From an uncultured Pelagibacteraceae bacterium (GTDB lineage Bacteria > Pseudomonadota > Alphaproteobacteria > Pelagibacterales > Pelagibacteraceae), in NCBI GenBank assembly GCA_902569975.1, contig CACFWD010000006.1:1-52958 (forward strand): 52,958 nucleotides of DNA, in the 5' to 3' direction. The notes beneath the pieces are model-generated. The model was given only the letters and a program-made list of their open reading frames with translations. It was not told the origin of the DNA and made no database searches. The position numbers and the translations under genes are program-made. Each line of letters begins with the position of its first letter. Position 1 is the stretch's first letter. Positions 1-52,958 of the stretch are shown one piece after another.

Positions 1-848
1 AGGATTATAGGTTATCCTCAAATAAAATCTTGGCTAAAGTAATAGTGGATCATGATAGTCCTTTTCTTAAAACAATAATTATTAATAAAGGAAGTTACGA
101 TAAAGTAAAAATAGGGACAAATATTTATGATAAAAACTATCTTGTAGGTAGGGTTATTGAAGTTAATTTCAAAACATCAAGAGTGTTATTGCTCTCAGAT
201 TTAAACTCTAGTGTTCCAATTTCTATTACGCCTGGAAACATCCAGGCAATTGTTATAGGTAATGGTCGTGGTTCAGGAGAAATTAGATACATTAAAGACA
301 ATTTAATAGAGGGTATTATAGATAAAAGTATTGCTTACACATCAGGGAGTGGCTCAATTTATAAAAGTGGTATTCCTGTTGGAAGAATAAGCAGCAATGA
401 TAACAAATTTTTAATTAATTTTTATAGTGATTTTGAGCAATTAAAATATGTCTTTGCAGAAATTAACGAAGAAAAAGAGCCTATAAGTGATGAGTTAAAC
501 GTCCAAGCACCATCTTCAATAAGTACAGAAAAAATAAAATTAAATATTCTTGATGAGGAATTAAAAATTTTGAAAGAAACAAATGAAAGTTTTCTTAATG
601 AAAATCAAAATCTCAAAACTGAAATCAATAATTCAAAAAATCAAATTTTAAATCAGCAAAAACAAATTGAAAAACAAAATAAAATTATTTCACAAAATAC
701 TATTGATCAAAAAGAATTAAATTTTTTAAGACTTAACTTAATTTATAGCTCTAAATGTATAAAAACATCATTTGGAAAAGGTTATAAAGTCGGTTCAACA
801 CAATATAGAGATTGTATTTTGAGGAAAGGCAAGAAAGTAAATGATTAA
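1..848 (+). CDS. mreC: Rod shape-determining protein MreC (5' partial)
   Basis: Periplasmic scaffold of the elongasome, working with MreB, MreD, PBP2 and RodA. The frame is open to the left edge, so the N-terminal membrane anchor and usual coiled coil lie outside the window; the TTG at base 30 is internal. The visible part has the MreC beta domain: a stretch like AKVI, the GRVIEVNFKTSRVLLLSD block and a TSGSGSIYKSGIPVGRI block. After the beta domain comes an unusual tail: a Lys/Glu/Asn-rich predicted coiled coil (about residues 165-225 of the visible part) and an end with two cysteines around GYKVGSTQYRDC. MreC proteins usually keep their coiled coil before the beta domain, so this tail is odd. 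Overlaps mreD by 8 bases. Confidence 0.92.
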   Translation, partial: DYRLSSNKILAKVIVDHDSPFLKTIIINKGSYDKVKIGTNIYDKNYLVGRVIEVNFKTSRVLLLSDLNSSVPISITPGNIQAIVIGNGRGSGEIRYIKDNLIEGIIDKSIAYTSGSGSIYKSGIPVGRISSNDNKFLINFYSDFEQLKYVFAEINEEKEPISDELNVQAPSSISTEKIKLNILDEELKILKETNESFLNENQNLKTEINNSKNQILNQQKQIEKQNKIISQNTIDQKELNFLRLNLIYSSKCIKTSFGKGYKVGSTQYRDCILRKGKKVND

Positions 849-1347
849 ATTCGAAAAAAAAAATTACCTGTATAAAATTTATACTTTTTTACCGATTATA
901 GTACTATTTATTTCTGTATTAAATGAATTTGATTTTAATTATCTAGATATAGATTATTTCTCTTTTAATTTTCCATTTATATTAATTTTTTATTTTGCTC
1001 TTAAGGAATATAATAAATTTGATTATTTACTTGTTTTTATTGCTGGCTTAATAAATGATACAGTTGTGGGTCTTCCTTTAGGCCTGAGTTCTTTTTCATA
1101 TATTCTGGTATGTACCTTTGCATCTTATTTAAGAAATATTACAATTCGACCACACTTAATAAAAGATTGGTTCTATTTTTTATTTGTGATCAGCTTTATT
1201 AATTCAATAAATTATATAGTTTTATTTTTATTTTTTTCTTATGAGTTAGACATTATGTATTATGTTATTAATAATCTTTTTACTTTTTTATTTTATGTTC
1301 CATTATCTTTATTATTAAATTATTATTTAAAGGCGATTAATGATTGA
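841..1347 (+). CDS. mreD: Rod shape-determining protein MreD
   Basis: Small integral membrane protein of the elongasome. The 168 residues are almost entirely hydrophobic with about five predicted membrane segments. A charged/polar GLINDTVVGLPLGLSSFSY stretch (near residues 75-95) matches the conserved 'G(L)hxDhhxGxPLG' signature of MreD. Length is usual for the family. It starts inside the end of mreC and its last 8 bases overlap mrdA, so translational coupling is likely. Identity rests on the signature and on its place between mreC and mrdA. Confidence 0.92.
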   Translation: MIKFEKKNYLYKIYTFLPIIVLFISVLNEFDFNYLDIDYFSFNFPFILIFYFALKEYNKFDYLLVFIAGLINDTVVGLPLGLSSFSYILVCTFASYLRNITIRPHLIKDWFYFLFVISFINSINYIVLFLFFSYELDIMYYVINNLFTFLFYVPLSLLLNYYLKAIND

Positions 1348-3211
1348 TCAAAGTGATAATGTAATTAAGTTAAGTTCAATTAATAGGAGAATGTTTATTT
1401 TAGGAATCGCTAAAATAATCATTTTAGGTGGTATTGTTAGTAGGCTATTCTTTCTTCAAGTAAAAGAAAATAAGAAATATTTAACTCTTTCAGATAAAAA
1501 CAGAATAAGAGAGTGGAAACTTCCTCCAGTAAGAGGCGATTTTCAAGATTTCTTTGGAAACACAATTGCTGGCAATTTTGAAGCTTATCAACTTCACCTT
1601 ATACCTGAGCAAGTAGATAATTTTAGATATACAATGAACAGAATAAAAACTATTTTAGAATTATCCGATAAAGAGTTTCAGAAAATTATTAAACGAAAAA
1701 AAGAAATTAAACCATGGGAAACTCTTATTGTTGCTGATAATTTAAGCTGGAAAAATTTTTCGAAGATAAATAATAATTTATATGATTTAAACGGTGTAAA
1801 ACCTATAATTTCTATTTCAAGAAATTATCCATTTAAAGAAAATTATACTCATATTCTAGGTTATGTTAGCCAAGCCAATGAGAATGATATTGCTTCTAAT
1901 GATTATATTAAAGAAAAATTTGTTCAAGGATTAAAAGTTGGAAAAATAGGTTTGGAAAAAACTTTTGAAGAAAGCTTGATAGGAAATAATTCTATTGAAA
2001 GGTATGAAGTTAATGCATATGGAAGAAGAATTAGTCAATTAGCTTTTCAACAAGGTGATAAGGGTCAAACAATAAAATTGACTGTAGATACTGAGATTCA
2101 AAAATTAGCAAATGAGTTATTAATTGATAAATCAGGTTCTATATGTGTCATGGACATTTTTACAGGCCATGTAGTTGCAATGCATTCATCTCCTTCATTT
2201 GATCCAAATTCATTTGTATTTGGTATAAGCCAGGATGATTGGCAATTAATTAGGAATAATCCTATGAAACCACTTATAAATAAATCAATATCCGGAAATT
2301 ATTCACCAGGTTCTACAATTAAACCAATCGTAGCACTTTCAGCTCTTGAAAATGATATTGTTAGTCCAAAGTTTACAGTTCAATGTAGAGGACACAAGCA
2401 TCCTTTGGAATTATATGGACAAACCTACCATTGCTGGAAAAAAGAGGGACATGGATATGTAAATATGAGAGAAGCAATGAAACAATCTTGTGACACATAT
2501 TTTTACGAGGTGGCTAGAAAACTTGGTGTTGATAAATTGAGCGAAACAGCAAAAAAATTTGGTTTGGGAAAAAAAGTATTTGGTAATTTATTTGATAATG
2601 AAAAAGATGGACTTGTTCCAAACACACTTTGGAAAAAAAATGCACTTGGTAGAAACTGGTTACTTGGAGAGACCATTATTACCGGAATAGGCCAAGGTTA
2701 TATTCAAACAACTCCACTTCAATTATGTTTAATGACTGCTCAAATAGCAAATGGAGGTCATAAAATTTATCCAACACTTCTGATAGATAATAATGATAAA
2801 AAAGATAAATTTGTTTCACTAGTAAATAATCCTGAAAATATTAAGTTTATTCAAGAAGCAATGTTTAGCTCCACAAACGAAATTAGAGGTACTTCTTATA
2901 GATCTCGAATTGAGGACCCAAGATATCAATTTGCAGGCAAAACTGGAACAGCACAAGTTAAAAGAATAACTGAGAGAGACCGAGAATTAGATTTAAAAAC
3001 TTCTGAAATTCCATATGAGGAAAGAGATCATGCATTGTATGTAGCATTTGGTCCATATAAAAACCCAAGATATGCAATTAGCATTTTGGTTGAACATGGA
3101 GGTTCTGGTGGTTCAGTCGCAGCACCTATAGCTAAGACATTGTTTAAAAAAATAATTGATAGACACGATGTAAGAAAAGATTTTGTGTCAAAAAAATACT
3201 TGGAAATATAA
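1340..3211 (+). CDS. mrdA: Penicillin-binding protein 2 (peptidoglycan D,D-transpeptidase)
   Basis: Cross-links peptidoglycan during sidewall elongation. The 623-residue protein has one N-terminal membrane anchor (about residues 18-40), a dimerisation domain beginning near the PPVRGDF motif (62-68), and a C-terminal transpeptidase domain with all three active-site motifs: S325-T-I-K328 (nucleophile Ser325), S383-C-D and K534-T-G-T. Motif spacing and length are normal for class B PBP2. It overlaps mreD by 8 bases and is followed at once by rodA, its glycosyltransferase partner. SCD in place of SxN is common in PBP2. No sign of damage. Confidence 0.97.
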   Translation: MIDQSDNVIKLSSINRRMFILGIAKIIILGGIVSRLFFLQVKENKKYLTLSDKNRIREWKLPPVRGDFQDFFGNTIAGNFEAYQLHLIPEQVDNFRYTMNRIKTILELSDKEFQKIIKRKKEIKPWETLIVADNLSWKNFSKINNNLYDLNGVKPIISISRNYPFKENYTHILGYVSQANENDIASNDYIKEKFVQGLKVGKIGLEKTFEESLIGNNSIERYEVNAYGRRISQLAFQQGDKGQTIKLTVDTEIQKLANELLIDKSGSICVMDIFTGHVVAMHSSPSFDPNSFVFGISQDDWQLIRNNPMKPLINKSISGNYSPGSTIKPIVALSALENDIVSPKFTVQCRGHKHPLELYGQTYHCWKKEGHGYVNMREAMKQSCDTYFYEVARKLGVDKLSETAKKFGLGKKVFGNLFDNEKDGLVPNTLWKKNALGRNWLLGETIITGIGQGYIQTTPLQLCLMTAQIANGGHKIYPTLLIDNNDKKDKFVSLVNNPENIKFIQEAMFSSTNEIRGTSYRSRIEDPRYQFAGKTGTAQVKRITERDRELDLKTSEIPYEERDHALYVAFGPYKNPRYAISILVEHGGSGGSVAAPIAKTLFKKIIDRHDVRKDFVSKKYLEI

Positions 3212-4336
3212 ATGTATTTACATAATAAATTAGAAAATAAGGGAAATTTTTTTCAAAAAATAAAGAACTTAGATTTTGTCTTACTAACTTGTATTTTAAT
3301 ATTAGGAATAATTAGCCTTGCTACTATGTATTCGACAGATAGTGGTGAAGTACTTTTTCATACAAAAAGTCATTTTGTAAAATTTGTCATTTTTACATTA
3401 TTAATGTTGATAGTGTCTTTTTTTAACATTAGGCTTTGGTTTTCTCTTGGATATTTTAGTTATCTTGCAGTTGTCGCTATGCTAATTTGGACAATTCATT
3501 TTGGTATTACTGCTTCAGGATCTCAAAGATGGATTGATTTATATTTTATAAACATCCAACCATCCGAGTTAATGAAAATATTTATAATTCTTTGTTTAGC
3601 AAAATTTTTTCATAGAAAGCGATTAGAAAATGTTAATTCTTTTTATTCTGTTATCATATCTTTAATTATTATCTTTTTGCCAATGAGTTTAGTAATAATT
3701 CAACCTGATTTAGGCACTGCTTTATTAATTTCTATAAGTGGAATTATAGTTTTATGGTTTGCGGGATTGAATCATAAATACTTTTTTTATTCATTATTAA
3801 TAACTATTGTATCGCTTCCTTTTATAATCTCTTTTTTAAAACCTTATCAAAAATTAAGAGTGTTAACTTTTTTAAATCCTGATAGAGATCCTTTAGGAGC
3901 AGGGTATCAAATTATTCAATCTAAAATTGCTGTTGGGTCAGGGGGTCTGTTTGGTAAAGGGTTTTTGAAAGGAACACAAAGTTATTTAGAGTTTTTACCT
4001 GAAAAGCATACTGACTTTATTTTCACCTTATTTTCTGAGGAATTTGGTTTTTTTGGTTCCGTGTTTCTTCTATTAATTTATGCCATAATTATTTACCGGA
4101 TAATAAAGATTGGCGCTATATCTAGAAGTTATTTTGCAAAATTATTTTGTTATAGTTTTGGGGCATCTATGTTTGTTTATATAATTATAAATATGAGTAT
4201 GGTATTAGGTTTGCTTCCAATAGTTGGCTCACCTTTACCTATTATGTCATATGGAGGCTCATCTATGTTAGCTACAATGATTGGTTTTGGTATAGTGATG
4301 AGTGCCAAAGTTCACAGCAAACAATCTATAGCATAA
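3212..4336 (+). CDS. rodA: Peptidoglycan glycosyltransferase RodA
   Basis: SEDS-family membrane glycosyltransferase that polymerises lipid II for elongation together with PBP2. The 374-residue protein has about ten membrane segments and SEDS signature stretches: GSQRWIDL and QPSELMKI in the middle, FLPEKHTDFIFTLFSEEFGF in the large loop, and PIMSYGGSSML near the C terminus. Begins at the base after the mrdA stop. Last gene of the mre/mrd operon; no clear terminator follows, and a promoter for the next gene sits in the 49-base gap. Confidence 0.96.
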   Translation: MYLHNKLENKGNFFQKIKNLDFVLLTCILILGIISLATMYSTDSGEVLFHTKSHFVKFVIFTLLMLIVSFFNIRLWFSLGYFSYLAVVAMLIWTIHFGITASGSQRWIDLYFINIQPSELMKIFIILCLAKFFHRKRLENVNSFYSVIISLIIIFLPMSLVIIQPDLGTALLISISGIIVLWFAGLNHKYFFYSLLITIVSLPFIISFLKPYQKLRVLTFLNPDRDPLGAGYQIIQSKIAVGSGGLFGKGFLKGTQSYLEFLPEKHTDFIFTLFSEEFGFFGSVFLLLIYAIIIYRIIKIGAISRSYFAKLFCYSFGASMFVYIIINMSMVLGLLPIVGSPLPIMSYGGSSMLATMIGFGIVMSAKVHSKQSIA

Positions 4337-4350
4337 GTATAATATGTCGC

Positions 4351-4379
4351 TTAAAAGATTTTCCTAAAAGCAGTATAAT
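4351..4379 (+). promoter_or_regulatory. Predicted promoter of the D-amino-acid dehydrogenase gene
   Basis: TATAAT at 4374-4379 is a consensus -10 box. A partial -35 (TTAAAA at 4351-4356, 4 of 6 matches) lies 17 bases upstream. The start codon is at 4386, six bases after the -10 box, so transcription would start at or next to the ATG and the message would be almost leaderless. No ribosome binding site is visible, which agrees with that reading. Confidence 0.4.
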
Positions 4380-4385
4380 TTTTGC

Positions 4386-5627
4386 ATGAAAAACTTTCCT
4401 AAAATTGGAATTATAGGTGCAGGAATACAAGGTGTTTCAAATGCATTGTTTTTACAAAAAAAAGGGTTTGATGTAACTTTGTTTGATAGAGATGAACCTG
4501 GGAGCCCTGCTGCTTCATATGGTAATGCTGGACATTTTTCTCCATATGCTTCTTTATCTTTAAATAGAACAGATATACTTGCCGATGTACCTGCAATGTT
4601 GCTAAGTTCCTCTGGCCCCTTGGCACTTAAATGGAATTACGTTCCAAAAATGATACCTTGGTTTATAAAATTTATTTTAAATACATCTAAAAATAAAATG
4701 ATGCATACTGCAAAATATATGCATCAAATTTTAGATCTTGCGTTGCCAGCTTACGATGAATTGTTTGATGAAATAGACTTAGAAGGATTAGTTGAAAATA
4801 AAGGAATATTATATATTTGGAACAATAAAGATTTAAAAAGCAGGGAACTAGAAATAAAAGTTAGAGATGAATTAGGTGTCAAGCAACAATTAGTAAATAA
4901 AAAAGAAATTCATGATCTTGAACCAAATATTAAAACTTTTTACCATGCTGGTGTTTATTACCCTTATGCCAGACATGCAAGAAATCCAAAAAAAATTCTC
5001 TTAAAATTATTTGAACTCTTTTTAAAAAAGGGTGGAAGTTTTAAAAGGTTAGATATTAAAGAAATAAAGTTTGAAAATGAAAAACCTATTTTAAAAACTG
5101 AAACTGAAGATTACAAGTTTGATAAAATTGTTATTACATGTGGTGCATTTTCAAAAAAACTAACTGATAATCTTGGAGAAAAAATTCCACTAGATACAGA
5201 AAGAGGGTATCATGTACATTTTAAAGATTGTGATCATTTATTGTCTAGACCAGTAATTTTTTCTAATAGAGGGTTTGGAATAACTCCAATGGAACAAGGT
5301 TTAAGGGTTGTTGGCACTGTTGAATTTGGAGGTTTGAAAAATCCTTTATCAAAATCTAGAATTAAAAATTTAATAAATAATGCAAAATATATGTTGGGAA
5401 ATTTACCGGAGCATGAGGATGAATGGTTAGGATTTAGACCCACTCTACCAGATTTTTTACCTGTAATAGGACCATCCAAAAACTATAAAAATGTATACTA
5501 TTGCTTTGGGCATCATCATTTAGGCTGGACTCTCGGACCGATTTCGGGAAAGATTGTATCTGGAATGATTGCTAAAGAAAATACAAATTTAAATTTAGAC
5601 CCTTATAGCTCAGTAAGATTCAGTTAA
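4386..5627 (+). CDS. dadA: FAD-dependent D-amino-acid dehydrogenase
   Basis: Predicted to oxidise D-amino acids to 2-oxo acids with electrons passed to the respiratory chain. The 413-residue protein has an N-terminal Rossmann FAD motif (IGIIGAGIQGVSNALFLQKK, residues about 7-26), the DAO-fold ASYGNAGHFSP segment seen in DadA proteins, and a C-terminal FAD-contact region GFRPTLPDFLPVIGPS followed by a GHHHLGWTLGP block. The substrate cannot be fixed; related FAD oxidases act on glycine, proline or hydroxyproline. It follows the mre operon with its own promoter and is followed four bases later by an EamA transporter and a 2-hydroxyacid dehydrogenase, suggesting a small D-amino/2-oxo acid module. 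Confidence 0.8.
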   Translation: MKNFPKIGIIGAGIQGVSNALFLQKKGFDVTLFDRDEPGSPAASYGNAGHFSPYASLSLNRTDILADVPAMLLSSSGPLALKWNYVPKMIPWFIKFILNTSKNKMMHTAKYMHQILDLALPAYDELFDEIDLEGLVENKGILYIWNNKDLKSRELEIKVRDELGVKQQLVNKKEIHDLEPNIKTFYHAGVYYPYARHARNPKKILLKLFELFLKKGGSFKRLDIKEIKFENEKPILKTETEDYKFDKIVITCGAFSKKLTDNLGEKIPLDTERGYHVHFKDCDHLLSRPVIFSNRGFGITPMEQGLRVVGTVEFGGLKNPLSKSRIKNLINNAKYMLGNLPEHEDEWLGFRPTLPDFLPVIGPSKNYKNVYYCFGHHHLGWTLGPISGKIVSGMIAKENTNLNLDPYSSVRFS

Positions 5628-5630
5628 TAT

Positions 5631-6524
5631 ATGCTAAATATCAAAGCATATATTATGTTGGCTTGCGCAACATTATTTTGGTCTGGTAATTTTATGGTAG
5701 GAAAATTTGCTTTTTTAGAAAATATTCCTCCATTGTCATTAGTGTTTTATAGATGGTCACTTGTGTGGCTTATATTACTTCCTTTTACTTTTAAAGAAAT
5801 ATTAAAACATAAAGACACAATTTTAAAAAATTTACCCATATTATTTTTTTTAGGTTTCACAAGCGTTGGTTTGTTTAATTCTTTTACTTATTTATCTTTA
5901 ATTCATACTCAAGTTATTAATTCAACTCTTTTCAATACAGCAATTCCAGCAGTAATAATTTTATTGTGTTTTTTATTTAAGATTGAAAAAACTAATAAAT
6001 TTCAAATTTTGGGGCTTATTATTTCAGTATTAGGAATTTTATCAATTATAACCAAACTTGATATTAAAATTTTTCTTTCATTAAATTTTAATAAAGGTGA
6101 CATTATAATGATAGGAGGAGTTGTTACCTGGGGTGTATATTCGACTCTTTTAAAAAAAAAAAATTTCACACTACCACTTCTAACCTTAGTTCATGTTATA
6201 TGTACTTTTGGATTAATTTGTGTATTTCCACAGTTCTTTTATGAATTTTCACAAGGACAATTTATAGAATTTAATACTAATTTATTTTATATTCTTATTT
6301 TTTTAGCTTTATTTCCTAGTATAGGCTCATATTATTGTTGGGCAGGAGCTGTTTCTATTATTGGGGCCAACAGAGCAGGAATTTTTTTATCTTTAATTCC
6401 ATTATTTAGTACAATTATGGCAATAACATTTTTTAATGAACAGTTTCAATTTTTTCACTTGATTGGAGCAATTTTAATTATAATAGGTTTATTTCTATCA
6501 AATAAGGAAATTAAAAATGCTTAA
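5631..6524 (+). CDS. EamA/DMT-family transporter
   Basis: Ten-helix drug/metabolite transporter made of two EamA repeats (297 residues). The first repeat begins with ATLFWSGNFMVGKFAF and the second with GGVVTWGVYSTLLKKK, both typical repeat starts; each ends in a helix with a GLIISVLGI or GAILIIIGL motif. Substrate unknown; family members export amino acids or other small metabolites. It lies between a D-amino-acid dehydrogenase and a D-2-hydroxyacid dehydrogenase and overlaps the latter by 8 bases. Its C-terminal half differs from the three other DMT proteins in this window, which share a TE-(V/A/T)-(I/L)-G-P/G-W block. Confidence 0.88.
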   Translation: MLNIKAYIMLACATLFWSGNFMVGKFAFLENIPPLSLVFYRWSLVWLILLPFTFKEILKHKDTILKNLPILFFLGFTSVGLFNSFTYLSLIHTQVINSTLFNTAIPAVIILLCFLFKIEKTNKFQILGLIISVLGILSIITKLDIKIFLSLNFNKGDIIMIGGVVTWGVYSTLLKKKNFTLPLLTLVHVICTFGLICVFPQFFYEFSQGQFIEFNTNLFYILIFLALFPSIGSYYCWAGAVSIIGANRAGIFLSLIPLFSTIMAITFFNEQFQFFHLIGAILIIIGLFLSNKEIKNA

Positions 6525-7467
6525 GGTTGCAATCTTAGACGATTATCAAAATGTATCTCAACAATTTGTAGATCTTGAAAAACTTTCGGGAAAATATGAA
6601 ATTAAAATTTTTAGTGAACCATTTGAGAATGAAGATGATTTAATAGATAAATTAAGTGATTTTGAGGCATTATTAGTCATGAGAGAAAGAACACCAATTA
6701 CAAAAAATGTAATAGAAAATTTAAGTAAACTAAAATTTATAATTACCAGTGGATTAAGAAACAAATCTATTGATTTAAATACTGCAAAAAAAAGAAAAAT
6801 CATCGTTAGTGGTACAGAAAGTAATCTTAATCCTACTCCAGAATTAACATGGGCTTTAATTCTTGGGTTAGCTAGAAATATTAAAGAAGAAATAGATAAT
6901 ATGTATCAAGGTTATTGGCAAACAACAGTTGGTGTCGAACTTAAAGGTAAAATTCTTGGTCTAATTGGACTTGGAAAAGTAGGATCACAAGTAGCAAAGA
7001 TAGGTAAAGCTTTCGGCATGCAAGTAATGGCCTGGAGTGAAAATTTAAATCTAAGTACATGTAAAGATTTAGAGGTTTTACCTTGTACTAAAGAAGATTT
7101 AATTTCTAATTCAGATTTCTTATCTATTCATGTTCAAGGAGGTGAAAGATATAAAGACTGTATTACTTTAAAGGAATTAGACAAAATGAAAAAAACAGCT
7201 TTTATAATAAATACCTCTCGCGGGCCAATAATAAATGAAGATGATTTAATTATTGCTTTATCGACAAATGTAATTGCAGGGGCTGGAATAGATGTGTACG
7301 AAAAAGAACCATTACCAGAAAATAACAAATTAAGATTTTTGCCAAATGCTTTATTAACACCACACTTAGGATATGTAACTGCAGAAAATTATAATATTTT
7401 TTATAGTCAAATGATTGAATCTCTTGAAGCTTGTGCCGCAGGCAAGCCAATACGTGTTATTGAGTAA
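6517..7467 (+). CDS. D-isomer-specific 2-hydroxyacid dehydrogenase
   Basis: NAD(P)-dependent reduction of 2-oxo acids or the reverse. The 316-residue protein has the dinucleotide motif GLIGLGKVGSQVAKIGKAFG (around residues 149-168), an INTSRGPIINEDDL segment carrying the catalytic arginine, an EKEPLPENN segment with the catalytic glutamate, and LTPHLGYVT with the catalytic histidine. The N-terminal domain (LDDYQNV...MRERTPI) resembles the PGDH-like subgroup often found in proteobacterial amine catabolism loci. The exact substrate is unclear. Overlaps the upstream transporter gene and is followed two bases later by a deacetylase-like gene. Confidence 0.88.
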   Translation: MLKVAILDDYQNVSQQFVDLEKLSGKYEIKIFSEPFENEDDLIDKLSDFEALLVMRERTPITKNVIENLSKLKFIITSGLRNKSIDLNTAKKRKIIVSGTESNLNPTPELTWALILGLARNIKEEIDNMYQGYWQTTVGVELKGKILGLIGLGKVGSQVAKIGKAFGMQVMAWSENLNLSTCKDLEVLPCTKEDLISNSDFLSIHVQGGERYKDCITLKELDKMKKTAFIINTSRGPIINEDDLIIALSTNVIAGAGIDVYEKEPLPENNKLRFLPNALLTPHLGYVTAENYNIFYSQMIESLEACAAGKPIRVIE

Positions 7468-7469
7468 TT

Positions 7470-8363
7470 ATGGATTTATCAGTTGTAAATCACGAGGATT
7501 ATTTTGCAAAAATAGGTGATGACCACAAATTCCCAATTAATAAATTTGGCGAACTTGCAAATTATTTGCTTAAAAAAAAGATAGTTGAAAAGTTCCATAA
7601 ACCATATCCGTGCTCTGAAGAGACTTTAAAAAGGGCTCATTCAGAAAAATATATTAATGATGTTAAAAACAAAACATTAGATCAAAATTCAATTAAAAAA
7701 ATTGGTTTTCCATTAGTTGATAGTGTTGTCAAAAGGTCATTAGTTGCAACTGGTGGAACAGTTCTTGCATCAAAACTTGCAATAAAAAACGGGGTTGCAT
7801 GTAATACTGCTGGTGGAAGTCATCATGCTAATTTTAATGGTGGGGCAGGTTATTGTGTATTTAATGATGTAGCTGTAGCTGCTCAATATTTACTTGATCG
7901 AGGTTTAGCTGGAAAAATATTAATTATTGATTTGGATGTACATCAGGGTAATGGAAGTGCTGATATTTTTAGAACTAATAATAATGTATTTACTTTTAGC
8001 ATGCACTCAAAATCAAATTATCCTGCAAAAAAATCAATTAGTGACTGTGATGTAGAACTTGAAAATGACATGGAAGATAAAGAATATTTAAGAATACTCA
8101 GATTTTATTTAAATCAATTAAATGAAGAAAATTTTGATTTTGTTTTTTATATTGCAGGAGTTGACATTCATTTTAATGATCGGCTTGGTAAATTAAAAAT
8201 TTCAGATGAGGGTGTTAGAGAAAGGGATGAAGTTGTAACAGAAAATTTTTTTTCACAAGGAATTCCTCTTTGCGGTGTTTTAGGCGGTGGTTACAACAAG
8301 GATTTTAATAAACTTGTTGAATTACATTCTTTTTTGCATCAATCATGTGCTAAGTTATTATAG
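7470..8363 (+). CDS. Histone deacetylase-fold amidohydrolase
   Basis: Zinc hydrolase of the arginase/deacetylase superfamily; bacterial members deacetylate small molecules such as acetylpolyamines. In the 297-residue sequence the active-site His pair is H118-H119 (GGSHHANF), zinc ligands are D156 and H158 (IDLDVHQGNG) and D232 (AGVDIHFNDRLG), and the transition-state tyrosine is in GGGYNKDF. All key residues are present, so it should be active; substrate unknown. It ends exactly where the ancestral msrB junction was, and a copy of its last codons is found again just before msrB (9903-9931). Confidence 0.85.
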   Translation: MDLSVVNHEDYFAKIGDDHKFPINKFGELANYLLKKKIVEKFHKPYPCSEETLKRAHSEKYINDVKNKTLDQNSIKKIGFPLVDSVVKRSLVATGGTVLASKLAIKNGVACNTAGGSHHANFNGGAGYCVFNDVAVAAQYLLDRGLAGKILIIDLDVHQGNGSADIFRTNNNVFTFSMHSKSNYPAKKSISDCDVELENDMEDKEYLRILRFYLNQLNEENFDFVFYIAGVDIHFNDRLGKLKISDEGVRERDEVVTENFFSQGIPLCGVLGGGYNKDFNKLVELHSFLHQSCAKLL

Positions 8364-8398
8364 ATAATGATTAAAAAAATCCAAATCTAACAGCAGAA
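8337..8398. repeat. Left copy of a 62/63-bp direct repeat flanking the TPR gene
   Basis: 62 bases containing the last codons of the deacetylase-like gene followed by what was the start of msrB. It matches 9903-9965 with one substitution (GTGCTA versus GTACTA) and one missing A in a poly-A run (7 versus 8). The msrB-like ATG at 8367 runs for only seven codons (MIKKIQI) before a stop, so the msrB part of this copy is a dead fragment. The repeat brackets the minus-strand TPR gene at 8405-9712. Confidence 0.95.
8367..8398 (+). pseudogene. Fragment of the msrB 5' end (left repeat copy)
   Basis: Begins with ATG and repeats the first eleven or so codons of the intact msrB at 9933, but loss of one A in the poly-A run shifts the frame to a stop at 8388-8390. 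After base 8398 similarity to msrB ends. It is the part of msrB left attached to the upstream gene when the TPR cassette entered. Confidence 0.8.
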
Positions 8399-8404
8399 TA
8401 ATAA

Positions 8405-9712
8405 TTACTTATAATTAAATTTACTCTCTAATTTATTTGTTATTCTTGAGATATGATCTGAAAATATAAAATTTGAACTAATTTTTTGATAACTTTCATC
8501 TCCAATAATCTTTGCATAAGTGAGCCAATTATTAATTATTAACACCTCACTTAATGTTATATCATTTATGCTTCGTGAAAATTTTTTTTTACCTCTTTGA
8601 CTACCGTTAGCTATTTCAATATCGATTAATTTTTCTTTTTTATTCCATTCTTCATCGTAAACAATTTCATTTATTTTTTTTACATCTTTATAACCTGGAA
8701 AGGAAAAATCAAATTCTGTACATCCTCTTTTGATATCTAGTTTAAAGTTTTTAAGAAACTTTTTCAAATATACATTGGTTAATTCCGAAACGATTTTTGC
8801 TTCATCGACAGAAGAACAGTAAATTAAAGCTTTATAGTTACCATTTACACTTTCTCTAAGTTCAATAAAACATTTTCTTATATTATCATTTGGTAATTTT
8901 AAGTGTTTAAATATAAAAAATATCTTTATTAATTGAGAAACTTCCTTTAATTCAATTTGAACTTTAAAACAACCAAAACAATATTTTGGAATAATATTGT
9001 GTTTATTAAATACTTTTTTATGCCTGTCACAATTTAAATTTTCTCCATTTCTTTTATGAATTTGAGTTTCCAGAAAAATAGTTTTTTTTAAATTTATTTT
9101 TATTATTTCATTACATTCTTTAATAAACTTACTCACATTAGGAGTGTTTATATCTTTAAATGAATGAATATTAGGATAAACCCTTTGAATTTTATTGTTA
9201 GCTTTAATTATTGAATTATCTTCAGATTGATCTGTTTTATAAAAGTTTAGTAATCGAATTAAATTGTTTTGAGCATTAAGATGTTCAGGATTGCATTTTA
9301 AAGCTTTAGTATAATTTTGAATTGCAATAGAATATTCTCCAAAATCATCATATTGTGTTGCAAGATTATTATATGCGCTTGCATAATCTTTTTTAAGTTC
9401 AATGGCTTTTTTATAATTTTCTATTGCCTTGTCTCTCTCTCCTAGATGACTATAAGTAACTCCAAGGTTGTTGTAAGCTTCGATAAATTTATTGTCTTGT
9501 TTTAAAGTTTTTTTAAAAGCTAAAAGTGCATTTTGCCAATTTTCTAAACTCAAATTTATTATACCATTAAAATTCAATAAAAAAGTGTTATCTCGATAAA
9601 TTTCAAGTAATTTGTCACTTAAATTTAATGCAGACTTAAAATCTTTTGATTTAAAAAGATAAATTAATTTATCTATATTTGTCTTTTGAGAGGTTTCAAC
9701 TTTACTATTCAT
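8405..9712 (-). CDS. TPR protein with an unrecognised Cys/His-bearing C-terminal domain
   Basis: 435 residues, no signal peptide or membrane segment seen, so probably cytoplasmic. Residues about 10-160 hold four TPR units, the clearest being FIEAYNNLGVTYSHLGERDK and the following YASAYNNLATQYDDFGEY. The rest (about 185-435) is not recognised. It contains CDRHKKVF and PKYCFGCFKVQIEL, giving a C-x2-H and a C-x2-C that could bind a metal, then an alternating alpha/beta-looking stretch with CFIELRESVNGNYKALIYCS. The gene is opposite to its neighbours and bounded by a direct repeat duplicating its neighbours' junction, so it looks like a late insertion. Protein-protein binding via the TPRs is likely; further function cannot be assigned. 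Confidence 0.8.
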   Translation of the reverse strand: MNSKVETSQKTNIDKLIYLFKSKDFKSALNLSDKLLEIYRDNTFLLNFNGIINLSLENWQNALLAFKKTLKQDNKFIEAYNNLGVTYSHLGERDKAIENYKKAIELKKDYASAYNNLATQYDDFGEYSIAIQNYTKALKCNPEHLNAQNNLIRLLNFYKTDQSEDNSIIKANNKIQRVYPNIHSFKDINTPNVSKFIKECNEIIKINLKKTIFLETQIHKRNGENLNCDRHKKVFNKHNIIPKYCFGCFKVQIELKEVSQLIKIFFIFKHLKLPNDNIRKCFIELRESVNGNYKALIYCSSVDEAKIVSELTNVYLKKFLKNFKLDIKRGCTEFDFSFPGYKDVKKINEIVYDEEWNKKEKLIDIEIANGSQRGKKKFSRSINDITLSEVLIINNWLTYAKIIGDESYQKISSNFIFSDHISRITNKLESKFNYK

Positions 9713-9902
9713 TTAGTCTATTTTTTTTAATGAAAAGTATTATGAATTAATAAAATTAATGACCATCGTTGATTGCGAATAGGCGATATGTCGTTTAAGC
9801 CTGCGTTATTGTAACTTAAAAGATTAAATTTATTTATTAAACAGATTTAACTTGGGTTTTGTTTTTAATATTTGATATAATTTATAAGATCATTGAACTT
9901 TT

Positions 9903-9965
9903 CATCAATCATGTACTAAGTTATTATAGATAATGATTAAAAAAAATCCAAATCTAACAGCAGAA
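9903..9965. repeat. Right copy of the 62/63-bp direct repeat
   Basis: Starts with a second copy of the last codons of the deacetylase-like gene (up to its TAG at 9929-9931) and runs into the true start of msrB at 9933. Similarity to the left copy (8337-8398) stops at 9965 inside msrB. Weaker similarity may extend a dozen bases leftward (CATT...CTTTT...CATC in both). Together the two copies imply that the deacetylase-like gene and msrB were adjacent before the TPR gene arrived. Confidence 0.95.
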
Positions 9966-10301
9966 CAAAAATTAGTTATGTTTGAGGATGGAACAGAGCC
10001 CCCAGGTACAAGTGAGCTAAATAATGAAAAGCGCGAAGGAAGTTATCATTGTGCAAATTGTGGAATAAAATTATTTGACTCTGAAACAAAATATGAAAGT
10101 GGATCAGGTTGGCCCTCATTCTTTCAATCACTTCCTGAAGTTTTTGAAACAAAAACAGATCATTTATTAGGTTATGCTCGAACGGAGTATCACTGTAAAA
10201 ATTGCAATGCACATCACGGTCATATATTTGATGATGGACCACAGCCCACAGGTAAAAGGTATTGTAATAATGGTGTTTGTTTAACTTTTAAACGAAAATA
10301 A
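9933..10301 (+). CDS. msrB: Peptide-methionine (R)-S-oxide reductase MsrB
   Basis: Repairs methionine-R-sulfoxide in proteins. The 122-residue sequence has the structural zinc site (C40-x2-C43 and C88-x2-C91), the SGSGWPSF motif, HHGHIFDDGPQPTGKRYC with catalytic Cys111, and the NNGVCLTF end (second Cys at 116). Slightly short for the family but complete. The upstream 60 bases are a duplicate of the end of the deacetylase-like gene, so its old promoter or translational coupling may have been separated by the inserted TPR cassette. A convergent glutaredoxin gene begins two bases after the stop, a sensible redox partner. Confidence 0.95.
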   Translation: MIKKNPNLTAEQKLVMFEDGTEPPGTSELNNEKREGSYHCANCGIKLFDSETKYESGSGWPSFFQSLPEVFETKTDHLLGYARTEYHCKNCNAHHGHIFDDGPQPTGKRYCNNGVCLTFKRK

Positions 10302-10303
10302 AT

Positions 10304-10558
10304 CTATTTAAGTAAATCTAAAAGTTTATTCTCTTTTTCTAGGGCTCGGACTTCATCGTAACCACCAATATGTTGATCGTCAAAAAATATTTGCGGTATT
10401 GTTCTTTTTCCGTTCGCTTTTTTAATCATTTCATCCATTGCACCATTTACTGTTGCAATATTGATTTCATTATAGGTGGCATTATTTCTTGTTAACAATC
10501 TTTTTGCCGCTTCACAGTAGTTGCATAAAGGTCCAGTATAAATTGTAATTTTTTTCAT
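10304..10558 (-). CDS. grxC: Glutaredoxin 3 (dithiol)
   Basis: Small thiol-disulfide oxidoreductase using glutathione. 84 residues with the dithiol site C12-N-Y-C15, the cis-proline motif RTIPQIF and the GGYDEVRALE segment that contacts glutathione. Length and motifs are typical of GrxC. Converges on msrB with a two-base gap and lies three bases after a DUF2805-type gene on the same strand. Glutathione would come from GshA/GshB, encoded near the right end of this window. Confidence 0.95.
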   Translation of the reverse strand: MKKITIYTGPLCNYCEAAKRLLTRNNATYNEINIATVNGAMDEMIKKANGKRTIPQIFFDDQHIGGYDEVRALEKENKLLDLLK

Positions 10559-10561
10559 TGG

Positions 10562-10858
10562 TTATAGATAATCACTTTTTTTAATTTTACTAGTAATTTT
10601 TTTTCTTGAATATTCAAATTTTTTTCTATGCTTTATACTTTTTTGACTTACTCTTTTTCGCCATAATCTAAATGATGATGGTCTAAGCGATCTCCTCATT
10701 ATTTTAATAACATCAGATTCTGTATTACCAGTTCTTTTTTCAATTTCTTCAAATGTAATACGGTCAGCCCAGGCAGCCCAAATAACCCAATCTGGATCAT
10801 TAATTTTTGGCTCTGGATTTTTGACTTTTGTTATTGGCCTGTGACCTTTTTTTTTCAT
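10562..10858 (-). CDS. DUF2805/TIGR03643-family protein
   Basis: 98-residue basic protein of unknown function. The core DPDWVIWAAWADRITFEEIE, followed by a KRTGNTESDVIKIMRR helix and SFRLWRKRV, matches my memory of the small TIGR03643/DUF2805 family, whose helix-turn-helix-like look suggests nucleic-acid binding. Both ends are Lys/Arg-rich. A ribosome site (AAAGGA) sits just before the start. Probably cotranscribed with grxC. A 13-codon reading frame inside a hairpin lies upstream on the same strand (10899-10940). Confidence 0.75.
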   Translation of the reverse strand: MKKKGHRPITKVKNPEPKINDPDWVIWAAWADRITFEEIEKRTGNTESDVIKIMRRSLRPSSFRLWRKRVSQKSIKHRKKFEYSRKKITSKIKKSDYL

Positions 10859-10898
10859 AAATCCTTTATATTTGAAAAAAATAAATAATGCATTTATT

Positions 10899-10940
10899 TT
10901 AAGATCTGCTATATTGATCTAGATAGTCCTTCTTAGCCAT
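10899..10940 (-). CDS. Possible 13-residue leader peptide
   Basis: A reading frame of 13 codons (MAKKDYLDQYSRS) upstream of the DUF2805-type gene. It is preceded by GGGAG six bases before the ATG, a stronger ribosome site than most genes here have. Its first eight or so codons overlap the right arm and loop of the hairpin at 10922-10969. It may be a leader peptide, or the GGGAG may belong to a structured RNA element. Short frames occur by chance, so confidence is low. Confidence 0.3.
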   Translation of the reverse strand: MAKKDYLDQYSRS

Positions 10941-10969
10941 CTTTAGCTCCCGGTTTTTAAGGACTATCT
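10922..10969. other. Long hairpin element between the DUF2805 gene and the LysE relic
   Basis: A perfect 10-bp stem (GATAGTCCTT at 10922-10931 with AAGGACTATC at 10960-10969) encloses a 28-base loop. On the + strand the stem is followed by TTTTCTTTT and then, ten bases on, by the start of the decayed LysE gene, as expected of an attenuator or leader terminator. On the - strand the loop holds GGGAG and an ATG. It is G+C-richer than its surroundings and far from random in this AT-rich spacer. I do not recognise it as a known riboswitch. Confidence 0.5.
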
Positions 10970-10979
10970 TTTCTTTTAA

Positions 10980-11588
10980 ATGCTCTCCTTTGGATTTTAT
11001 CTTTTTTTAACAGATCATTTTTTTTCTATTTATCACTCCTGAAACAAAAAATAGTGATTTTTTTTATTGATTAAATTATGGTTAACAAAAATGTATTTGG
11101 ATAGCATTAGGAGATATTATGCCAAATGTTATATTTAACTATAGTAATATTTGTTTTGGGTAATTTTTTTTTTAGAAAATACAAATATTTAAAATATTTT
11201 AAATGGATAGGAGTAGTTTACTTACTTTATTTAGCATATGATATTTATATATCTGCACCTAAAGAATTCAGTTCAAAAATTTTATCCTCAAGAAGTTATG
11301 TTTTATTTTTTTAAGATAGTATTATAGTTGCAGGGACTAGTCCAAAAGCATGGTTGTTTTTCCTTTAATTTTTCAACAATTCATTGATTTTAACTAAAAT
11401 TATGTTGTCCAATTCATAATTTTGATAACAACTTACATTGTTTTAGACTTTTTATCATTGGTTGTTTATGCATTACTTGCTCGAAAATTAATTAATTGGA
11501 TTAATACAAACCCTACAGTAATTAATAGAATTTCTGCAGCTGCAATAATTTTCATATCAATGATAATTATTTTTACACATTGGTATTA
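10980..11588 (+). pseudogene. Decayed LysE/RhtB-family amino-acid exporter
   Basis: Three-frame reading recovers a whole LysE-type exporter in pieces over 203 codons, the family's usual length. ATG at 10980 gives MLSFGFYLFLTDHFF; a shift in a T-run leads to LFITPE (family motif ITPGP); then IALGDIMP (family GxALGD) in the same frame with in-frame stops; a second frame (11126-11314) gives YLKYFKWIGVVYLLYLAYD (family LKxxGxxYLLYLG); another gives AGTSPKAWLFFL (family NPKAWLFF); the last gives FQQFIDF then YALLARKLINW and a final transmembrane helix ending at 11588. At least four frame changes and several stops are needed. The 62-residue frame at 11126-11314 is only a fragment. Confidence 0.85.
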
Positions 11589-11934
11589 AATTAATTGTTT
11601 CTCTGGCCTTGATAAGCAAATTATCTAAGATTTTTATTAGATTCTGTAATTTTTGAATTTTTTGTCTTTAAGAATAGAATCTTAAAAAAAAATAATTTTT
11701 TACCCTCTTTTAAACTCTGTTGAATTCATCATTGTTTTTATAGAAAATTACTACTTTTAATTGAGCTTACCAAACATTTAAAAAAATCAATAAAATCAAC
11801 AATTTTATTGTTGTAAATTTACAACATTTTATTTTTTTTAATCTTTTTTCTTAGGATAGGTTGAGCTAACTTATCAATGTGTGCTAATTAAGCGTATTAA
11901 ATTAATTTAATTAAATAAAATAAAGGACAAGAAA
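11589..11934 (+). promoter_or_regulatory. Upstream region of the outer-membrane protein gene
   Basis: 346 bases with no credible gene. It is extremely AT-rich, with runs of A and T, overlapping inverted repeats at 11797-11826, and an AAAGGA ribosome site just before the ATG at 11935. The promoter must lie here, but several AT-rich boxes compete and I cannot choose one. Confidence 0.5.
11797..11826. promoter_or_regulatory. Overlapping inverted repeats, possible operator or RNA switch
   Basis: Two overlapping symmetric elements. CAACAAT-TTT-ATTGTTG (11797-11813) is a 7-bp stem with a 3-base loop; TGTTGTAAATTTACAACA (11809-11826) is a perfect 18-bp palindrome. They share bases 11809-11813, so as RNA they would exclude each other, and as DNA they could be two half-overlapping protein sites. 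They lie about 110 bp upstream of the outer-membrane protein gene. Confidence 0.4.
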
Positions 11935-12603
11935 ATGAAAAAATTACTATTAACTTTAGTATTTTCTGTATTCTACGTTTCGTCTGCCTCTGCAGAGATG
12001 GGCTTAAACGTAGGTGTGTCAGGGCAAGCGGGTATATTTACAGCTTCTGCAACTGAATTTACTGGGTCAACAGCAAAAGGTAATGGTTCTGAACACGGTG
12101 AAGCAGCCTGGGGATCAGTATTTGTCGAGGGAACAATTAACGATAAATTCTTAATAGGTGTTGATTATGTACCTACAGCTCTTGAAACAGAAACTGCTGA
12201 AACTGCTAAATCAAATCTTGGTGCAGGTGGTGCTAAAAACACAACACAAACAACCACAACCAACAAAATCCAAGTAGATTTTGAAGATTTAACAACAGTT
12301 TATGTTGGCTTCATGGTAAACGAAAACGTGTATATTAAAGGTGGTGCGGTGCACGTTGAATTTATAACAAATGAAGATTTAGGAACAGGAGCATCTTACG
12401 GTAACGATAGTTTAGATGGTGAAATGTTTGGTGTTGGTTACCACAACACTTTAGACAATGGAGCGTTCATCAGATTTGAAGGAACTTACATGTCTTTCAA
12501 TGCTAAAACTATGAGTGCAACTGGAACTGATGCAGACAACAAAATTGATCTAAGTGCTTTAGATGGTATTACAGGTAAAGTATCATTTGGAAAATCATTC
12601 TAA
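11935..12603 (+). CDS. Outer-membrane beta-barrel protein (porin-like)
   Basis: 222 residues with a clear signal peptide (MKKLLLTLVFSVFYVSSASA, cleavage after residue 20). The mature part is rich in Gly, Thr and Asn with alternating amphipathic strands, aromatic girdle residues (VYVGFMV, FIRFEGTYMSF) and ends in a phenylalanine (KSF), the usual signal for beta-barrel assembly. Codon use is noticeably more G+C-rich than in its neighbours, and it has a strong ribosome site, long upstream region and strong terminator, all suggesting high expression. I do not recognise a specific family; about 8 strands are likely. Nutrient passage or a structural role are both possible. Confidence 0.75.
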   Translation: MKKLLLTLVFSVFYVSSASAEMGLNVGVSGQAGIFTASATEFTGSTAKGNGSEHGEAAWGSVFVEGTINDKFLIGVDYVPTALETETAETAKSNLGAGGAKNTTQTTTTNKIQVDFEDLTTVYVGFMVNENVYIKGGAVHVEFITNEDLGTGASYGNDSLDGEMFGVGYHNTLDNGAFIRFEGTYMSFNAKTMSATGTDADNKIDLSALDGITGKVSFGKSF

Positions 12604-12627
12604 TTAAAAGTTCAATTTGAAAAATTT

Positions 12628-12656
12628 AAAAGCCCCCATTTGGGGGCTTTTTTTTT
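12628..12656 (+). terminator. Rho-independent terminator of the outer-membrane protein gene
   Basis: The stem AGCCCCC / GGGGGCT around ATTT is followed by a run of nine T. This is the strongest intrinsic terminator in the window and lies 25 bases after the stop of the beta-barrel gene, in keeping with a single-gene, highly expressed transcript. Confidence 0.93.
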
Positions 12657-12692
12657 ACCTCAAGATTAAGTTTTTTTGATAAAGTGATTGCT

Positions 12693-13460
12693 ATGAATTT
12701 AGGATTTATTGGAAGTGGAAAAATAACATCTTCAGTAATTGCTGGTATATCAAAGTCATCTATCAAATATAATAAGATATTTATTTCTAGCAGAAATGAA
12801 AAAACCTCTAAAGAAATAAAAAAAAGATACAGAAGAATTATTATTGAAAAAAATAATCAGTCAATATTAAATAAATGTAATTGGGTTTTTTTAGCTGTTA
12901 CACCTAATATAGGCCAAAAAATAATTAAAAATTTAAAATTTAGGTCTAATCATACAATTGTAAGCTTTATCTCATCAATAACGATTCCTGAATTAAATAA
13001 AATGATTAAAGTTAAAGCAAATATAGTAAGAGCCATACCATTACCTCCAATTTCTTTAAAAAAAGGACCTGTACCAATTTGTCCTCCAAATAAAAAGGTA
13101 AAAAATTTTTTTGATAAAATTGGTTCTACTGTCGAGATTAAAAATGAAAAACTTTCTATAAATTTTTGGTCCACATCCGGAATGATGGCATCTTATTATG
13201 AATTATTGAAAGTTATGAGTGGATGGTTAGTTAAAAGAGGCATTAAAAGATCAGATGCTCAAAAATATATTACTACTTTATTTTTAGCTTTATCTGAAGA
13301 TGCAGTAGTAAATTCAAAAAAAGAGTTAAAATATTTAGTAAAAGAGTCACAAACACCCAAAGGATTAAATGAGCAAGGTTTAAAAGAAATGAGCAAAAAA
13401 GGTGTTTATAAATCTTTAATAAATACTTTAAATAGTATTCATAAAAGACTAAGTAAATAA
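12693..13460 (+). CDS. Pyrroline-5-carboxylate reductase-like NAD(P) oxidoreductase
   Basis: ProC-fold protein of 255 residues. The N-terminal dinucleotide motif MNLGFIGSGKITSSVIAG starts directly at the ATG at 12693, which is preferred over an in-frame GTG nine bases upstream because ProC proteins start just before this motif. The RAIPLPPISLKKGP segment replaces the usual RxMPNTP, and the C-terminal half has the helical dimer region with an ESQTPKGLNEQG stretch (ProC usually TSPGGTT), so it is divergent. True ProC makes proline; this relative may reduce another imine. Gene order puts it three bases before livG, so it may be cotranscribed with the importer. Confidence 0.75.
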   Translation: MNLGFIGSGKITSSVIAGISKSSIKYNKIFISSRNEKTSKEIKKRYRRIIIEKNNQSILNKCNWVFLAVTPNIGQKIIKNLKFRSNHTIVSFISSITIPELNKMIKVKANIVRAIPLPPISLKKGPVPICPPNKKVKNFFDKIGSTVEIKNEKLSINFWSTSGMMASYYELLKVMSGWLVKRGIKRSDAQKYITTLFLALSEDAVVNSKKELKYLVKESQTPKGLNEQGLKEMSKKGVYKSLINTLNSIHKRLSK

Positions 13461-13463
13461 TTA

Positions 13464-14249
13464 ATGTCTGAAAATATTTTAGAGATAAATAATTTATCAA
13501 AATATTTTGGAGGATTAGCAGCAGTTTCAAATTGTACACTAAAAGTAAAAAAAGGGACTATCACAGGTATTATTGGCCCTAATGGATCTGGCAAAACTAC
13601 TCTATTTAATCTTATTGCTGGTAACTTAAAATCTTCTGCTGGTAGTGTTATGTTTAATAAAGAAAATATTACTGATGTTCCATCCTATGAACTATTTTCT
13701 AGGGGATTGCTTAGAACTTTTCAAATTGCTCATGAATTTACAAATTTATCTGTTTTAGAAAACTTAATGATGGTTCCAGGAAATCAATCTGGAGAAAAAC
13801 TAATGAATGCTTTGTTAAAACCTTCATTAATTGCAAAAGAAGAAAGTCAGATTAAAGAAAAGGCTATGGAGGTTGTTAATTTTCTTAATCTTAGTCATTT
13901 AAAAAATGAATTAGCAGGAAATTTATCTGGTGGGCAAAAAAAACTATTAGAACTTGGTCGAACAATGATGGTTGATGCAAAATTAGTTTTGTTAGATGAG
14001 GTAGGGGCAGGTGTAAATAGAACTTTACTAAAAGATCTAGGAACAGCTATTCAAAAGCTCAATAAAGAAAAAGGATACACTTTTTGTATGATTGAACATG
14101 ATATGGATTTTATAGGAAGATTATGTGATCCAGTGATTGTAATGGCAGAAGGTTCAGTTCTTTTCGAAGGTTCAGTTGAGAATGCAAAAAAAGATGAAAA
14201 AGTTATTGAAAGTTATTTAGGTAGAGGTTCAAAATTAAAGGATAATTAA
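13464..14249 (+). CDS. livG: Branched-chain amino-acid-type ABC transporter ATPase LivG
   Basis: Cytoplasmic ATPase of a HAAT-family importer. 261 residues with Walker A GPNGSGKTT, the LivG-specific FQIAHEFTNLSVLENLMM region, signature LSGGQKKLLELGR, Walker B LVLLDEVGAGV and the H-loop MIEHDMDFI. The C-terminal tail is typical of LivG. Followed one base later by livF. Substrate is not certain: in SAR11-like bacteria this family takes up a range of amino acids, amides or urea. Confidence 0.93.
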   Translation: MSENILEINNLSKYFGGLAAVSNCTLKVKKGTITGIIGPNGSGKTTLFNLIAGNLKSSAGSVMFNKENITDVPSYELFSRGLLRTFQIAHEFTNLSVLENLMMVPGNQSGEKLMNALLKPSLIAKEESQIKEKAMEVVNFLNLSHLKNELAGNLSGGQKKLLELGRTMMVDAKLVLLDEVGAGVNRTLLKDLGTAIQKLNKEKGYTFCMIEHDMDFIGRLCDPVIVMAEGSVLFEGSVENAKKDEKVIESYLGRGSKLKDN

Positions 14250-14250
14250 G

Positions 14251-14958
14251 ATGGCATTTTTTGAGGGCAATAACATGACTGGTGGATATGGTAATGGACC
14301 AGATATAATTAATTCTTGTTCTGTAAATGTTGAAAGAGGAGAAATAGTATCGATCCTTGGACCTAATGGAGCTGGAAAATCTACAGCGATGAGAGCGATG
14401 TTAGGTTTGTTAAATCTAAAATCTGGCTCCGTAATTATTGATGGTAAAGACATTTCAAAACTCTCTCCGCAAGACAGAGTTAAAGAAGGAATTTCATTTG
14501 TACCTCAAACCAAAAATGTTTTTGCAGGTATGACGGTGGAAGAAAATTTAGAGATGGGCGCTTTTTTAATTAACACTGAATTTAAAAAGACAATTGATGA
14601 AATTTTTGATTTATTTCCTATTCTAAAAGAAAAAAAAAATCAATTAGTTGGTGAATTATCTGGAGGACAAAGACAACAAGTTGCATTAGGCAGAGCACTC
14701 ATGATTAAGCCTTCTGTATTAATGTTGGACGAACCAACTGCAGGTGTATCACCCATTGTGATGGATGAACTATTTGATCATATTATAAAAGTAAAAAAAA
14801 CTAATGTAGCAATTTTAATGGTTGAGCAAAATGCAAAACAAGCATTAAATATTTCTGATAGAGGATATGTTTTAGTAACGGGCGAGAACCGGCATTCAGG
14901 TACTGGGAAAGAATTACTAGATGATCCAAGAGTAAGAAGCTCTTTTCTAGGTGGTTAA
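14251..14958 (+). CDS. livF: Branched-chain amino-acid-type ABC transporter ATPase LivF
   Basis: Second ATPase of the importer, 235 residues. Walker A GPNGAGKST, Q-loop VPQTKNVFAGMTVEENL, signature LSGGQRQQVALGRAL, Walker B VLMLDEPTAGV and H-loop MVEQNAKQAL are all intact. Sits between livG and livH. Its stop overlaps a possible GTG start of livH, but the AGGTGG at its 3' end serves as the livH ribosome site. Confidence 0.93.
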   Translation: MAFFEGNNMTGGYGNGPDIINSCSVNVERGEIVSILGPNGAGKSTAMRAMLGLLNLKSGSVIIDGKDISKLSPQDRVKEGISFVPQTKNVFAGMTVEENLEMGAFLINTEFKKTIDEIFDLFPILKEKKNQLVGELSGGQRQQVALGRALMIKPSVLMLDEPTAGVSPIVMDELFDHIIKVKKTNVAILMVEQNAKQALNISDRGYVLVTGENRHSGTGKELLDDPRVRSSFLGG

Positions 14959-14959
14959 T

Positions 14960-15970
14960 ATGGACTTTGTAAACGCAATTATACTTTTATTAAACTACAT
15001 TTTTGTTCCAGCTTTAGCATATGGATCTCAATTAGCACTTGGTGCAATTTTTGTAACTTTAATCTATGGAATTTTACGATTTGCAAACTTTGCTACAGGA
15101 GACATGATGTCCTTTGGAACAATGTTTGTAATCCTATTCACTTGGTATTTTCAGTCTGTTGGAATTGGTCTTGGAGTTTTTCCCACAGCTCTTTTAGCAA
15201 TTCCTTTTGCTGTTATTTTTATGGTTGGTTACATGTTAATAATAGATAAATTTGTCTTTAAATATTACCGAATAAAAAAAAGTCCCCCTGTACAATTAGC
15301 AATGGTAAGTATTGGAGTAATGTTTGTTACTCAAGCATTGGTTCGTATAATTATTGGCCCCTCTGATAGAAGATTTTTTGATGGAGAAAAATTTTTGATT
15401 AAAGCTGGAGAATTTAAAGAAATGACAGGATTAAACGAGGGTCTTGCTATTAAATCTACTCAAGTTATTACAATTATTATTACATTGATTTTAGTCTCAA
15501 CTCTGTTTTGGTTTTTAAATAAAACTAAGACAGGAAAAAGTATGAGAGCGTACTCTGATAATGAAGATTTAGCATTGTTATCAGGTATTGATCCAAAAAA
15601 AATTGTTATGATAACTTGGATTATAGCAGGTATACTTGCTACAATTGGTGGTGCTTTATATGGTTTAGATAAAAGCTTCAAACCATTTACCTACTTTAAT
15701 AATATGCTACCAATATTTGCAGCAGCTATAGTGGGCGGCATTGGTAATCCATTTGGAGCCTTTCTAGGAGGATATGTAATTGCTTTCTCTGAAATATTGT
15801 TAACTTACGCTTATAGAAAATTTTTCATGTATGTTTTGCCTGAAAGTATGGAGCCAGATGGTCTAGTTCAATTACTTTCTACAGATTATAAATTTGCAGT
15901 ATCCTTTTCAATTCTGGTCATTGTATTGCTCTATCGTCCATCAGGCATATTTAAAGGGAAGGTATTGTGA
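14960..15970 (+). CDS. livH: Branched-chain amino-acid-type ABC transporter permease LivH
   Basis: Membrane permease of the Liv-type importer, 336 residues from the ATG at 14960. That ATG is chosen because AGGTGG lies five bases before it; an upstream GTG at 14951 would overlap this site. Eight or so membrane helices, the GILRFANFATGDMMSFG helix typical of LivH near the start, and the EAA-like loop DNEDLALLSGIDPKKIVMITW before a GGIGNPFGAFLGGYVI block. Overlaps livM by 4 bases. Confidence 0.92.
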   Translation: MDFVNAIILLLNYIFVPALAYGSQLALGAIFVTLIYGILRFANFATGDMMSFGTMFVILFTWYFQSVGIGLGVFPTALLAIPFAVIFMVGYMLIIDKFVFKYYRIKKSPPVQLAMVSIGVMFVTQALVRIIIGPSDRRFFDGEKFLIKAGEFKEMTGLNEGLAIKSTQVITIIITLILVSTLFWFLNKTKTGKSMRAYSDNEDLALLSGIDPKKIVMITWIIAGILATIGGALYGLDKSFKPFTYFNNMLPIFAAAIVGGIGNPFGAFLGGYVIAFSEILLTYAYRKFFMYVLPESMEPDGLVQLLSTDYKFAVSFSILVIVLLYRPSGIFKGKVL

Positions 15971-17337
15971 GAAAAAATTTAAATGTAATTGCTGCATACA
16001 GTATAATGATGGGTTTAATTATACTTGTGGGTATATTCCAGTCTTGGAATATTGCTTTATCAATATTTAATCTTTGTCTTATTTCAGCAGTAATGACAAT
16101 GGGTGCTAATATTCAATGGGGTTATGCTGGTCTTATTAACTTTGGGATAATGGGTTTTACAGCTTTAGGTGGATTAGCAGCGGTTCTAATTTCAGTAGAT
16201 CCAGTTCAAGAAGCTTGGAGCGTAGGTGGGTCTAATATTTTACTAAGTCTATTTCTAATAATATCAATGGTATTGGCTGTTAGATATATATTAAAAAATT
16301 ACAAGAAATCAAAAAACAGAACTTACATTATAGCTGCTATCATAATTTTAGGAATTATAATCATAAGATTTATTTCAGAGCCCGGAATTGAGGCAATAGA
16401 AGATGTAGAGCCAGCAAAAACTGGTTTTCTTGGTGGATTAGGTCTTCCAATTATTTTCTCTTGGGTTGTAGGAGCTTTTTTTGCAGGTGGATTAGCTTTT
16501 GTAATAGGAAAAGTAGCCTTAGGATTAAGAGCTGATTATCTTGCTATAGCAACTTTACTGATATCAGAAATTGTTATTGCAATTATAAAACATGAGGATT
16601 GGTTAACAAGAGGTGTTAAGAATGTAATTGGATTAAAAAGACCCGCACCTTATGAGGTAAATTTACAACAAACAGATTGGTTTATAAATTTTGTTGAAAA
16701 ATTTAACTTAAGTAAATTGAATTTAATTACTGATTTAACCGAAAGACAAGCAGCCTTAAATCAGCTTGTAATTGAAGGATCATCAGTTTTTGTAAAACTT
16801 TGTTACTCTGGATTATTTTTAATTGTAGTAATTATTTTATTAATCTTAACTCAAAAAGCTCTTTATTCTCCTTGGGGAAGAATGATGAGAGCTATTAGAG
16901 ATAATGAAGAAGCAGCAAACGCTATGGGTAAAAATGTCGTTAAACAACATTTATTAATTTTTGTTTTAGGTTCAGCTATCGTTGGTATTGCAGGCGCAAT
17001 GTTAGTTACACAAGATGGATTGTTTACTCCGGGAAGTTATAGGCCCTTAAGATATACTTTTTTGATTTGGGTAATGGTTATTATTGGGGGAAGTGGAAAT
17101 AACTTTGGGGCAATTCTTGGTGGTTTTGTTGTTTGGTTCTTATGGATTGAGGCGGCACCGATTGGTCTTTACTTGGTCAATTTAACTACTGCTGGACTAG
17201 ATGATACACACTTTCTAAAAGTACACTTAATTGAAAGTGTTCCGTATTTTAGATTTTTAATGATGGGAGTAGGTCTTTTAGTAATAATGAGATATAGACC
17301 AAAAGGTATACTTCCTGAAAAAATAGAAATAAAATAA
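15967..17337 (+). CDS. livM: Branched-chain amino-acid-type ABC transporter permease LivM
   Basis: Second permease, 456 residues, longer than many LivM proteins because of a helical insert (about residues 90-150) and a loop near 210-270. Diagnostic segments are GYAGLINFGIMGFTALGG near the N terminus, LRADYLAIATLLISEI, and the cytoplasmic loop AIRDNEEAANAMGKNV followed by a GGSGNNFGAILGGFVV helix. It starts with GTG, overlapping the livH stop by 4 bases. A 22-codon frame and a shared terminator follow before the convergent livK. Confidence 0.92.
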   Translation: MRKNLNVIAAYSIMMGLIILVGIFQSWNIALSIFNLCLISAVMTMGANIQWGYAGLINFGIMGFTALGGLAAVLISVDPVQEAWSVGGSNILLSLFLIISMVLAVRYILKNYKKSKNRTYIIAAIIILGIIIIRFISEPGIEAIEDVEPAKTGFLGGLGLPIIFSWVVGAFFAGGLAFVIGKVALGLRADYLAIATLLISEIVIAIIKHEDWLTRGVKNVIGLKRPAPYEVNLQQTDWFINFVEKFNLSKLNLITDLTERQAALNQLVIEGSSVFVKLCYSGLFLIVVIILLILTQKALYSPWGRMMRAIRDNEEAANAMGKNVVKQHLLIFVLGSAIVGIAGAMLVTQDGLFTPGSYRPLRYTFLIWVMVIIGGSGNNFGAILGGFVVWFLWIEAAPIGLYLVNLTTAGLDDTHFLKVHLIESVPYFRFLMMGVGLLVIMRYRPKGILPEKIEIK

Positions 17338-17341
17338 CCTT

Positions 17342-17410
17342 ATGAAATATATTATTTTAGGTGCTGCGATCGCTTGGTTTATGTATATGGCAGATAAATA
17401 TATGTTTTAA
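17342..17410 (+). CDS. Possible 22-residue membrane microprotein
   Basis: A reading frame of 22 codons (MKYIILGAAIAWFMYMADKYMF) starting five bases after the livM stop and ending three bases before the terminator stem. The sequence is one hydrophobic helix with a charged end, as in known bacterial single-helix microproteins. It sits at the end of the liv operon, so it would be cotranscribed with the permeases. No ribosome site is obvious; it could be chance. Confidence 0.4.
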   Translation: MKYIILGAAIAWFMYMADKYMF

Positions 17411-17411
17411 T

Positions 17412-17447
17412 AAAAAAACCCCAGCGAATTTCTTCGCTAGGGTTTTA
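17412..17447. terminator. Bidirectional intrinsic terminator between livM and livK
   Basis: A-run, stem CCC(C)AGCGAA / TTCGCTAGGG around TTTC, then TTTT. A-rich and T-rich arms on both sides let it end transcription of livGFHM from the left and livK from the right. Confidence 0.85.
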
Positions 17448-17459
17448 AAATATAAAATA

Positions 17460-18641
17460 TTATCTTTGTTTTTTAGTTTTGAATTTTCCGCCTTTAACTT
17501 CTTGTTCTAAGAAAGAACCTTCAGCTTCACCGACGCTAGTAAAAGTAACTCCAGTTGCACCTTCGTAGTCAACTTTCTTACCTTTAGCTAATAAATCTAA
17601 ACCTTTTTTAAGCTCACCTGGGTAAATTTTTGTTCCAGGGCCATTAGCAACATCCATTACATTTTTTGCAATTGATGCTCTATCAGCTGAATTACCTGCT
17701 TGCATTGCTAAAACAATTAAAGCAGCCGCATCATAAGACTCTCCTGTGTAAGGTCCTGAGCTGTCAATACCTGCAGCGCTAGCAACTTTAGCAAATACTC
17801 CTGAACCTTTTCCAGTTGATCCTGGCATTGAACCAAAAGATTTACTTAGATCTTTTCCAAACGCATCAACAAGTGATTGACCAATCATTCCATCAGATAG
17901 AACAAATTTATCAAATGCTCCTGAGTCTAAAGAAGCTTGGATAATTCCTTTTCCACCTTGGTCTAGATAACCAATCACAGCTACAGCATCTCCACCTGCT
18001 GAAGCAAGAGTCGCTACTTCAGAAGAGTAATCTGCTTTTCCGTCTTCGTGAGCATTAACAGTTGTTACTTTAATACCATGAGCTTCAACAGCTGCTTTGT
18101 AAACATCTGCTAAACCTTTTCCATAGTCATTATTCGTATAGGTTATAGCTACACTTTTAACTTTTCTATCCTTAGTTATATCAGCTAAGATTTGTCCTCC
18201 TCTTGCATCTGATGGAGCAGTTCTAAAGAAATATCCATTATCATCTAAAGTAGTTAATCCAGGAGAAGTTGCTGATGGTGATATCATTACCACACCATTC
18301 GGTACAGCAACGTTTGATGCTATAGCACCAGTCACACCTGAACAGTCTGCTCCCATTATAGCTGCAACACCTTGCGAGATTATACCTTCAGCTGCTGCTG
18401 TTGCTGCTGCTGAGTCAACACAAGTTGAGTCTGCTCTTACTGGTTCTATTTTTTTTCCACCTAATAAAGAACCTGAGTCAGAGGCTTCTTTAAACGCAAG
18501 CTCTGCTGAGGCTGCCATAGCTGGAGTAAGGGACTCAATAGGACCAGTAAATCCTAAAATAATTCCCATTTTAATGTCTGCCATTACTTTTGTTCCAAAA
18601 ATTGAAACAAACATAAATGCAGCGATAAATAGTTTTTTCAT
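17460..18641 (-). CDS. livK: Liv-type ABC transporter substrate-binding protein
   Basis: Periplasmic binding protein that delivers substrate to LivHM. Start is placed at the ATG at 18639-18641, giving 393 residues, because GAGGAAG lies just before it and a signal peptide (MKKLFIAAFMFVSIFGTKVMA) begins there; an upstream in-frame ATG would add eight residues. The mature protein shows the type-I periplasmic fold: IKMGIILGFTGPIE at the start, SPSATSPGLTTL, TYTNNDYGKG and GESYDAAALIVLAMQAGN. Codons are richer in G+C than in neighbours, suggesting high expression. The gene is convergent with livGFHM, allowing expression separate from the membrane parts. Confidence 0.92.
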   Translation of the reverse strand: MKKLFIAAFMFVSIFGTKVMADIKMGIILGFTGPIESLTPAMAASAELAFKEASDSGSLLGGKKIEPVRADSTCVDSAAATAAAEGIISQGVAAIMGADCSGVTGAIASNVAVPNGVVMISPSATSPGLTTLDDNGYFFRTAPSDARGGQILADITKDRKVKSVAITYTNNDYGKGLADVYKAAVEAHGIKVTTVNAHEDGKADYSSEVATLASAGGDAVAVIGYLDQGGKGIIQASLDSGAFDKFVLSDGMIGQSLVDAFGKDLSKSFGSMPGSTGKGSGVFAKVASAAGIDSSGPYTGESYDAAALIVLAMQAGNSADRASIAKNVMDVANGPGTKIYPGELKKGLDLLAKGKKVDYEGATGVTFTSVGEAEGSFLEQEVKGGKFKTKKQR

Positions 18642-18755
18642 TATCTTCCTCTTTATTGTTAACAATTTATAAAAGATAAATTAAAGCTTATTTATATATT
18701 TTTTCAATGATAAAAATTAGCATTGATAATTGTTTTAAAGGCAATTTATCTTAAA

Positions 18756-19367
18756 TTAAAAGTATTTTTTAAAAGTTTCATTGATTGACAGAACCCCATA
18801 GTCATTTAGTCCACCAATAATTAATTGTAATGCTACTAATAAAATAAATCCAAGCCCAACATAAACGATCCATAAATGTTTTTGGATATAATGAGCTAAA
18901 TATGTTGCTAAAGCTCCAGTTAACACGACTGATAACATTAAACCAAAAATCATAAATCCAAAATATCCTTTTGCAGCAGCCACAACACCAATGACGTTGT
19001 CAAAACTAATCATAATATCTGCAAATAAAACTTTACCAATACTATTTATATATGAGGGCTCTTTAGTTTTCTTTGTTTGAGATCTTACTTTTTTTATATC
19101 TACTAAATCTTTTCTTAGATCATTGACTATCCAAATCAATAAAATACCACCTAAAATTTTAACGAAGTAAAATTTAAATAAATATGTTGCAAATATCGCA
19201 AAAAAAATTTTGAAAACGAATGCCCCTATTACACCCCAAAGAATAATTTGTTTTCTGTTTTTTGGTACAAAATTTGCAGCAATTGAACCAACTATCACAG
19301 CATTATCTGCTGTTAGAATTAAAGTAATGAAAATAATCTTCGTTAAAATTACAAGTTCTTCAATCAA
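18756..19367 (-). CDS. TerC-family (YjbE-type) membrane protein
   Basis: Integral membrane protein of 203 residues with about seven helices. The two family signatures are present: LTADNAVIVGSIAANFVP near the N terminus and DIMISFDNVIGVVAAAKG in the middle, each with acidic residues within the membrane, thought to bind metal. Related YjbE/Alx/MntX-type proteins export manganese or help metallate exported proteins. The frame starts at TTG (19367); no ATG is available close by. A TATAAT lies 8 bases upstream. No manganese (yybP-ykoY) riboswitch was seen before it. Confidence 0.85.
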   Translation of the reverse strand: MIEELVILTKIIFITLILTADNAVIVGSIAANFVPKNRKQIILWGVIGAFVFKIFFAIFATYLFKFYFVKILGGILLIWIVNDLRKDLVDIKKVRSQTKKTKEPSYINSIGKVLFADIMISFDNVIGVVAAAKGYFGFMIFGLMLSVVLTGALATYLAHYIQKHLWIVYVGLGFILLVALQLIIGGLNDYGVLSINETFKKYF

Positions 19368-19375
19368 GATGATAA

Positions 19376-19381
19376 ATTATA
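19376..19381 (-). promoter_or_regulatory. Predicted -10 box of the terC-like gene
   Basis: TATAAT on the minus strand with its last base at 19376. Transcription would begin about 19369, one or two bases before the TTG start at 19367, so the message would be nearly leaderless. Confidence 0.3.
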
Positions 19382-19452
19382 TTAAATAAATTAAGTAAAT
19401 TCAATTTATTCAATTTTATGTATCATATTTAGGTGCAAACCCCTTAAAACAA

Positions 19453-19959
19453 TTAATATTTTGAAACTTTTTCTCCAGCAATAACTGCTTTAAGTTGTTT
19501 ATACTCCTGGCAGTTACAACTTTCCAATATCTCTAATCTTTCAACAGCTAGATTATGTCTGTTAGTGGCTACATAAAGTTCACCTAAATATTCATTAATT
19601 CCTACATGGTTAGGTTCTATTGCTAAACCTTGAAGATAATATTTTTCTCCATTTTCAAAATCACCAAGTTTTCTAGTTGTGAAACCCAAATTATTTAAAG
19701 TATCTGCTTTATTTGGAAATTTTTTGTTAGATTGAATTAAAAGTTTTTGAGCTCTCTCGTATCTTTTTTTTGCTTTTTTTAATTTATCTTCAGCTTCAAA
19801 TTTTTTTGCAGCTTTTATATGTGAAAGAGCCATGTCATATTGAGTTCTTGTTTTAGAGGATCCACTATCACCTGAACCAGATGAACTTGATCCAGCAGAA
19901 AAGGAACTGGTAATTAGAGTTATTATAAAGAAGAAAGAAATTATTGAAGTTTTTATCAT
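19453..19959 (-). CDS. Small exported TPR protein
   Basis: 168 residues. N-terminal signal peptide (about 1-21) followed by a low-complexity Ser/Gly run (SSSSGSGDSGSS), then two or three TPR-like helical pairs: ADTLNNLGFTTRKLGDFENG and VGINEYLGELYVATNRHNLA. It ends with a CNCQEYKQL stretch carrying two cysteines. Such proteins are usually periplasmic scaffolds. It overlaps pxpA by 4 bases but no functional link to 5-oxoproline metabolism is known to me. Specific function unknown. Confidence 0.8.
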   Translation of the reverse strand: MIKTSIISFFFIITLITSSFSAGSSSSGSGDSGSSKTRTQYDMALSHIKAAKKFEAEDKLKKAKKRYERAQKLLIQSNKKFPNKADTLNNLGFTTRKLGDFENGEKYYLQGLAIEPNHVGINEYLGELYVATNRHNLAVERLEILESCNCQEYKQLKAVIAGEKVSKY

Positions 19960-20732
19960 TTTAAAAATTTTTCCATTTCATTTAGTTTAGTTAGTTTAAG
20001 TCCATTTTTATGCAAGTTATCTCTAATTGATTTTGCTGTAGTCAATGAACTTATATTATCTCCATGTATGCATACAGAGTCAATTTCACAAGCTATTTGC
20101 TTTCCACTGTGACAATTAAGCGACTGATTCTTTACCATTGTTAAAACATGTATTTTAGCGAGTTCTGGATCTGTAATTAATGCATGAGGTTTTTTTCTAG
20201 ACACAAGATTTCCATCATCTTCGTAATTTCTGTCGGCAAATATTTCACAGGCAATTTTCATATCTAATTTTTTTGCGGCCTCTTGCATTTTAGAACCGGT
20301 GGGCACTAAATATATTAAGTCTTTGTTAATTCCTTTTATTGTTTTTGCTAAAATTGTAGCTAATTCTATATCCTCACAAGCCATATTATTCAGTGCTCCA
20401 TGAGGCTTAATATGTGAAACTTTTTCATCATGTTTTGAAGCAATCTCCTGCAATATTTCAAATTGACTGATTATTAATTTCTCTATTTCTGAAGACGATA
20501 AGTACATCCTTTCTCTTCCAAAATTTTCGGGATCATTAAATGATGGGTGAGCACCAATACTAACATCATTTTTTTTTGAAATCTGTATAACTTGGTTCAT
20601 AGTTTCTTCATCACCAGCATGATATCCGCAGGCAATATTAGCTGAATTTACAATTTTAAGTAAATCAGGATCATGTTTATTAGAGTGAAGTTTTGATTTT
20701 TCTCCTAGATCGCAATTTATATTAATTTCCAT
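19956..20732 (-). CDS. pxpA: 5-oxoprolinase subunit A (LamB/YcsF family)
   Basis: Part of the ATP-dependent PxpABC enzyme that converts 5-oxoproline to glutamate. 258 residues from the ATG at 20730-20732, where the family's standard start INCDLGEKS lies; an upstream in-frame ATG would add eight residues. Motifs include SANIACGYHAGDE, IGAHPSFNDPENFGRERM, HIKPHGALNN, EIFADRNYEDDGNLVSR and VCIHGDN. Divergent from pxpB across 27 bp that carry overlapping -10-like boxes for both directions. Confidence 0.95.
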   Translation of the reverse strand: MEININCDLGEKSKLHSNKHDPDLLKIVNSANIACGYHAGDEETMNQVIQISKKNDVSIGAHPSFNDPENFGRERMYLSSSEIEKLIISQFEILQEIASKHDEKVSHIKPHGALNNMACEDIELATILAKTIKGINKDLIYLVPTGSKMQEAAKKLDMKIACEIFADRNYEDDGNLVSRKKPHALITDPELAKIHVLTMVKNQSLNCHSGKQIACEIDSVCIHGDNISSLTTAKSIRDNLHKNGLKLTKLNEMEKFLK

Positions 20733-20754
20733 AGTTCCAATAGTTAAGTATAAC
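20726..20754 (+). promoter_or_regulatory. Predicted promoter of pxpBC, overlapping that of pxpA
   Basis: On the + strand TTTCCA (20726-20731) and TATAAC (20749-20754) are spaced 17 bases, with the pxpB ATG five bases after the -10. On the - strand TATACT (20747-20752) overlaps the same bases and would serve pxpA with a leader of about eight bases. Shared bases mean only one polymerase could sit at a time. Confidence 0.35.
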
Positions 20755-20759
20755 ATGGC

Positions 20760-21434
20760 ATGATAAAAAATATATCAAATCTTGGTGACGCAGCTTTATA
20801 TTGCGATTTTGGAGGAGAAGTAAATAAAGAAATTAACACTGAGGTAATTCAATATTTCAGAAGTATAAAAAAAGAAAAAATTCCAGGAATAAATAATTTA
20901 ACTCCTTCTTATAACAAATTAATTATATCATTTGATTTAAAAAAAACTAATTATAAAGATTTAAAAAATTTAATAGAAAATTTTAATATTAATAAATACG
21001 AAAAATTTAAAAATAAAAAAATAGAAATCCCTGTTTGTTGTGATGAGAGTCTTGGATTAGACATAACAAGATTAGAGGAAAAACTTAATATTGATCGAGA
21101 AAAAATATATGAGAATTTTTTTAGAAAAAATTTTTTTTGTTATATGACTGGATTTATAGCTGGTATGCCATTCTTAGGTGATCTAGACTCAAATATGAGA
21201 GTAAAGAGGCTTGAAACTCCTAGAGTTAAAGTTCCTAAGGGATCTATTGGAATAACCGAGCAATTTGTGAATATTTATACTTTTGAGAGCCCGGGTGGGT
21301 GGAATATAATTGGTAATACTCCTTTAAAAATTTTTGATAAAATTCAAGAGACAGATCCAAACTTGATTAATCCAGGTGACACAGTTGTTTTTAAAAAAAT
21401 AACTAAAGATCAATTTCGAAATTATAATGAGTAA
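20760..21434 (+). CDS. pxpB: 5-oxoprolinase subunit B
   Basis: KipI/PxpB-type subunit, 224 residues. Has the family's GDAALYCDFGGEV start, the IEIPVCCDESLGLDI segment (family: hPVxYGGExGPDL, here altered), GFIAGMPFLGDLD (family GFxPGFPYLG), and TPRVKVPKGSIGI then SPGGWNIIGNTPLKIFD. It works as a complex with PxpC and PxpA. Overlaps pxpC by 8 bases. Divergent from pxpA. Confidence 0.93.
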   Translation: MIKNISNLGDAALYCDFGGEVNKEINTEVIQYFRSIKKEKIPGINNLTPSYNKLIISFDLKKTNYKDLKNLIENFNINKYEKFKNKKIEIPVCCDESLGLDITRLEEKLNIDREKIYENFFRKNFFCYMTGFIAGMPFLGDLDSNMRVKRLETPRVKVPKGSIGITEQFVNIYTFESPGGWNIIGNTPLKIFDKIQETDPNLINPGDTVVFKKITKDQFRNYNE

Positions 21435-22371
21435 GAATTATTTTAAAATTATTAGAGGTGGAATAAACACAACATTTCAAGATCAAGGTCGAAAAAATCT
21501 TTACCATATTGGTATTCCATTTAGTGGAGCAATGGATAACAGAAATTATTTACTAGCAAATAAACTAGTTGGAAATAAATCTGAAGCCCCAATAATTGAA
21601 TTTGCATATCAAGGACCTTTGTTAAAGTATTTTGGAACAAAAATAAATATTGCTATTACAGGAGATGTAAATTTTATAATAAACAGAAATTCAAATCAGA
21701 TTATTGGCAAATGCTATCAATCAATTACATTAGAAAATGAAGATGAATTAGATATTATTTCTACAAATAAATCTGTTTATGGTTATTTAGGCATCAGCGC
21801 TGAATTAAAATTAAAATTTCAATGGTCAAGTTGCTCTACAAATACCAAAGCGCGTATAGGAGCTAATGATGGTAGTAAATTAAAGGAAAATCAAGAAATT
21901 GATATATTAAAGATTAATAAAAATTTAACTAATACAAAATTAGATTATACAAATACTAAAATTGAAAAGATTAGAGTAATTAAAGGAACAAATTTTGATT
22001 ATTTTTCTGAGAATGGAAAAAAAATATTTTTTGAAAAAGAATTTACTGTTTCAAAATTGTCTGATCGAATGGGTATGAGGCTAGAGGGAACTAAAATAGA
22101 AAATATCACTGATACTAATATTAAGTCAGAGGGTTTAATAAAAGGTGTGATACAAGTGCCAGCAGACGGAAATCCAATAATAATGCTATCTGATCATGGT
22201 ACAATTGGTGGTTATCCTAAAATAGGAGTAGTTATAAGTGCAGATTATGACAAACTGGTGCAATTGACTCCAGGTTCAAAAATAAAATTTCAAGAAGTAA
22301 ACTTAGCTAGTGCAGAAAGCTTATTTAAACTATATGAACTAGAAACACAAAATTTAATTTCACAAATCTAA
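21427..22371 (+). CDS. pxpC: 5-oxoprolinase subunit C (biotin-dependent-carboxyltransferase-like)
   Basis: KipA/PxpC-type subunit, 314 residues. Recognised by TTFQDQGRKNLYHIGIPFSG and AMDNRNYLLANKLVGN near the N terminus, RIGANDGSKLKENQEI in the middle, and SDRMGMRLEG followed by SEGLIKGVIQVPADGNPIIM and DHGTIGGYPKIGVVISAD. Starts within the end of pxpB and its stop shares a base with the next transporter gene. Completes a full PxpABC set, so 5-oxoproline (a glutathione or glutamine breakdown product) can be returned to glutamate. Confidence 0.94.
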   Translation: MSKNYFKIIRGGINTTFQDQGRKNLYHIGIPFSGAMDNRNYLLANKLVGNKSEAPIIEFAYQGPLLKYFGTKINIAITGDVNFIINRNSNQIIGKCYQSITLENEDELDIISTNKSVYGYLGISAELKLKFQWSSCSTNTKARIGANDGSKLKENQEIDILKINKNLTNTKLDYTNTKIEKIRVIKGTNFDYFSENGKKIFFEKEFTVSKLSDRMGMRLEGTKIENITDTNIKSEGLIKGVIQVPADGNPIIMLSDHGTIGGYPKIGVVISADYDKLVQLTPGSKIKFQEVNLASAESLFKLYELETQNLISQI

Positions 22372-23243
22372 TGAATTTCATCAAAAGTTTCCCCGGTCCT
22401 GTTTTAGTTTTTTTAGGTGCTGTGAGTTTAAGTTTTGGTGGTTTAATTGTTAAATCTTTTGAAGGATCGACACTTTGGCAAATTTTATTCTGGAGATCAT
22501 TTTTTTTTATAATTGTTGTAAGTACTTTTCTTTTATTAACTTATAAAAAGAAAGTTTTTATAGCTCTTCATAACTCAGGCTTACCAGGAGTTATTGGAGG
22601 AATAATATTATCAATTGGTTTTGTTAGTTATGTATTTGCCATGTATGAAACAACAGTGGCAAATACAAATTTTATTATTCAAACTCAAACTTTATTTCTA
22701 GCAATATTTGGTTATTTTTTTTTAAAAGAAAAAGTTTCTAAGATGACTCTTTTTTGTATTTTGGTTGCAATATCCGGCATTATTTTAATGTTAGGAACCA
22801 GTATATCACCAGGACAAATGACTGGTAATCTTGTTGCATTTTTAATGCCCATTTCATTTGCAATTTTAATTTTGATTGTAAGAAAATTTCCTGAAGTAGA
22901 TATGATCCCACTTCAACTTGTTTCTGGGATTATTGCAATGATAGTAGGTCTTTTAATGTCGCCTACAATTTTTATTTCCTCAAAAGATATATTTTTTGGA
23001 TTCTTAGCAGGTTTTTTTCAACTTGGTTTTGGATTTATATTTATAACTATAGGAGCGAGATCAACTCCATCAGCTTTTGTGGGAATTATAATGTTAACAG
23101 AAGCTGTTTTAGGACCTTTATGGGCCTGGATGTTCGTTAATGAACAAGTTCCAATACCTGTATTAATTGGAGGTTTGATAGTGATTTCTGCAGTAGTGAT
23201 GCAGTTTTTAGAGAGATTTATTAATAAAAAACAGACACTTTAG
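22371..23243 (+). CDS. EamA/DMT-family transporter
   Basis: 290 residues, about ten membrane helices in two EamA repeats (first repeat FLGAVSLSFGGLIVKSFEG; second opens with LVAFLMPISFAILILIVRKF). The last repeat contains MLTEAVLGPLWAWMFVNEQ, a block shared with the DMT proteins at 38863 and 47626. Start overlaps the pxpC stop by one base, so it is probably in the pxpBC operon and may move a compound related to 5-oxoproline or glutamate; substrate unproven. Confidence 0.87.
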   Translation: MNFIKSFPGPVLVFLGAVSLSFGGLIVKSFEGSTLWQILFWRSFFFIIVVSTFLLLTYKKKVFIALHNSGLPGVIGGIILSIGFVSYVFAMYETTVANTNFIIQTQTLFLAIFGYFFLKEKVSKMTLFCILVAISGIILMLGTSISPGQMTGNLVAFLMPISFAILILIVRKFPEVDMIPLQLVSGIIAMIVGLLMSPTIFISSKDIFFGFLAGFFQLGFGFIFITIGARSTPSAFVGIIMLTEAVLGPLWAWMFVNEQVPIPVLIGGLIVISAVVMQFLERFINKKQTL

Positions 23244-23283
23244 CCATTTAAGTTAATCTAATTTTATGTTAATAATAATATAT

Positions 23284-23441
23284 ACGGGAGAGACTACTTT
23301 TTGTAGCGCCGAAGGAGCAACCACCCAGGAATCTCTCAGGTAAAAAGGACCGTAAAATATTAACTCTGGAAAGAGATTTAGTTCTCGCCGAAGGAGCAAA
23401 ACTCTCAGGCAAATATACAGATGGGTATAAAGAGTTAATAT
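23284..23441 (+). ncRNA. Tandem glycine riboswitch upstream of gcvT
   Basis: Two glycine aptamers in series. Aptamer 1 (23284-23353): closing stem ACGG/CCGT, GGGAGAG, the core GCCGAAGGAGCAA and ATCTCTCAGGTAAAAAGGACC. Aptamer 2 (23357-23441): GGAAAGAG, a second GCCGAAGGAGCAAA and ACTCTCAGGCAAATATACAG. Only three bases separate them. The closing stem of aptamer 2 is an 11-bp perfect pairing of 23357-23367 with 23431-23441, which includes the first two bases of the gcvT ATG (23440-23442). No terminator stem and T-run is seen, so control is likely at translation. Confidence 0.95.
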
Positions 23442-24543
23442 GGAAATAAAAAAAACATCATTAAATAAACTTCACCAAGACAATAATGCTAAATTTGTTG
23501 AGTTTGCTGGATATGAAATGCCCATACAGTATAGCAAGGGTATAATCGAAGAGCATAAATTCACAAGATCACATTCAGGAATATTTGATGTATCTCATAT
23601 GGGCCAATTATTTATATATGGTGATGAGGGCTTAACAGAAGAGCTTGAAAAAATTTTTCCATTAGACTTAAAAAATCTAAAAATAAATTCCTCTAAATAT
23701 AGTTTTTTAATGAATGATGATGCTGGAATTTATGATGATTTAATTATTACAAAAATAGAGGAAGGTTTTTTGATTATATTGAATGCTGCATGCAAAGATA
23801 AAGATTTTGAGATTTTATCTAATTTATTGGAAAACAAATTTAAAATGAATTTAGAAAAAAATAGATCATTGATAGCAATTCAGGGACCTGAGTCAGTTAA
23901 AATTTTAAACTCAATTATAAATGGAGTTGATCAATTAAAATTTATGACAGGAAATTGGTTTGATACTGATAATCAAAAATTATTTGTTACAAGATCAGGT
24001 TATACAGGAGAAGATGGATTTGAAATTTCAATTTCTAATGACAAAGTTGAAAAATTTGTAGAAAATTTGATAGAAAAGGGAGCACAACTTATAGGACTTG
24101 GAGCAAGAGATACATTGAGATTGGAAGCTGGATTATGTTTATATGGTCACGAACTAGATATTAATAAAACACCAGTTGAAGCAAACCTTAGATGGGCAAT
24201 CTCAAAATCTAGATTATCAAATGGAGGTTTTATTGGATCAAAAAAAATTATGAAGCAAATGCAAAACGGTGCAAGTCAAATAAGAGTAGGTATCAAGCCA
24301 GAAGGTAGGTTGATTGCTAGAGAAAAAACTAAAATATTTGATGATACAGACACACAAATTGGTGAAATAACTAGTGGAACGTTTGGGCCAAGTGTAAATG
24401 GTCCTATAGCGATGGGTTATATTGATAAAGAGTTTTCGAAAATCGATACTAAAATTTTGCTTGAAGTAAGAGGAAAAAAATATTCAGCTTATGTTTGTGA
24501 ATTACCATTTTATAAAAAAAATTATGTGAAAGGAGTAAATTAA
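23440..24543 (+). CDS. gcvT: Glycine cleavage system T protein (aminomethyltransferase)
   Basis: Transfers the methylene group from the H-protein-bound aminomethyl to tetrahydrofolate, releasing ammonia. 367 residues with the normal start [20 protein letters not shown] then [50 protein letters not shown] and [19 protein letters not shown]. The start codon's first two bases pair inside the riboswitch. Overlaps gcvH by one base. Confidence 0.97.
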
Positions 24544-24923
24544 TGAGCGAAGTAAAATTTTCAAAAGAACACGAGTGGATCAATTTAGAAGGAGATATAG
24601 CTACAATAGGAATTACAAAGCATGCCACAGAGATGTTAGGTGATATAGTTTTTGCAGAACTTCCAGAAAAAGGCTCAAATGTGGAGAAAGATGGGACAGC
24701 TGGTGTTGTGGAGTCAACTAAAGCTGCTAGCGATGTATATACTCCTGTGAGTGGTGAAGTAGTTGATACAAATCAAGCTATAGTAGATGATCCATCAAAG
24801 ATTAATCAAGATCCAGAAAATTCAGCTTGGTTCTTTAAACTTAAAATAAAAGATCCATCAGAAATGGATACTTTAATGAATAAAGATGATTACGATAAAT
24901 TTGCAAAGGAGACTTCAGTATAA
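24543..24923 (+). CDS. gcvH: Glycine cleavage system H protein
   Basis: 126-residue lipoyl carrier that shuttles the aminomethyl group between GcvP, GcvT and the L protein. The lipoylated lysine is K60 in [13 protein letters not shown]. Starts KFSKEHEWI as usual and has [13 protein letters not shown] and the [15 protein letters not shown] end block. One-base overlaps with gcvT and gcvP indicate one operon under the glycine riboswitch. Confidence 0.98.
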
Positions 24924-27793
24924 TGTTACCAAATTCAGAAAAAGATTTTTTAAAAAGACACATTGGACCTTCTAAAGAAGACCAATCAAAAATGTTAAAA
25001 AAATTAAATTATAAATCACTAGATGATTTAATTGACAATACTGTACCAGAAAAAATAAAGTTTAAAGGTGAACTTAATATTGGTGATTCAAATTCAGAGT
25101 ATGAGGCATTAAGAAAATTAAGAGCAATTTCTAAAAAAAATCAAGTTTACTCAAATTTTATTGGTATGGGTTATTACGGAACTTACACACCTTATGTAAT
25201 TTTGAGAAATATACTAGAAAATCCAGGTTGGTATACTTCATATACGCCTTATCAGCCTGAGGTAGCTCAAGGAAGACTTGAAATGTTATTGAACTTTCAA
25301 CAAATGATTGTTGACTTTACAGGAATGGATATTGCCAATGCCTCTTTATTAGATGAAGGTACAGCAGCAGCAGAGGCTATGGGTCTAAGTCACAGATTAA
25401 ATAAAAAAGATAGTAATTTAGTTTTTGTTTCTGAGGATTGTCATCCTCAAACAATAGATGTAATTCAAACAAGAGCTGAGCCAATGGGTTTAAAGGTTTT
25501 AGTCGGTAAAGAAGATGAAGTTTTAGACCAGCTAAAAGAAGATTTAGTTTGTGGTATTTTACAATATCCTGGAACTTTAGGAGATATTAAAGACCCAAGC
25601 GAAGCAATTAGCAAAATTCACAAAAAAAATGGGAAGGCTATATTAGCTTGTGATCTGTTAGCTCTAGCAAAATTAAAAACACCTAGAGAACTTGGTGCCG
25701 ACATTGCGGTTGGAAGCTCCCAAAGATTTGGTATTCCAATGGGATATGGAGGTCCGCATGCAGCTTTTTTTGCAACCAAAGACGAGTATAAGAGATCAAT
25801 GCCAGGAAGGATTGTCGGTGTATCAGTCGATAGACATGGTAATAAGGCATATAGATTATCTTTACAAACTAGAGAGCAACATATTAGAAGAGATAAAGCG
25901 ACTAGTAACATTTGTACTGCACAAGCCTTGTTAGCAATTGTGTCAGCAGCATATGCCATTTATCATGGTCCAGATGGAATTAAAAATATTTCTGAAAGAG
26001 TGTCTCAATTAGCAAAAAGTTTTGCTGATAAAATTAAACAGTCTGGATATGAACTTTATTCTAATAATTTTTTTGATACGGTTACAATTATTACAAAAGA
26101 AAAAACTGATCAAATTTATAAGAATGCTCTGAATCAAAGAGTTAATATACGAAAAGTAAATTCTGAAATGTTAGCTGTTTCTTTTGATGAAAGAAAAAAT
26201 GTTTATAGAGTAAATCAATTATTAAAAATTTTTAATGCAGCAGAATCAATTAAAAAAGAAGACCCTTCAGTAAGTTTACCTAATTTACCAAAAAACTTAT
26301 TAAGAACTTCAAAATATTTAGAACATCCAGTTTTCAACTTATACCATTCAGAAACTGAAATGCTTAGATATTTAAAAAGATTAGAAGATAAAGATATTGC
26401 ATTGAATAGAACTATGATTGCACTTGGCTCATGCACAATGAAGTTAAACGCTGCTGCCGAAATGATCCCAATATCATGGAAAGAATTTGCAGAACCTCAT
26501 CCGTTTGTTCCAATAGAACAAATGGAAGGTTTTAGAGATTTATTTACTGATTTAAAAAATTGGTTGCGATCTATAACTGGTTTTTCAGGTGTTTCTTTGC
26601 AACCTAATGCAGGTGCTCAAGGTGAGTATGCAGGCTTAATGGTTATCAGAAAATACCATTTAGATAGAGGTGAGCCTAATCGTAATATATGTTTAATTCC
26701 AAGTTCAGCACATGGTACTAATCCAGCAAGTGCACAAATGGTGGGAATGAAAGTGGTTGTTGTTAATTGTGATAAAGAGGGAAATGTTGATTTTGAAGAT
26801 TTAAAGAAAAAAGCAGAGCAACATTCTGAAAACCTTGGAGCATTAATGGTAACTTATCCATCTACCCATGGAGTATTTGAGGAAAAAATAACTGATATTT
26901 GTGAATTAGTTCATAAACATGGTGGTCAGGTATACATGGATGGAGCAAATTTAAACGCTTTAGTTGGAATTGCAAAGCCTGGAAATTTTGGACCTGATGT
27001 TTGTCATATTAATTTGCATAAAACATTTTGCATACCTCATGGTGGAGGAGGACCTGGAATGGGACCCATTGCCTGTAAAAAACATTTACAAGTTTATCTA
27101 CCTAAACATCCAGTAATAAAAGATTGTGGACCAACAACTGGAATTGGTGCAGTGTCCGCAGCTCCTTGGGGTAGTTCAAGTATTTTGTCAATTTCTTGGA
27201 TGTACATTAAAATGATGGGGTCTGCAGGATTAAAGCTTGCTTCTCAAGTTGCGATATTAAACGCAAATTATATTGCTCATAGATTAAAAGATCACTTTCC
27301 GATTTTATATAAAGGATCTAATGGGAATGTTGCACACGAGTGTATTATAGATATTAGAACGATAAAATCTGAAACAGGCATAACAGAGGAAGATATAGCT
27401 AAAAGATTAATAGATTTTGGTTTTCATGCGCCAACTATGTCTTGGCCTGTAGCTGGAACTATGATGATAGAGCCAACTGAAAGTGAAGGCTTGTCGGAGC
27501 TCGATAGATTCTGTGACACTTTAATAAAGATAAAACAAGAAATAGACCAAGTTAAATCAGGTAAGTTTGATAAAATTGACAATCCAATTAAGAATGCTCC
27601 TCATACTGATAGTGAACTAGCATCTGATAACTGGACACATAAATACACTAGAGAAGAGGCAGCTTATCCAGCTAAATTTTTAAAAGTAAATAAGTTTTGG
27701 CCTCCAGTAGCGAGAGTAGACAACGTATATGGTGATAAAAACATTTTTTGCACATGTCCAAGCATGGATGAGTTTAAAGAAGATGCAGCATAA
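24923..27793 (+). CDS. gcvP: Glycine dehydrogenase (decarboxylating), P protein
   Basis: PLP enzyme that decarboxylates glycine and passes the aminomethyl group to GcvH. The 956-residue single-chain form carries both halves: the N-terminal one (FLKRHIGPS, then YTPYQPEVAQGRLEMLLNFQ) and the C-terminal one with the PLP lysine in HINLHKTFCIPHGGGGPGMG. The SCTMKLNAA and THGVFE segments are also present. Length and both halves are normal for proteobacteria. L protein is not in the window. Confidence 0.98.
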   Translation: MLPNSEKDFLKRHIGPSKEDQSKMLKKLNYKSLDDLIDNTVPEKIKFKGELNIGDSNSEYEALRKLRAISKKNQVYSNFIGMGYYGTYTPYVILRNILENPGWYTSYTPYQPEVAQGRLEMLLNFQQMIVDFTGMDIANASLLDEGTAAAEAMGLSHRLNKKDSNLVFVSEDCHPQTIDVIQTRAEPMGLKVLVGKEDEVLDQLKEDLVCGILQYPGTLGDIKDPSEAISKIHKKNGKAILACDLLALAKLKTPRELGADIAVGSSQRFGIPMGYGGPHAAFFATKDEYKRSMPGRIVGVSVDRHGNKAYRLSLQTREQHIRRDKATSNICTAQALLAIVSAAYAIYHGPDGIKNISERVSQLAKSFADKIKQSGYELYSNNFFDTVTIITKEKTDQIYKNALNQRVNIRKVNSEMLAVSFDERKNVYRVNQLLKIFNAAESIKKEDPSVSLPNLPKNLLRTSKYLEHPVFNLYHSETEMLRYLKRLEDKDIALNRTMIALGSCTMKLNAAAEMIPISWKEFAEPHPFVPIEQMEGFRDLFTDLKNWLRSITGFSGVSLQPNAGAQGEYAGLMVIRKYHLDRGEPNRNICLIPSSAHGTNPASAQMVGMKVVVVNCDKEGNVDFEDLKKKAEQHSENLGALMVTYPSTHGVFEEKITDICELVHKHGGQVYMDGANLNALVGIAKPGNFGPDVCHINLHKTFCIPHGGGGPGMGPIACKKHLQVYLPKHPVIKDCGPTTGIGAVSAAPWGSSSILSISWMYIKMMGSAGLKLASQVAILNANYIAHRLKDHFPILYKGSNGNVAHECIIDIRTIKSETGITEEDIAKRLIDFGFHAPTMSWPVAGTMMIEPTESEGLSELDRFCDTLIKIKQEIDQVKSGKFDKIDNPIKNAPHTDSELASDNWTHKYTREEAAYPAKFLKVNKFWPPVARVDNVYGDKNIFCTCPSMDEFKEDAA

Positions 27794-27799
27794 TCGTTA

Positions 27800-29038
27800 A
27801 TGAAAATTGCTGTTGTTGGGTCAGGTATTTCTGGACTAAGTGCTGCTTATTATTTATCTAAGAAACATCATGTAGATCTTTTTGAAAGAGAAGATCATTT
27901 TGGTGGACATTCTCATACTATAGATTTGTTTTTTGATGAAAAAAAAGTTTCTGTTGATATTGGATTTATAGTTTTTAATTTTCAAACTTATCCAAATTTA
28001 GTTAATTTTTTTAAGGAAAATGATATTCAAATTGAAAAAAGCAATATGTCTTTTTCTGTTTCAGTAGATAATACAAATTTTGAATATTGTGGCAAAGGAT
28101 TAAGTGGAATTTTCTCAAATAAATCAAACTTATTTAATATTCAGTTTTTAAAAATGTTTTTTGATATAATAAAATTTTATAAAAAAAGTGATAAAGTCAG
28201 TATATTAAGTAAAAAAATCACTTTAGGTGAATACTTAAAAATTAATAAATTATCCAAAACGTTTATCGATTATCATATTATACCAATGGTATCTGCAATT
28301 TGGTCTATGCCTCCATATAAAGCAAGCAAGATGCCAATAAATTTCTTTTTAAAATTTTTTCAAAATCACGGTTTATTCAAATTAAGAAACAGACCACAGT
28401 GGTACACAGTAACCAATAGAAGTAGAACCTATGTTAGTAAAATAATTTCACGAATAAGTGGAGAATATTTTAAAAATTATAAAATAACAAAAATTAAAAG
28501 AAAAACATCAGGAATAGATTTATATTACGGTGGAGAAAGTGAATTTTTTGATTATGACAAAATTATTTTGGCGACACATGCAGATGAAGCTCTAAAATTA
28601 ATTGAAAATCCTACCGATGATGAGAAAAATGTTCTTTCAAATTTTAATTATAAAGAAAATATAGCTTATGTTCATACAGATATTCGAGCCATGCCAAAAA
28701 ATAAAAAAGCTTGGTCTTCTTGGAACTCTTCAATAGATGATAAAAATTTAGAGAAAAATTCAATTACTTATTGGTTAAATTTATTACAAAATTTAAAGTG
28801 TGATAAAGATATTTTCTTAACATTAAATCCTTACTTTAAGATTGATGAAGATAAAATATTGAGAAAAGTAAAGTTTACGCACCCATATTATGATCAAAAA
28901 GCATTAGATGCTCAATCTGAGCTTGTTAAAATACAAAATAAAAAAGATTTACTTTTTTGTGGAAGTTATTTTGGTTACGGATTTCATGAAGATGGAATAA
29001 AATCATCTATTGAAATGCTACAAAACCTAGATGACTAA
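27800..29038 (+). CDS. FAD/NAD(P)-binding amine-oxidase-like protein of the Cfa cluster
   Basis: 412 residues. N-terminal FAD motif VVGSGISGLSAAYYLSKK and the following EREDHFGGHSHT are typical of the COG2907 family. The end FCGSYFGYGFHEDGIKSS is the usual C-terminal FAD contact. This protein, a DUF1365 protein and a Cfa-like methyltransferase form a conserved trio in many proteobacteria; in Rhodobacter sphaeroides such genes belong to the singlet-oxygen (RpoE-ChrR) response and to furan fatty acid synthesis. A role in oxidising membrane fatty acids is therefore an inference from context. Overlaps the DUF1365 gene by 8 bases. Confidence 0.85.
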   Translation: MKIAVVGSGISGLSAAYYLSKKHHVDLFEREDHFGGHSHTIDLFFDEKKVSVDIGFIVFNFQTYPNLVNFFKENDIQIEKSNMSFSVSVDNTNFEYCGKGLSGIFSNKSNLFNIQFLKMFFDIIKFYKKSDKVSILSKKITLGEYLKINKLSKTFIDYHIIPMVSAIWSMPPYKASKMPINFFLKFFQNHGLFKLRNRPQWYTVTNRSRTYVSKIISRISGEYFKNYKITKIKRKTSGIDLYYGGESEFFDYDKIILATHADEALKLIENPTDDEKNVLSNFNYKENIAYVHTDIRAMPKNKKAWSSWNSSIDDKNLEKNSITYWLNLLQNLKCDKDIFLTLNPYFKIDEDKILRKVKFTHPYYDQKALDAQSELVKIQNKKDLLFCGSYFGYGFHEDGIKSSIEMLQNLDD

Positions 29039-29795
29039 TTCTTGTATATATAGTGGAAGTGTAATCCATAAAAGATTTAAACCAAAAGAGCATTTCTTTA
29101 AGTATAAAGTATTCTCTTTATTTATTGATCTTTCAGAGCTCGAAGAGCTTAACAAAAACTTAAAATTTTTTTCGTTTAATAAATTTAATTTAATTAGTTT
29201 TCATGAGAAAGACCACGGTGAACGTGACGGCTCATCTCTTCTAAATTGGGTAAAGTCGAATTTAAGAAAAAACAACATAAGTACTGAAAATATTAAAATT
29301 AAACTTTTATGTTATCCTAGAATATTAGGATATGTTTTTAATCCCCTGAGTATTTTTTTTATATATGACAAAGATGAAAATTTAATTTCTATTTTGTATG
29401 AGGTTAAAAATACGTTTGGTGAACAACATACTTATGTATTTAAAGTAGAGAGTGAAAATAAGTTAATTCAAAATAATTGTTCAAAAAAATTTCATGTTTC
29501 GCCATTTATCGAAATGAATTGTAATTATTTTTTTAGGATATTAAACCCAGGAGAGAATTTGTCAGTTAAAATAGATCAGTACGATCAAGAAGGAAAAATT
29601 CTTTTTGCATCTCAAGATGGTAAAAGATCTGATTTAACAAGTGAAAATTTAATGAATTCTTACCTAAAACATCCCTTAATGACATTTAAAATAATTTCTG
29701 CGATACATTTTGAAGCGTTTAAATTGTGGATTAAAGGAATTAAATTTGTGAAAAAAAAATTAAAAATTAAAAATAATATAACAGTAGAGAATTAA
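29031..29795 (+). CDS. DUF1365 protein
   Basis: 254 residues, family of unknown biochemical role always found with a FAD oxidoreductase and Cfa-like enzyme. Family features seen: IYSGSVIHKRFKPKEHFFKY at the N terminus, FHEKDHGERDGSSLLNWV, LCYPRILGYVFNPLSIFF and YEVKNTFGEQHTYVF, and HVSPFIEMNCNYFF. A basic C terminus (KKKLKIKNN) could touch membrane. One-base overlap with the Cfa-like gene that follows. Confidence 0.92.
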   Translation: MTNSCIYSGSVIHKRFKPKEHFFKYKVFSLFIDLSELEELNKNLKFFSFNKFNLISFHEKDHGERDGSSLLNWVKSNLRKNNISTENIKIKLLCYPRILGYVFNPLSIFFIYDKDENLISILYEVKNTFGEQHTYVFKVESENKLIQNNCSKKFHVSPFIEMNCNYFFRILNPGENLSVKIDQYDQEGKILFASQDGKRSDLTSENLMNSYLKHPLMTFKIISAIHFEAFKLWIKGIKFVKKKLKIKNNITVEN

Positions 29796-30973
29796 TGTTT
29801 TTAAATAAAACGGCAGACAGGTTAGTTTTTAAGTTTCTTAAAAATATTAATTATGGATATCTTGAATTAACAACTGTTGACGGAAAAATTTTAAAATTTG
29901 GAAATTCAGATGAAAAATTAAGAGCGAACATTGTAATCAAGAAACCAAATTTTTGTTATAATCTTATTAAAGGTGGCAGTATTGGATTTGCTGAAAGTTA
30001 TATGAGAGGTGAATTTGAAACTGATAATCTATCAAATTTAATTGAATTAACTGCTAGAAATATTCAAGTGATATATAAATTCTCAGGACTTCTTGATTTT
30101 CCAATAGTTAATTTTGTTAAAAACAAAATAATCAAAAATACAAAAAATCGAAGCAAAGAAAATATTGCAAAACATTATGATTTAGGTAATGATTTTTTCT
30201 CACTTTGGTTAGATGAAACATTAACTTATTCTAGTGCTATATTTGACAATAAATCAAAAAATCTTTCTGAAGCTCAAAATAACAAATATCAAAAATTAAT
30301 AGATCTTATCAAGCCAAATAATGGTGACAAAGTTTTAGAGATTGGATGTGGATGGGGTGGTTTTGCGGAATATTTAGGTAAAAAATATGATGTTAAACTT
30401 GATTGTATAACAATATCAAAAAAACAATTTGAATACACAAAAGAGCGAATTTTTAAATGTGGTTTAAATGAAAAAGTTAATATTGAAATAAAAGATTATA
30501 GGGATCTTAAAGGCAAATATAATTCAGTAGCCTCAATAGAGATGATCGAAGCTGTCGGTCAAAATTATTTAGAAGGATATTTCAAAACCATAAAAAATAA
30601 TTTATCCAATGGTGGAAAAGCAGCTATTCAAGCAATAACAATAGATGACAGATTATTTGACAGATATAAAAATAAGCAAGATTTCATTCAAAAATACATT
30701 TTTCCAGGAGGTTTTTTACCAAATAAAAATAGTATTAATCGTTATGTTTCTGACAATGGATTAACTATTAATTCTTACGTTTCTTACGCAGATCATTATG
30801 CAAATACTTTAGCAATGTGGAGAAATGAGTTTTTAAAAAAATGGGATCAAATTAAAAATCAAGGTTTTGACTTAACATTCAAGAGAATGTGGGAATTTTA
30901 TTTGTCTTATTGCGAAGCTGGCTTTAAGTCAAAGAATATAGATTTAATTCAATTTTCAATGCAAAATAAATAA
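29795..30973 (+). CDS. Cyclopropane-fatty-acid-synthase-like SAM methyltransferase
   Basis: 392 residues. SAM-binding motif VLEIGCGWGGFAEYLGKK, the preceding HYDLGNDFFSLWLDETLTYS, the ITISKKQFEYTKERI block and the IFPGGFLPN segment identify the CFA/MMA synthase family acting on unsaturated phospholipid acyl chains. Neighbours (FAD oxidoreductase, DUF1365) suggest it methylates acyl chains rather than only making cyclopropane rings, as the related UfaM-type enzymes do; that is inference. A ribosome site for the next gene follows at once. Confidence 0.88.
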   Translation: MFLNKTADRLVFKFLKNINYGYLELTTVDGKILKFGNSDEKLRANIVIKKPNFCYNLIKGGSIGFAESYMRGEFETDNLSNLIELTARNIQVIYKFSGLLDFPIVNFVKNKIIKNTKNRSKENIAKHYDLGNDFFSLWLDETLTYSSAIFDNKSKNLSEAQNNKYQKLIDLIKPNNGDKVLEIGCGWGGFAEYLGKKYDVKLDCITISKKQFEYTKERIFKCGLNEKVNIEIKDYRDLKGKYNSVASIEMIEAVGQNYLEGYFKTIKNNLSNGGKAAIQAITIDDRLFDRYKNKQDFIQKYIFPGGFLPNKNSINRYVSDNGLTINSYVSYADHYANTLAMWRNEFLKKWDQIKNQGFDLTFKRMWEFYLSYCEAGFKSKNIDLIQFSMQNK

Positions 30974-30991
30974 GAAACTAAGGAGATATTA

Positions 30992-31540
30992 ATGGTTTAT
31001 TGTAAATCAAATAAGTCAATTTTATTGATAATTTTGTTATTCTTAATTACAAGTTGCTCAAATAATAGCGCTATGAAACCTGAAGATTTTAAAGATAAAA
31101 AACCAAGATTAGTAATTGAAGAGTATTTATCAGGAAATGTGAAAGCTTGGGGAGTTTTACAAAATAGATCTGGCAAAGTTACCAGACAATTTTCTGCTGA
31201 CTTAGATGGAACCTGGGATGGCAAACAATTAATTCTCAAAGAAAAATTTAATTGGGATGATGGTGAAATTCAAGACAGAGAATGGAAGATCACGAAACTA
31301 GATGAGAATAATTACGAAGGCACAGCAGGAGATGTTGTGGGAAAAGCTAAAGGATATTCATACGGATCAGCATTCAAATTTGAATATGTTCTTTTAGTGC
31401 CTGTAAAAGGAAAAGAAATGAAAATCACCTTTGACGACTGGATATTCAAGCAAGATGATCGTGTAGCGATAAACAGAGCAATTATGACAAAGTTTGGTAT
31501 CAAAGTTGCTGAACTTACTGTAGTATTTGTTAAAGATTAA
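30992..31540 (+). CDS. DUF3833 lipoprotein
   Basis: 182 residues with a lipoprotein signal: hydrophobic stretch then LITSC, acylated Cys22. The mature part (KPEDFKDKKPRLVIEEYLSG, then GVLQNRSGKVTRQFSADLDG and WKITKLDENNYEGTAGDVVG) matches the DUF3833 family, a periplasmic beta-rich protein found with Cfa-like and DUF1365 genes. AAGGAG lies six bases before the ATG. Its stop shares a TTAA with the stop of the convergent SDR gene. Confidence 0.88.
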   Translation: MVYCKSNKSILLIILLFLITSCSNNSAMKPEDFKDKKPRLVIEEYLSGNVKAWGVLQNRSGKVTRQFSADLDGTWDGKQLILKEKFNWDDGEIQDREWKITKLDENNYEGTAGDVVGKAKGYSYGSAFKFEYVLLVPVKGKEMKITFDDWIFKQDDRVAINRAIMTKFGIKVAELTVVFVKD

Positions 31541-32298
31541 TTTTTTTTTTGATATTTTGTCATTTTACCAACTAAACCAAAATATATTTTACTTGGTAAT
31601 AAACTTAAGATTTTAAGTATAACTGTTAATGATTTTGGAAAATGAATTTCGAATATATTCTTATTAATTAATCCATCATAAATTTTTTCAGCCGCATATT
31701 CTGTAGTTTTTAAAAATGGCATTTTAAAATCATTTTTATCAGTCATTGGTGTTTTTATAAATCCAGGTGATACTAAGCAGATACGTACATCTGATCTTTT
31801 AAAATCAAAATATAAACTTTCCGCTAAATTATTTAAAGCAGATTTAGAAGGTCCATAACCAGTAGAGTTTGGTAACCCCCTATATCCAGCAATAGATGAA
31901 ACAATAGTGATAATACCTTCTTTTTTATTTTTAAAATATTCTTCTACAGCTTTAATGCTATTTAATGTTCCAAAAAAATTTACTTTAAATACATCTTCAA
32001 TTTGCTCAACATCAATATCTTTTTCTTTTTTTGGATCCCATGTTCCTGTTGAAAAAAAACAAATATCAATACCTTGAAATTTATTCTTAATTTGTTCAAA
32101 AACTTCTCTGCACTTTGACTTATCTGTTACATCTAAAGGAAATCCATAAATGTTATGATTATTATCAGAGATTTCCTTGAGTAGGTTTTCACGCCTTGCC
32201 GAAATTGCTACATTCCAACCCTCGTTAGCAAATTTAATGGCTAAAGCTTTGCCTATTCCAGTACTTCCACCAGTTATCCAAATAGTTTTTTTATTCAT
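31537..32298 (-). CDS. Short-chain dehydrogenase/reductase
   Basis: NAD(P)-dependent oxidoreductase, 253 residues. Cofactor motif TGGSTGIGKALAIKFA, the NAG-like position replaced by FSTGTWD, catalytic Ser in VSSIAGYRG and catalytic Tyr-x3-Lys in GYGPSKSA. The C terminus (KSLTVILKILSLLPSKIYF) is hydrophobic and may attach to membrane. SDRs of this type often accompany the Cfa/DUF1365/DUF3833 cluster. Divergent from tspO. Confidence 0.9.
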   Translation of the reverse strand: MNKKTIWITGGSTGIGKALAIKFANEGWNVAISARRENLLKEISDNNHNIYGFPLDVTDKSKCREVFEQIKNKFQGIDICFFSTGTWDPKKEKDIDVEQIEDVFKVNFFGTLNSIKAVEEYFKNKKEGIITIVSSIAGYRGLPNSTGYGPSKSALNNLAESLYFDFKRSDVRICLVSPGFIKTPMTDKNDFKMPFLKTTEYAAEKIYDGLINKNIFEIHFPKSLTVILKILSLLPSKIYFGLVGKMTKYQKKN

Positions 32299-32322
32299 TA
32301 TATAAAGATGTATATTACTTAT

Positions 32323-32790
32323 ATGTTAAAAAATAAATTTTTATCATTTATACTTTTTTTTGTAATTACTTTTTCTGCGTCATTTGTTGGTGGTTTAGTA
32401 TCAATTAACCTTAAGGAACCCTGGTATTCAGAGCTTATTAAATCAAAATACAATCCACCAGATTGGATATTTGCACCTGTATGGACAACTTTGTATCTAA
32501 TGATGACATTAGCTATATGGTTTTTTTGGCACACAAAAAACAGAGATATAAATACAGTTTATATTTATTTTATTCACATAATCTTTAATACAACTTGGAG
32601 TATTGTTTTTTTTGGTTTTCATCAAATTTTTTTAGCTTTGGTTGTATTAATGATTTTAATCTTATTAATTATTGTTCTTATTTTAAGGTTTAAACGTGTC
32701 AATTTTGTAAGTTATTATTTAATGATTCCCTATTTACTTTGGTGTTGCTATGCACTATTTCTGAATTTTAACCTGTTAATGCTAAATTGA
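32323..32790 (+). CDS. tspO: TspO/MBR-family tryptophan-rich sensory protein
   Basis: Five-helix membrane protein that binds porphyrins and, in Rhodobacter, affects light/oxygen-dependent gene control. From the ATG at 32323 it is 155 residues, the standard length; an ATG 15 bases earlier would add MYITY. Family features: WYSELIKSKYNPPDWIFAPV, WTTLYLMMTLAIWFFWH, NTTWSIVFFGFHQ and a PYLLWCCYALFLNF end (family PYLxWxxFAxxLN). The next gene's ATG directly follows its stop. Confidence 0.93.
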   Translation: MLKNKFLSFILFFVITFSASFVGGLVSINLKEPWYSELIKSKYNPPDWIFAPVWTTLYLMMTLAIWFFWHTKNRDINTVYIYFIHIIFNTTWSIVFFGFHQIFLALVVLMILILLIIVLILRFKRVNFVSYYLMIPYLLWCCYALFLNFNLLMLN

Positions 32791-33894
32791 ATGGATGATG
32801 TTGTAATAGTTGGTGGAGGTATAATTGGCGCTGCAACAGCTTATTTTCTATCTAAAGAAGGTAGAAAAGTAAAAGTAATTGAAAGGGACCCAACTTATAA
32901 AAATGCATCTTTTCCACTTTCACTAGGAGGTTTTAGAAGACAGTTTTTTCAAACTGAAAATATTTTATTGGGTAAATTTGCTAGAGATTTTATTTTTCAA
33001 ATTCCTGAATTACTTAAAACTGAAAAAAATCCTAATCCAACCGCAAGTATGGTAACCAATGGTTACTTGTTAATGTTTGGACCCGATCATGCTGAGGAGC
33101 AATATAAAGCTTTAGAAAATCACAAAGCCTGTGAAGCAGGAACAAAAAATATTAAAGGCTCAGAATTAACAAAATATTTTCCTTATATTAACAATGATGG
33201 AATCGAAACAGCAACATTTACTGATAATCAAAGTGAAGGTTGGATAGATCCTTTTATGTTTCATAGTGCATTAAAAAGTAAAGCCACTGAACTTGGAGCT
33301 GAGTTTATAAAAGGTGAAGTAAAATCTCTCTCTGAAATAAAAGCTAAAACAATTATTTCTGCAGCTGGATGCTGGACAAAAGAATTATTGGAAGATATTC
33401 CAGTTGAACCACAAAAGCATACGGTATTTAGAGTAAAGTGTCCCAAACATATTCCTGAAATGCCATTAACAGGAGATTTAACCACTGGAGTTTATTGGAG
33501 ACCTGAGGGAAAAGAATATTTAGCAGGATCTCCAAAATCAGTCTTTGATGCAAAAGATCTTGAACCTGCATGGGATGATTTTGAAGAACTTGTTTGGCCT
33601 GCATTAGCTAAAAGAATACCTGCAATGGAGGAACTTAAATTGACTGGAGGATGGGCTGGTTACTATGATTGCAATAGATTAGATAACAATGCTGTTGTTG
33701 GTAAACATCCTAAATTTGATAATGTTTATTTAGCTACTGGGTTCACAGGTAGAGGATTAATGCAAGCTCCAGGAATAGGAAGAGCTCTTACAGAATTAAT
33801 TACTACAGGTGCATACCAATCAATTGATATATCAAATATGTCAGTCGAAAGGGTTTTAGGAAAAGAAGCTAGAACAGAACCTTACGTTTTATAA
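32791..33894 (+). CDS. FAD-dependent oxidoreductase (DAO family, sarcosine-oxidase-like)
   Basis: 367 residues. FAD motif VVIVGGGIIGAATAYFLSKE at the N terminus, LGGFRRQFFQTENILLGKF, an IISAAGCWTKEL second-half motif and GFTGRGLMQAPGIGRALTEL at the C terminus. This looks like the DAO family subgroup that includes sarcosine/dimethylglycine-type oxidases and FOXRED1; the exact amine is not determinable. Sarcosine would be the creatinase product made from the gene at 39785, a possible link. Its stop directly abuts the stop of convergent selO. Confidence 0.83.
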   Translation: MDDVVIVGGGIIGAATAYFLSKEGRKVKVIERDPTYKNASFPLSLGGFRRQFFQTENILLGKFARDFIFQIPELLKTEKNPNPTASMVTNGYLLMFGPDHAEEQYKALENHKACEAGTKNIKGSELTKYFPYINNDGIETATFTDNQSEGWIDPFMFHSALKSKATELGAEFIKGEVKSLSEIKAKTIISAAGCWTKELLEDIPVEPQKHTVFRVKCPKHIPEMPLTGDLTTGVYWRPEGKEYLAGSPKSVFDAKDLEPAWDDFEELVWPALAKRIPAMEELKLTGGWAGYYDCNRLDNNAVVGKHPKFDNVYLATGFTGRGLMQAPGIGRALTELITTGAYQSIDISNMSVERVLGKEARTEPYVL

Positions 33895-35346
33895 TCAAGT
33901 TCCACAAAAAGTTTGATATTTTTTATCTGATGTAGAAGGGTATTGATAATCTTCTTTTCTTTCTTGTTTATCGTAGGGTTTTTCTAAAACTTCTAACATT
34001 TTATTGAATGGTTTTAAATCATTCTGTTCCGCAGCCTCTAAAGCCTCTTCAACTTTATGGTTTCTTGGAATAAATAATGGGTTGTTAGTTCTCATTAATT
34101 CCATAGATTTCTCTGAAGCGCTGTTATTTTTTAACAATCTATCTTCCCATCTTTTTTTCCAGTTAATAAAATCTTTATCATTATATAATTCAACTTTTTT
34201 TTGATCGATATTCATCAAATAACAAAATGTGTTTGTATAATCTGCTTTTTTCTCATGCATCCAAGTTAAAAGATCTAAAATTAAAAATTTATCTTTATCA
34301 TCTAAACCAAATAATCCTAATTTATCTCTCATCATGTTCATCCATTTTTCTTCATATTTTTTTTCAAAAGAATTAATTGATTCAGTGGCAATTTTGATAG
34401 CTTTTTCTTGATCTTTATTAATTAAAGGAATTAAACATTCAGCAAATCTGGCTAAGTTCCATTTTGTAATGGCAGGTTGATTGCAATAAGCATATCTGCC
34501 TGTTTGATCAATTGAACTAAATACAGTTTTTGGATCATAGGTATCCATAAATGCACAAGGTCCGTAATCAAGGGTTTCTCCTGAGATAGCCATATTGTCA
34601 GTATTCATTACACCATGTATGAAACCAACTCTCATCCAGTTCACAACTAAATTACATTGCCTTTCTATTAAAAGGTTGATTAAGTCTAAAGGTTTATTAT
34701 TTGAATCCTTAATTTCTGGGTAGTGTCTATCAATCGTGTAATCTAACAAAGTCTTTAATTCATTTTCTTTTTGTCTTGCTGCTATATACTGAAATGTTCC
34801 AACACGAATATGACTAGATGCTACGCGAGTAAGAATTGCACCCTGTAGAGTTTTTTCTCTAAAGACATCTTCTCCAGTTTTGACTACAGCTAGACTTCTC
34901 GTTGTAGGGATATCTAAAAAACTCATAGCTTCACTAATTATATATTCTCTTAACATAGGACCAAGAGCTGCACGGCCATCACCATTTCTTGAAAAGGTTG
35001 TTTTTCCAGAACCTTTGAATTGAATATCATATTTTTTATTTAACTTCGTTATATGTTCTCCTAATAAAACTGCCCTTCCATCACCAAGCATTGTAAAATG
35101 ACCAAACTGATGCCCTGCATAAGCTTGTGCAATTGAATTACTACCTTCTGGTAAAATATTACCTGAAAAAATTTCAGATAATTCTTTATTAGTAACCTTT
35201 GAAAAATCTAAATCTAATTCGGAAGCTAGACTTTTATTTAATAAAACTAACTCAGGATTTTTTACAGGTACTGGATTAATATTTTCTTTAAATGAATTTG
35301 ATAGATCAAAATATGTATTGTCGAAATTCCAATTTATTTTGTTCAT
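33895..35346 (-). CDS. selO: Protein adenylyltransferase SelO
   Basis: Pseudokinase-fold enzyme that AMPylates proteins and takes part in redox stress response. 483 residues with the SelO landmarks FSGNILPEGSNSIAQAYAGH, QFGHFTMLGDGRAVLLGE, LQFKGSG-like KYDIQFKGSGKTTFSRNGDG, RAALGPMLREYIISEAM and HGVMNTDNMAISGETLDYGP. The C terminus ends TFCGT, with Cys at the position used for redox control (Sec in some homologues). The ATG follows the T-run of the fdh terminator with no room for a ribosome site. Confidence 0.95.
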   Translation of the reverse strand: MNKINWNFDNTYFDLSNSFKENINPVPVKNPELVLLNKSLASELDLDFSKVTNKELSEIFSGNILPEGSNSIAQAYAGHQFGHFTMLGDGRAVLLGEHITKLNKKYDIQFKGSGKTTFSRNGDGRAALGPMLREYIISEAMSFLDIPTTRSLAVVKTGEDVFREKTLQGAILTRVASSHIRVGTFQYIAARQKENELKTLLDYTIDRHYPEIKDSNNKPLDLINLLIERQCNLVVNWMRVGFIHGVMNTDNMAISGETLDYGPCAFMDTYDPKTVFSSIDQTGRYAYCNQPAITKWNLARFAECLIPLINKDQEKAIKIATESINSFEKKYEEKWMNMMRDKLGLFGLDDKDKFLILDLLTWMHEKKADYTNTFCYLMNIDQKKVELYNDKDFINWKKRWEDRLLKNNSASEKSMELMRTNNPLFIPRNHKVEEALEAAEQNDLKPFNKMLEVLEKPYDKQERKEDYQYPSTSDKKYQTFCGT

Positions 35347-35350
35347 AAAA

Positions 35351-35384
35351 AAAGCGATTTATAACAATATAAACCGCTTTTTTT
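35351..35384 (-). terminator. Intrinsic terminator of fdh, abutting the selO start
   Basis: Read on the minus strand: AAAGCGGTTTATA, a four-base loop, TATAAATCGCTTT and a run of T that ends directly at the selO ATG (35344-35346). The stem has about 12 pairs with one mismatch. It separates fdh from selO, or acts as an attenuator that lets some polymerase through to selO. Confidence 0.85.
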
Positions 35385-35396
35385 GAATTTTAATTT

Positions 35397-36596
35397 TTAT
35401 TTTTTCTTGTATTTGGCTGCTTCTTCAGACCCACCAGTGGCTGAACCTTTACTATATGAGTGAGCACCCATACCAGCTAATTGGCCATCTTTTACAATTA
35501 AGTATTGATTTCTAATTTCTTTACCTTCAAAGAAACATTCCAGTATCTCTCTAACTCCATCTGCATACCTTGATTGTGCAGTTAAAGATGTCCCTGAAGT
35601 ATGAGGTGTCATACCATGATTTGGCATGCTTCTCCATACGTGATCATTAGGCGCTGGCTGGGGAAACCAAACATCTCCTGCATAACCACTTAATTGACCA
35701 CTCTTTAATGCCTTAGCAATTGCATCACGATTACAGATTTTTCCTCTTGCGGTATTTACAATATAAGCACCTTTTTTCATCTTACTTATCATAGCATCAT
35801 CAAATAAGTTTTCAGTTTCTGGATGAAGAGGACAATTAATTGTCACTACATCACAAACTTTGACCATAGATTCTACAGACTCATGAAATGTAAGATTAAG
35901 TTCTTTTTCAACAGCGTCAGGTAATTTATGTCTATCAAAGTAATGCAAATGGACATCAAATGGTTTCATTTTTCTGAGTGCATCTAAACCAATTCGCCCA
36001 GCAGCAACTGTCCCAATATGCATGCCCTCTACATCGTATGATCTTTGAACAGCGTCAGCAATATTCCATCCACCTTCATTAACGATTCTATGTTGATTAT
36101 GGTAATCCCTTACCATTGAAACAATCATCATAACAATGTGTTCAGCTACCGATCTAGAGTTACAATAAGTTACCTCTACGACGTCAATTTTATTATCCAT
36201 TGCAGCTTGTAAATCGACGTGGTCTGACCCAATACCTGCTGTGATTGCCATTTTCAAATTTTTAGCTTTCGCAATTCTTTCTTTAGTTAAATAATATGGA
36301 AAGAAAGGTTGTGAAATTACTATATCAGCATCAACAATATGTTTGTCAGCCTCACATCCATCTCCATCTTTACTATTAGTTACAACCAACTCGTGACCGT
36401 TGTTTTCTAAAAATTTTCTTAGTCCTAATTCACCAGATACACATCCTAATAGTTGTCCTGGAGTATAATCTCTTCCTTTTGGTGAAGGTAAGGTCATTCC
36501 ATCTGGATATTTTTCTATTTTTGGTAATTCAGAAAGTGCATATGATTTTGGCATTCCACCTTTAGGATCATCATACAATATGCATAATATTTTCAT
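35397..36596 (-). CDS. fdh: NAD-dependent formate dehydrogenase (metal-free)
   Basis: Oxidises formate to CO2 with NAD, giving NADH and disposing of C1 units. 399 residues that agree closely with the known methylotroph enzyme: KILCILYDDPKGGMPKSYAL, the formate-loop SQPFFPYYLT, TAGIGSDHVDLQAAMD, the NAD motif GTVAAGRIGLDAL, NTARGKICNRDAI, DVWFPQPAPNDHVW and the catalytic-His HTSGTSLTAQ. It needs no molybdenum, so the moeA nearby must serve other enzymes. AGGAG lies upstream of the ATG. Signal-free, cytoplasmic. Confidence 0.96.
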   Translation of the reverse strand: MKILCILYDDPKGGMPKSYALSELPKIEKYPDGMTLPSPKGRDYTPGQLLGCVSGELGLRKFLENNGHELVVTNSKDGDGCEADKHIVDADIVISQPFFPYYLTKERIAKAKNLKMAITAGIGSDHVDLQAAMDNKIDVVEVTYCNSRSVAEHIVMMIVSMVRDYHNQHRIVNEGGWNIADAVQRSYDVEGMHIGTVAAGRIGLDALRKMKPFDVHLHYFDRHKLPDAVEKELNLTFHESVESMVKVCDVVTINCPLHPETENLFDDAMISKMKKGAYIVNTARGKICNRDAIAKALKSGQLSGYAGDVWFPQPAPNDHVWRSMPNHGMTPHTSGTSLTAQSRYADGVREILECFFEGKEIRNQYLIVKDGQLAGMGAHSYSKGSATGGSEEAAKYKKK

Positions 36597-36672
36597 TTAA
36601 TCTCCTAATTATAATTAATATTTATATACGGCATCTAACATTATTTTTTGGTACCTAGCAAATGAATTGTGT

Positions 36673-37149
36673 TTATTTTGGGTAAGACTTTTTTAAAATA
36701 AAACGGTTAATAACTATTGCAAAAATTATAATTATAATTGATCCAATTATTACAGGAGTAAATAAGTAGTCAAAGGATACGCTTCCTATAATTACTATTA
36801 TTGGATTTCCTCCCGCTGGAGGATGAGTGACATTAAGTAAAATCATTAAACCAACTCCAAAACCTACAGCTAAAGGAATAATTATATAAAGTGGTAATGG
36901 AATAAAGTTTAAAAAAAGCATTCCAACTAACGATGTAACTAAATGACCAAAAAAAACATTTTTTGGTTGAGCAAATGGGCTTTCTGGATACCCGTAAAGT
37001 AAAACCATTGATGAGCCAAAGGAAGCTAATAAAAATATTCCAAACTCAGTTTTATAGGTTAAAAAAGTTAATACCGCTATTGTAATTATAGAAAATAGAC
37101 CAGCAAAAATAGATTGTTTTAAATTTCCCATTAGATTATTTAGATACAA
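36673..37149 (-). CDS. HPP-family membrane protein
   Basis: 158 residues, four to five membrane helices. The HPP signature appears as LLNVTHPPAGGNPIIVIIG, together with ASFGSSMVLLYGYPESPFAQ and PKNVFFGHLVTSLVGMLF. Plant and cyanobacterial HPP members carry nitrite across membranes; for this one the substrate is unknown. The start overlaps the SufU-like gene by 14 bases; a second ATG at codon 7 (MGNLKQSI) would just about remove the overlap. Confidence 0.87.
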   Translation of the reverse strand: MYLNNLMGNLKQSIFAGLFSIITIAVLTFLTYKTEFGIFLLASFGSSMVLLYGYPESPFAQPKNVFFGHLVTSLVGMLFLNFIPLPLYIIIPLAVGFGVGLMILLNVTHPPAGGNPIIVIIGSVSFDYLFTPVIIGSIIIIIFAIVINRFILKKSYPK

Positions 37150-37534
37150 TTTTTTTTAATGCATTAAAAGGTAATAAAATACACTCTTTTCTAGCAATAT
37201 ATTTTTTTTTAAATAATATTTTCAATAATACCCATTTTTTTTCTTTTATCTCATTATCTTCATCAAAATAAGACTTAGCTTCCTCACACAAATTATAAAT
37301 TTTATCTTTTTGATTATTAATTGAGATTTTTGAGAGTAAGCTAGCAGATGCTTGACAAAAAATGCAGGACTTACCATTATATCCAAAATCAATTATTTTA
37401 TCATTTTTGATTATTAATTCTATTTTTAACTCATCTCCACATAAGGGATTTTTTAATTTAGAATAATGTGTACGATTCTTGATATTCTTATTATTATCAG
37501 TATTAGATGCGATATTAATTATTTCTAAATCCAT
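37136..37534 (-). CDS. SufU/IscU-like Fe-S scaffold protein
   Basis: 132 residues. The three ligand cysteines of the SufU/IscU fold are present: Cys32 in NPLCGDE (with Asp34), Cys57 in GKSCIFCQASAS (with Cys60) and Cys118 in ARKECILLPFNAL. It accepts sulfur or assembles Fe-S clusters, or passes zinc-bound persulfide as SufU does. No suf or isc operon is next to it; partner genes must lie elsewhere. Divergent from moeA. Confidence 0.85.
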   Translation of the reverse strand: MDLEIINIASNTDNNKNIKNRTHYSKLKNPLCGDELKIELIIKNDKIIDFGYNGKSCIFCQASASLLSKISINNQKDKIYNLCEEAKSYFDEDNEIKEKKWVLLKILFKKKYIARKECILLPFNALKKIVSK

Positions 37535-37554
37535 TTTAATTTATATGATATTTA

Positions 37555-37560
37555 TATAAT
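37555..37560 (+). promoter_or_regulatory. Predicted -10 box of moeA
   Basis: TATAAT six bases before the moeA ATG (37567), the same spacing as in front of the D-amino-acid dehydrogenase gene. Transcription would begin at or next to the start codon. The -35 is weak and no ribosome site is present. Confidence 0.35.
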
Positions 37561-37566
37561 AAATAA

Positions 37567-38814
37567 ATGAAATCTTATAGCCAAGCTGTAAATATTCTTA
37601 AAAGAGCTAAAATAATAATTGGTAACGAATATATAAAAAGCTCAGACAGTTTAAACAGAGTATGTGCGTCAAATATTCATTCAAAAGTCAATTATCCTTC
37701 TGCAAATAATTCTTCGTTTGATGGTTATGCGATTAATTCAAGAGATACTGAAAATTTGAATAAAAATAAATCTAAAGCTTTTAAAATAATAGGTTCTATT
37801 TCAGCAGGAAAAAAACCATTTAAAAAAAAAATTAAGAAATTTGATGCAGTTGAGATAATGACAGGTGGTATTATACCAAAAGGCCTTGATACGATTATTC
37901 CTATAGAACAAATAGACTTTTATCCAAATAATAAAATTAAAAAATTTATCTTAATTAAAAAAAAAATAAAAAAATATAATAATTTAAGGTTTGCAGGATC
38001 TGATTATAAAAAAGAGCAATTAATAATTAAAAAGGGAACAATTATTCAGTCTAAACATATGCTGGTTTTAAAAACATTAGGTGTGAAAAAAATTAAAGTT
38101 AAAAAAAAATTGAATATTTTATTTTTTTCAACTGGCAATGAAGTTTCTAACTTAGATAAAATCCCAATTTGGAAAGTAAGAAACTCAAATAGCCAATACA
38201 TAGAAAGTTTAAATAATAATTTTTTATTTAATTTTGAAAATGGAGGAATTTTAAAAGATCATCATCATCAATATTTTAAATCTAGAATTAATAAAATGTT
38301 AAAATCTAAAATAGATATAGTTATGACATCTGGAGCCGTCTCTGCTGGAAAATTTGATTATATACCTAGCATTGTTAAAGAATTTAAAACATCACATTAT
38401 TTTAAAAGTGTAATGATTAGACCTGGTAAACCAATTTTATTTGCAAAGATTAAGCAAAAAGCAATATTTGGTTTACCAGGAAATCCAATTTCATCTGCAG
38501 CTTGCTTCAGGTTTTTTGTTTATCCTTATATTGAAAATATATTAAATTTGACCCCCGAAAAGCCAATTAAGGCTATTTTAAAAAATAGCTATGAAAAAAA
38601 GAAAAATTTAACAAGATTTATTAAAAGTAAACTTAGCACAACTAAGAATGGTAAAGTCGAGGTGCAGTTATTGCCTGGCCAAGAGTCCTTTAGAATTAAC
38701 TCTTTTGTTAAATCAAATATATGGGCAGTACTACCAAATGGACAATCCAAATTTAAAAAAGGTCAAATTATTGATTGTTTTTTTCCCAACCTTTCAAATA
38801 AAATTTTAGATTAG
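37567..38814 (+). CDS. moeA: Molybdopterin molybdenumtransferase MoeA
   Basis: Inserts molybdate into adenylylated molybdopterin. 415 residues, with family motifs PSANNSSFDGYAINSRD near residue 45, EIMTGGIIPKGLDTIIPIEQ, STGNEV, TSGAVSAGKFDYIP (family TxGGVSxGxxD) and the GLPGNPISS end of the MPT-binding domain. Much of the sequence is lysine-rich with long KK runs, as expected for a very AT-rich gene. Implies at least one Mo enzyme in the organism, not encoded in this window. Confidence 0.93.
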   Translation: MKSYSQAVNILKRAKIIIGNEYIKSSDSLNRVCASNIHSKVNYPSANNSSFDGYAINSRDTENLNKNKSKAFKIIGSISAGKKPFKKKIKKFDAVEIMTGGIIPKGLDTIIPIEQIDFYPNNKIKKFILIKKKIKKYNNLRFAGSDYKKEQLIIKKGTIIQSKHMLVLKTLGVKKIKVKKKLNILFFSTGNEVSNLDKIPIWKVRNSNSQYIESLNNNFLFNFENGGILKDHHHQYFKSRINKMLKSKIDIVMTSGAVSAGKFDYIPSIVKEFKTSHYFKSVMIRPGKPILFAKIKQKAIFGLPGNPISSAACFRFFVYPYIENILNLTPEKPIKAILKNSYEKKKNLTRFIKSKLSTTKNGKVEVQLLPGQESFRINSFVKSNIWAVLPNGQSKFKKGQIIDCFFPNLSNKILD

Positions 38815-38862
38815 AGTATCTAATTTTGTTGTAGTTATAAAAATTTGAATTAATCTTTTGCG

Positions 38863-39768
38863 ATGCTTGAATTAAAAAATCCAAAAATAGCAGTTCCAGT
38901 AGTTCTATGTGCCGGTATTTTATGGTCATTCGGACCTTTGGTTGTCAGGTATATGGATAGTCCAAATCAGGTTCCTTGGCAGTATATTTTTGGGAGAGGG
39001 CTTACTATTTTTATTATTCTTAATCTTTATTTATATTTTGAAGAAGGAATTAAATTTTGGAAAAATTATTTAAAAATTGGAAAATCAGGAATTATTGGAG
39101 GCTCAGGTCTAGGTATTGCAATGATTTCTTTTATTTATTCAATTACAAATACCACAGCTGCCATTACTTTACTATGTTTGGCTGCAATGCCCTTTTTTAC
39201 TGCATTATTAGCTTTTATTTTTTTAAAGGAACAAATTTCTATTAATGTTTGGATATCAATTATTATTGCAACAGCAGGTATAATTATCATGGCTTTTGGA
39301 AATACAGAAGAAAATTCTCTTATAGGATTTATTTTTGGAATAACTTCTTCAGTAGGTTTCTCAATTTTTTCTGTTACTTTGAGATGGCGAAAGGAAACTC
39401 CTAAATTTACAACAGTCGCATTTGCTGGGTTATTTTGTTTTGTGTTTGCATCAATAATGATTTTAAGTAAAGAACAGGTTTTTTTTTCATCAAGTTATAA
39501 TAGTTCTTTATTTTCTTTACATGGAACATTGGTTTGTCTAGGTTTGATTCTATACTCGATTGGTTCAAAAGCTATTCCAGCTGCCGAATTAACTTTATTA
39601 TCTTTAACAGAGGTGATTGGTGGAATTTTTTGGGTGTGGTTACCTTTGTTTGGAATAAACGAGGTACCCGATACAAACACTATTATTGGCGGCTTCTTTT
39701 TATTTATATCTTTATTCTATTATAGTTTGATTATGAGATGGAATAAAAGGTACATTGGATTAAATTAA
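38863..39768 (+). CDS. EamA/DMT-family transporter (creatine module)
   Basis: 301 residues, two EamA repeats, about ten helices: AGILWSFGPLVVRYMDSP at the start, NTTAAITLLCLAAMPFFTAL, and the last repeat with LLSLTEVIGGIFWVWLPLFG. It precedes the creatinase gene by 16 bases on the same strand, so it may carry creatine, a related guanidino compound or a product such as urea or sarcosine; direction and substrate unproven. Confidence 0.87.
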   Translation: MLELKNPKIAVPVVLCAGILWSFGPLVVRYMDSPNQVPWQYIFGRGLTIFIILNLYLYFEEGIKFWKNYLKIGKSGIIGGSGLGIAMISFIYSITNTTAAITLLCLAAMPFFTALLAFIFLKEQISINVWISIIIATAGIIIMAFGNTEENSLIGFIFGITSSVGFSIFSVTLRWRKETPKFTTVAFAGLFCFVFASIMILSKEQVFFSSSYNSSLFSLHGTLVCLGLILYSIGSKAIPAAELTLLSLTEVIGGIFWVWLPLFGINEVPDTNTIIGGFFLFISLFYYSLIMRWNKRYIGLN

Positions 39769-39784
39769 TTTCTCGGAAAATAAA

Positions 39785-41002
39785 ATGGAAAGACCAGATT
39801 TTTTTGAATTAAAAAATGGAGAAAAGGTTAAACTGCCTTTTTCCAATAAAGAATATGATCAAAGAATTTTAAAATTAAGAGATGTAATGGATAAAAATAA
39901 TCTTGATATGATTATTTTAACCTCAATGCATAATATTGCTTATTATACAGGCTTTATCTATTGTTCATTTGGAAGACCTTACGGCTGTATTATAACCAAA
40001 AATAAAATCTCAACATTTTCAGCAAATATTGATGCTAGTCAGCCATGGAGAAGATCTTATTGTGATAATGTAATTTACACTGATTGGAAAAGAGATAATT
40101 TTTTAAAAGCGATTGTTTCTATTATTGGAAGAGATGAACCTCCAAAAAATATTGGGCTTGAATATGATCATGTAACTTTAGATATAAGAGAAAAAATTGG
40201 CTCTATATTTACATTTTCTGTGTTTAGAGATGTTGCAAAAAATTTAATGAAATTACGAATGATTAAATCAAATGAGGAAATTGAAATTATTAAAAATGGA
40301 GCAAGAATTGCTGATCTTGGAGGAATGGAAATTGTCAAAAATATTAAAGAGGGAAATACAGAATTAGAAATTGCAATTGCTGGTAGAGATTGTATGGAGA
40401 GAGAAATCGCAAAAACTTATCCAGGTGCAGAATATATGGATACTTGGGTTTGGTTTCAATCTGGAATAAACACTGATGGAGCCCATAATCCAAAAACAAA
40501 TCGACAAATCCAAAAAGGGGATATTTTATCTTTGAATACCTTTCCAATGATTTCAGGATATTACACTGCACTTGAAAGAACTTTATTTTTAGATCATGCA
40601 GACGATGCATCATTAAAAGCCTGGGAAGCAAACGTAAAAATTCATAAGCGTGGATTAGAATTAATAAGACCAGGTATGAAATGTTCTGACATATGCCATG
40701 AACTTAATGAGTTGTTTGCTGAACTTGGTTATCTTCAATATCGAACTTTTGGTTATGGTCATTCATTTGGAGTTCTTTCACATTTTTATGGAAGAGAGTC
40801 AGGATTAGAATTAAGAGAAGATATTGAAACTGTTTTAGAGGAAAATATGGTAGTTTCTATGGAGCCGATGATTATGATCCCAGAGGGAAAACCAGGAGCA
40901 GGTGGTTACAGAGAACACGATATCTTAGTGTTAGGGAAGAGTACTACAGAAAATATTACAAAATTTCCTTTTGGCCCTGAACACAATATTATAAAAACAT
41001 GA
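39785..41002 (+). CDS. Creatinase (creatine amidinohydrolase)
   Basis: Hydrolyses creatine to sarcosine and urea. The 405-residue sequence is a pita-bread (M24) fold protein closely like the Pseudomonas enzyme: YCSFGRPYGCII with Arg64, ANIDASQPWRR, NVIYTDWKRDN, MDTWVWFQSGINTDGAHNP with the catalytic His234 (His232 in P. putida), ISGYYTALERTLFLDH with Glu264, GYGHSFGVLSH and MVVSMEPMIMIPEG. The metal-binding residues of M24 peptidases are replaced as in creatinase, so it is not an aminopeptidase. Substrate may be creatine or the close analogue guanidinoacetate. Overlaps the amidinotransferase gene by 4 bases. Confidence 0.9.
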   Translation: MERPDFFELKNGEKVKLPFSNKEYDQRILKLRDVMDKNNLDMIILTSMHNIAYYTGFIYCSFGRPYGCIITKNKISTFSANIDASQPWRRSYCDNVIYTDWKRDNFLKAIVSIIGRDEPPKNIGLEYDHVTLDIREKIGSIFTFSVFRDVAKNLMKLRMIKSNEEIEIIKNGARIADLGGMEIVKNIKEGNTELEIAIAGRDCMEREIAKTYPGAEYMDTWVWFQSGINTDGAHNPKTNRQIQKGDILSLNTFPMISGYYTALERTLFLDHADDASLKAWEANVKIHKRGLELIRPGMKCSDICHELNELFAELGYLQYRTFGYGHSFGVLSHFYGRESGLELREDIETVLEENMVVSMEPMIMIPEGKPGAGGYREHDILVLGKSTTENITKFPFGPEHNIIKT

Positions 41003-42126
41003 CTGAAATGATTAAAAATAAAACAATTGTTAATAGTTGGAATGAATGGGACCCTCTTAAACACGTAATTGTAGGAAGGGCGGATGGAACCTGTATTCCT
41101 TCTCCAGAGCCTGCTTTAGATGCTAAAGTTCCTGAAGATAGTGATATGAGAGGCCAGTTTGGTCCTCGGACACAAGAAACTATTGATAAGGCCAATCAGC
41201 TATTAGATGATTTTTCGTATACGCTTGAGAAAAGAGGAATTAAAGTAGATAGACCAACACCAATTAATTTTAATCAAAAAACCTCTACTCCAGATTGGGA
41301 AGCAGAGACCATGTTTGGATGTATGCCACCCAGAGACGTTTTGTTAACTGTTGGTAATGAAATATTGGAGGCGACCATGAGTTATCGTTGTAGATGGTTT
41401 GAATACTTATGTTATCGCCCATTATTAAAAAATTATTATAATCAAGATTCTAATATGAGACATGAGTCAGCACCAAAACCTAGATTAACAGATGCAGATT
41501 ATAGAAAAGATTATCTCTCAGATAAAATTGGTGTTCAAAAAAGGTTAGAATGGACTGAGCAAAAATATTTTGTAACTACAGAGGAAGAACCATTATTTGA
41601 CGCTGCAGATGTTTTGAGATTTGGCAAAGATTTAGTTGTTCAACATGGATTTACAACAAATTTGAAAGGTATAGATTGGTTGAAGAGACATTATAAAGAT
41701 CACAGAATTCATGCTGTAAATTTCCCAGGAGATCCATATCCTATTCATATAGATGCAACTTTTACTCCAATTAAAGAAGGTTTAATAATAAATAATCCTC
41801 AAAGAAGATTGCCAAAAGAACAGAGAAAACTATTTGAAAATAATGGTTGGGAAATTGTAGATAGTGCACAACCTGCTCATAATGAACCTCCAGCACTTTG
41901 TTATTCATCTGTTTGGCTATCAATGAATGTTTTAGTGATTGATCCTAAAACAGTTTGTGTTGAAAAAAGCGAAGTCTATCAAGCAGATCAATTAGATAAA
42001 TTAGGCATGGAAGTCATACCTGTAGATTTAAGAGATGCATATGCATTTGGTGGAGGACTTCATTGTTGCACAGCAGATGTTTATAGAGAGGGTACCTTAA
42101 AAGATTATTTTCCTAAACAATTGTAA
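40999..42126 (+). CDS. Glycine amidinotransferase-like enzyme
   Basis: Transfers the amidino group of arginine to an amine, classically glycine, giving ornithine and guanidinoacetate. 375 residues, clearly AGAT-like: LFDAADVLRFGKDLVVQ with the catalytic Asp, PIHIDATFTPI with His250, SMNVLVIDPKTVCV, and GGGLHCCTADVYREGTLKDY with catalytic Cys356. As I recall human AGAT, a Met precedes the catalytic His; here it is Ile249, which may shift acceptor choice. No transit or signal peptide. Translationally coupled to creatinase, a pairing discussed in the findings. Confidence 0.9.
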   Translation: MTEMIKNKTIVNSWNEWDPLKHVIVGRADGTCIPSPEPALDAKVPEDSDMRGQFGPRTQETIDKANQLLDDFSYTLEKRGIKVDRPTPINFNQKTSTPDWEAETMFGCMPPRDVLLTVGNEILEATMSYRCRWFEYLCYRPLLKNYYNQDSNMRHESAPKPRLTDADYRKDYLSDKIGVQKRLEWTEQKYFVTTEEEPLFDAADVLRFGKDLVVQHGFTTNLKGIDWLKRHYKDHRIHAVNFPGDPYPIHIDATFTPIKEGLIINNPQRRLPKEQRKLFENNGWEIVDSAQPAHNEPPALCYSSVWLSMNVLVIDPKTVCVEKSEVYQADQLDKLGMEVIPVDLRDAYAFGGGLHCCTADVYREGTLKDYFPKQL

Positions 42127-42172
42127 TATAGTATCAATCTTATATTTAATAATTTAAAATTGTATATATTTA

Positions 42173-43459
42173 ATGAGGAATATAATATTTAATTTTCGAT
42201 TAGTAATATCTATAAATTTAATAATTCTAGGTTTAAAATTAAATGCTTATAAATTTTGTGCGTTTATAATTTGGTTAAATATTCAAAAATTTAGAAATTT
42301 AAATGCAAATTCAAAAAAAAAAATTTTAAGAAAAGTTTTAATATTTCCTAAGAGTGGTGGAAATGAAGATTTAATTGAGTCGTTTAAAAATAAAAGAAAT
42401 AATAACATAGTTTTTTTTTGGCTTCCAAGAAAGTTCTTAAAAGGTATTCATTCATATTATTTTAGAGATAGCCATGTGATTGATTATTTTACAAAAATAA
42501 AAAGTTCTGACCAAATTTATAAAAAAAATTTATATGTGAAATCCTTAACTAAAATATTTTATTCATTAAATAAATTTTTGAACTTTGATGCTTTTATAAG
42601 TTTTAATATATTCTATTACGCAGAGAAATATTTAGATGAAGTTTGCATTAATCTAAATAAAAAATTTATAGTTCTTCATAAAGAGTCTACTTTTACCCCT
42701 ATAGAGGAAAAAGATGCAACTAAAATATATGAAAAAAATAACGACAAATCAATTGCAAGTAAAATTTCAGTATATTCTAAAAGTCAAAAAAATATTTTGA
42801 TAAAAAGTAAAATTGCTAGCAAAAAACAAATTATAGTGAATGGATGCCCACGGTCTGATTATTCTTTTAAATTAAGAAAAATAAAGCCGCAAAATAATAT
42901 TATTGTATTTTACTTAATTGAAAAAAAAAGAAGCCAAAACTTAGTTTTAAAAAAATCCCGATTTAATTGGAACAATTTATATTATCAAACTCTAAAATTT
43001 ATTTTGGAATATGCAAAAAATAATCCAGATATCAAATTAATACTTAAGGGGAAAACAGGAGTCCATAATGAACTTCTTAAATCAAATTTCTTAACTAAAA
43101 ATTGTATTTTCATAAATGGTGGTACAGGGGAAAAATTTTTAAGAGATGCAAAAGTTATAATTGCCTTTAATTCAACTATAGTGTTTGAAGCTATAGCAAG
43201 CAATCGAAATGTAATTATACCAAACTTTAATAGAGAAAATATTAAAAAAAGAGAATTAGTTTATAAAATAAATAATAAAAATTATTTTGTAAATTCAAAA
43301 TCACAATTTTTTAAAAAAATAAATTTTTATTTAGATTCAAATCACAAAAACAGAAATTTATCGAATAAAGAAAAAAAAATATTAGATTATTACCTTGGGA
43401 ATGCAGATGGAAAATCAGGAAAAAGGCTTGAAAAATTTTTAAGAAAGACTATTCGTTAA
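42173..43459 (+). CDS. Probable GT-B-type surface glycan biosynthesis protein
   Basis: 428 residues, basic and very lysine/asparagine-rich. No named family recognised, but the C-terminal half reads like a GT-B domain of the CDP-glycerol/UDP-GlcNAc epimerase type: RQIIVNGCPRSDY-like KQIIVNGCPRSD, PDIKLILKGKTGVHNE, IFINGGTGEKFLRDAKVIIA and FNSTIVFEAIASNRNVIIP (the usual nucleotide-sugar or polymer-binding end). The N terminus is hydrophobic (about residues 9-35) and may sit on the membrane. Neighbours (CMP-sugar synthetase-like, CMP kinase) favour transfer of a CMP-linked sugar. First gene of the local glycan set. Confidence 0.6.
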   Translation: MRNIIFNFRLVISINLIILGLKLNAYKFCAFIIWLNIQKFRNLNANSKKKILRKVLIFPKSGGNEDLIESFKNKRNNNIVFFWLPRKFLKGIHSYYFRDSHVIDYFTKIKSSDQIYKKNLYVKSLTKIFYSLNKFLNFDAFISFNIFYYAEKYLDEVCINLNKKFIVLHKESTFTPIEEKDATKIYEKNNDKSIASKISVYSKSQKNILIKSKIASKKQIIVNGCPRSDYSFKLRKIKPQNNIIVFYLIEKKRSQNLVLKKSRFNWNNLYYQTLKFILEYAKNNPDIKLILKGKTGVHNELLKSNFLTKNCIFINGGTGEKFLRDAKVIIAFNSTIVFEAIASNRNVIIPNFNRENIKKRELVYKINNKNYFVNSKSQFFKKINFYLDSNHKNRNLSNKEKKILDYYLGNADGKSGKRLEKFLRKTIR

Positions 43460-43537
43460 GGATAATTAAGTTTAATTATTATATATAAATTTAAATAAAT
43501 AAATAATTAAGTTATATAAACTTGTAAAAATTATAAT

Positions 43538-44209
43538 ATGAAATTAGCTGCCGTAATTGTTAGCAGAAAAGATAGTGTAAGAATTCAATATAAATCTAGA
43601 AAGAAAATCAAAGATCAAAGTTTAGTTGAGAGAAAAATATCTCAATTAAAAAAAGTTAAATCTTTGGATGAGATTTATTTGGGTACAAATGATTTGAGTC
43701 TTAGAAAATTATCAACAAAGTATAAGATTAAATTCATTAAAAGAAAAAATAAATACTGTGATGAAAAAAAAACGACTGCAAATGAAATGATTAGAAATAT
43801 GTTAAAATATGTCGATGCTGATGTAATATTATGGGCTCACCCGACAAATCCTTTCATAAACCATGAAATTTATGAAAAAGCTATTAGCTTATTTAAGAAA
43901 TATTCTAAAAAATTCGATAGTTTATTTTCAGCAACTATTATTAAAAATCATTTCTGGAGTCATAAAAAAAAACCTATCAACCATAAACCTTTTTCTAAAA
44001 AACATGTGGTAGCAAGTAAACTTCCTGCAATTTTTGCACAGAATGGAGGAATTTTTATAAGATTAAAAAAAGATATGATAAAAGATGGGAGATTTGTCGG
44101 TAATAAACCTTATATCTTTACTGTAAATGAAATTGAAGGATGGGATCTTGATCACCCATGGCAACTTGAGGTAGCAAGAACATTAGTCCAATTTAAATAT
44201 GCAAAATAA
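43538..44209 (+). CDS. Acylneuraminate cytidylyltransferase-family protein
   Basis: 223 residues of the NeuA/KdsB-like nucleotidyltransferase fold, which makes a CMP-activated acidic sugar. N terminus KLAAVIVSRKDSVRIQYKSR is a divergent form of the family's RGGSKRIPxKN CTP-binding loop. Further matches are LDEIYLGTNDLSLRKL, DADVILWAHPTNPFI, the FAQNGGIFIRL strand and GWDLDHPWQLEVARTL at the C terminus. The sugar is unknown (legionaminic, Kdo-like or other). A TATAAT sits directly against the ATG but is too close to be a normal promoter for it. Confidence 0.8.
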   Translation: MKLAAVIVSRKDSVRIQYKSRKKIKDQSLVERKISQLKKVKSLDEIYLGTNDLSLRKLSTKYKIKFIKRKNKYCDEKKTTANEMIRNMLKYVDADVILWAHPTNPFINHEIYEKAISLFKKYSKKFDSLFSATIIKNHFWSHKKKPINHKPFSKKHVVASKLPAIFAQNGGIFIRLKKDMIKDGRFVGNKPYIFTVNEIEGWDLDHPWQLEVARTLVQFKYAK

Positions 44210-44221
44210 AATTAATTTTTT

Positions 44222-45589
44222 ATGAAAAAAAAATTATCTTTGCTAATAATATTTGGATTAATCTTATTTTTTGTAATTAATTACACTATTATTAATAATA
44301 GTTTTTCTAAATTAAAAAATTATGTATCAAATGATAATAAGTTTTTAATTAAAAAATTTCTTTTTCCTTATAAATATATATCTCAACTAGAAAATGAAAT
44401 TTTAAAAAATAATTCTCGATCACCAATTAGTGAAGTTTTTTTTGCTGTAAAAAAAGAACTTAATTTTAAAAAAAGTTTTAAGGATTTTAAAACTGAAAAA
44501 AGACCTATAGAAAACCTTTCAAATGGGAAAATATTAGCTAAGTATAAATTGTTTAACTTTCATGCTGGAATAAACCACACAATTCCGGGAACTGGTTTTA
44601 TAGATTTTTATAATAATGATCTTTTTATTTTATCAGCTCGTGGAATTCTTGGATATGCAAAAAATTTCGATAATGAAATTTCTTTTAAACAAATTAAAAA
44701 CAATTTAAATGATTTTATTGGTGTAGAGCAATTTTATAAAGATAATTGGTTTTCTTTTAAAGATCTACTTATACATGATAACAATATTTTTGTATCTTTT
44801 ACTGAGGAAATTAAAGAGGATTGTTGGAATACGAGTTTAGTTTTTGGAAAGTTAGATTACAACAAAATCAATTTTGTTAAATTATTTTCTAGTGATAATT
44901 GTATTCACTCTATCAATAACATAGATAAAGAATTTAATGCCCATCAATCAGGCGGTAGAATAATTAATTTTGACAATGATCATGTCTTGTTAACCATAGG
45001 AGATTATAGAAGCAGATTTCTGGCTCAAGATATAGCCAGTGTAAATGGCAAGATAATTAAGATAAATATTAATGATAGCAGCTATAAATTATTTTCAATG
45101 GGCCATAGAAATCCACAAGGTCTATTACTAGATAAAAAAAATTATATTGTTTTAGAGACAGAGCACGGACCAAAAGGAGGAGATGAAATAAATTTAATTA
45201 GTTTAGAGGAAATTAATAGTGATAATATTCCAAATTATGGTTGGCCAATCTCATCAGCAGGTGATCATTATAAAGATCCAAATGGAGACAAATATGAAAA
45301 ATATCCACTATATAATTCTCATAGTGAATATGGATTTATTGAACCGCTTAAATCTTTTGTACCATCAATTGGTATTTCAGAAATAGTGAAAATTGGTGAA
45401 AAAAAATATGCATTTGGTTCTCTAAAAAAAAGAGCACTTTATTTCTTTGAATTAAACAGTGAAAATCAAATTATAGAATTAGAAGAGGTTGAAATATTTG
45501 AAAGGATTAGAGATTTAAAATTTTTTAATAATCGACTATTTTTATTTCTAGAAGATTCTCCCTCGATTGGAGTAATTTCTTTAGAATAA
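44222..45589 (+). CDS. Membrane-anchored PQQ-type sugar dehydrogenase-like beta-propeller
   Basis: 455 residues. One N-terminal hydrophobic anchor (about residues 5-24) followed by an extra-cytoplasmic domain of the glucose/sorbosone dehydrogenase (Gsdh) propeller family: NAHQSGGRIINFDNDHVLL, the SMGHRNPQGLLLD, ETEHGPKGGDEINLI and PNYGWPISS motifs are diagnostic. Soluble aldose dehydrogenases of this family use PQQ; whether PQQ is bound here cannot be told. It may act on the glycan made by its neighbours, or be an adhesive propeller without enzyme activity. Confidence 0.75.
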   Translation: MKKKLSLLIIFGLILFFVINYTIINNSFSKLKNYVSNDNKFLIKKFLFPYKYISQLENEILKNNSRSPISEVFFAVKKELNFKKSFKDFKTEKRPIENLSNGKILAKYKLFNFHAGINHTIPGTGFIDFYNNDLFILSARGILGYAKNFDNEISFKQIKNNLNDFIGVEQFYKDNWFSFKDLLIHDNNIFVSFTEEIKEDCWNTSLVFGKLDYNKINFVKLFSSDNCIHSINNIDKEFNAHQSGGRIINFDNDHVLLTIGDYRSRFLAQDIASVNGKIIKININDSSYKLFSMGHRNPQGLLLDKKNYIVLETEHGPKGGDEINLISLEEINSDNIPNYGWPISSAGDHYKDPNGDKYEKYPLYNSHSEYGFIEPLKSFVPSIGISEIVKIGEKKYAFGSLKKRALYFFELNSENQIIELEEVEIFERIRDLKFFNNRLFLFLEDSPSIGVISLE

Positions 45590-45607
45590 AATAGTTTATT
45601 AAAACTT

Positions 45608-46249
45608 ATGACCAGGTTGAAAAAATTAATAATTGCTTGCGATGGAGAATCTGCCAGCGGGAAAAGCACAGCAGCAAAACTTATCTCAAAAAAATACAAA
45701 CTTTTATTGATTAATTCGGGCTTGTTGTACAGATATTGTAGTAAAATAATTATTAAAGATAAACCTGAAAATATTATTACATTTTTAAAAAAAAAACTTA
45801 AAAAAATTTCTTATAATAAAATAGCGAAACAAAAACTCCATTCAGAAGAAATTTCAAGTCATGTAGCTATTATTGCTACCAATAAAAAAGTTAGACAAAT
45901 TGTAAATCAATTACAAATGAAAATTATTAAAAGAAATAGAAGAGTTTGTGTTGAGGGGCGCGATATAGCAAGCAAGGTCTTAAAAAAAAATCCGAAATAT
46001 GATGTAGCTTTTTATTTTAAATGTAATTTAGAGGTTGCAGCTTATAGAAGATGGTTAGATCTTAAAAAATCAGTTCCACTTAAAAAAGTAAAAAGATCTC
46101 TAAGAATTAGAACTAACTTAGATAAAAAAAGAAAAAACAGTCCTCTAATTAGAGTTAAAGGGTCAGTATTAATTAGAACTGATCATTTAAATAAAAAACA
46201 AGTTTTGAGCAAAATGTCAAAAGTAGTTGATAGAGTTTTAAAAAATTAA
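45608..46249 (+). CDS. cmk: Cytidylate kinase-like (d)CMP kinase
   Basis: 213 residues. P-loop CDGESASGKSTAAKL (family DGxxGSGKST), the LINSGLLYRYCSK segment (family DTGAMYR), ATNKKVRQIVNQLQ, VCVEGRDIASKVLKK and YFKCNLEVAAYRRW. All key parts of a CMP kinase are present, but the substrate-binding TGA motif is altered (NSG). Located after CMP-sugar genes and not beside rpsA, so recycling of CMP released by CMP-sugar transfer is possible. Its stop shares a TTAA with the convergent MFS gene. Confidence 0.85.
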   Translation: MTRLKKLIIACDGESASGKSTAAKLISKKYKLLLINSGLLYRYCSKIIIKDKPENIITFLKKKLKKISYNKIAKQKLHSEEISSHVAIIATNKKVRQIVNQLQMKIIKRNRRVCVEGRDIASKVLKKNPKYDVAFYFKCNLEVAAYRRWLDLKKSVPLKKVKRSLRIRTNLDKKRKNSPLIRVKGSVLIRTDHLNKKQVLSKMSKVVDRVLKN

Positions 46250-47568
46250 TACTTATTTTCCTTTGGAGTCTCTTCTAAAATCTCAGATATATTCATATTA
46301 GGATTTGGATCTTGTATTGGCTCAGTTTGTGGATTAAGTTCAATTCCGGCAGGTGTAATTGTTTGAGGCATAGCAACAAATTGTGAATCTGGATTATCAA
46401 CTGTTTGTCTTACTTTCATTCTATAAATTCCAAAAAATCCAATTATTGAGTGGAAGAAAAATAAAAATATAAAAAATCCGTTTGGACCAACTAAATCCAT
46501 AAATACCGAACATAGAAAAGGTCCACTCATTGCTCCTAATCCAAATACAAATTGAAGTCCTGCACCTGCTGCTACAAATTTTTCTTTAGAAATATAATCA
46601 TTTGTATGCGCAAGGATCAGTGAAAACATAGGCAAACTACAAAATGAAAAAAGTACTAAAAAAATATAAAACCAAGTTTTACTGGTAGCTAAACCATCTG
46701 GCAAATACATTTGTCTAGAAACTAAAATTGCAATAAGAGCAAACAATGCAGCAGCAAAAGTTGAAACTACAATAACTAATCTTCTATCATATATATCTGA
46801 TATTTTTCCAACTGGAAATTGTGATATAGCTCCTGAGATTGCTAATAAAAATGTTACAATTGATATCTCTAATATTGTAAAATTCATTGAAGTTGCATAA
46901 ACAGCTAATAATGTAAATAATGCAGCTTGTATTGTTCCATAAAAAAAAGAACTAACCATTCCAAAAGGAGATGCATCGTAAAGATCTTTTAATGTCATTG
47001 CTTTAATCCTTCTAAAGGTAGGTGGTTTTTTTTTAGTTAATAAAATAGGAATTAAAGCAGCTGAAGTAATAACTGATATTAATATAAAAGGCTGAAAATT
47101 TTCAGGACTACTAAAGTTAAGTAAAAACATACCAACACCCATTGCGGCATAAAGTATGACCATATATATTGATAAAACACTTCCCCTATTTTTGTTGCTT
47201 GACCTGTCATTAAGCCAACTTTCAGCAACTGTATAAATACAAACCATACTAATTCCAGTCAACATTCTTAACAAAAACCAAATAAATGGATTTATCAATA
47301 TTGAATGAATTAAAATAACTAAAGATGCTAAAGATGCAAATGCTGCAAAAACTCTTATGTGGCCAACTCTAGAAATTATATTTGGGATTGTAGCTGCGCC
47401 TATAAAGTATCCTACAAAATATCCAGACATCAAGAAGCCAGTAGCAGTCAAACTAAAATCTTCTTGTACAGCTCTTACTCCAAGCAAAGACCCTTGAAAA
47501 CCATATGCCATCATTAAACATCCCATACCCAAAAATAGAGCCCAAGAATTTTTAAGCACTTTATTCAT
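46246..47568 (-). CDS. Major facilitator superfamily transporter
   Basis: 440 residues, 12 membrane helices. Starts MNKVLKNSWALFLGMGCLMM; between helices 2 and 3 has the loop IPNIISRVGHIRVFAAFAS and mid-protein ISDIYDRRLVI (both MFS-type A motifs). Typical of the YcaD/UMF1-like sugar-or-drug branch. The C terminus is an unusual cytoplasmic proline/glutamine-rich tail of about 50 residues (PQTITPAGIELNPQTEPIQD). Substrate unknown. A 7-bp inverted repeat (47588-47605) lies upstream. Confidence 0.85.
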   Translation of the reverse strand: MNKVLKNSWALFLGMGCLMMAYGFQGSLLGVRAVQEDFSLTATGFLMSGYFVGYFIGAATIPNIISRVGHIRVFAAFASLASLVILIHSILINPFIWFLLRMLTGISMVCIYTVAESWLNDRSSNKNRGSVLSIYMVILYAAMGVGMFLLNFSSPENFQPFILISVITSAALIPILLTKKKPPTFRRIKAMTLKDLYDASPFGMVSSFFYGTIQAALFTLLAVYATSMNFTILEISIVTFLLAISGAISQFPVGKISDIYDRRLVIVVSTFAAALFALIAILVSRQMYLPDGLATSKTWFYIFLVLFSFCSLPMFSLILAHTNDYISKEKFVAAGAGLQFVFGLGAMSGPFLCSVFMDLVGPNGFFIFLFFFHSIIGFFGIYRMKVRQTVDNPDSQFVAMPQTITPAGIELNPQTEPIQDPNPNMNISEILEETPKENKY

Positions 47569-47587
47569 ATGAAATGACCTCTATTTC

Positions 47588-47605
47588 TGATTTGTGGCCA
47601 AATCA
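47588..47605. promoter_or_regulatory. Inverted repeat upstream of the MFS gene
   Basis: TGATTTG-TGGC-CAAATCA, a perfect 7-bp symmetric pair with a 4-base centre, 20 bases from the start codon on the minus strand. It may be an operator or a leader hairpin. AGAGG lies between it and the ATG. Confidence 0.3.
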
Positions 47606-47625
47606 AGTAATTTATAATTTGAAAA

Positions 47626-48486
47626 TTAAGATTTTTTAAGTTTGAGAAAAGAATGAATAGCAATTGTTAAAATGATAATTAATCCACCCTGAATAGTTTC
47701 AGGACTAGGTTGCTCTTTGATTACCATCCATACCCAAAAAGGGCCAATTATTGTCTCTAATAAAAAGAAAAGGTTTACCTCTTCAGCAGGAATAAACCTT
47801 GGTGCAATTGTTACCATTACAAAAGGAATTGCTACACACATTACACACATTAAAGGGACAATAAACAGGTCTTGATCAGCTAAAACGTAAGTCTCAATGA
47901 AAAAAATTGCAAATATAGCTACAAATAACTTACCAACTACGGCTGCTGGCACCAGATTTTTTTTTTTAGCAGACCTAATAGTTACCGCTCCAACTGCAAG
48001 TCCCACTGCTGTTACAAAACCTAATATGTCTCCATAAATACTGCCTAATTGTAAAGAGTCATAAAATATATAAACAGCAGCCATAAATGTGACGGCAATT
48101 GCTATCCAGGTTTTTTTATCAGGTATTTCTTTTAAGAAAATTGCTCCTAAAATTGCAGATAGCATCGGAGCCATTGCTATCATGACCAAAGTATTTGCCA
48201 CATTGGTGTTTTGAATTGAAACAACAAAAGTGATATTGGTAATTGAAAAAGTAATAATATAAACTAACCCATGATGACCACTATTTAAAAGCATCTTAAA
48301 AAAATTAAGTTTATATATAATTAACATTCCAATTAAGACTGTAAAAAACGGAATTATTCCACGATAAAAAACTAAACTCCAAGTATCAACATTAGATAAT
48401 CTGATAAATAAACTATCTGGAGTAATAAACATTACTGCAACAAATGCTAATAAAGATCCTTTTTGTTGGTCTGACAAATTATTCAT
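47626..48486 (-). CDS. EamA/DMT-family transporter (glutathione operon)
   Basis: 286 residues, ten membrane helices in two EamA repeats. First repeat SLLAFVAVMFITPDSLFIRL; second opens with ILGFVTAVGLAVGAVTIRSA; ends with FFLLETIIGPFWVWMVIKEQ, the block shared with the DMT proteins at 22371 and 38863. The start overlaps gshB by 4 bases, so it is probably in one operon with gshA and gshB. Export of a thiol, amino acid or peptide is plausible but unproven. Confidence 0.87.
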   Translation of the reverse strand: MNNLSDQQKGSLLAFVAVMFITPDSLFIRLSNVDTWSLVFYRGIIPFFTVLIGMLIIYKLNFFKMLLNSGHHGLVYIITFSITNITFVVSIQNTNVANTLVMIAMAPMLSAILGAIFLKEIPDKKTWIAIAVTFMAAVYIFYDSLQLGSIYGDILGFVTAVGLAVGAVTIRSAKKKNLVPAAVVGKLFVAIFAIFFIETYVLADQDLFIVPLMCVMCVAIPFVMVTIAPRFIPAEEVNLFFLLETIIGPFWVWMVIKEQPSPETIQGGLIIILTIAIHSFLKLKKS

Positions 48487-49409
48487 ACCTTAAGTTCTTT
48501 CCAAAAAATTTTTGCTAAATTTTTTCCTGTTAAATCATAAAATGTTTTTAATCCAGTGGGAGAGGTAACATTAATATCTCCATTTAGTTTTTGATCAATT
48601 AAGTCAATACCTGCAAAAAAAATATTTGATTTTTTTAAATCTCTTGCAATTAATTTTGATATTTGATTTTCTTTTTTTGTTAATTCAGTATTAATTGGTT
48701 TAGCACCTTTACTCATATTACTTAAAAATGATCCTTTTTTAGGGACTCTAGATATTGCCCCACATACTTTACCATTTATTAAAAATACTCTTTTATCTCC
48801 ATAGCTAATTTTAGATAAAAATTTTTGACAAATAATATAATTATGTTTTTTAATATATTGATTAATAAATTTTTGATTAAATTTATTTAAAAGATGAATA
48901 TTATTTCCACTAAAGCTATTTATAGGTTTTAAAATTATTTTCTTATGAGTTTTGAAAAATTTTTTGATCTCTTGAATATTTCGGGAAAAAATTGTTGGTG
49001 GCATAAATTTTTGGTATTTAGCTGAATAAAGTTTTTCTGATACATCTCTGATTGAGCTAGGATTATTTAAAATTTTAACTTTATCTTTAATTACGTCTAG
49101 AATGTGAGTACTAGAAATATATTCAAGATTAAAAGGAGGATCCTGACGAATTAAAATAAATTCACATTTAGATAATTGTAATTTTTGTTTTTTTAATATC
49201 TTAAAAAATTTTTTTTTTGAATAATCAAATTTAACAAAAAATCCAAAGGCTATAACTTTTGAGTTAATTATAGATAGATCTTTAGGTTCATAATAAAATA
49301 TCTTATATTTTTTAATTTGAATTTCATGTGCAAGAAAAATACTAGTATCGGATTTAGGGTTTAGTTTTGAGGGGTGGTTTCCTTGAATCGCAACAATTTT
49401 ATTTATCAT
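48483..49409 (-). CDS. gshB: Glutathione synthetase
   Basis: ATP-grasp ligase joining gamma-glutamylcysteine and glycine. 308 residues from the ATG at 49407-49409 (an upstream GTG would add three). Landmarks: KIVAIQGNHPSKLNPKSDTS, CEFILIRQDPPFNLEYISST, LNNPSSIRDVSEKLYSAKYQ, IILKPINSFSGNNIHLL and the metal/nucleotide-binding FFAGIDLIDQKLNGDINVTS then PTGLKTFYDLTG. Overlaps gshA. Shorter and more lysine-rich than E. coli GshB but complete. Confidence 0.93.
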   Translation of the reverse strand: MINKIVAIQGNHPSKLNPKSDTSIFLAHEIQIKKYKIFYYEPKDLSIINSKVIAFGFFVKFDYSKKKFFKILKKQKLQLSKCEFILIRQDPPFNLEYISSTHILDVIKDKVKILNNPSSIRDVSEKLYSAKYQKFMPPTIFSRNIQEIKKFFKTHKKIILKPINSFSGNNIHLLNKFNQKFINQYIKKHNYIICQKFLSKISYGDKRVFLINGKVCGAISRVPKKGSFLSNMSKGAKPINTELTKKENQISKLIARDLKKSNIFFAGIDLIDQKLNGDINVTSPTGLKTFYDLTGKNLAKIFWKELKV

Positions 49410-50694
49410 ATAATTCACTTAAATCTTCATTTTTAGAAAATTTACTAATCATATGATCTGCATTTGTAGTTTTATTATCAATTATATTTTGTAAATGATT
49501 TAAAAATATTGTTTCATTTTTTCTACTTTTATTAAGAATATCTCTATTTTCTAAACCTTTTCTTGATAAATTTAATAAATTTGATGCCCAGTAAAGAAGG
49601 TCTTTGCCCATCAATTGAGTGTTGAGTCCTTTTTGAGGAGCTTCGAGGTAAGCATTGATTATTTTATTTTTATCCCATTTCGAAATCAATTCATAAACTT
49701 CATCAAGATTTCCATATAACATTCCAGTGAAAAAGGCTGGACCTGCACATAAACAATCCCAACCACAAGTATCCATTGATCTTAATTCTATATATTTTTT
49801 TAATCTATTTTCAGTGAAAATCGTACTAAGATGAATAGATAAATCATCTTTATCAGGTAAACGATTATTAATTTCTTTAATTTTTCCATCCATAAAGTCT
49901 TTAAATATATATTCTTTTCCTGAAAGATAATTTTCTTTTTCTTTAATAAATAAAATTGGAAAATTCATGACAAACTCAGCATACTTTTCAAAATTTAATT
50001 CTTCAAAGAATAACTTTGGTAGTCCACCACGAGAAGTATTTTGCCAAACTTTTGATCTATAAGATAGATAATTACTTTTTTTTTTTTCAACAATTGAGGA
50101 ATTTGCAAATAAAGCAATGGATATAGGTACGATGGAGTTGATAATCTTAAATTTTTTTATAAAATCATTTTCAGATCCATAATCTAAATTTAATTGTGTT
50201 CCGCAAGTTCTATACATCATATCTAGACTTAACTCACCACCTAGGGGCATAACTTTAGTCATTAATTCGTATCGTTTCTTTGGATTATTGGATATTTGAC
50301 TGAGTTTTGAAATAGGATCAAATCCAGCGCTTACAATATTAATATCTAATTTTTTTGTGACCTGTTTCAGTTCAAATAAATAATCTTGAGACTCTGCACA
50401 AGCCTCATGAATATGACTCAATTTTTCACCAGATAATTCTATTTGGTTTCCAGGCTCTAAGGATATATTTTTATTACCGTTGCTTAATCCAATAATATTT
50501 CTGTTCTCTAAGGTTGGAGTCCAACCAAACTCCATTAGAGCCGTGAACATCTCTTTAATTTGAGAATAATTAATTCTTTTATGACTTTTATTGTTAAATA
50601 AGAATTTTTCATGTTCTATACCAATTTTAAAATTTTTAATTTCTTTAATTCCTGATTTAAAATAATCAATAATATTTTCTTTAGATCTTATCAT
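49399..50694 (-). CDS. gshA: Glutamate-cysteine ligase (plant/alphaproteobacterial type)
   Basis: First step of glutathione synthesis. 431 residues of the GCS2 class: IGIEHEKFLF near the start, SLEPGNQIELSGEKLSHIHE, SLDMMYRTCGTQLNLDYGSE, NTSRGGLPKLFFEELNFEKY, and YIELRSMDTCGWDCLCAGPA. Next to gshB, with which it overlaps by 11 bases. The two plant-type disulfide cysteines cannot be assigned by eye, so redox control is uncertain. A 7-bp hairpin (AAGTATT/AATACTT, 50695-50713) sits directly before its ATG. Confidence 0.93.
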   Translation of the reverse strand: MIRSKENIIDYFKSGIKEIKNFKIGIEHEKFLFNNKSHKRINYSQIKEMFTALMEFGWTPTLENRNIIGLSNGNKNISLEPGNQIELSGEKLSHIHEACAESQDYLFELKQVTKKLDINIVSAGFDPISKLSQISNNPKKRYELMTKVMPLGGELSLDMMYRTCGTQLNLDYGSENDFIKKFKIINSIVPISIALFANSSIVEKKKSNYLSYRSKVWQNTSRGGLPKLFFEELNFEKYAEFVMNFPILFIKEKENYLSGKEYIFKDFMDGKIKEINNRLPDKDDLSIHLSTIFTENRLKKYIELRSMDTCGWDCLCAGPAFFTGMLYGNLDEVYELISKWDKNKIINAYLEAPQKGLNTQLMGKDLLYWASNLLNLSRKGLENRDILNKSRKNETIFLNHLQNIIDNKTTNADHMISKFSKNEDLSELYDK

Positions 50695-50724
50695 AAGTAT
50701 TTAAATAATACTTTATCGTAAAAT

Positions 50725-51282
50725 TTAAAGTAAAGAATATGGTTTTCTTGAAAAAATTTTTTTCACTAAAGGTCTAAAAAAATCTAAAGAGAATGATTTG
50801 TAATTAGGATCAAAAGAGTTTTGATCATATTTTTCACAAAAGTCTATTGTGGCTTGATAGTATTTGTGATTTTTATATTTATCTCTTTTATTTTTGTCAC
50901 CCCCTAAATGATGTGCGTAATAAAACAATTGAAATTCTCCATGTTTTTCTATTATCCAGTGTGTTTTCTTTGATACATATGGTTTTAGAATTGCTGCAGC
51001 ATATTCTGAATGATTTAATGGTGCTAACTCATCTCCAATATCATGTATTAACGCTGCAACAATCATCTCATCACTTTCCCCATTACGATAGGCTCTTGTT
51101 GCGCTTTGGAGAGAGTGCTCTAATCTTGAAATTTGGTAACCTTCCAATGTATCTGTCAGATTAGACATGAATTTTAATATTCTCTCAGCAGTTTTGCCTG
51201 CAAAGTTTTTTTCATATTCGTCCAGAAAAAGATAATCTTCTTTTGTTCCATCTTTCATCTCCGTAAAACTTACTTTTTTCAT
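50725..51282 (-). CDS. HD-domain protein (possible PhnZ-like diiron oxygenase)
   Basis: 185 residues. HD motif residues His56 (LEHSLQSATRAYR), His80-Asp81 (AALIHDIGDELAPLN), His91 and His114 are present. The wording HSLQSATRAYRNGE..ALIHDIGD..NHSEYAAAILKPYVS resembles the PhnZ/TmpB group of HD oxygenases that cleave aminophosphonates or related betaine phosphonates, rather than phosphohydrolases. No phn gene is beside it, so this is by resemblance only. Starts just 2 bases after the purF stop on the same strand and sits before gshA. Alternative: ordinary HD phosphohydrolase. Confidence 0.65.
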   Translation of the reverse strand: MKKVSFTEMKDGTKEDYLFLDEYEKNFAGKTAERILKFMSNLTDTLEGYQISRLEHSLQSATRAYRNGESDEMIVAALIHDIGDELAPLNHSEYAAAILKPYVSKKTHWIIEKHGEFQLFYYAHHLGGDKNKRDKYKNHKYYQATIDFCEKYDQNSFDPNYKSFSLDFFRPLVKKIFSRKPYSLL

Positions 51283-51284
51283 TT

Positions 51285-52766
51285 TTAGTTATTTGATGCT
51301 GAACTTAATAATGATAATTGAGTAATCTTATTATCTCCTAGTTCATCTATTGGTTTAACAGGATATTCACCAGTGAAATAATGATCAGTTAACTGAGGAT
51401 AGTTATGATTTCTTTTTTTAAACCCAACTGCTCTATACATACCATTTATTGATAAAAATTTTAAAGATTTCGCACCAATATATTCACAAATTTCCTTATT
51501 TGTTTTATTAGCAGCTAATAATTCTTTTCTTGTAGGAGTATCTACACCATAAAAGTCAGGGTACTTTATTTCTGGGCAAGCTATTTTCACATGCACTTCT
51601 TTAGCACCAGCATCATAAAGCATTTTAACAATTTTATGTGAAGTTGTTCCCCTAACCAATGAGTCATCAATTAAAATTATCTTTTTATCTTTAATAGTTG
51701 TTTGATTGGCATTAAGTTTTAATTTAACACCCAAACTTCTTATTTGTTGACTAGGCTCAATGAAAGTTCTTCCAACATAATGGTTTCTAATTAAACCAAG
51801 TTCAAAGTTTTTACCCAAATGTTGAGCGTAACCCAAAGCTGCCGCATTTCCACTATCTGGTACAGGCACAATTATATCTGCATCTAATGAATTTTCTTTT
51901 GCTAGTTCTTTCCCTAAATTTTTGCGATGTTCATAGGCAGTTTTTCCATTTAAAATACTGTCGGGTCTAGCAAAATAGATATATTCAAAAACACAGGGTC
52001 TTACTTTTTTAGGAGGAAAAGGCTTTATGCTCTCTAATTTGTCATTTTCAATTAAAACAATTTCACCATTTTCTACTTCTCTGACAAATTTGGCTCCAAT
52101 TATATCTAATGCACAAGTTTCAGATGCAAGTACATAACTTTTTTTTAATTTTCCAATCACTAGTGGTCTTATTCCATAAGGATCTCTAACACCAATAAGT
52201 GATTTTTGAGTTAACATTACAAGAGAATATCCTCCTTGGATTTGAAAAATAGCGTCAACTATTTTATCAATGGTCTTAACTCTCTTTGATTTTGCTATTA
52301 ATTGTACAATTGTTTCTGTATCTGAAGTAGTATAAAAAATAGCACCATCTTCAACTAGTTTATTTCTCAAATATATAGAGTTAGTTAAATTTCCATTATG
52401 AGCGACTCCAATTCCACCAGCATTTGTATCAGCAAAAAAAGGCTGAATATTTCTTAAAGTGTTACTTCCAGTAGTGCTATATCGATTATGACCAATTGCA
52501 TAATTACCTTTAAGCCCTTTTAAAACTTTTGCTTGATTGAAATTATCACCAACTAGACCAAACCTTTTTTCAGAGAAATATTTTTCACCATCAAAAGTAA
52601 CAATTCCACAACCTTCTTGCCCTCTATGTTGAAGAGCATGAAGACCTAAAGCTGTTAAAGCAGATGCATCTTCGATATTACTTATACCGAATACACCACA
52701 TTCTTCTTTTAGCTTTGGATTAAAGTTCTTCAATTTTTTCTTTTGAATCTTGGTATGTTTTTTCAT
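51285..52766 (-). CDS. purF: Amidophosphoribosyltransferase
   Basis: Committed step of purine synthesis: PRPP and glutamine to phosphoribosylamine. 493 residues. The glutaminase nucleophile is Cys23 in EECGVFGI after a basic leader that is removed in relatives of this family; other motifs are HRGQEGCGIV, GHNRYSTTGSNTLRNIQPFF, AHNGNLTN and the PRPP-binding KKIILIDDSLVRGTTSHKI. The start overlaps the end of cvpA by 47 bases; a TTG at 52733 would reduce the overlap but shorten the leader. cvpA-purF is a conserved order. Confidence 0.95.
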   Translation of the reverse strand: MKKHTKIQKKKLKNFNPKLKEECGVFGISNIEDASALTALGLHALQHRGQEGCGIVTFDGEKYFSEKRFGLVGDNFNQAKVLKGLKGNYAIGHNRYSTTGSNTLRNIQPFFADTNAGGIGVAHNGNLTNSIYLRNKLVEDGAIFYTTSDTETIVQLIAKSKRVKTIDKIVDAIFQIQGGYSLVMLTQKSLIGVRDPYGIRPLVIGKLKKSYVLASETCALDIIGAKFVREVENGEIVLIENDKLESIKPFPPKKVRPCVFEYIYFARPDSILNGKTAYEHRKNLGKELAKENSLDADIIVPVPDSGNAAALGYAQHLGKNFELGLIRNHYVGRTFIEPSQQIRSLGVKLKLNANQTTIKDKKIILIDDSLVRGTTSHKIVKMLYDAGAKEVHVKIACPEIKYPDFYGVDTPTRKELLAANKTNKEICEYIGAKSLKFLSINGMYRAVGFKKRNHNYPQLTDHYFTGEYPVKPIDELGDNKITQLSLLSSASNN

Positions 52767-52958
52767 CTGGGAATTCTTTCAAAAGATAATTACTACCTTT
52801 CTCTAAATATGGGAAGACATAAGATTTATCCACATTTATAGGCCATTTATCATTATTATACACTATATGGACACCAGAAAATAGACACACTGATATTATG
52901 TAGGCTCTCACAAAACCAAAAAAGAATCCAAAAATTGTGTCCAAACTCCCAATTCCTG
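52720..52958 (-). CDS. cvpA: CvpA-family membrane protein (3' end cut by the window)
   Basis: The frame is open to the right edge, so only the C-terminal part (about 78 residues) is seen. LDTIFGFFFGFVRAYIIS matches the conserved CvpA D-x-x-x-G-F-x-F-G-x-x-R-G helix. CvpA is a membrane protein linked to stress resistance and colicin V production, usually encoded before purF, as here. The in-frame TTG near 52944 is internal. Confidence 0.85.
   Translation of the reverse strand, partial: GIGSLDTIFGFFFGFVRAYIISVCLFSGVHIVYNNDKWPINVDKSYVFPYLEKGSNYLLKEFPDEKTYQDSKEKIEEL

Follow-up and report, generated by a model that had tools for sequence, protein, structure and literature searches.

Amidinotransferases are reversible enzymes, and guanidinoacetate is accepted as a donor by both human arginine:glycine amidinotransferase (AGAT) and its prokaryotic counterpart CyrA, according to the available part of PMC4887976. 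The flaps compared there read D-P-N-P-M in human AGAT, D-M-H-P-M in AmtA and D-I-F-P-S in CyrA, and AmtA is described in the same part as accepting neither glycine nor guanidinoacetate. On the degradative side, SAR11 genes leading from creatine to glycine have already been noted (available text of PMC3686209), and creatine per carbon is given as higher in the field than in cultures (available text of PMC8269262). For guanidinase no activity on creatine is reported, and guanidinoacetate is outside the test substrates listed, in the accessible portion of PMC11410670. In the literature searched we found nothing joining SAR11 with amidinotransferase and nothing joining glycine amidinotransferase, marine bacteria and guanidinoacetate; no measurement of guanidinoacetate in seawater is evident from titles among the matches listed.

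The window, by which we mean the whole stretch of 52,958 nucleotides analysed here, comes from an uncultured Pelagibacteraceae genome that is about 62% complete. The features discussed below are as follows.

23275..23362, plus strand: glycine riboswitch 5′ of gcvT (RF00504, 65.3 bits)
23440-24543: gcvT (475.3 bits, cut-off 459)
35397..36596, minus strand: NAD-dependent formate dehydrogenase (NF005750, 662.6 bits, cut-off 329)
37567..38814, plus strand: moeA (molybdopterin molybdotransferase), co-directional and ending 48 bases 5′ of the DMT gene
38863..39768, plus strand: EamA/DMT-family transporter gene, an ORF heading the operon (PF00892, 62.9 bits)
39785..41002, plus strand: putative creatinase (creatine amidinohydrolase, M24 fold), an ORF with PDB matches; accessory gene
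40999..42126, plus strand: AGAT homologue, an ORF matching human AGAT, with the 300-flap D-P-Y-P-I; near-core gene

The DMT, creatinase and AGAT genes are three tightly spaced ORFs on the plus strand. The creatinase stop overlaps the listed AGAT start as ATGA. Translational coupling of these two genes, proposed in the sequence-only reading, is likely, and the exact overlap hangs on the start chosen, because relatives begin AGAT a few codons downstream of the listed position. None of the three proteins passes a curated NCBIfam cut-off, so that their names rest on Pfam and PDB matches. There is no methyltransferase gene between the operon genes, as had been stated earlier, and none was named among the neighbours searched with NCBIfam and Pfam. 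The gene 3′ of AGAT in the window is of a surface-polysaccharide type. At the other end moeA, which precedes the DMT gene in several relatives too, is context and is not counted into the pathway proposed below.

The creatinase matches two creatine amidinohydrolases over nearly their full length, PDB 1chm (526.9 bits) and 7yto (528.2 bits), and its domains PF01321 (Creatinase_N, 49.9 bits) and PF00557 (M24, 112.8 bits) are over their cut-offs. F62, R64, H234, Y260, E264, R337 and E360 are all identical to Phe62, Arg64, His232, Tyr258, Glu262, Arg335 and Glu358 of 1chm, which we take to be the residues of the active site. It is thus a putative enzyme of EC 3.5.3.3, converting creatine into sarcosine and urea. 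It differs from the known creatinases in sharing an operon with a DMT transporter and an amidinotransferase.

The AGAT homologue aligns best with human AGAT (1jdx, 289.4 bits), followed by SxtG (224.4), HsvA (204.9) and StrB1 (177.4). D113, D201, H250 and D252 correspond to human D170, D254, H303 and D305, and R269, S303, S304 and C356 to R322, S354, S355 and C407. The catalytic Asp, His and Cys (human Asp254, His303 and Cys407, plus Asp170) are kept in the window protein and throughout the 177 rows of at least 60% identity, which are not all distinct. Asp305, Arg322 and Ser355, presumably the arginine/ornithine site, are retained in 165/165 distinct close sequences. The rows below 60% identity, tallied separately, number nine (six distinct), and three of the six have lost the Arg322 equivalent.

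The flap is where the proteins part. Whereas the vertebrate type has Asn300 and Met302, the window protein has Tyr and Ile, and D-P-Y-P-I is identical to none of the human, AmtA and CyrA flaps. The mismatch counts against a vertebrate type and not against the reaction, because CyrA, a glycine enzyme, also lacks Asn300 and Met302. CyrA and AoaA, prokaryotic arginine:glycine amidinotransferases of the same proposed reaction class, can be likened to the window protein through their published flap residues: they share an aromatic residue at the Asn300 position, Phe in their case, but belong to toxin biosynthesis and have Ser in place of the window's Ile at the Met302 position (PMC4887976 and PMC3684758, from the available parts). 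Tyr and Ile are found in 162/165 distinct sequences of the clade, and together with the invariant arginine-site residues this suggests one conserved substrate pair. Amidino transfer linking arginine and glycine is predicted for the window protein, which we hence call a homologue; it shares with human AGAT the catalytic and presumed arginine-site residues, while differing in its flap, in having a creatinase neighbour and in having no methyltransferase gene in its operon.

Among 150 genomes AGAT is found in 116 (E ≤ 0.001) and creatinase in 28 (E ≤ 1e-60). A family known chiefly from the synthesis of creatine and toxins is thus near-core in a group of streamlined marine bacteria, and the creatinase is an accessory gene. 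All 28 occurrences are in AGAT genomes, leaving 88/116 with no creatinase match, and therefore the general role of AGAT does not need creatinase; an essential partnership of the two is ruled out by these counts. Where creatinase is present in the family of the window it is directly 5′ of AGAT in 27/27 genomes (our own included), with the two matches no more than 14 bases apart on one strand. The naming of the three genes and their pairing in one operon in the sequence-only reading hold, as does its theme of a guanidine economy. The DMT gene is directly 5′ of AGAT in 43/71 genomes of the genus and 5′ of creatinase-AGAT in 27/71, together 70/71, and the 71st locus begins within creatinase at a contig end; this census leaves out AGATs of other type (L064, L065, L066) and partial ones. 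Divergence of the creatinase tracks that of AGAT (Mantel r 0.79 over 28 loci, with 0/2000 permutations as high); the co-divergence analysis took in 71 loci, and a separate tree the 51 loci with a long DMT.

Members of this AGAT clade are also found in SAR116 and roseobacters, and the window protein is 81% identical to that of G524, a SAR116-type genome. In this clade 80 named loci were taken and one (L224) was dropped as it had no AGAT ORF. In 10 of the remaining 79 a creatinase of at least 50% identity is within three genes of AGAT, arranged divergently in L179 and L180 (SAR116 and Puniceispirillum) and facing AGAT in the other eight. The other 69 have none within three genes, a count that may miss neighbours because a simple ORF caller was used in GC-rich loci and a number of loci are cut off by the end of a contig. 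The SAR11 rows of the creatinase tree, thinned to 14, form one clade (support 100) separate from the SAR116 and roseobacter rows, and therefore the neighbourhood has formed more than once. That tree includes G524 twice, leaves out the shorter L180 sequence and a second-family creatinase of G093, and places the long-branched L207 unsurely. Chance adjacency of creatinase and AGAT is ruled out by the 27/27 pairing, the recurrence in other lineages and the tree. The repeated formation of this neighbourhood points to guanidinoacetate and creatine as the shared chemistry. Elsewhere the neighbours of AGAT outside the family vary (serC-serA, eutABC-like genes, an FAD hydroxylase), and include ectoine-type genes in some loci and agmatinase/guanidinobutyrase-like genes in others. 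In viral contigs, single-protein queries, whose reach is close relatives only, found no relative of AGAT or of creatinase. AGATs on Photobacterium and Streptomyces plasmid records are 55.3% and 52.6% identical, on unannotated records where the neighbours are uninformative.

We propose, with nearly as much credence as doubt, that the operon salvages small guanidino acids, guanidinoacetate and creatine, for glycine and nitrogen, and does not replace arginase. The DMT protein would carry guanidinoacetate, creatine or both, probably inwards. AGAT, as the core enzyme, would transfer the amidino group from guanidinoacetate to ornithine, giving arginine and glycine without release of urea. AGAT is not expected to act on creatine; creatinase, where present, would convert it to sarcosine and urea, and enzymes of sarcosine/dimethylglycine-dehydrogenase type, which these genomes encode, could take the sarcosine on to glycine. 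In favour of salvage are the conserved gene order, the co-divergence of creatinase and AGAT, the reversibility of amidinotransferases and the field values for creatine. Weighed against this proposal are the flap unlike those compared, the 69/79 loci with no near creatinase, the varied neighbourhoods and the 16 loci with no riboswitch (below). If salvage is correct, it would tie nitrogen of animal origin to the supply of glycine in bacterioplankton, a proposal open to testing in cultured SAR11 and roseobacters. A broader and more doubtful suggestion is that a dedicated AGAT clade, common to SAR11, SAR116 and roseobacters, runs backwards in catabolism, turning guanidinoacetate (and creatine by way of creatinase) into glycine and ready-made arginine with no nitrogen lost as urea. 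The remains of animal phosphagens would then be salvaged, and ocean bacteria of very high abundance would have a means of bypassing their dependence on glycine.

The sequence-only reading had offered a creatinase on imported creatine with AGAT running from guanidinoacetate to arginine as its second option, and this fits the comparative data better than its first, although substrates and direction are inferred. The first was an arginase-like cycle: AGAT would convert arginine and glycine to ornithine and guanidinoacetate, and creatinase would split the latter into urea and glycine, the net result being arginine to ornithine plus urea. A ureohydrolase could also take the place of creatinase here. 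The conserved creatinase-AGAT pairing is in its favour. So are the arginase/agmatinase-family ureohydrolases present in 117/150 genomes, and the agmatinase-type ureohydrolase gene adjoining AGAT in four loci (L195, L207, L217 and L245), the position to be expected of an alternative hydrolase. In L207, L217 and L245 an ABC importer is close by, an arrangement that we count in favour of salvage. Yet most AGAT genomes have no creatinase match, the creatinase site residues are those of the creatine enzyme with no change hinting at an unmethylated substrate, and forward AGAT would use up glycine as carrier in a cell presumed, as in the sequence-only reading, to be glycine-dependent. Strong urease matches, moreover, are found in 20/150 genomes, counting E < 1e-50 over 120 of the 121 positions of PF00449, and therefore urea would mostly be waste. 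PF00449 matches 55 genomes in all, 49 over its cut-off; the remaining matches, with E above 1e-8, cover 35-54 positions, lie for the most part in frames of about 440 residues and are probably other amidohydrolases. Two SAR11 strains are described as having no urease, with urea from agmatine speculated to be inhibitory (available part of PMC8437039). We consider the arginase-like cycle quite improbable; the claim that the cell manages without arginase is unsafe, because of the 117 genomes with ureohydrolase and two such matches in the window's own genome. One of these gives 264.8 bits to 3nio and 275.5 bits to 3nip (guanidinobutyrase/3-guanidinopropionase), but is encoded outside the operon; ureohydrolase genes adjoin AGAT only in other lineages.

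Another substrate pair for AGAT is possible, because its flap matches none of those compared and AmtA rejects glycine and guanidinoacetate. An acceptor or donor such as beta-alanine, 4-aminobutyrate, taurine or lysine would then serve the making or breakdown of a different guanidino solute, with creatinase handling a co-occurring compound. The ectoine-type and agmatinase/guanidinobutyrase-like neighbours are consistent with this, but the creatinase neighbourhood having arisen more than once favours guanidinoacetate, and CyrA too is aromatic at the Asn300 position; on balance we think it unlikely. It might also be that AGAT and creatinase serve unconnected functions and have a transporter and promoter in common. 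AGAT would then run forward, its final product guanidinoacetate being exported or retained as a solute, and creatinase would independently degrade imported creatine. DMT proteins can work as exporters, and most relatives have AGAT without creatinase. The co-divergence of the two enzymes, though close linkage alone could give that, and the recurrent neighbourhood in other lineages argue for linked substrates, making unconnected functions improbable in our view.

Returning to salvage, relatives offer a further glycine-yielding step that may belong with it. A threonine aldolase gene is directly 3′ of AGAT in 31/32 genomes of the window's family that possess one, with 361.6 bits to 1v72 and 346.7 bits to 7yvr, both L-threonine aldolases; it is absent from the window and was not found in the roughly 62% of its genome available. 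In 16 hand-picked genomes FAO_M proteins occur in 14/14 with AGAT and in 0/2 that have neither AGAT nor creatinase. No glycine riboswitch is present at the operon, and none reaches the gathering threshold across 16 loci, where one tRNA is the only match. The sole glycine riboswitch in the window precedes gcvT, a sign of glycine control within the same window that is not attached to the operon. The formate dehydrogenase recurs as a neighbour in relatives, where it provides context as a C1 sink.

The same AGAT family is present in many other marine alphaproteobacteria, part of them with creatinase or ureohydrolase neighbours.

Three ORFs follow one another closely on the plus strand of the window, and the ORFs, structure matches and site residues together confirm the single operon of transporter, creatinase and amidinotransferase that the sequence-only reading had described.

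Genes of the operon
38863-39768, plus strand: EamA/DMT-family transporter (DMT), from the ORF and a Pfam match
39785-41002, plus strand: creatinase, from the ORF and a match to solved creatine amidinohydrolases
40999-42126, plus strand: arginine:glycine amidinotransferase (AGAT) homologue, from the ORF and the closest solved structure, human AGAT

Both enzymes are members of known families. Three solved creatine amidinohydrolases align with the creatinase almost end to end, at 500 to 528 bits, with the best prolidase match reaching only 96.6 bits. On alignment the creatinase retains all the residues of the creatinase site. Human AGAT is the solved structure nearest to the amidinotransferase (289.4 bits). 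The catalytic residues are conserved in every close row of the alignment, and those of the arginine site in 165 of 165 distinct close AGAT sequences.

AGAT is present in 116 of the 150 genomes compared, own genome included (E <= 0.001), and creatinase in 28 (E <= 1e-60), with many of these genomes incomplete, so that absences weigh less than presences; among the 33 of at least 90% completeness the counts are 26 and 4. Every genome with creatinase also has AGAT. The window's own genome, from a group of small genomes, comprises 863 kb in 28 contigs and is about 62% complete; its gene content is consistent with the probable SAR11 assignment of the sequence-only reading. In the window's family, creatinase lies directly before AGAT in all 27 creatinase genomes, the matches being no more than 14 bases apart. 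The one remaining creatinase genome, G093, belongs to a second family and has the two genes on different contigs. A census of the genus (71 genomes) gave DMT-AGAT in 43 and DMT-creatinase-AGAT in 27, the one remaining locus starting inside creatinase at a contig end. The creatinase state changes six times on the AGAT tree of these 71 loci, and creatinase divergence tracks that of AGAT over 28 loci (Mantel r 0.79). Thus DMT-AGAT forms the core, and creatinase is gained or lost at a single fixed position. Threonine aldolase, found in 32 family genomes, directly follows AGAT in 31; in the window a surface-polysaccharide-type gene takes its place.

An even sample of the class contains AGAT in 12 of 385 genomes (E <= 1e-25) and creatinase in 45 (E <= 1e-80). 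The genus of the window accounts for three of the twelve; a further five are close (61-81%) and the other four distant (32-38%). Creatinase accompanies AGAT in four of the five close genomes, which represent two genera and hence not four independent cases, and in one of the distant four. Scanning of named genomes turned up at least 566 relatives; the 80 loci retained include SAR116, Puniceispirillum, Octadecabacter, Roseovarius, Phaeobacter, Leisingera and Planktomarina. Creatinase (at least 50% identity) lies within three genes of AGAT in 10 of the 79 usable loci, divergent from it in L179 and L180, as in the SAR116-type genome G524, and facing it in the other eight, Shimia and Tropicibacter among them. 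At loci L253 and L254 one or two small genes separate the pair. In the creatinase tree the SAR11 rows form a single clade (support 100). A second clade unites the SAR116 rows with the roseobacter-type rows, one excepted, and also holds creatinases from genomes lacking AGAT. The creatinase of locus L207 falls elsewhere, on a long branch of unsure position. With separate clades near AGAT, the neighbourhood has arisen on two or more occasions, perhaps three.

Other families also adjoin AGAT, 23 of the named loci showing a searched-for family within six genes and at least 56 of 79 showing none. At L207, L217 and L245 the neighbour is an agmatinase-type ureohydrolase, with an ABC importer (ATPase, binding protein, permeases) nearby; L195 has a different ureohydrolase with EutA- and DoeA-like genes. 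In genome G304 eutA-, eutB- and eutC-like genes follow AGAT, only the last exceeding its model cut-off, and in a second-family genus a DoeA-like gene does so (444 bits against a cut-off of 613). AGAT precedes serC and a serA-like gene in genome G431. In loci L064 and L065 the AGAT is of a different type (about 75%) and stands beside DMT, 2OG-oxygenase and luciferase-like monooxygenase genes. The same set recurs in L262 and L263, with a guanidinopropionase-like ureohydrolase near the cluster in place of AGAT, and the two enzymes look interchangeable there.

The likeliest role of the operon, tentatively held from sequence comparison, is guanidino-acid salvage. Breakdown is favoured because creatinase or ureohydrolase neighbours occur in several lineages, the transporter gene is conserved and glycine-yielding enzymes share the operon. 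Running in this direction, AGAT would yield arginine and glycine and consume only ornithine; amidinotransferases are reversible, and human AGAT and CyrA accept guanidinoacetate as donor (PMC4887976). Proteins of the FAO_M (sarcosine/dimethylglycine dehydrogenase) family occur in 14 of 16 hand-picked genomes, the other two also lacking AGAT and creatinase. Use of another acceptor by AGAT is rather unlikely. The acceptor flap reads D-P-Y-P-I in the window's clade, with Tyr and Ile in 162 of the 165 sequences, whereas it is D-P-N-P-M in human AGAT, D-M-H-P-M in the lysine enzyme AmtA and D-I-F-P-S in the strict glycine enzyme CyrA (PMC4887976). AmtA is reported there to accept neither glycine nor guanidinoacetate, so the substrate cannot be read from membership of the family. 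It is improbable that AGAT and creatinase serve unconnected functions.

The unusual guanidine economy proposed from the sequence finds partial support, in its salvage form; its arginase-like cycle, turning arginine into ornithine and urea, we consider as improbable as unconnected functions. That cycle would make urea, for which a strong urease match is found in only 20 of the 150 genomes, including three of the 28 creatinase genomes. According to PMC8437039, urease is absent from two SAR11 strains, and agmatine held back growth when nitrogen was limiting, an effect for which urea was suspected; the legend to its Figure 1 gives speB1 as arginase. Two ureohydrolase-family matches occur in the window's own genome; one of them exceeds the agmatinase cut-off and is nearest to 3-guanidinopropionase and guanidinobutyrase. 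Arginase can therefore not be assumed to be absent, and describing the route as one without arginase would be unsafe.

A 2013 metagenome study counts a SAR11 creatinase among the core genes of one subgroup and mentions conversion of creatine to glycine (PMC3686209). Our literature search joining SAR11 with amidinotransferase found no report. Within reach of these searches, the marine AGAT clade and its near-core status are new, as are its fixed place behind the DMT gene and the recurring link to creatinase.

AGAT also appears in other settings. In L099 (9283-16836), from a small alphaproteobacterial genome, it heads a hydroxyectoine-type cluster (eutA-, eutB-, eutC-like, amidohydrolase, M24). 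A distant AGAT-like gene (about 31%) in L081 (9092-10270) has neighbours resembling nonulosonic-acid synthesis, named from their starts by inspection, and would perhaps direct amidino modification of a surface sugar. Phage records H16-H25, the best 10 of 15, hold AGAT-like genes of 22-27% identity, with Campylobacter, Enterococcus and Synechococcus phages among the matches listed.

Elsewhere in the window a glycine riboswitch (23275-23362, 65.3 bits) precedes gcvT, with further co-directional genes after it, and an rhtB sRNA Rfam match lies at 10904-10986 (83 bits). At 35397-38814 moeA stands next to an NAD-dependent formate dehydrogenase, a pairing that is kept. L079, L080 and L101 have other genes at this site, by inspection an fds-type formate dehydrogenase, and a swap of formate dehydrogenase type beside moeA is possible.
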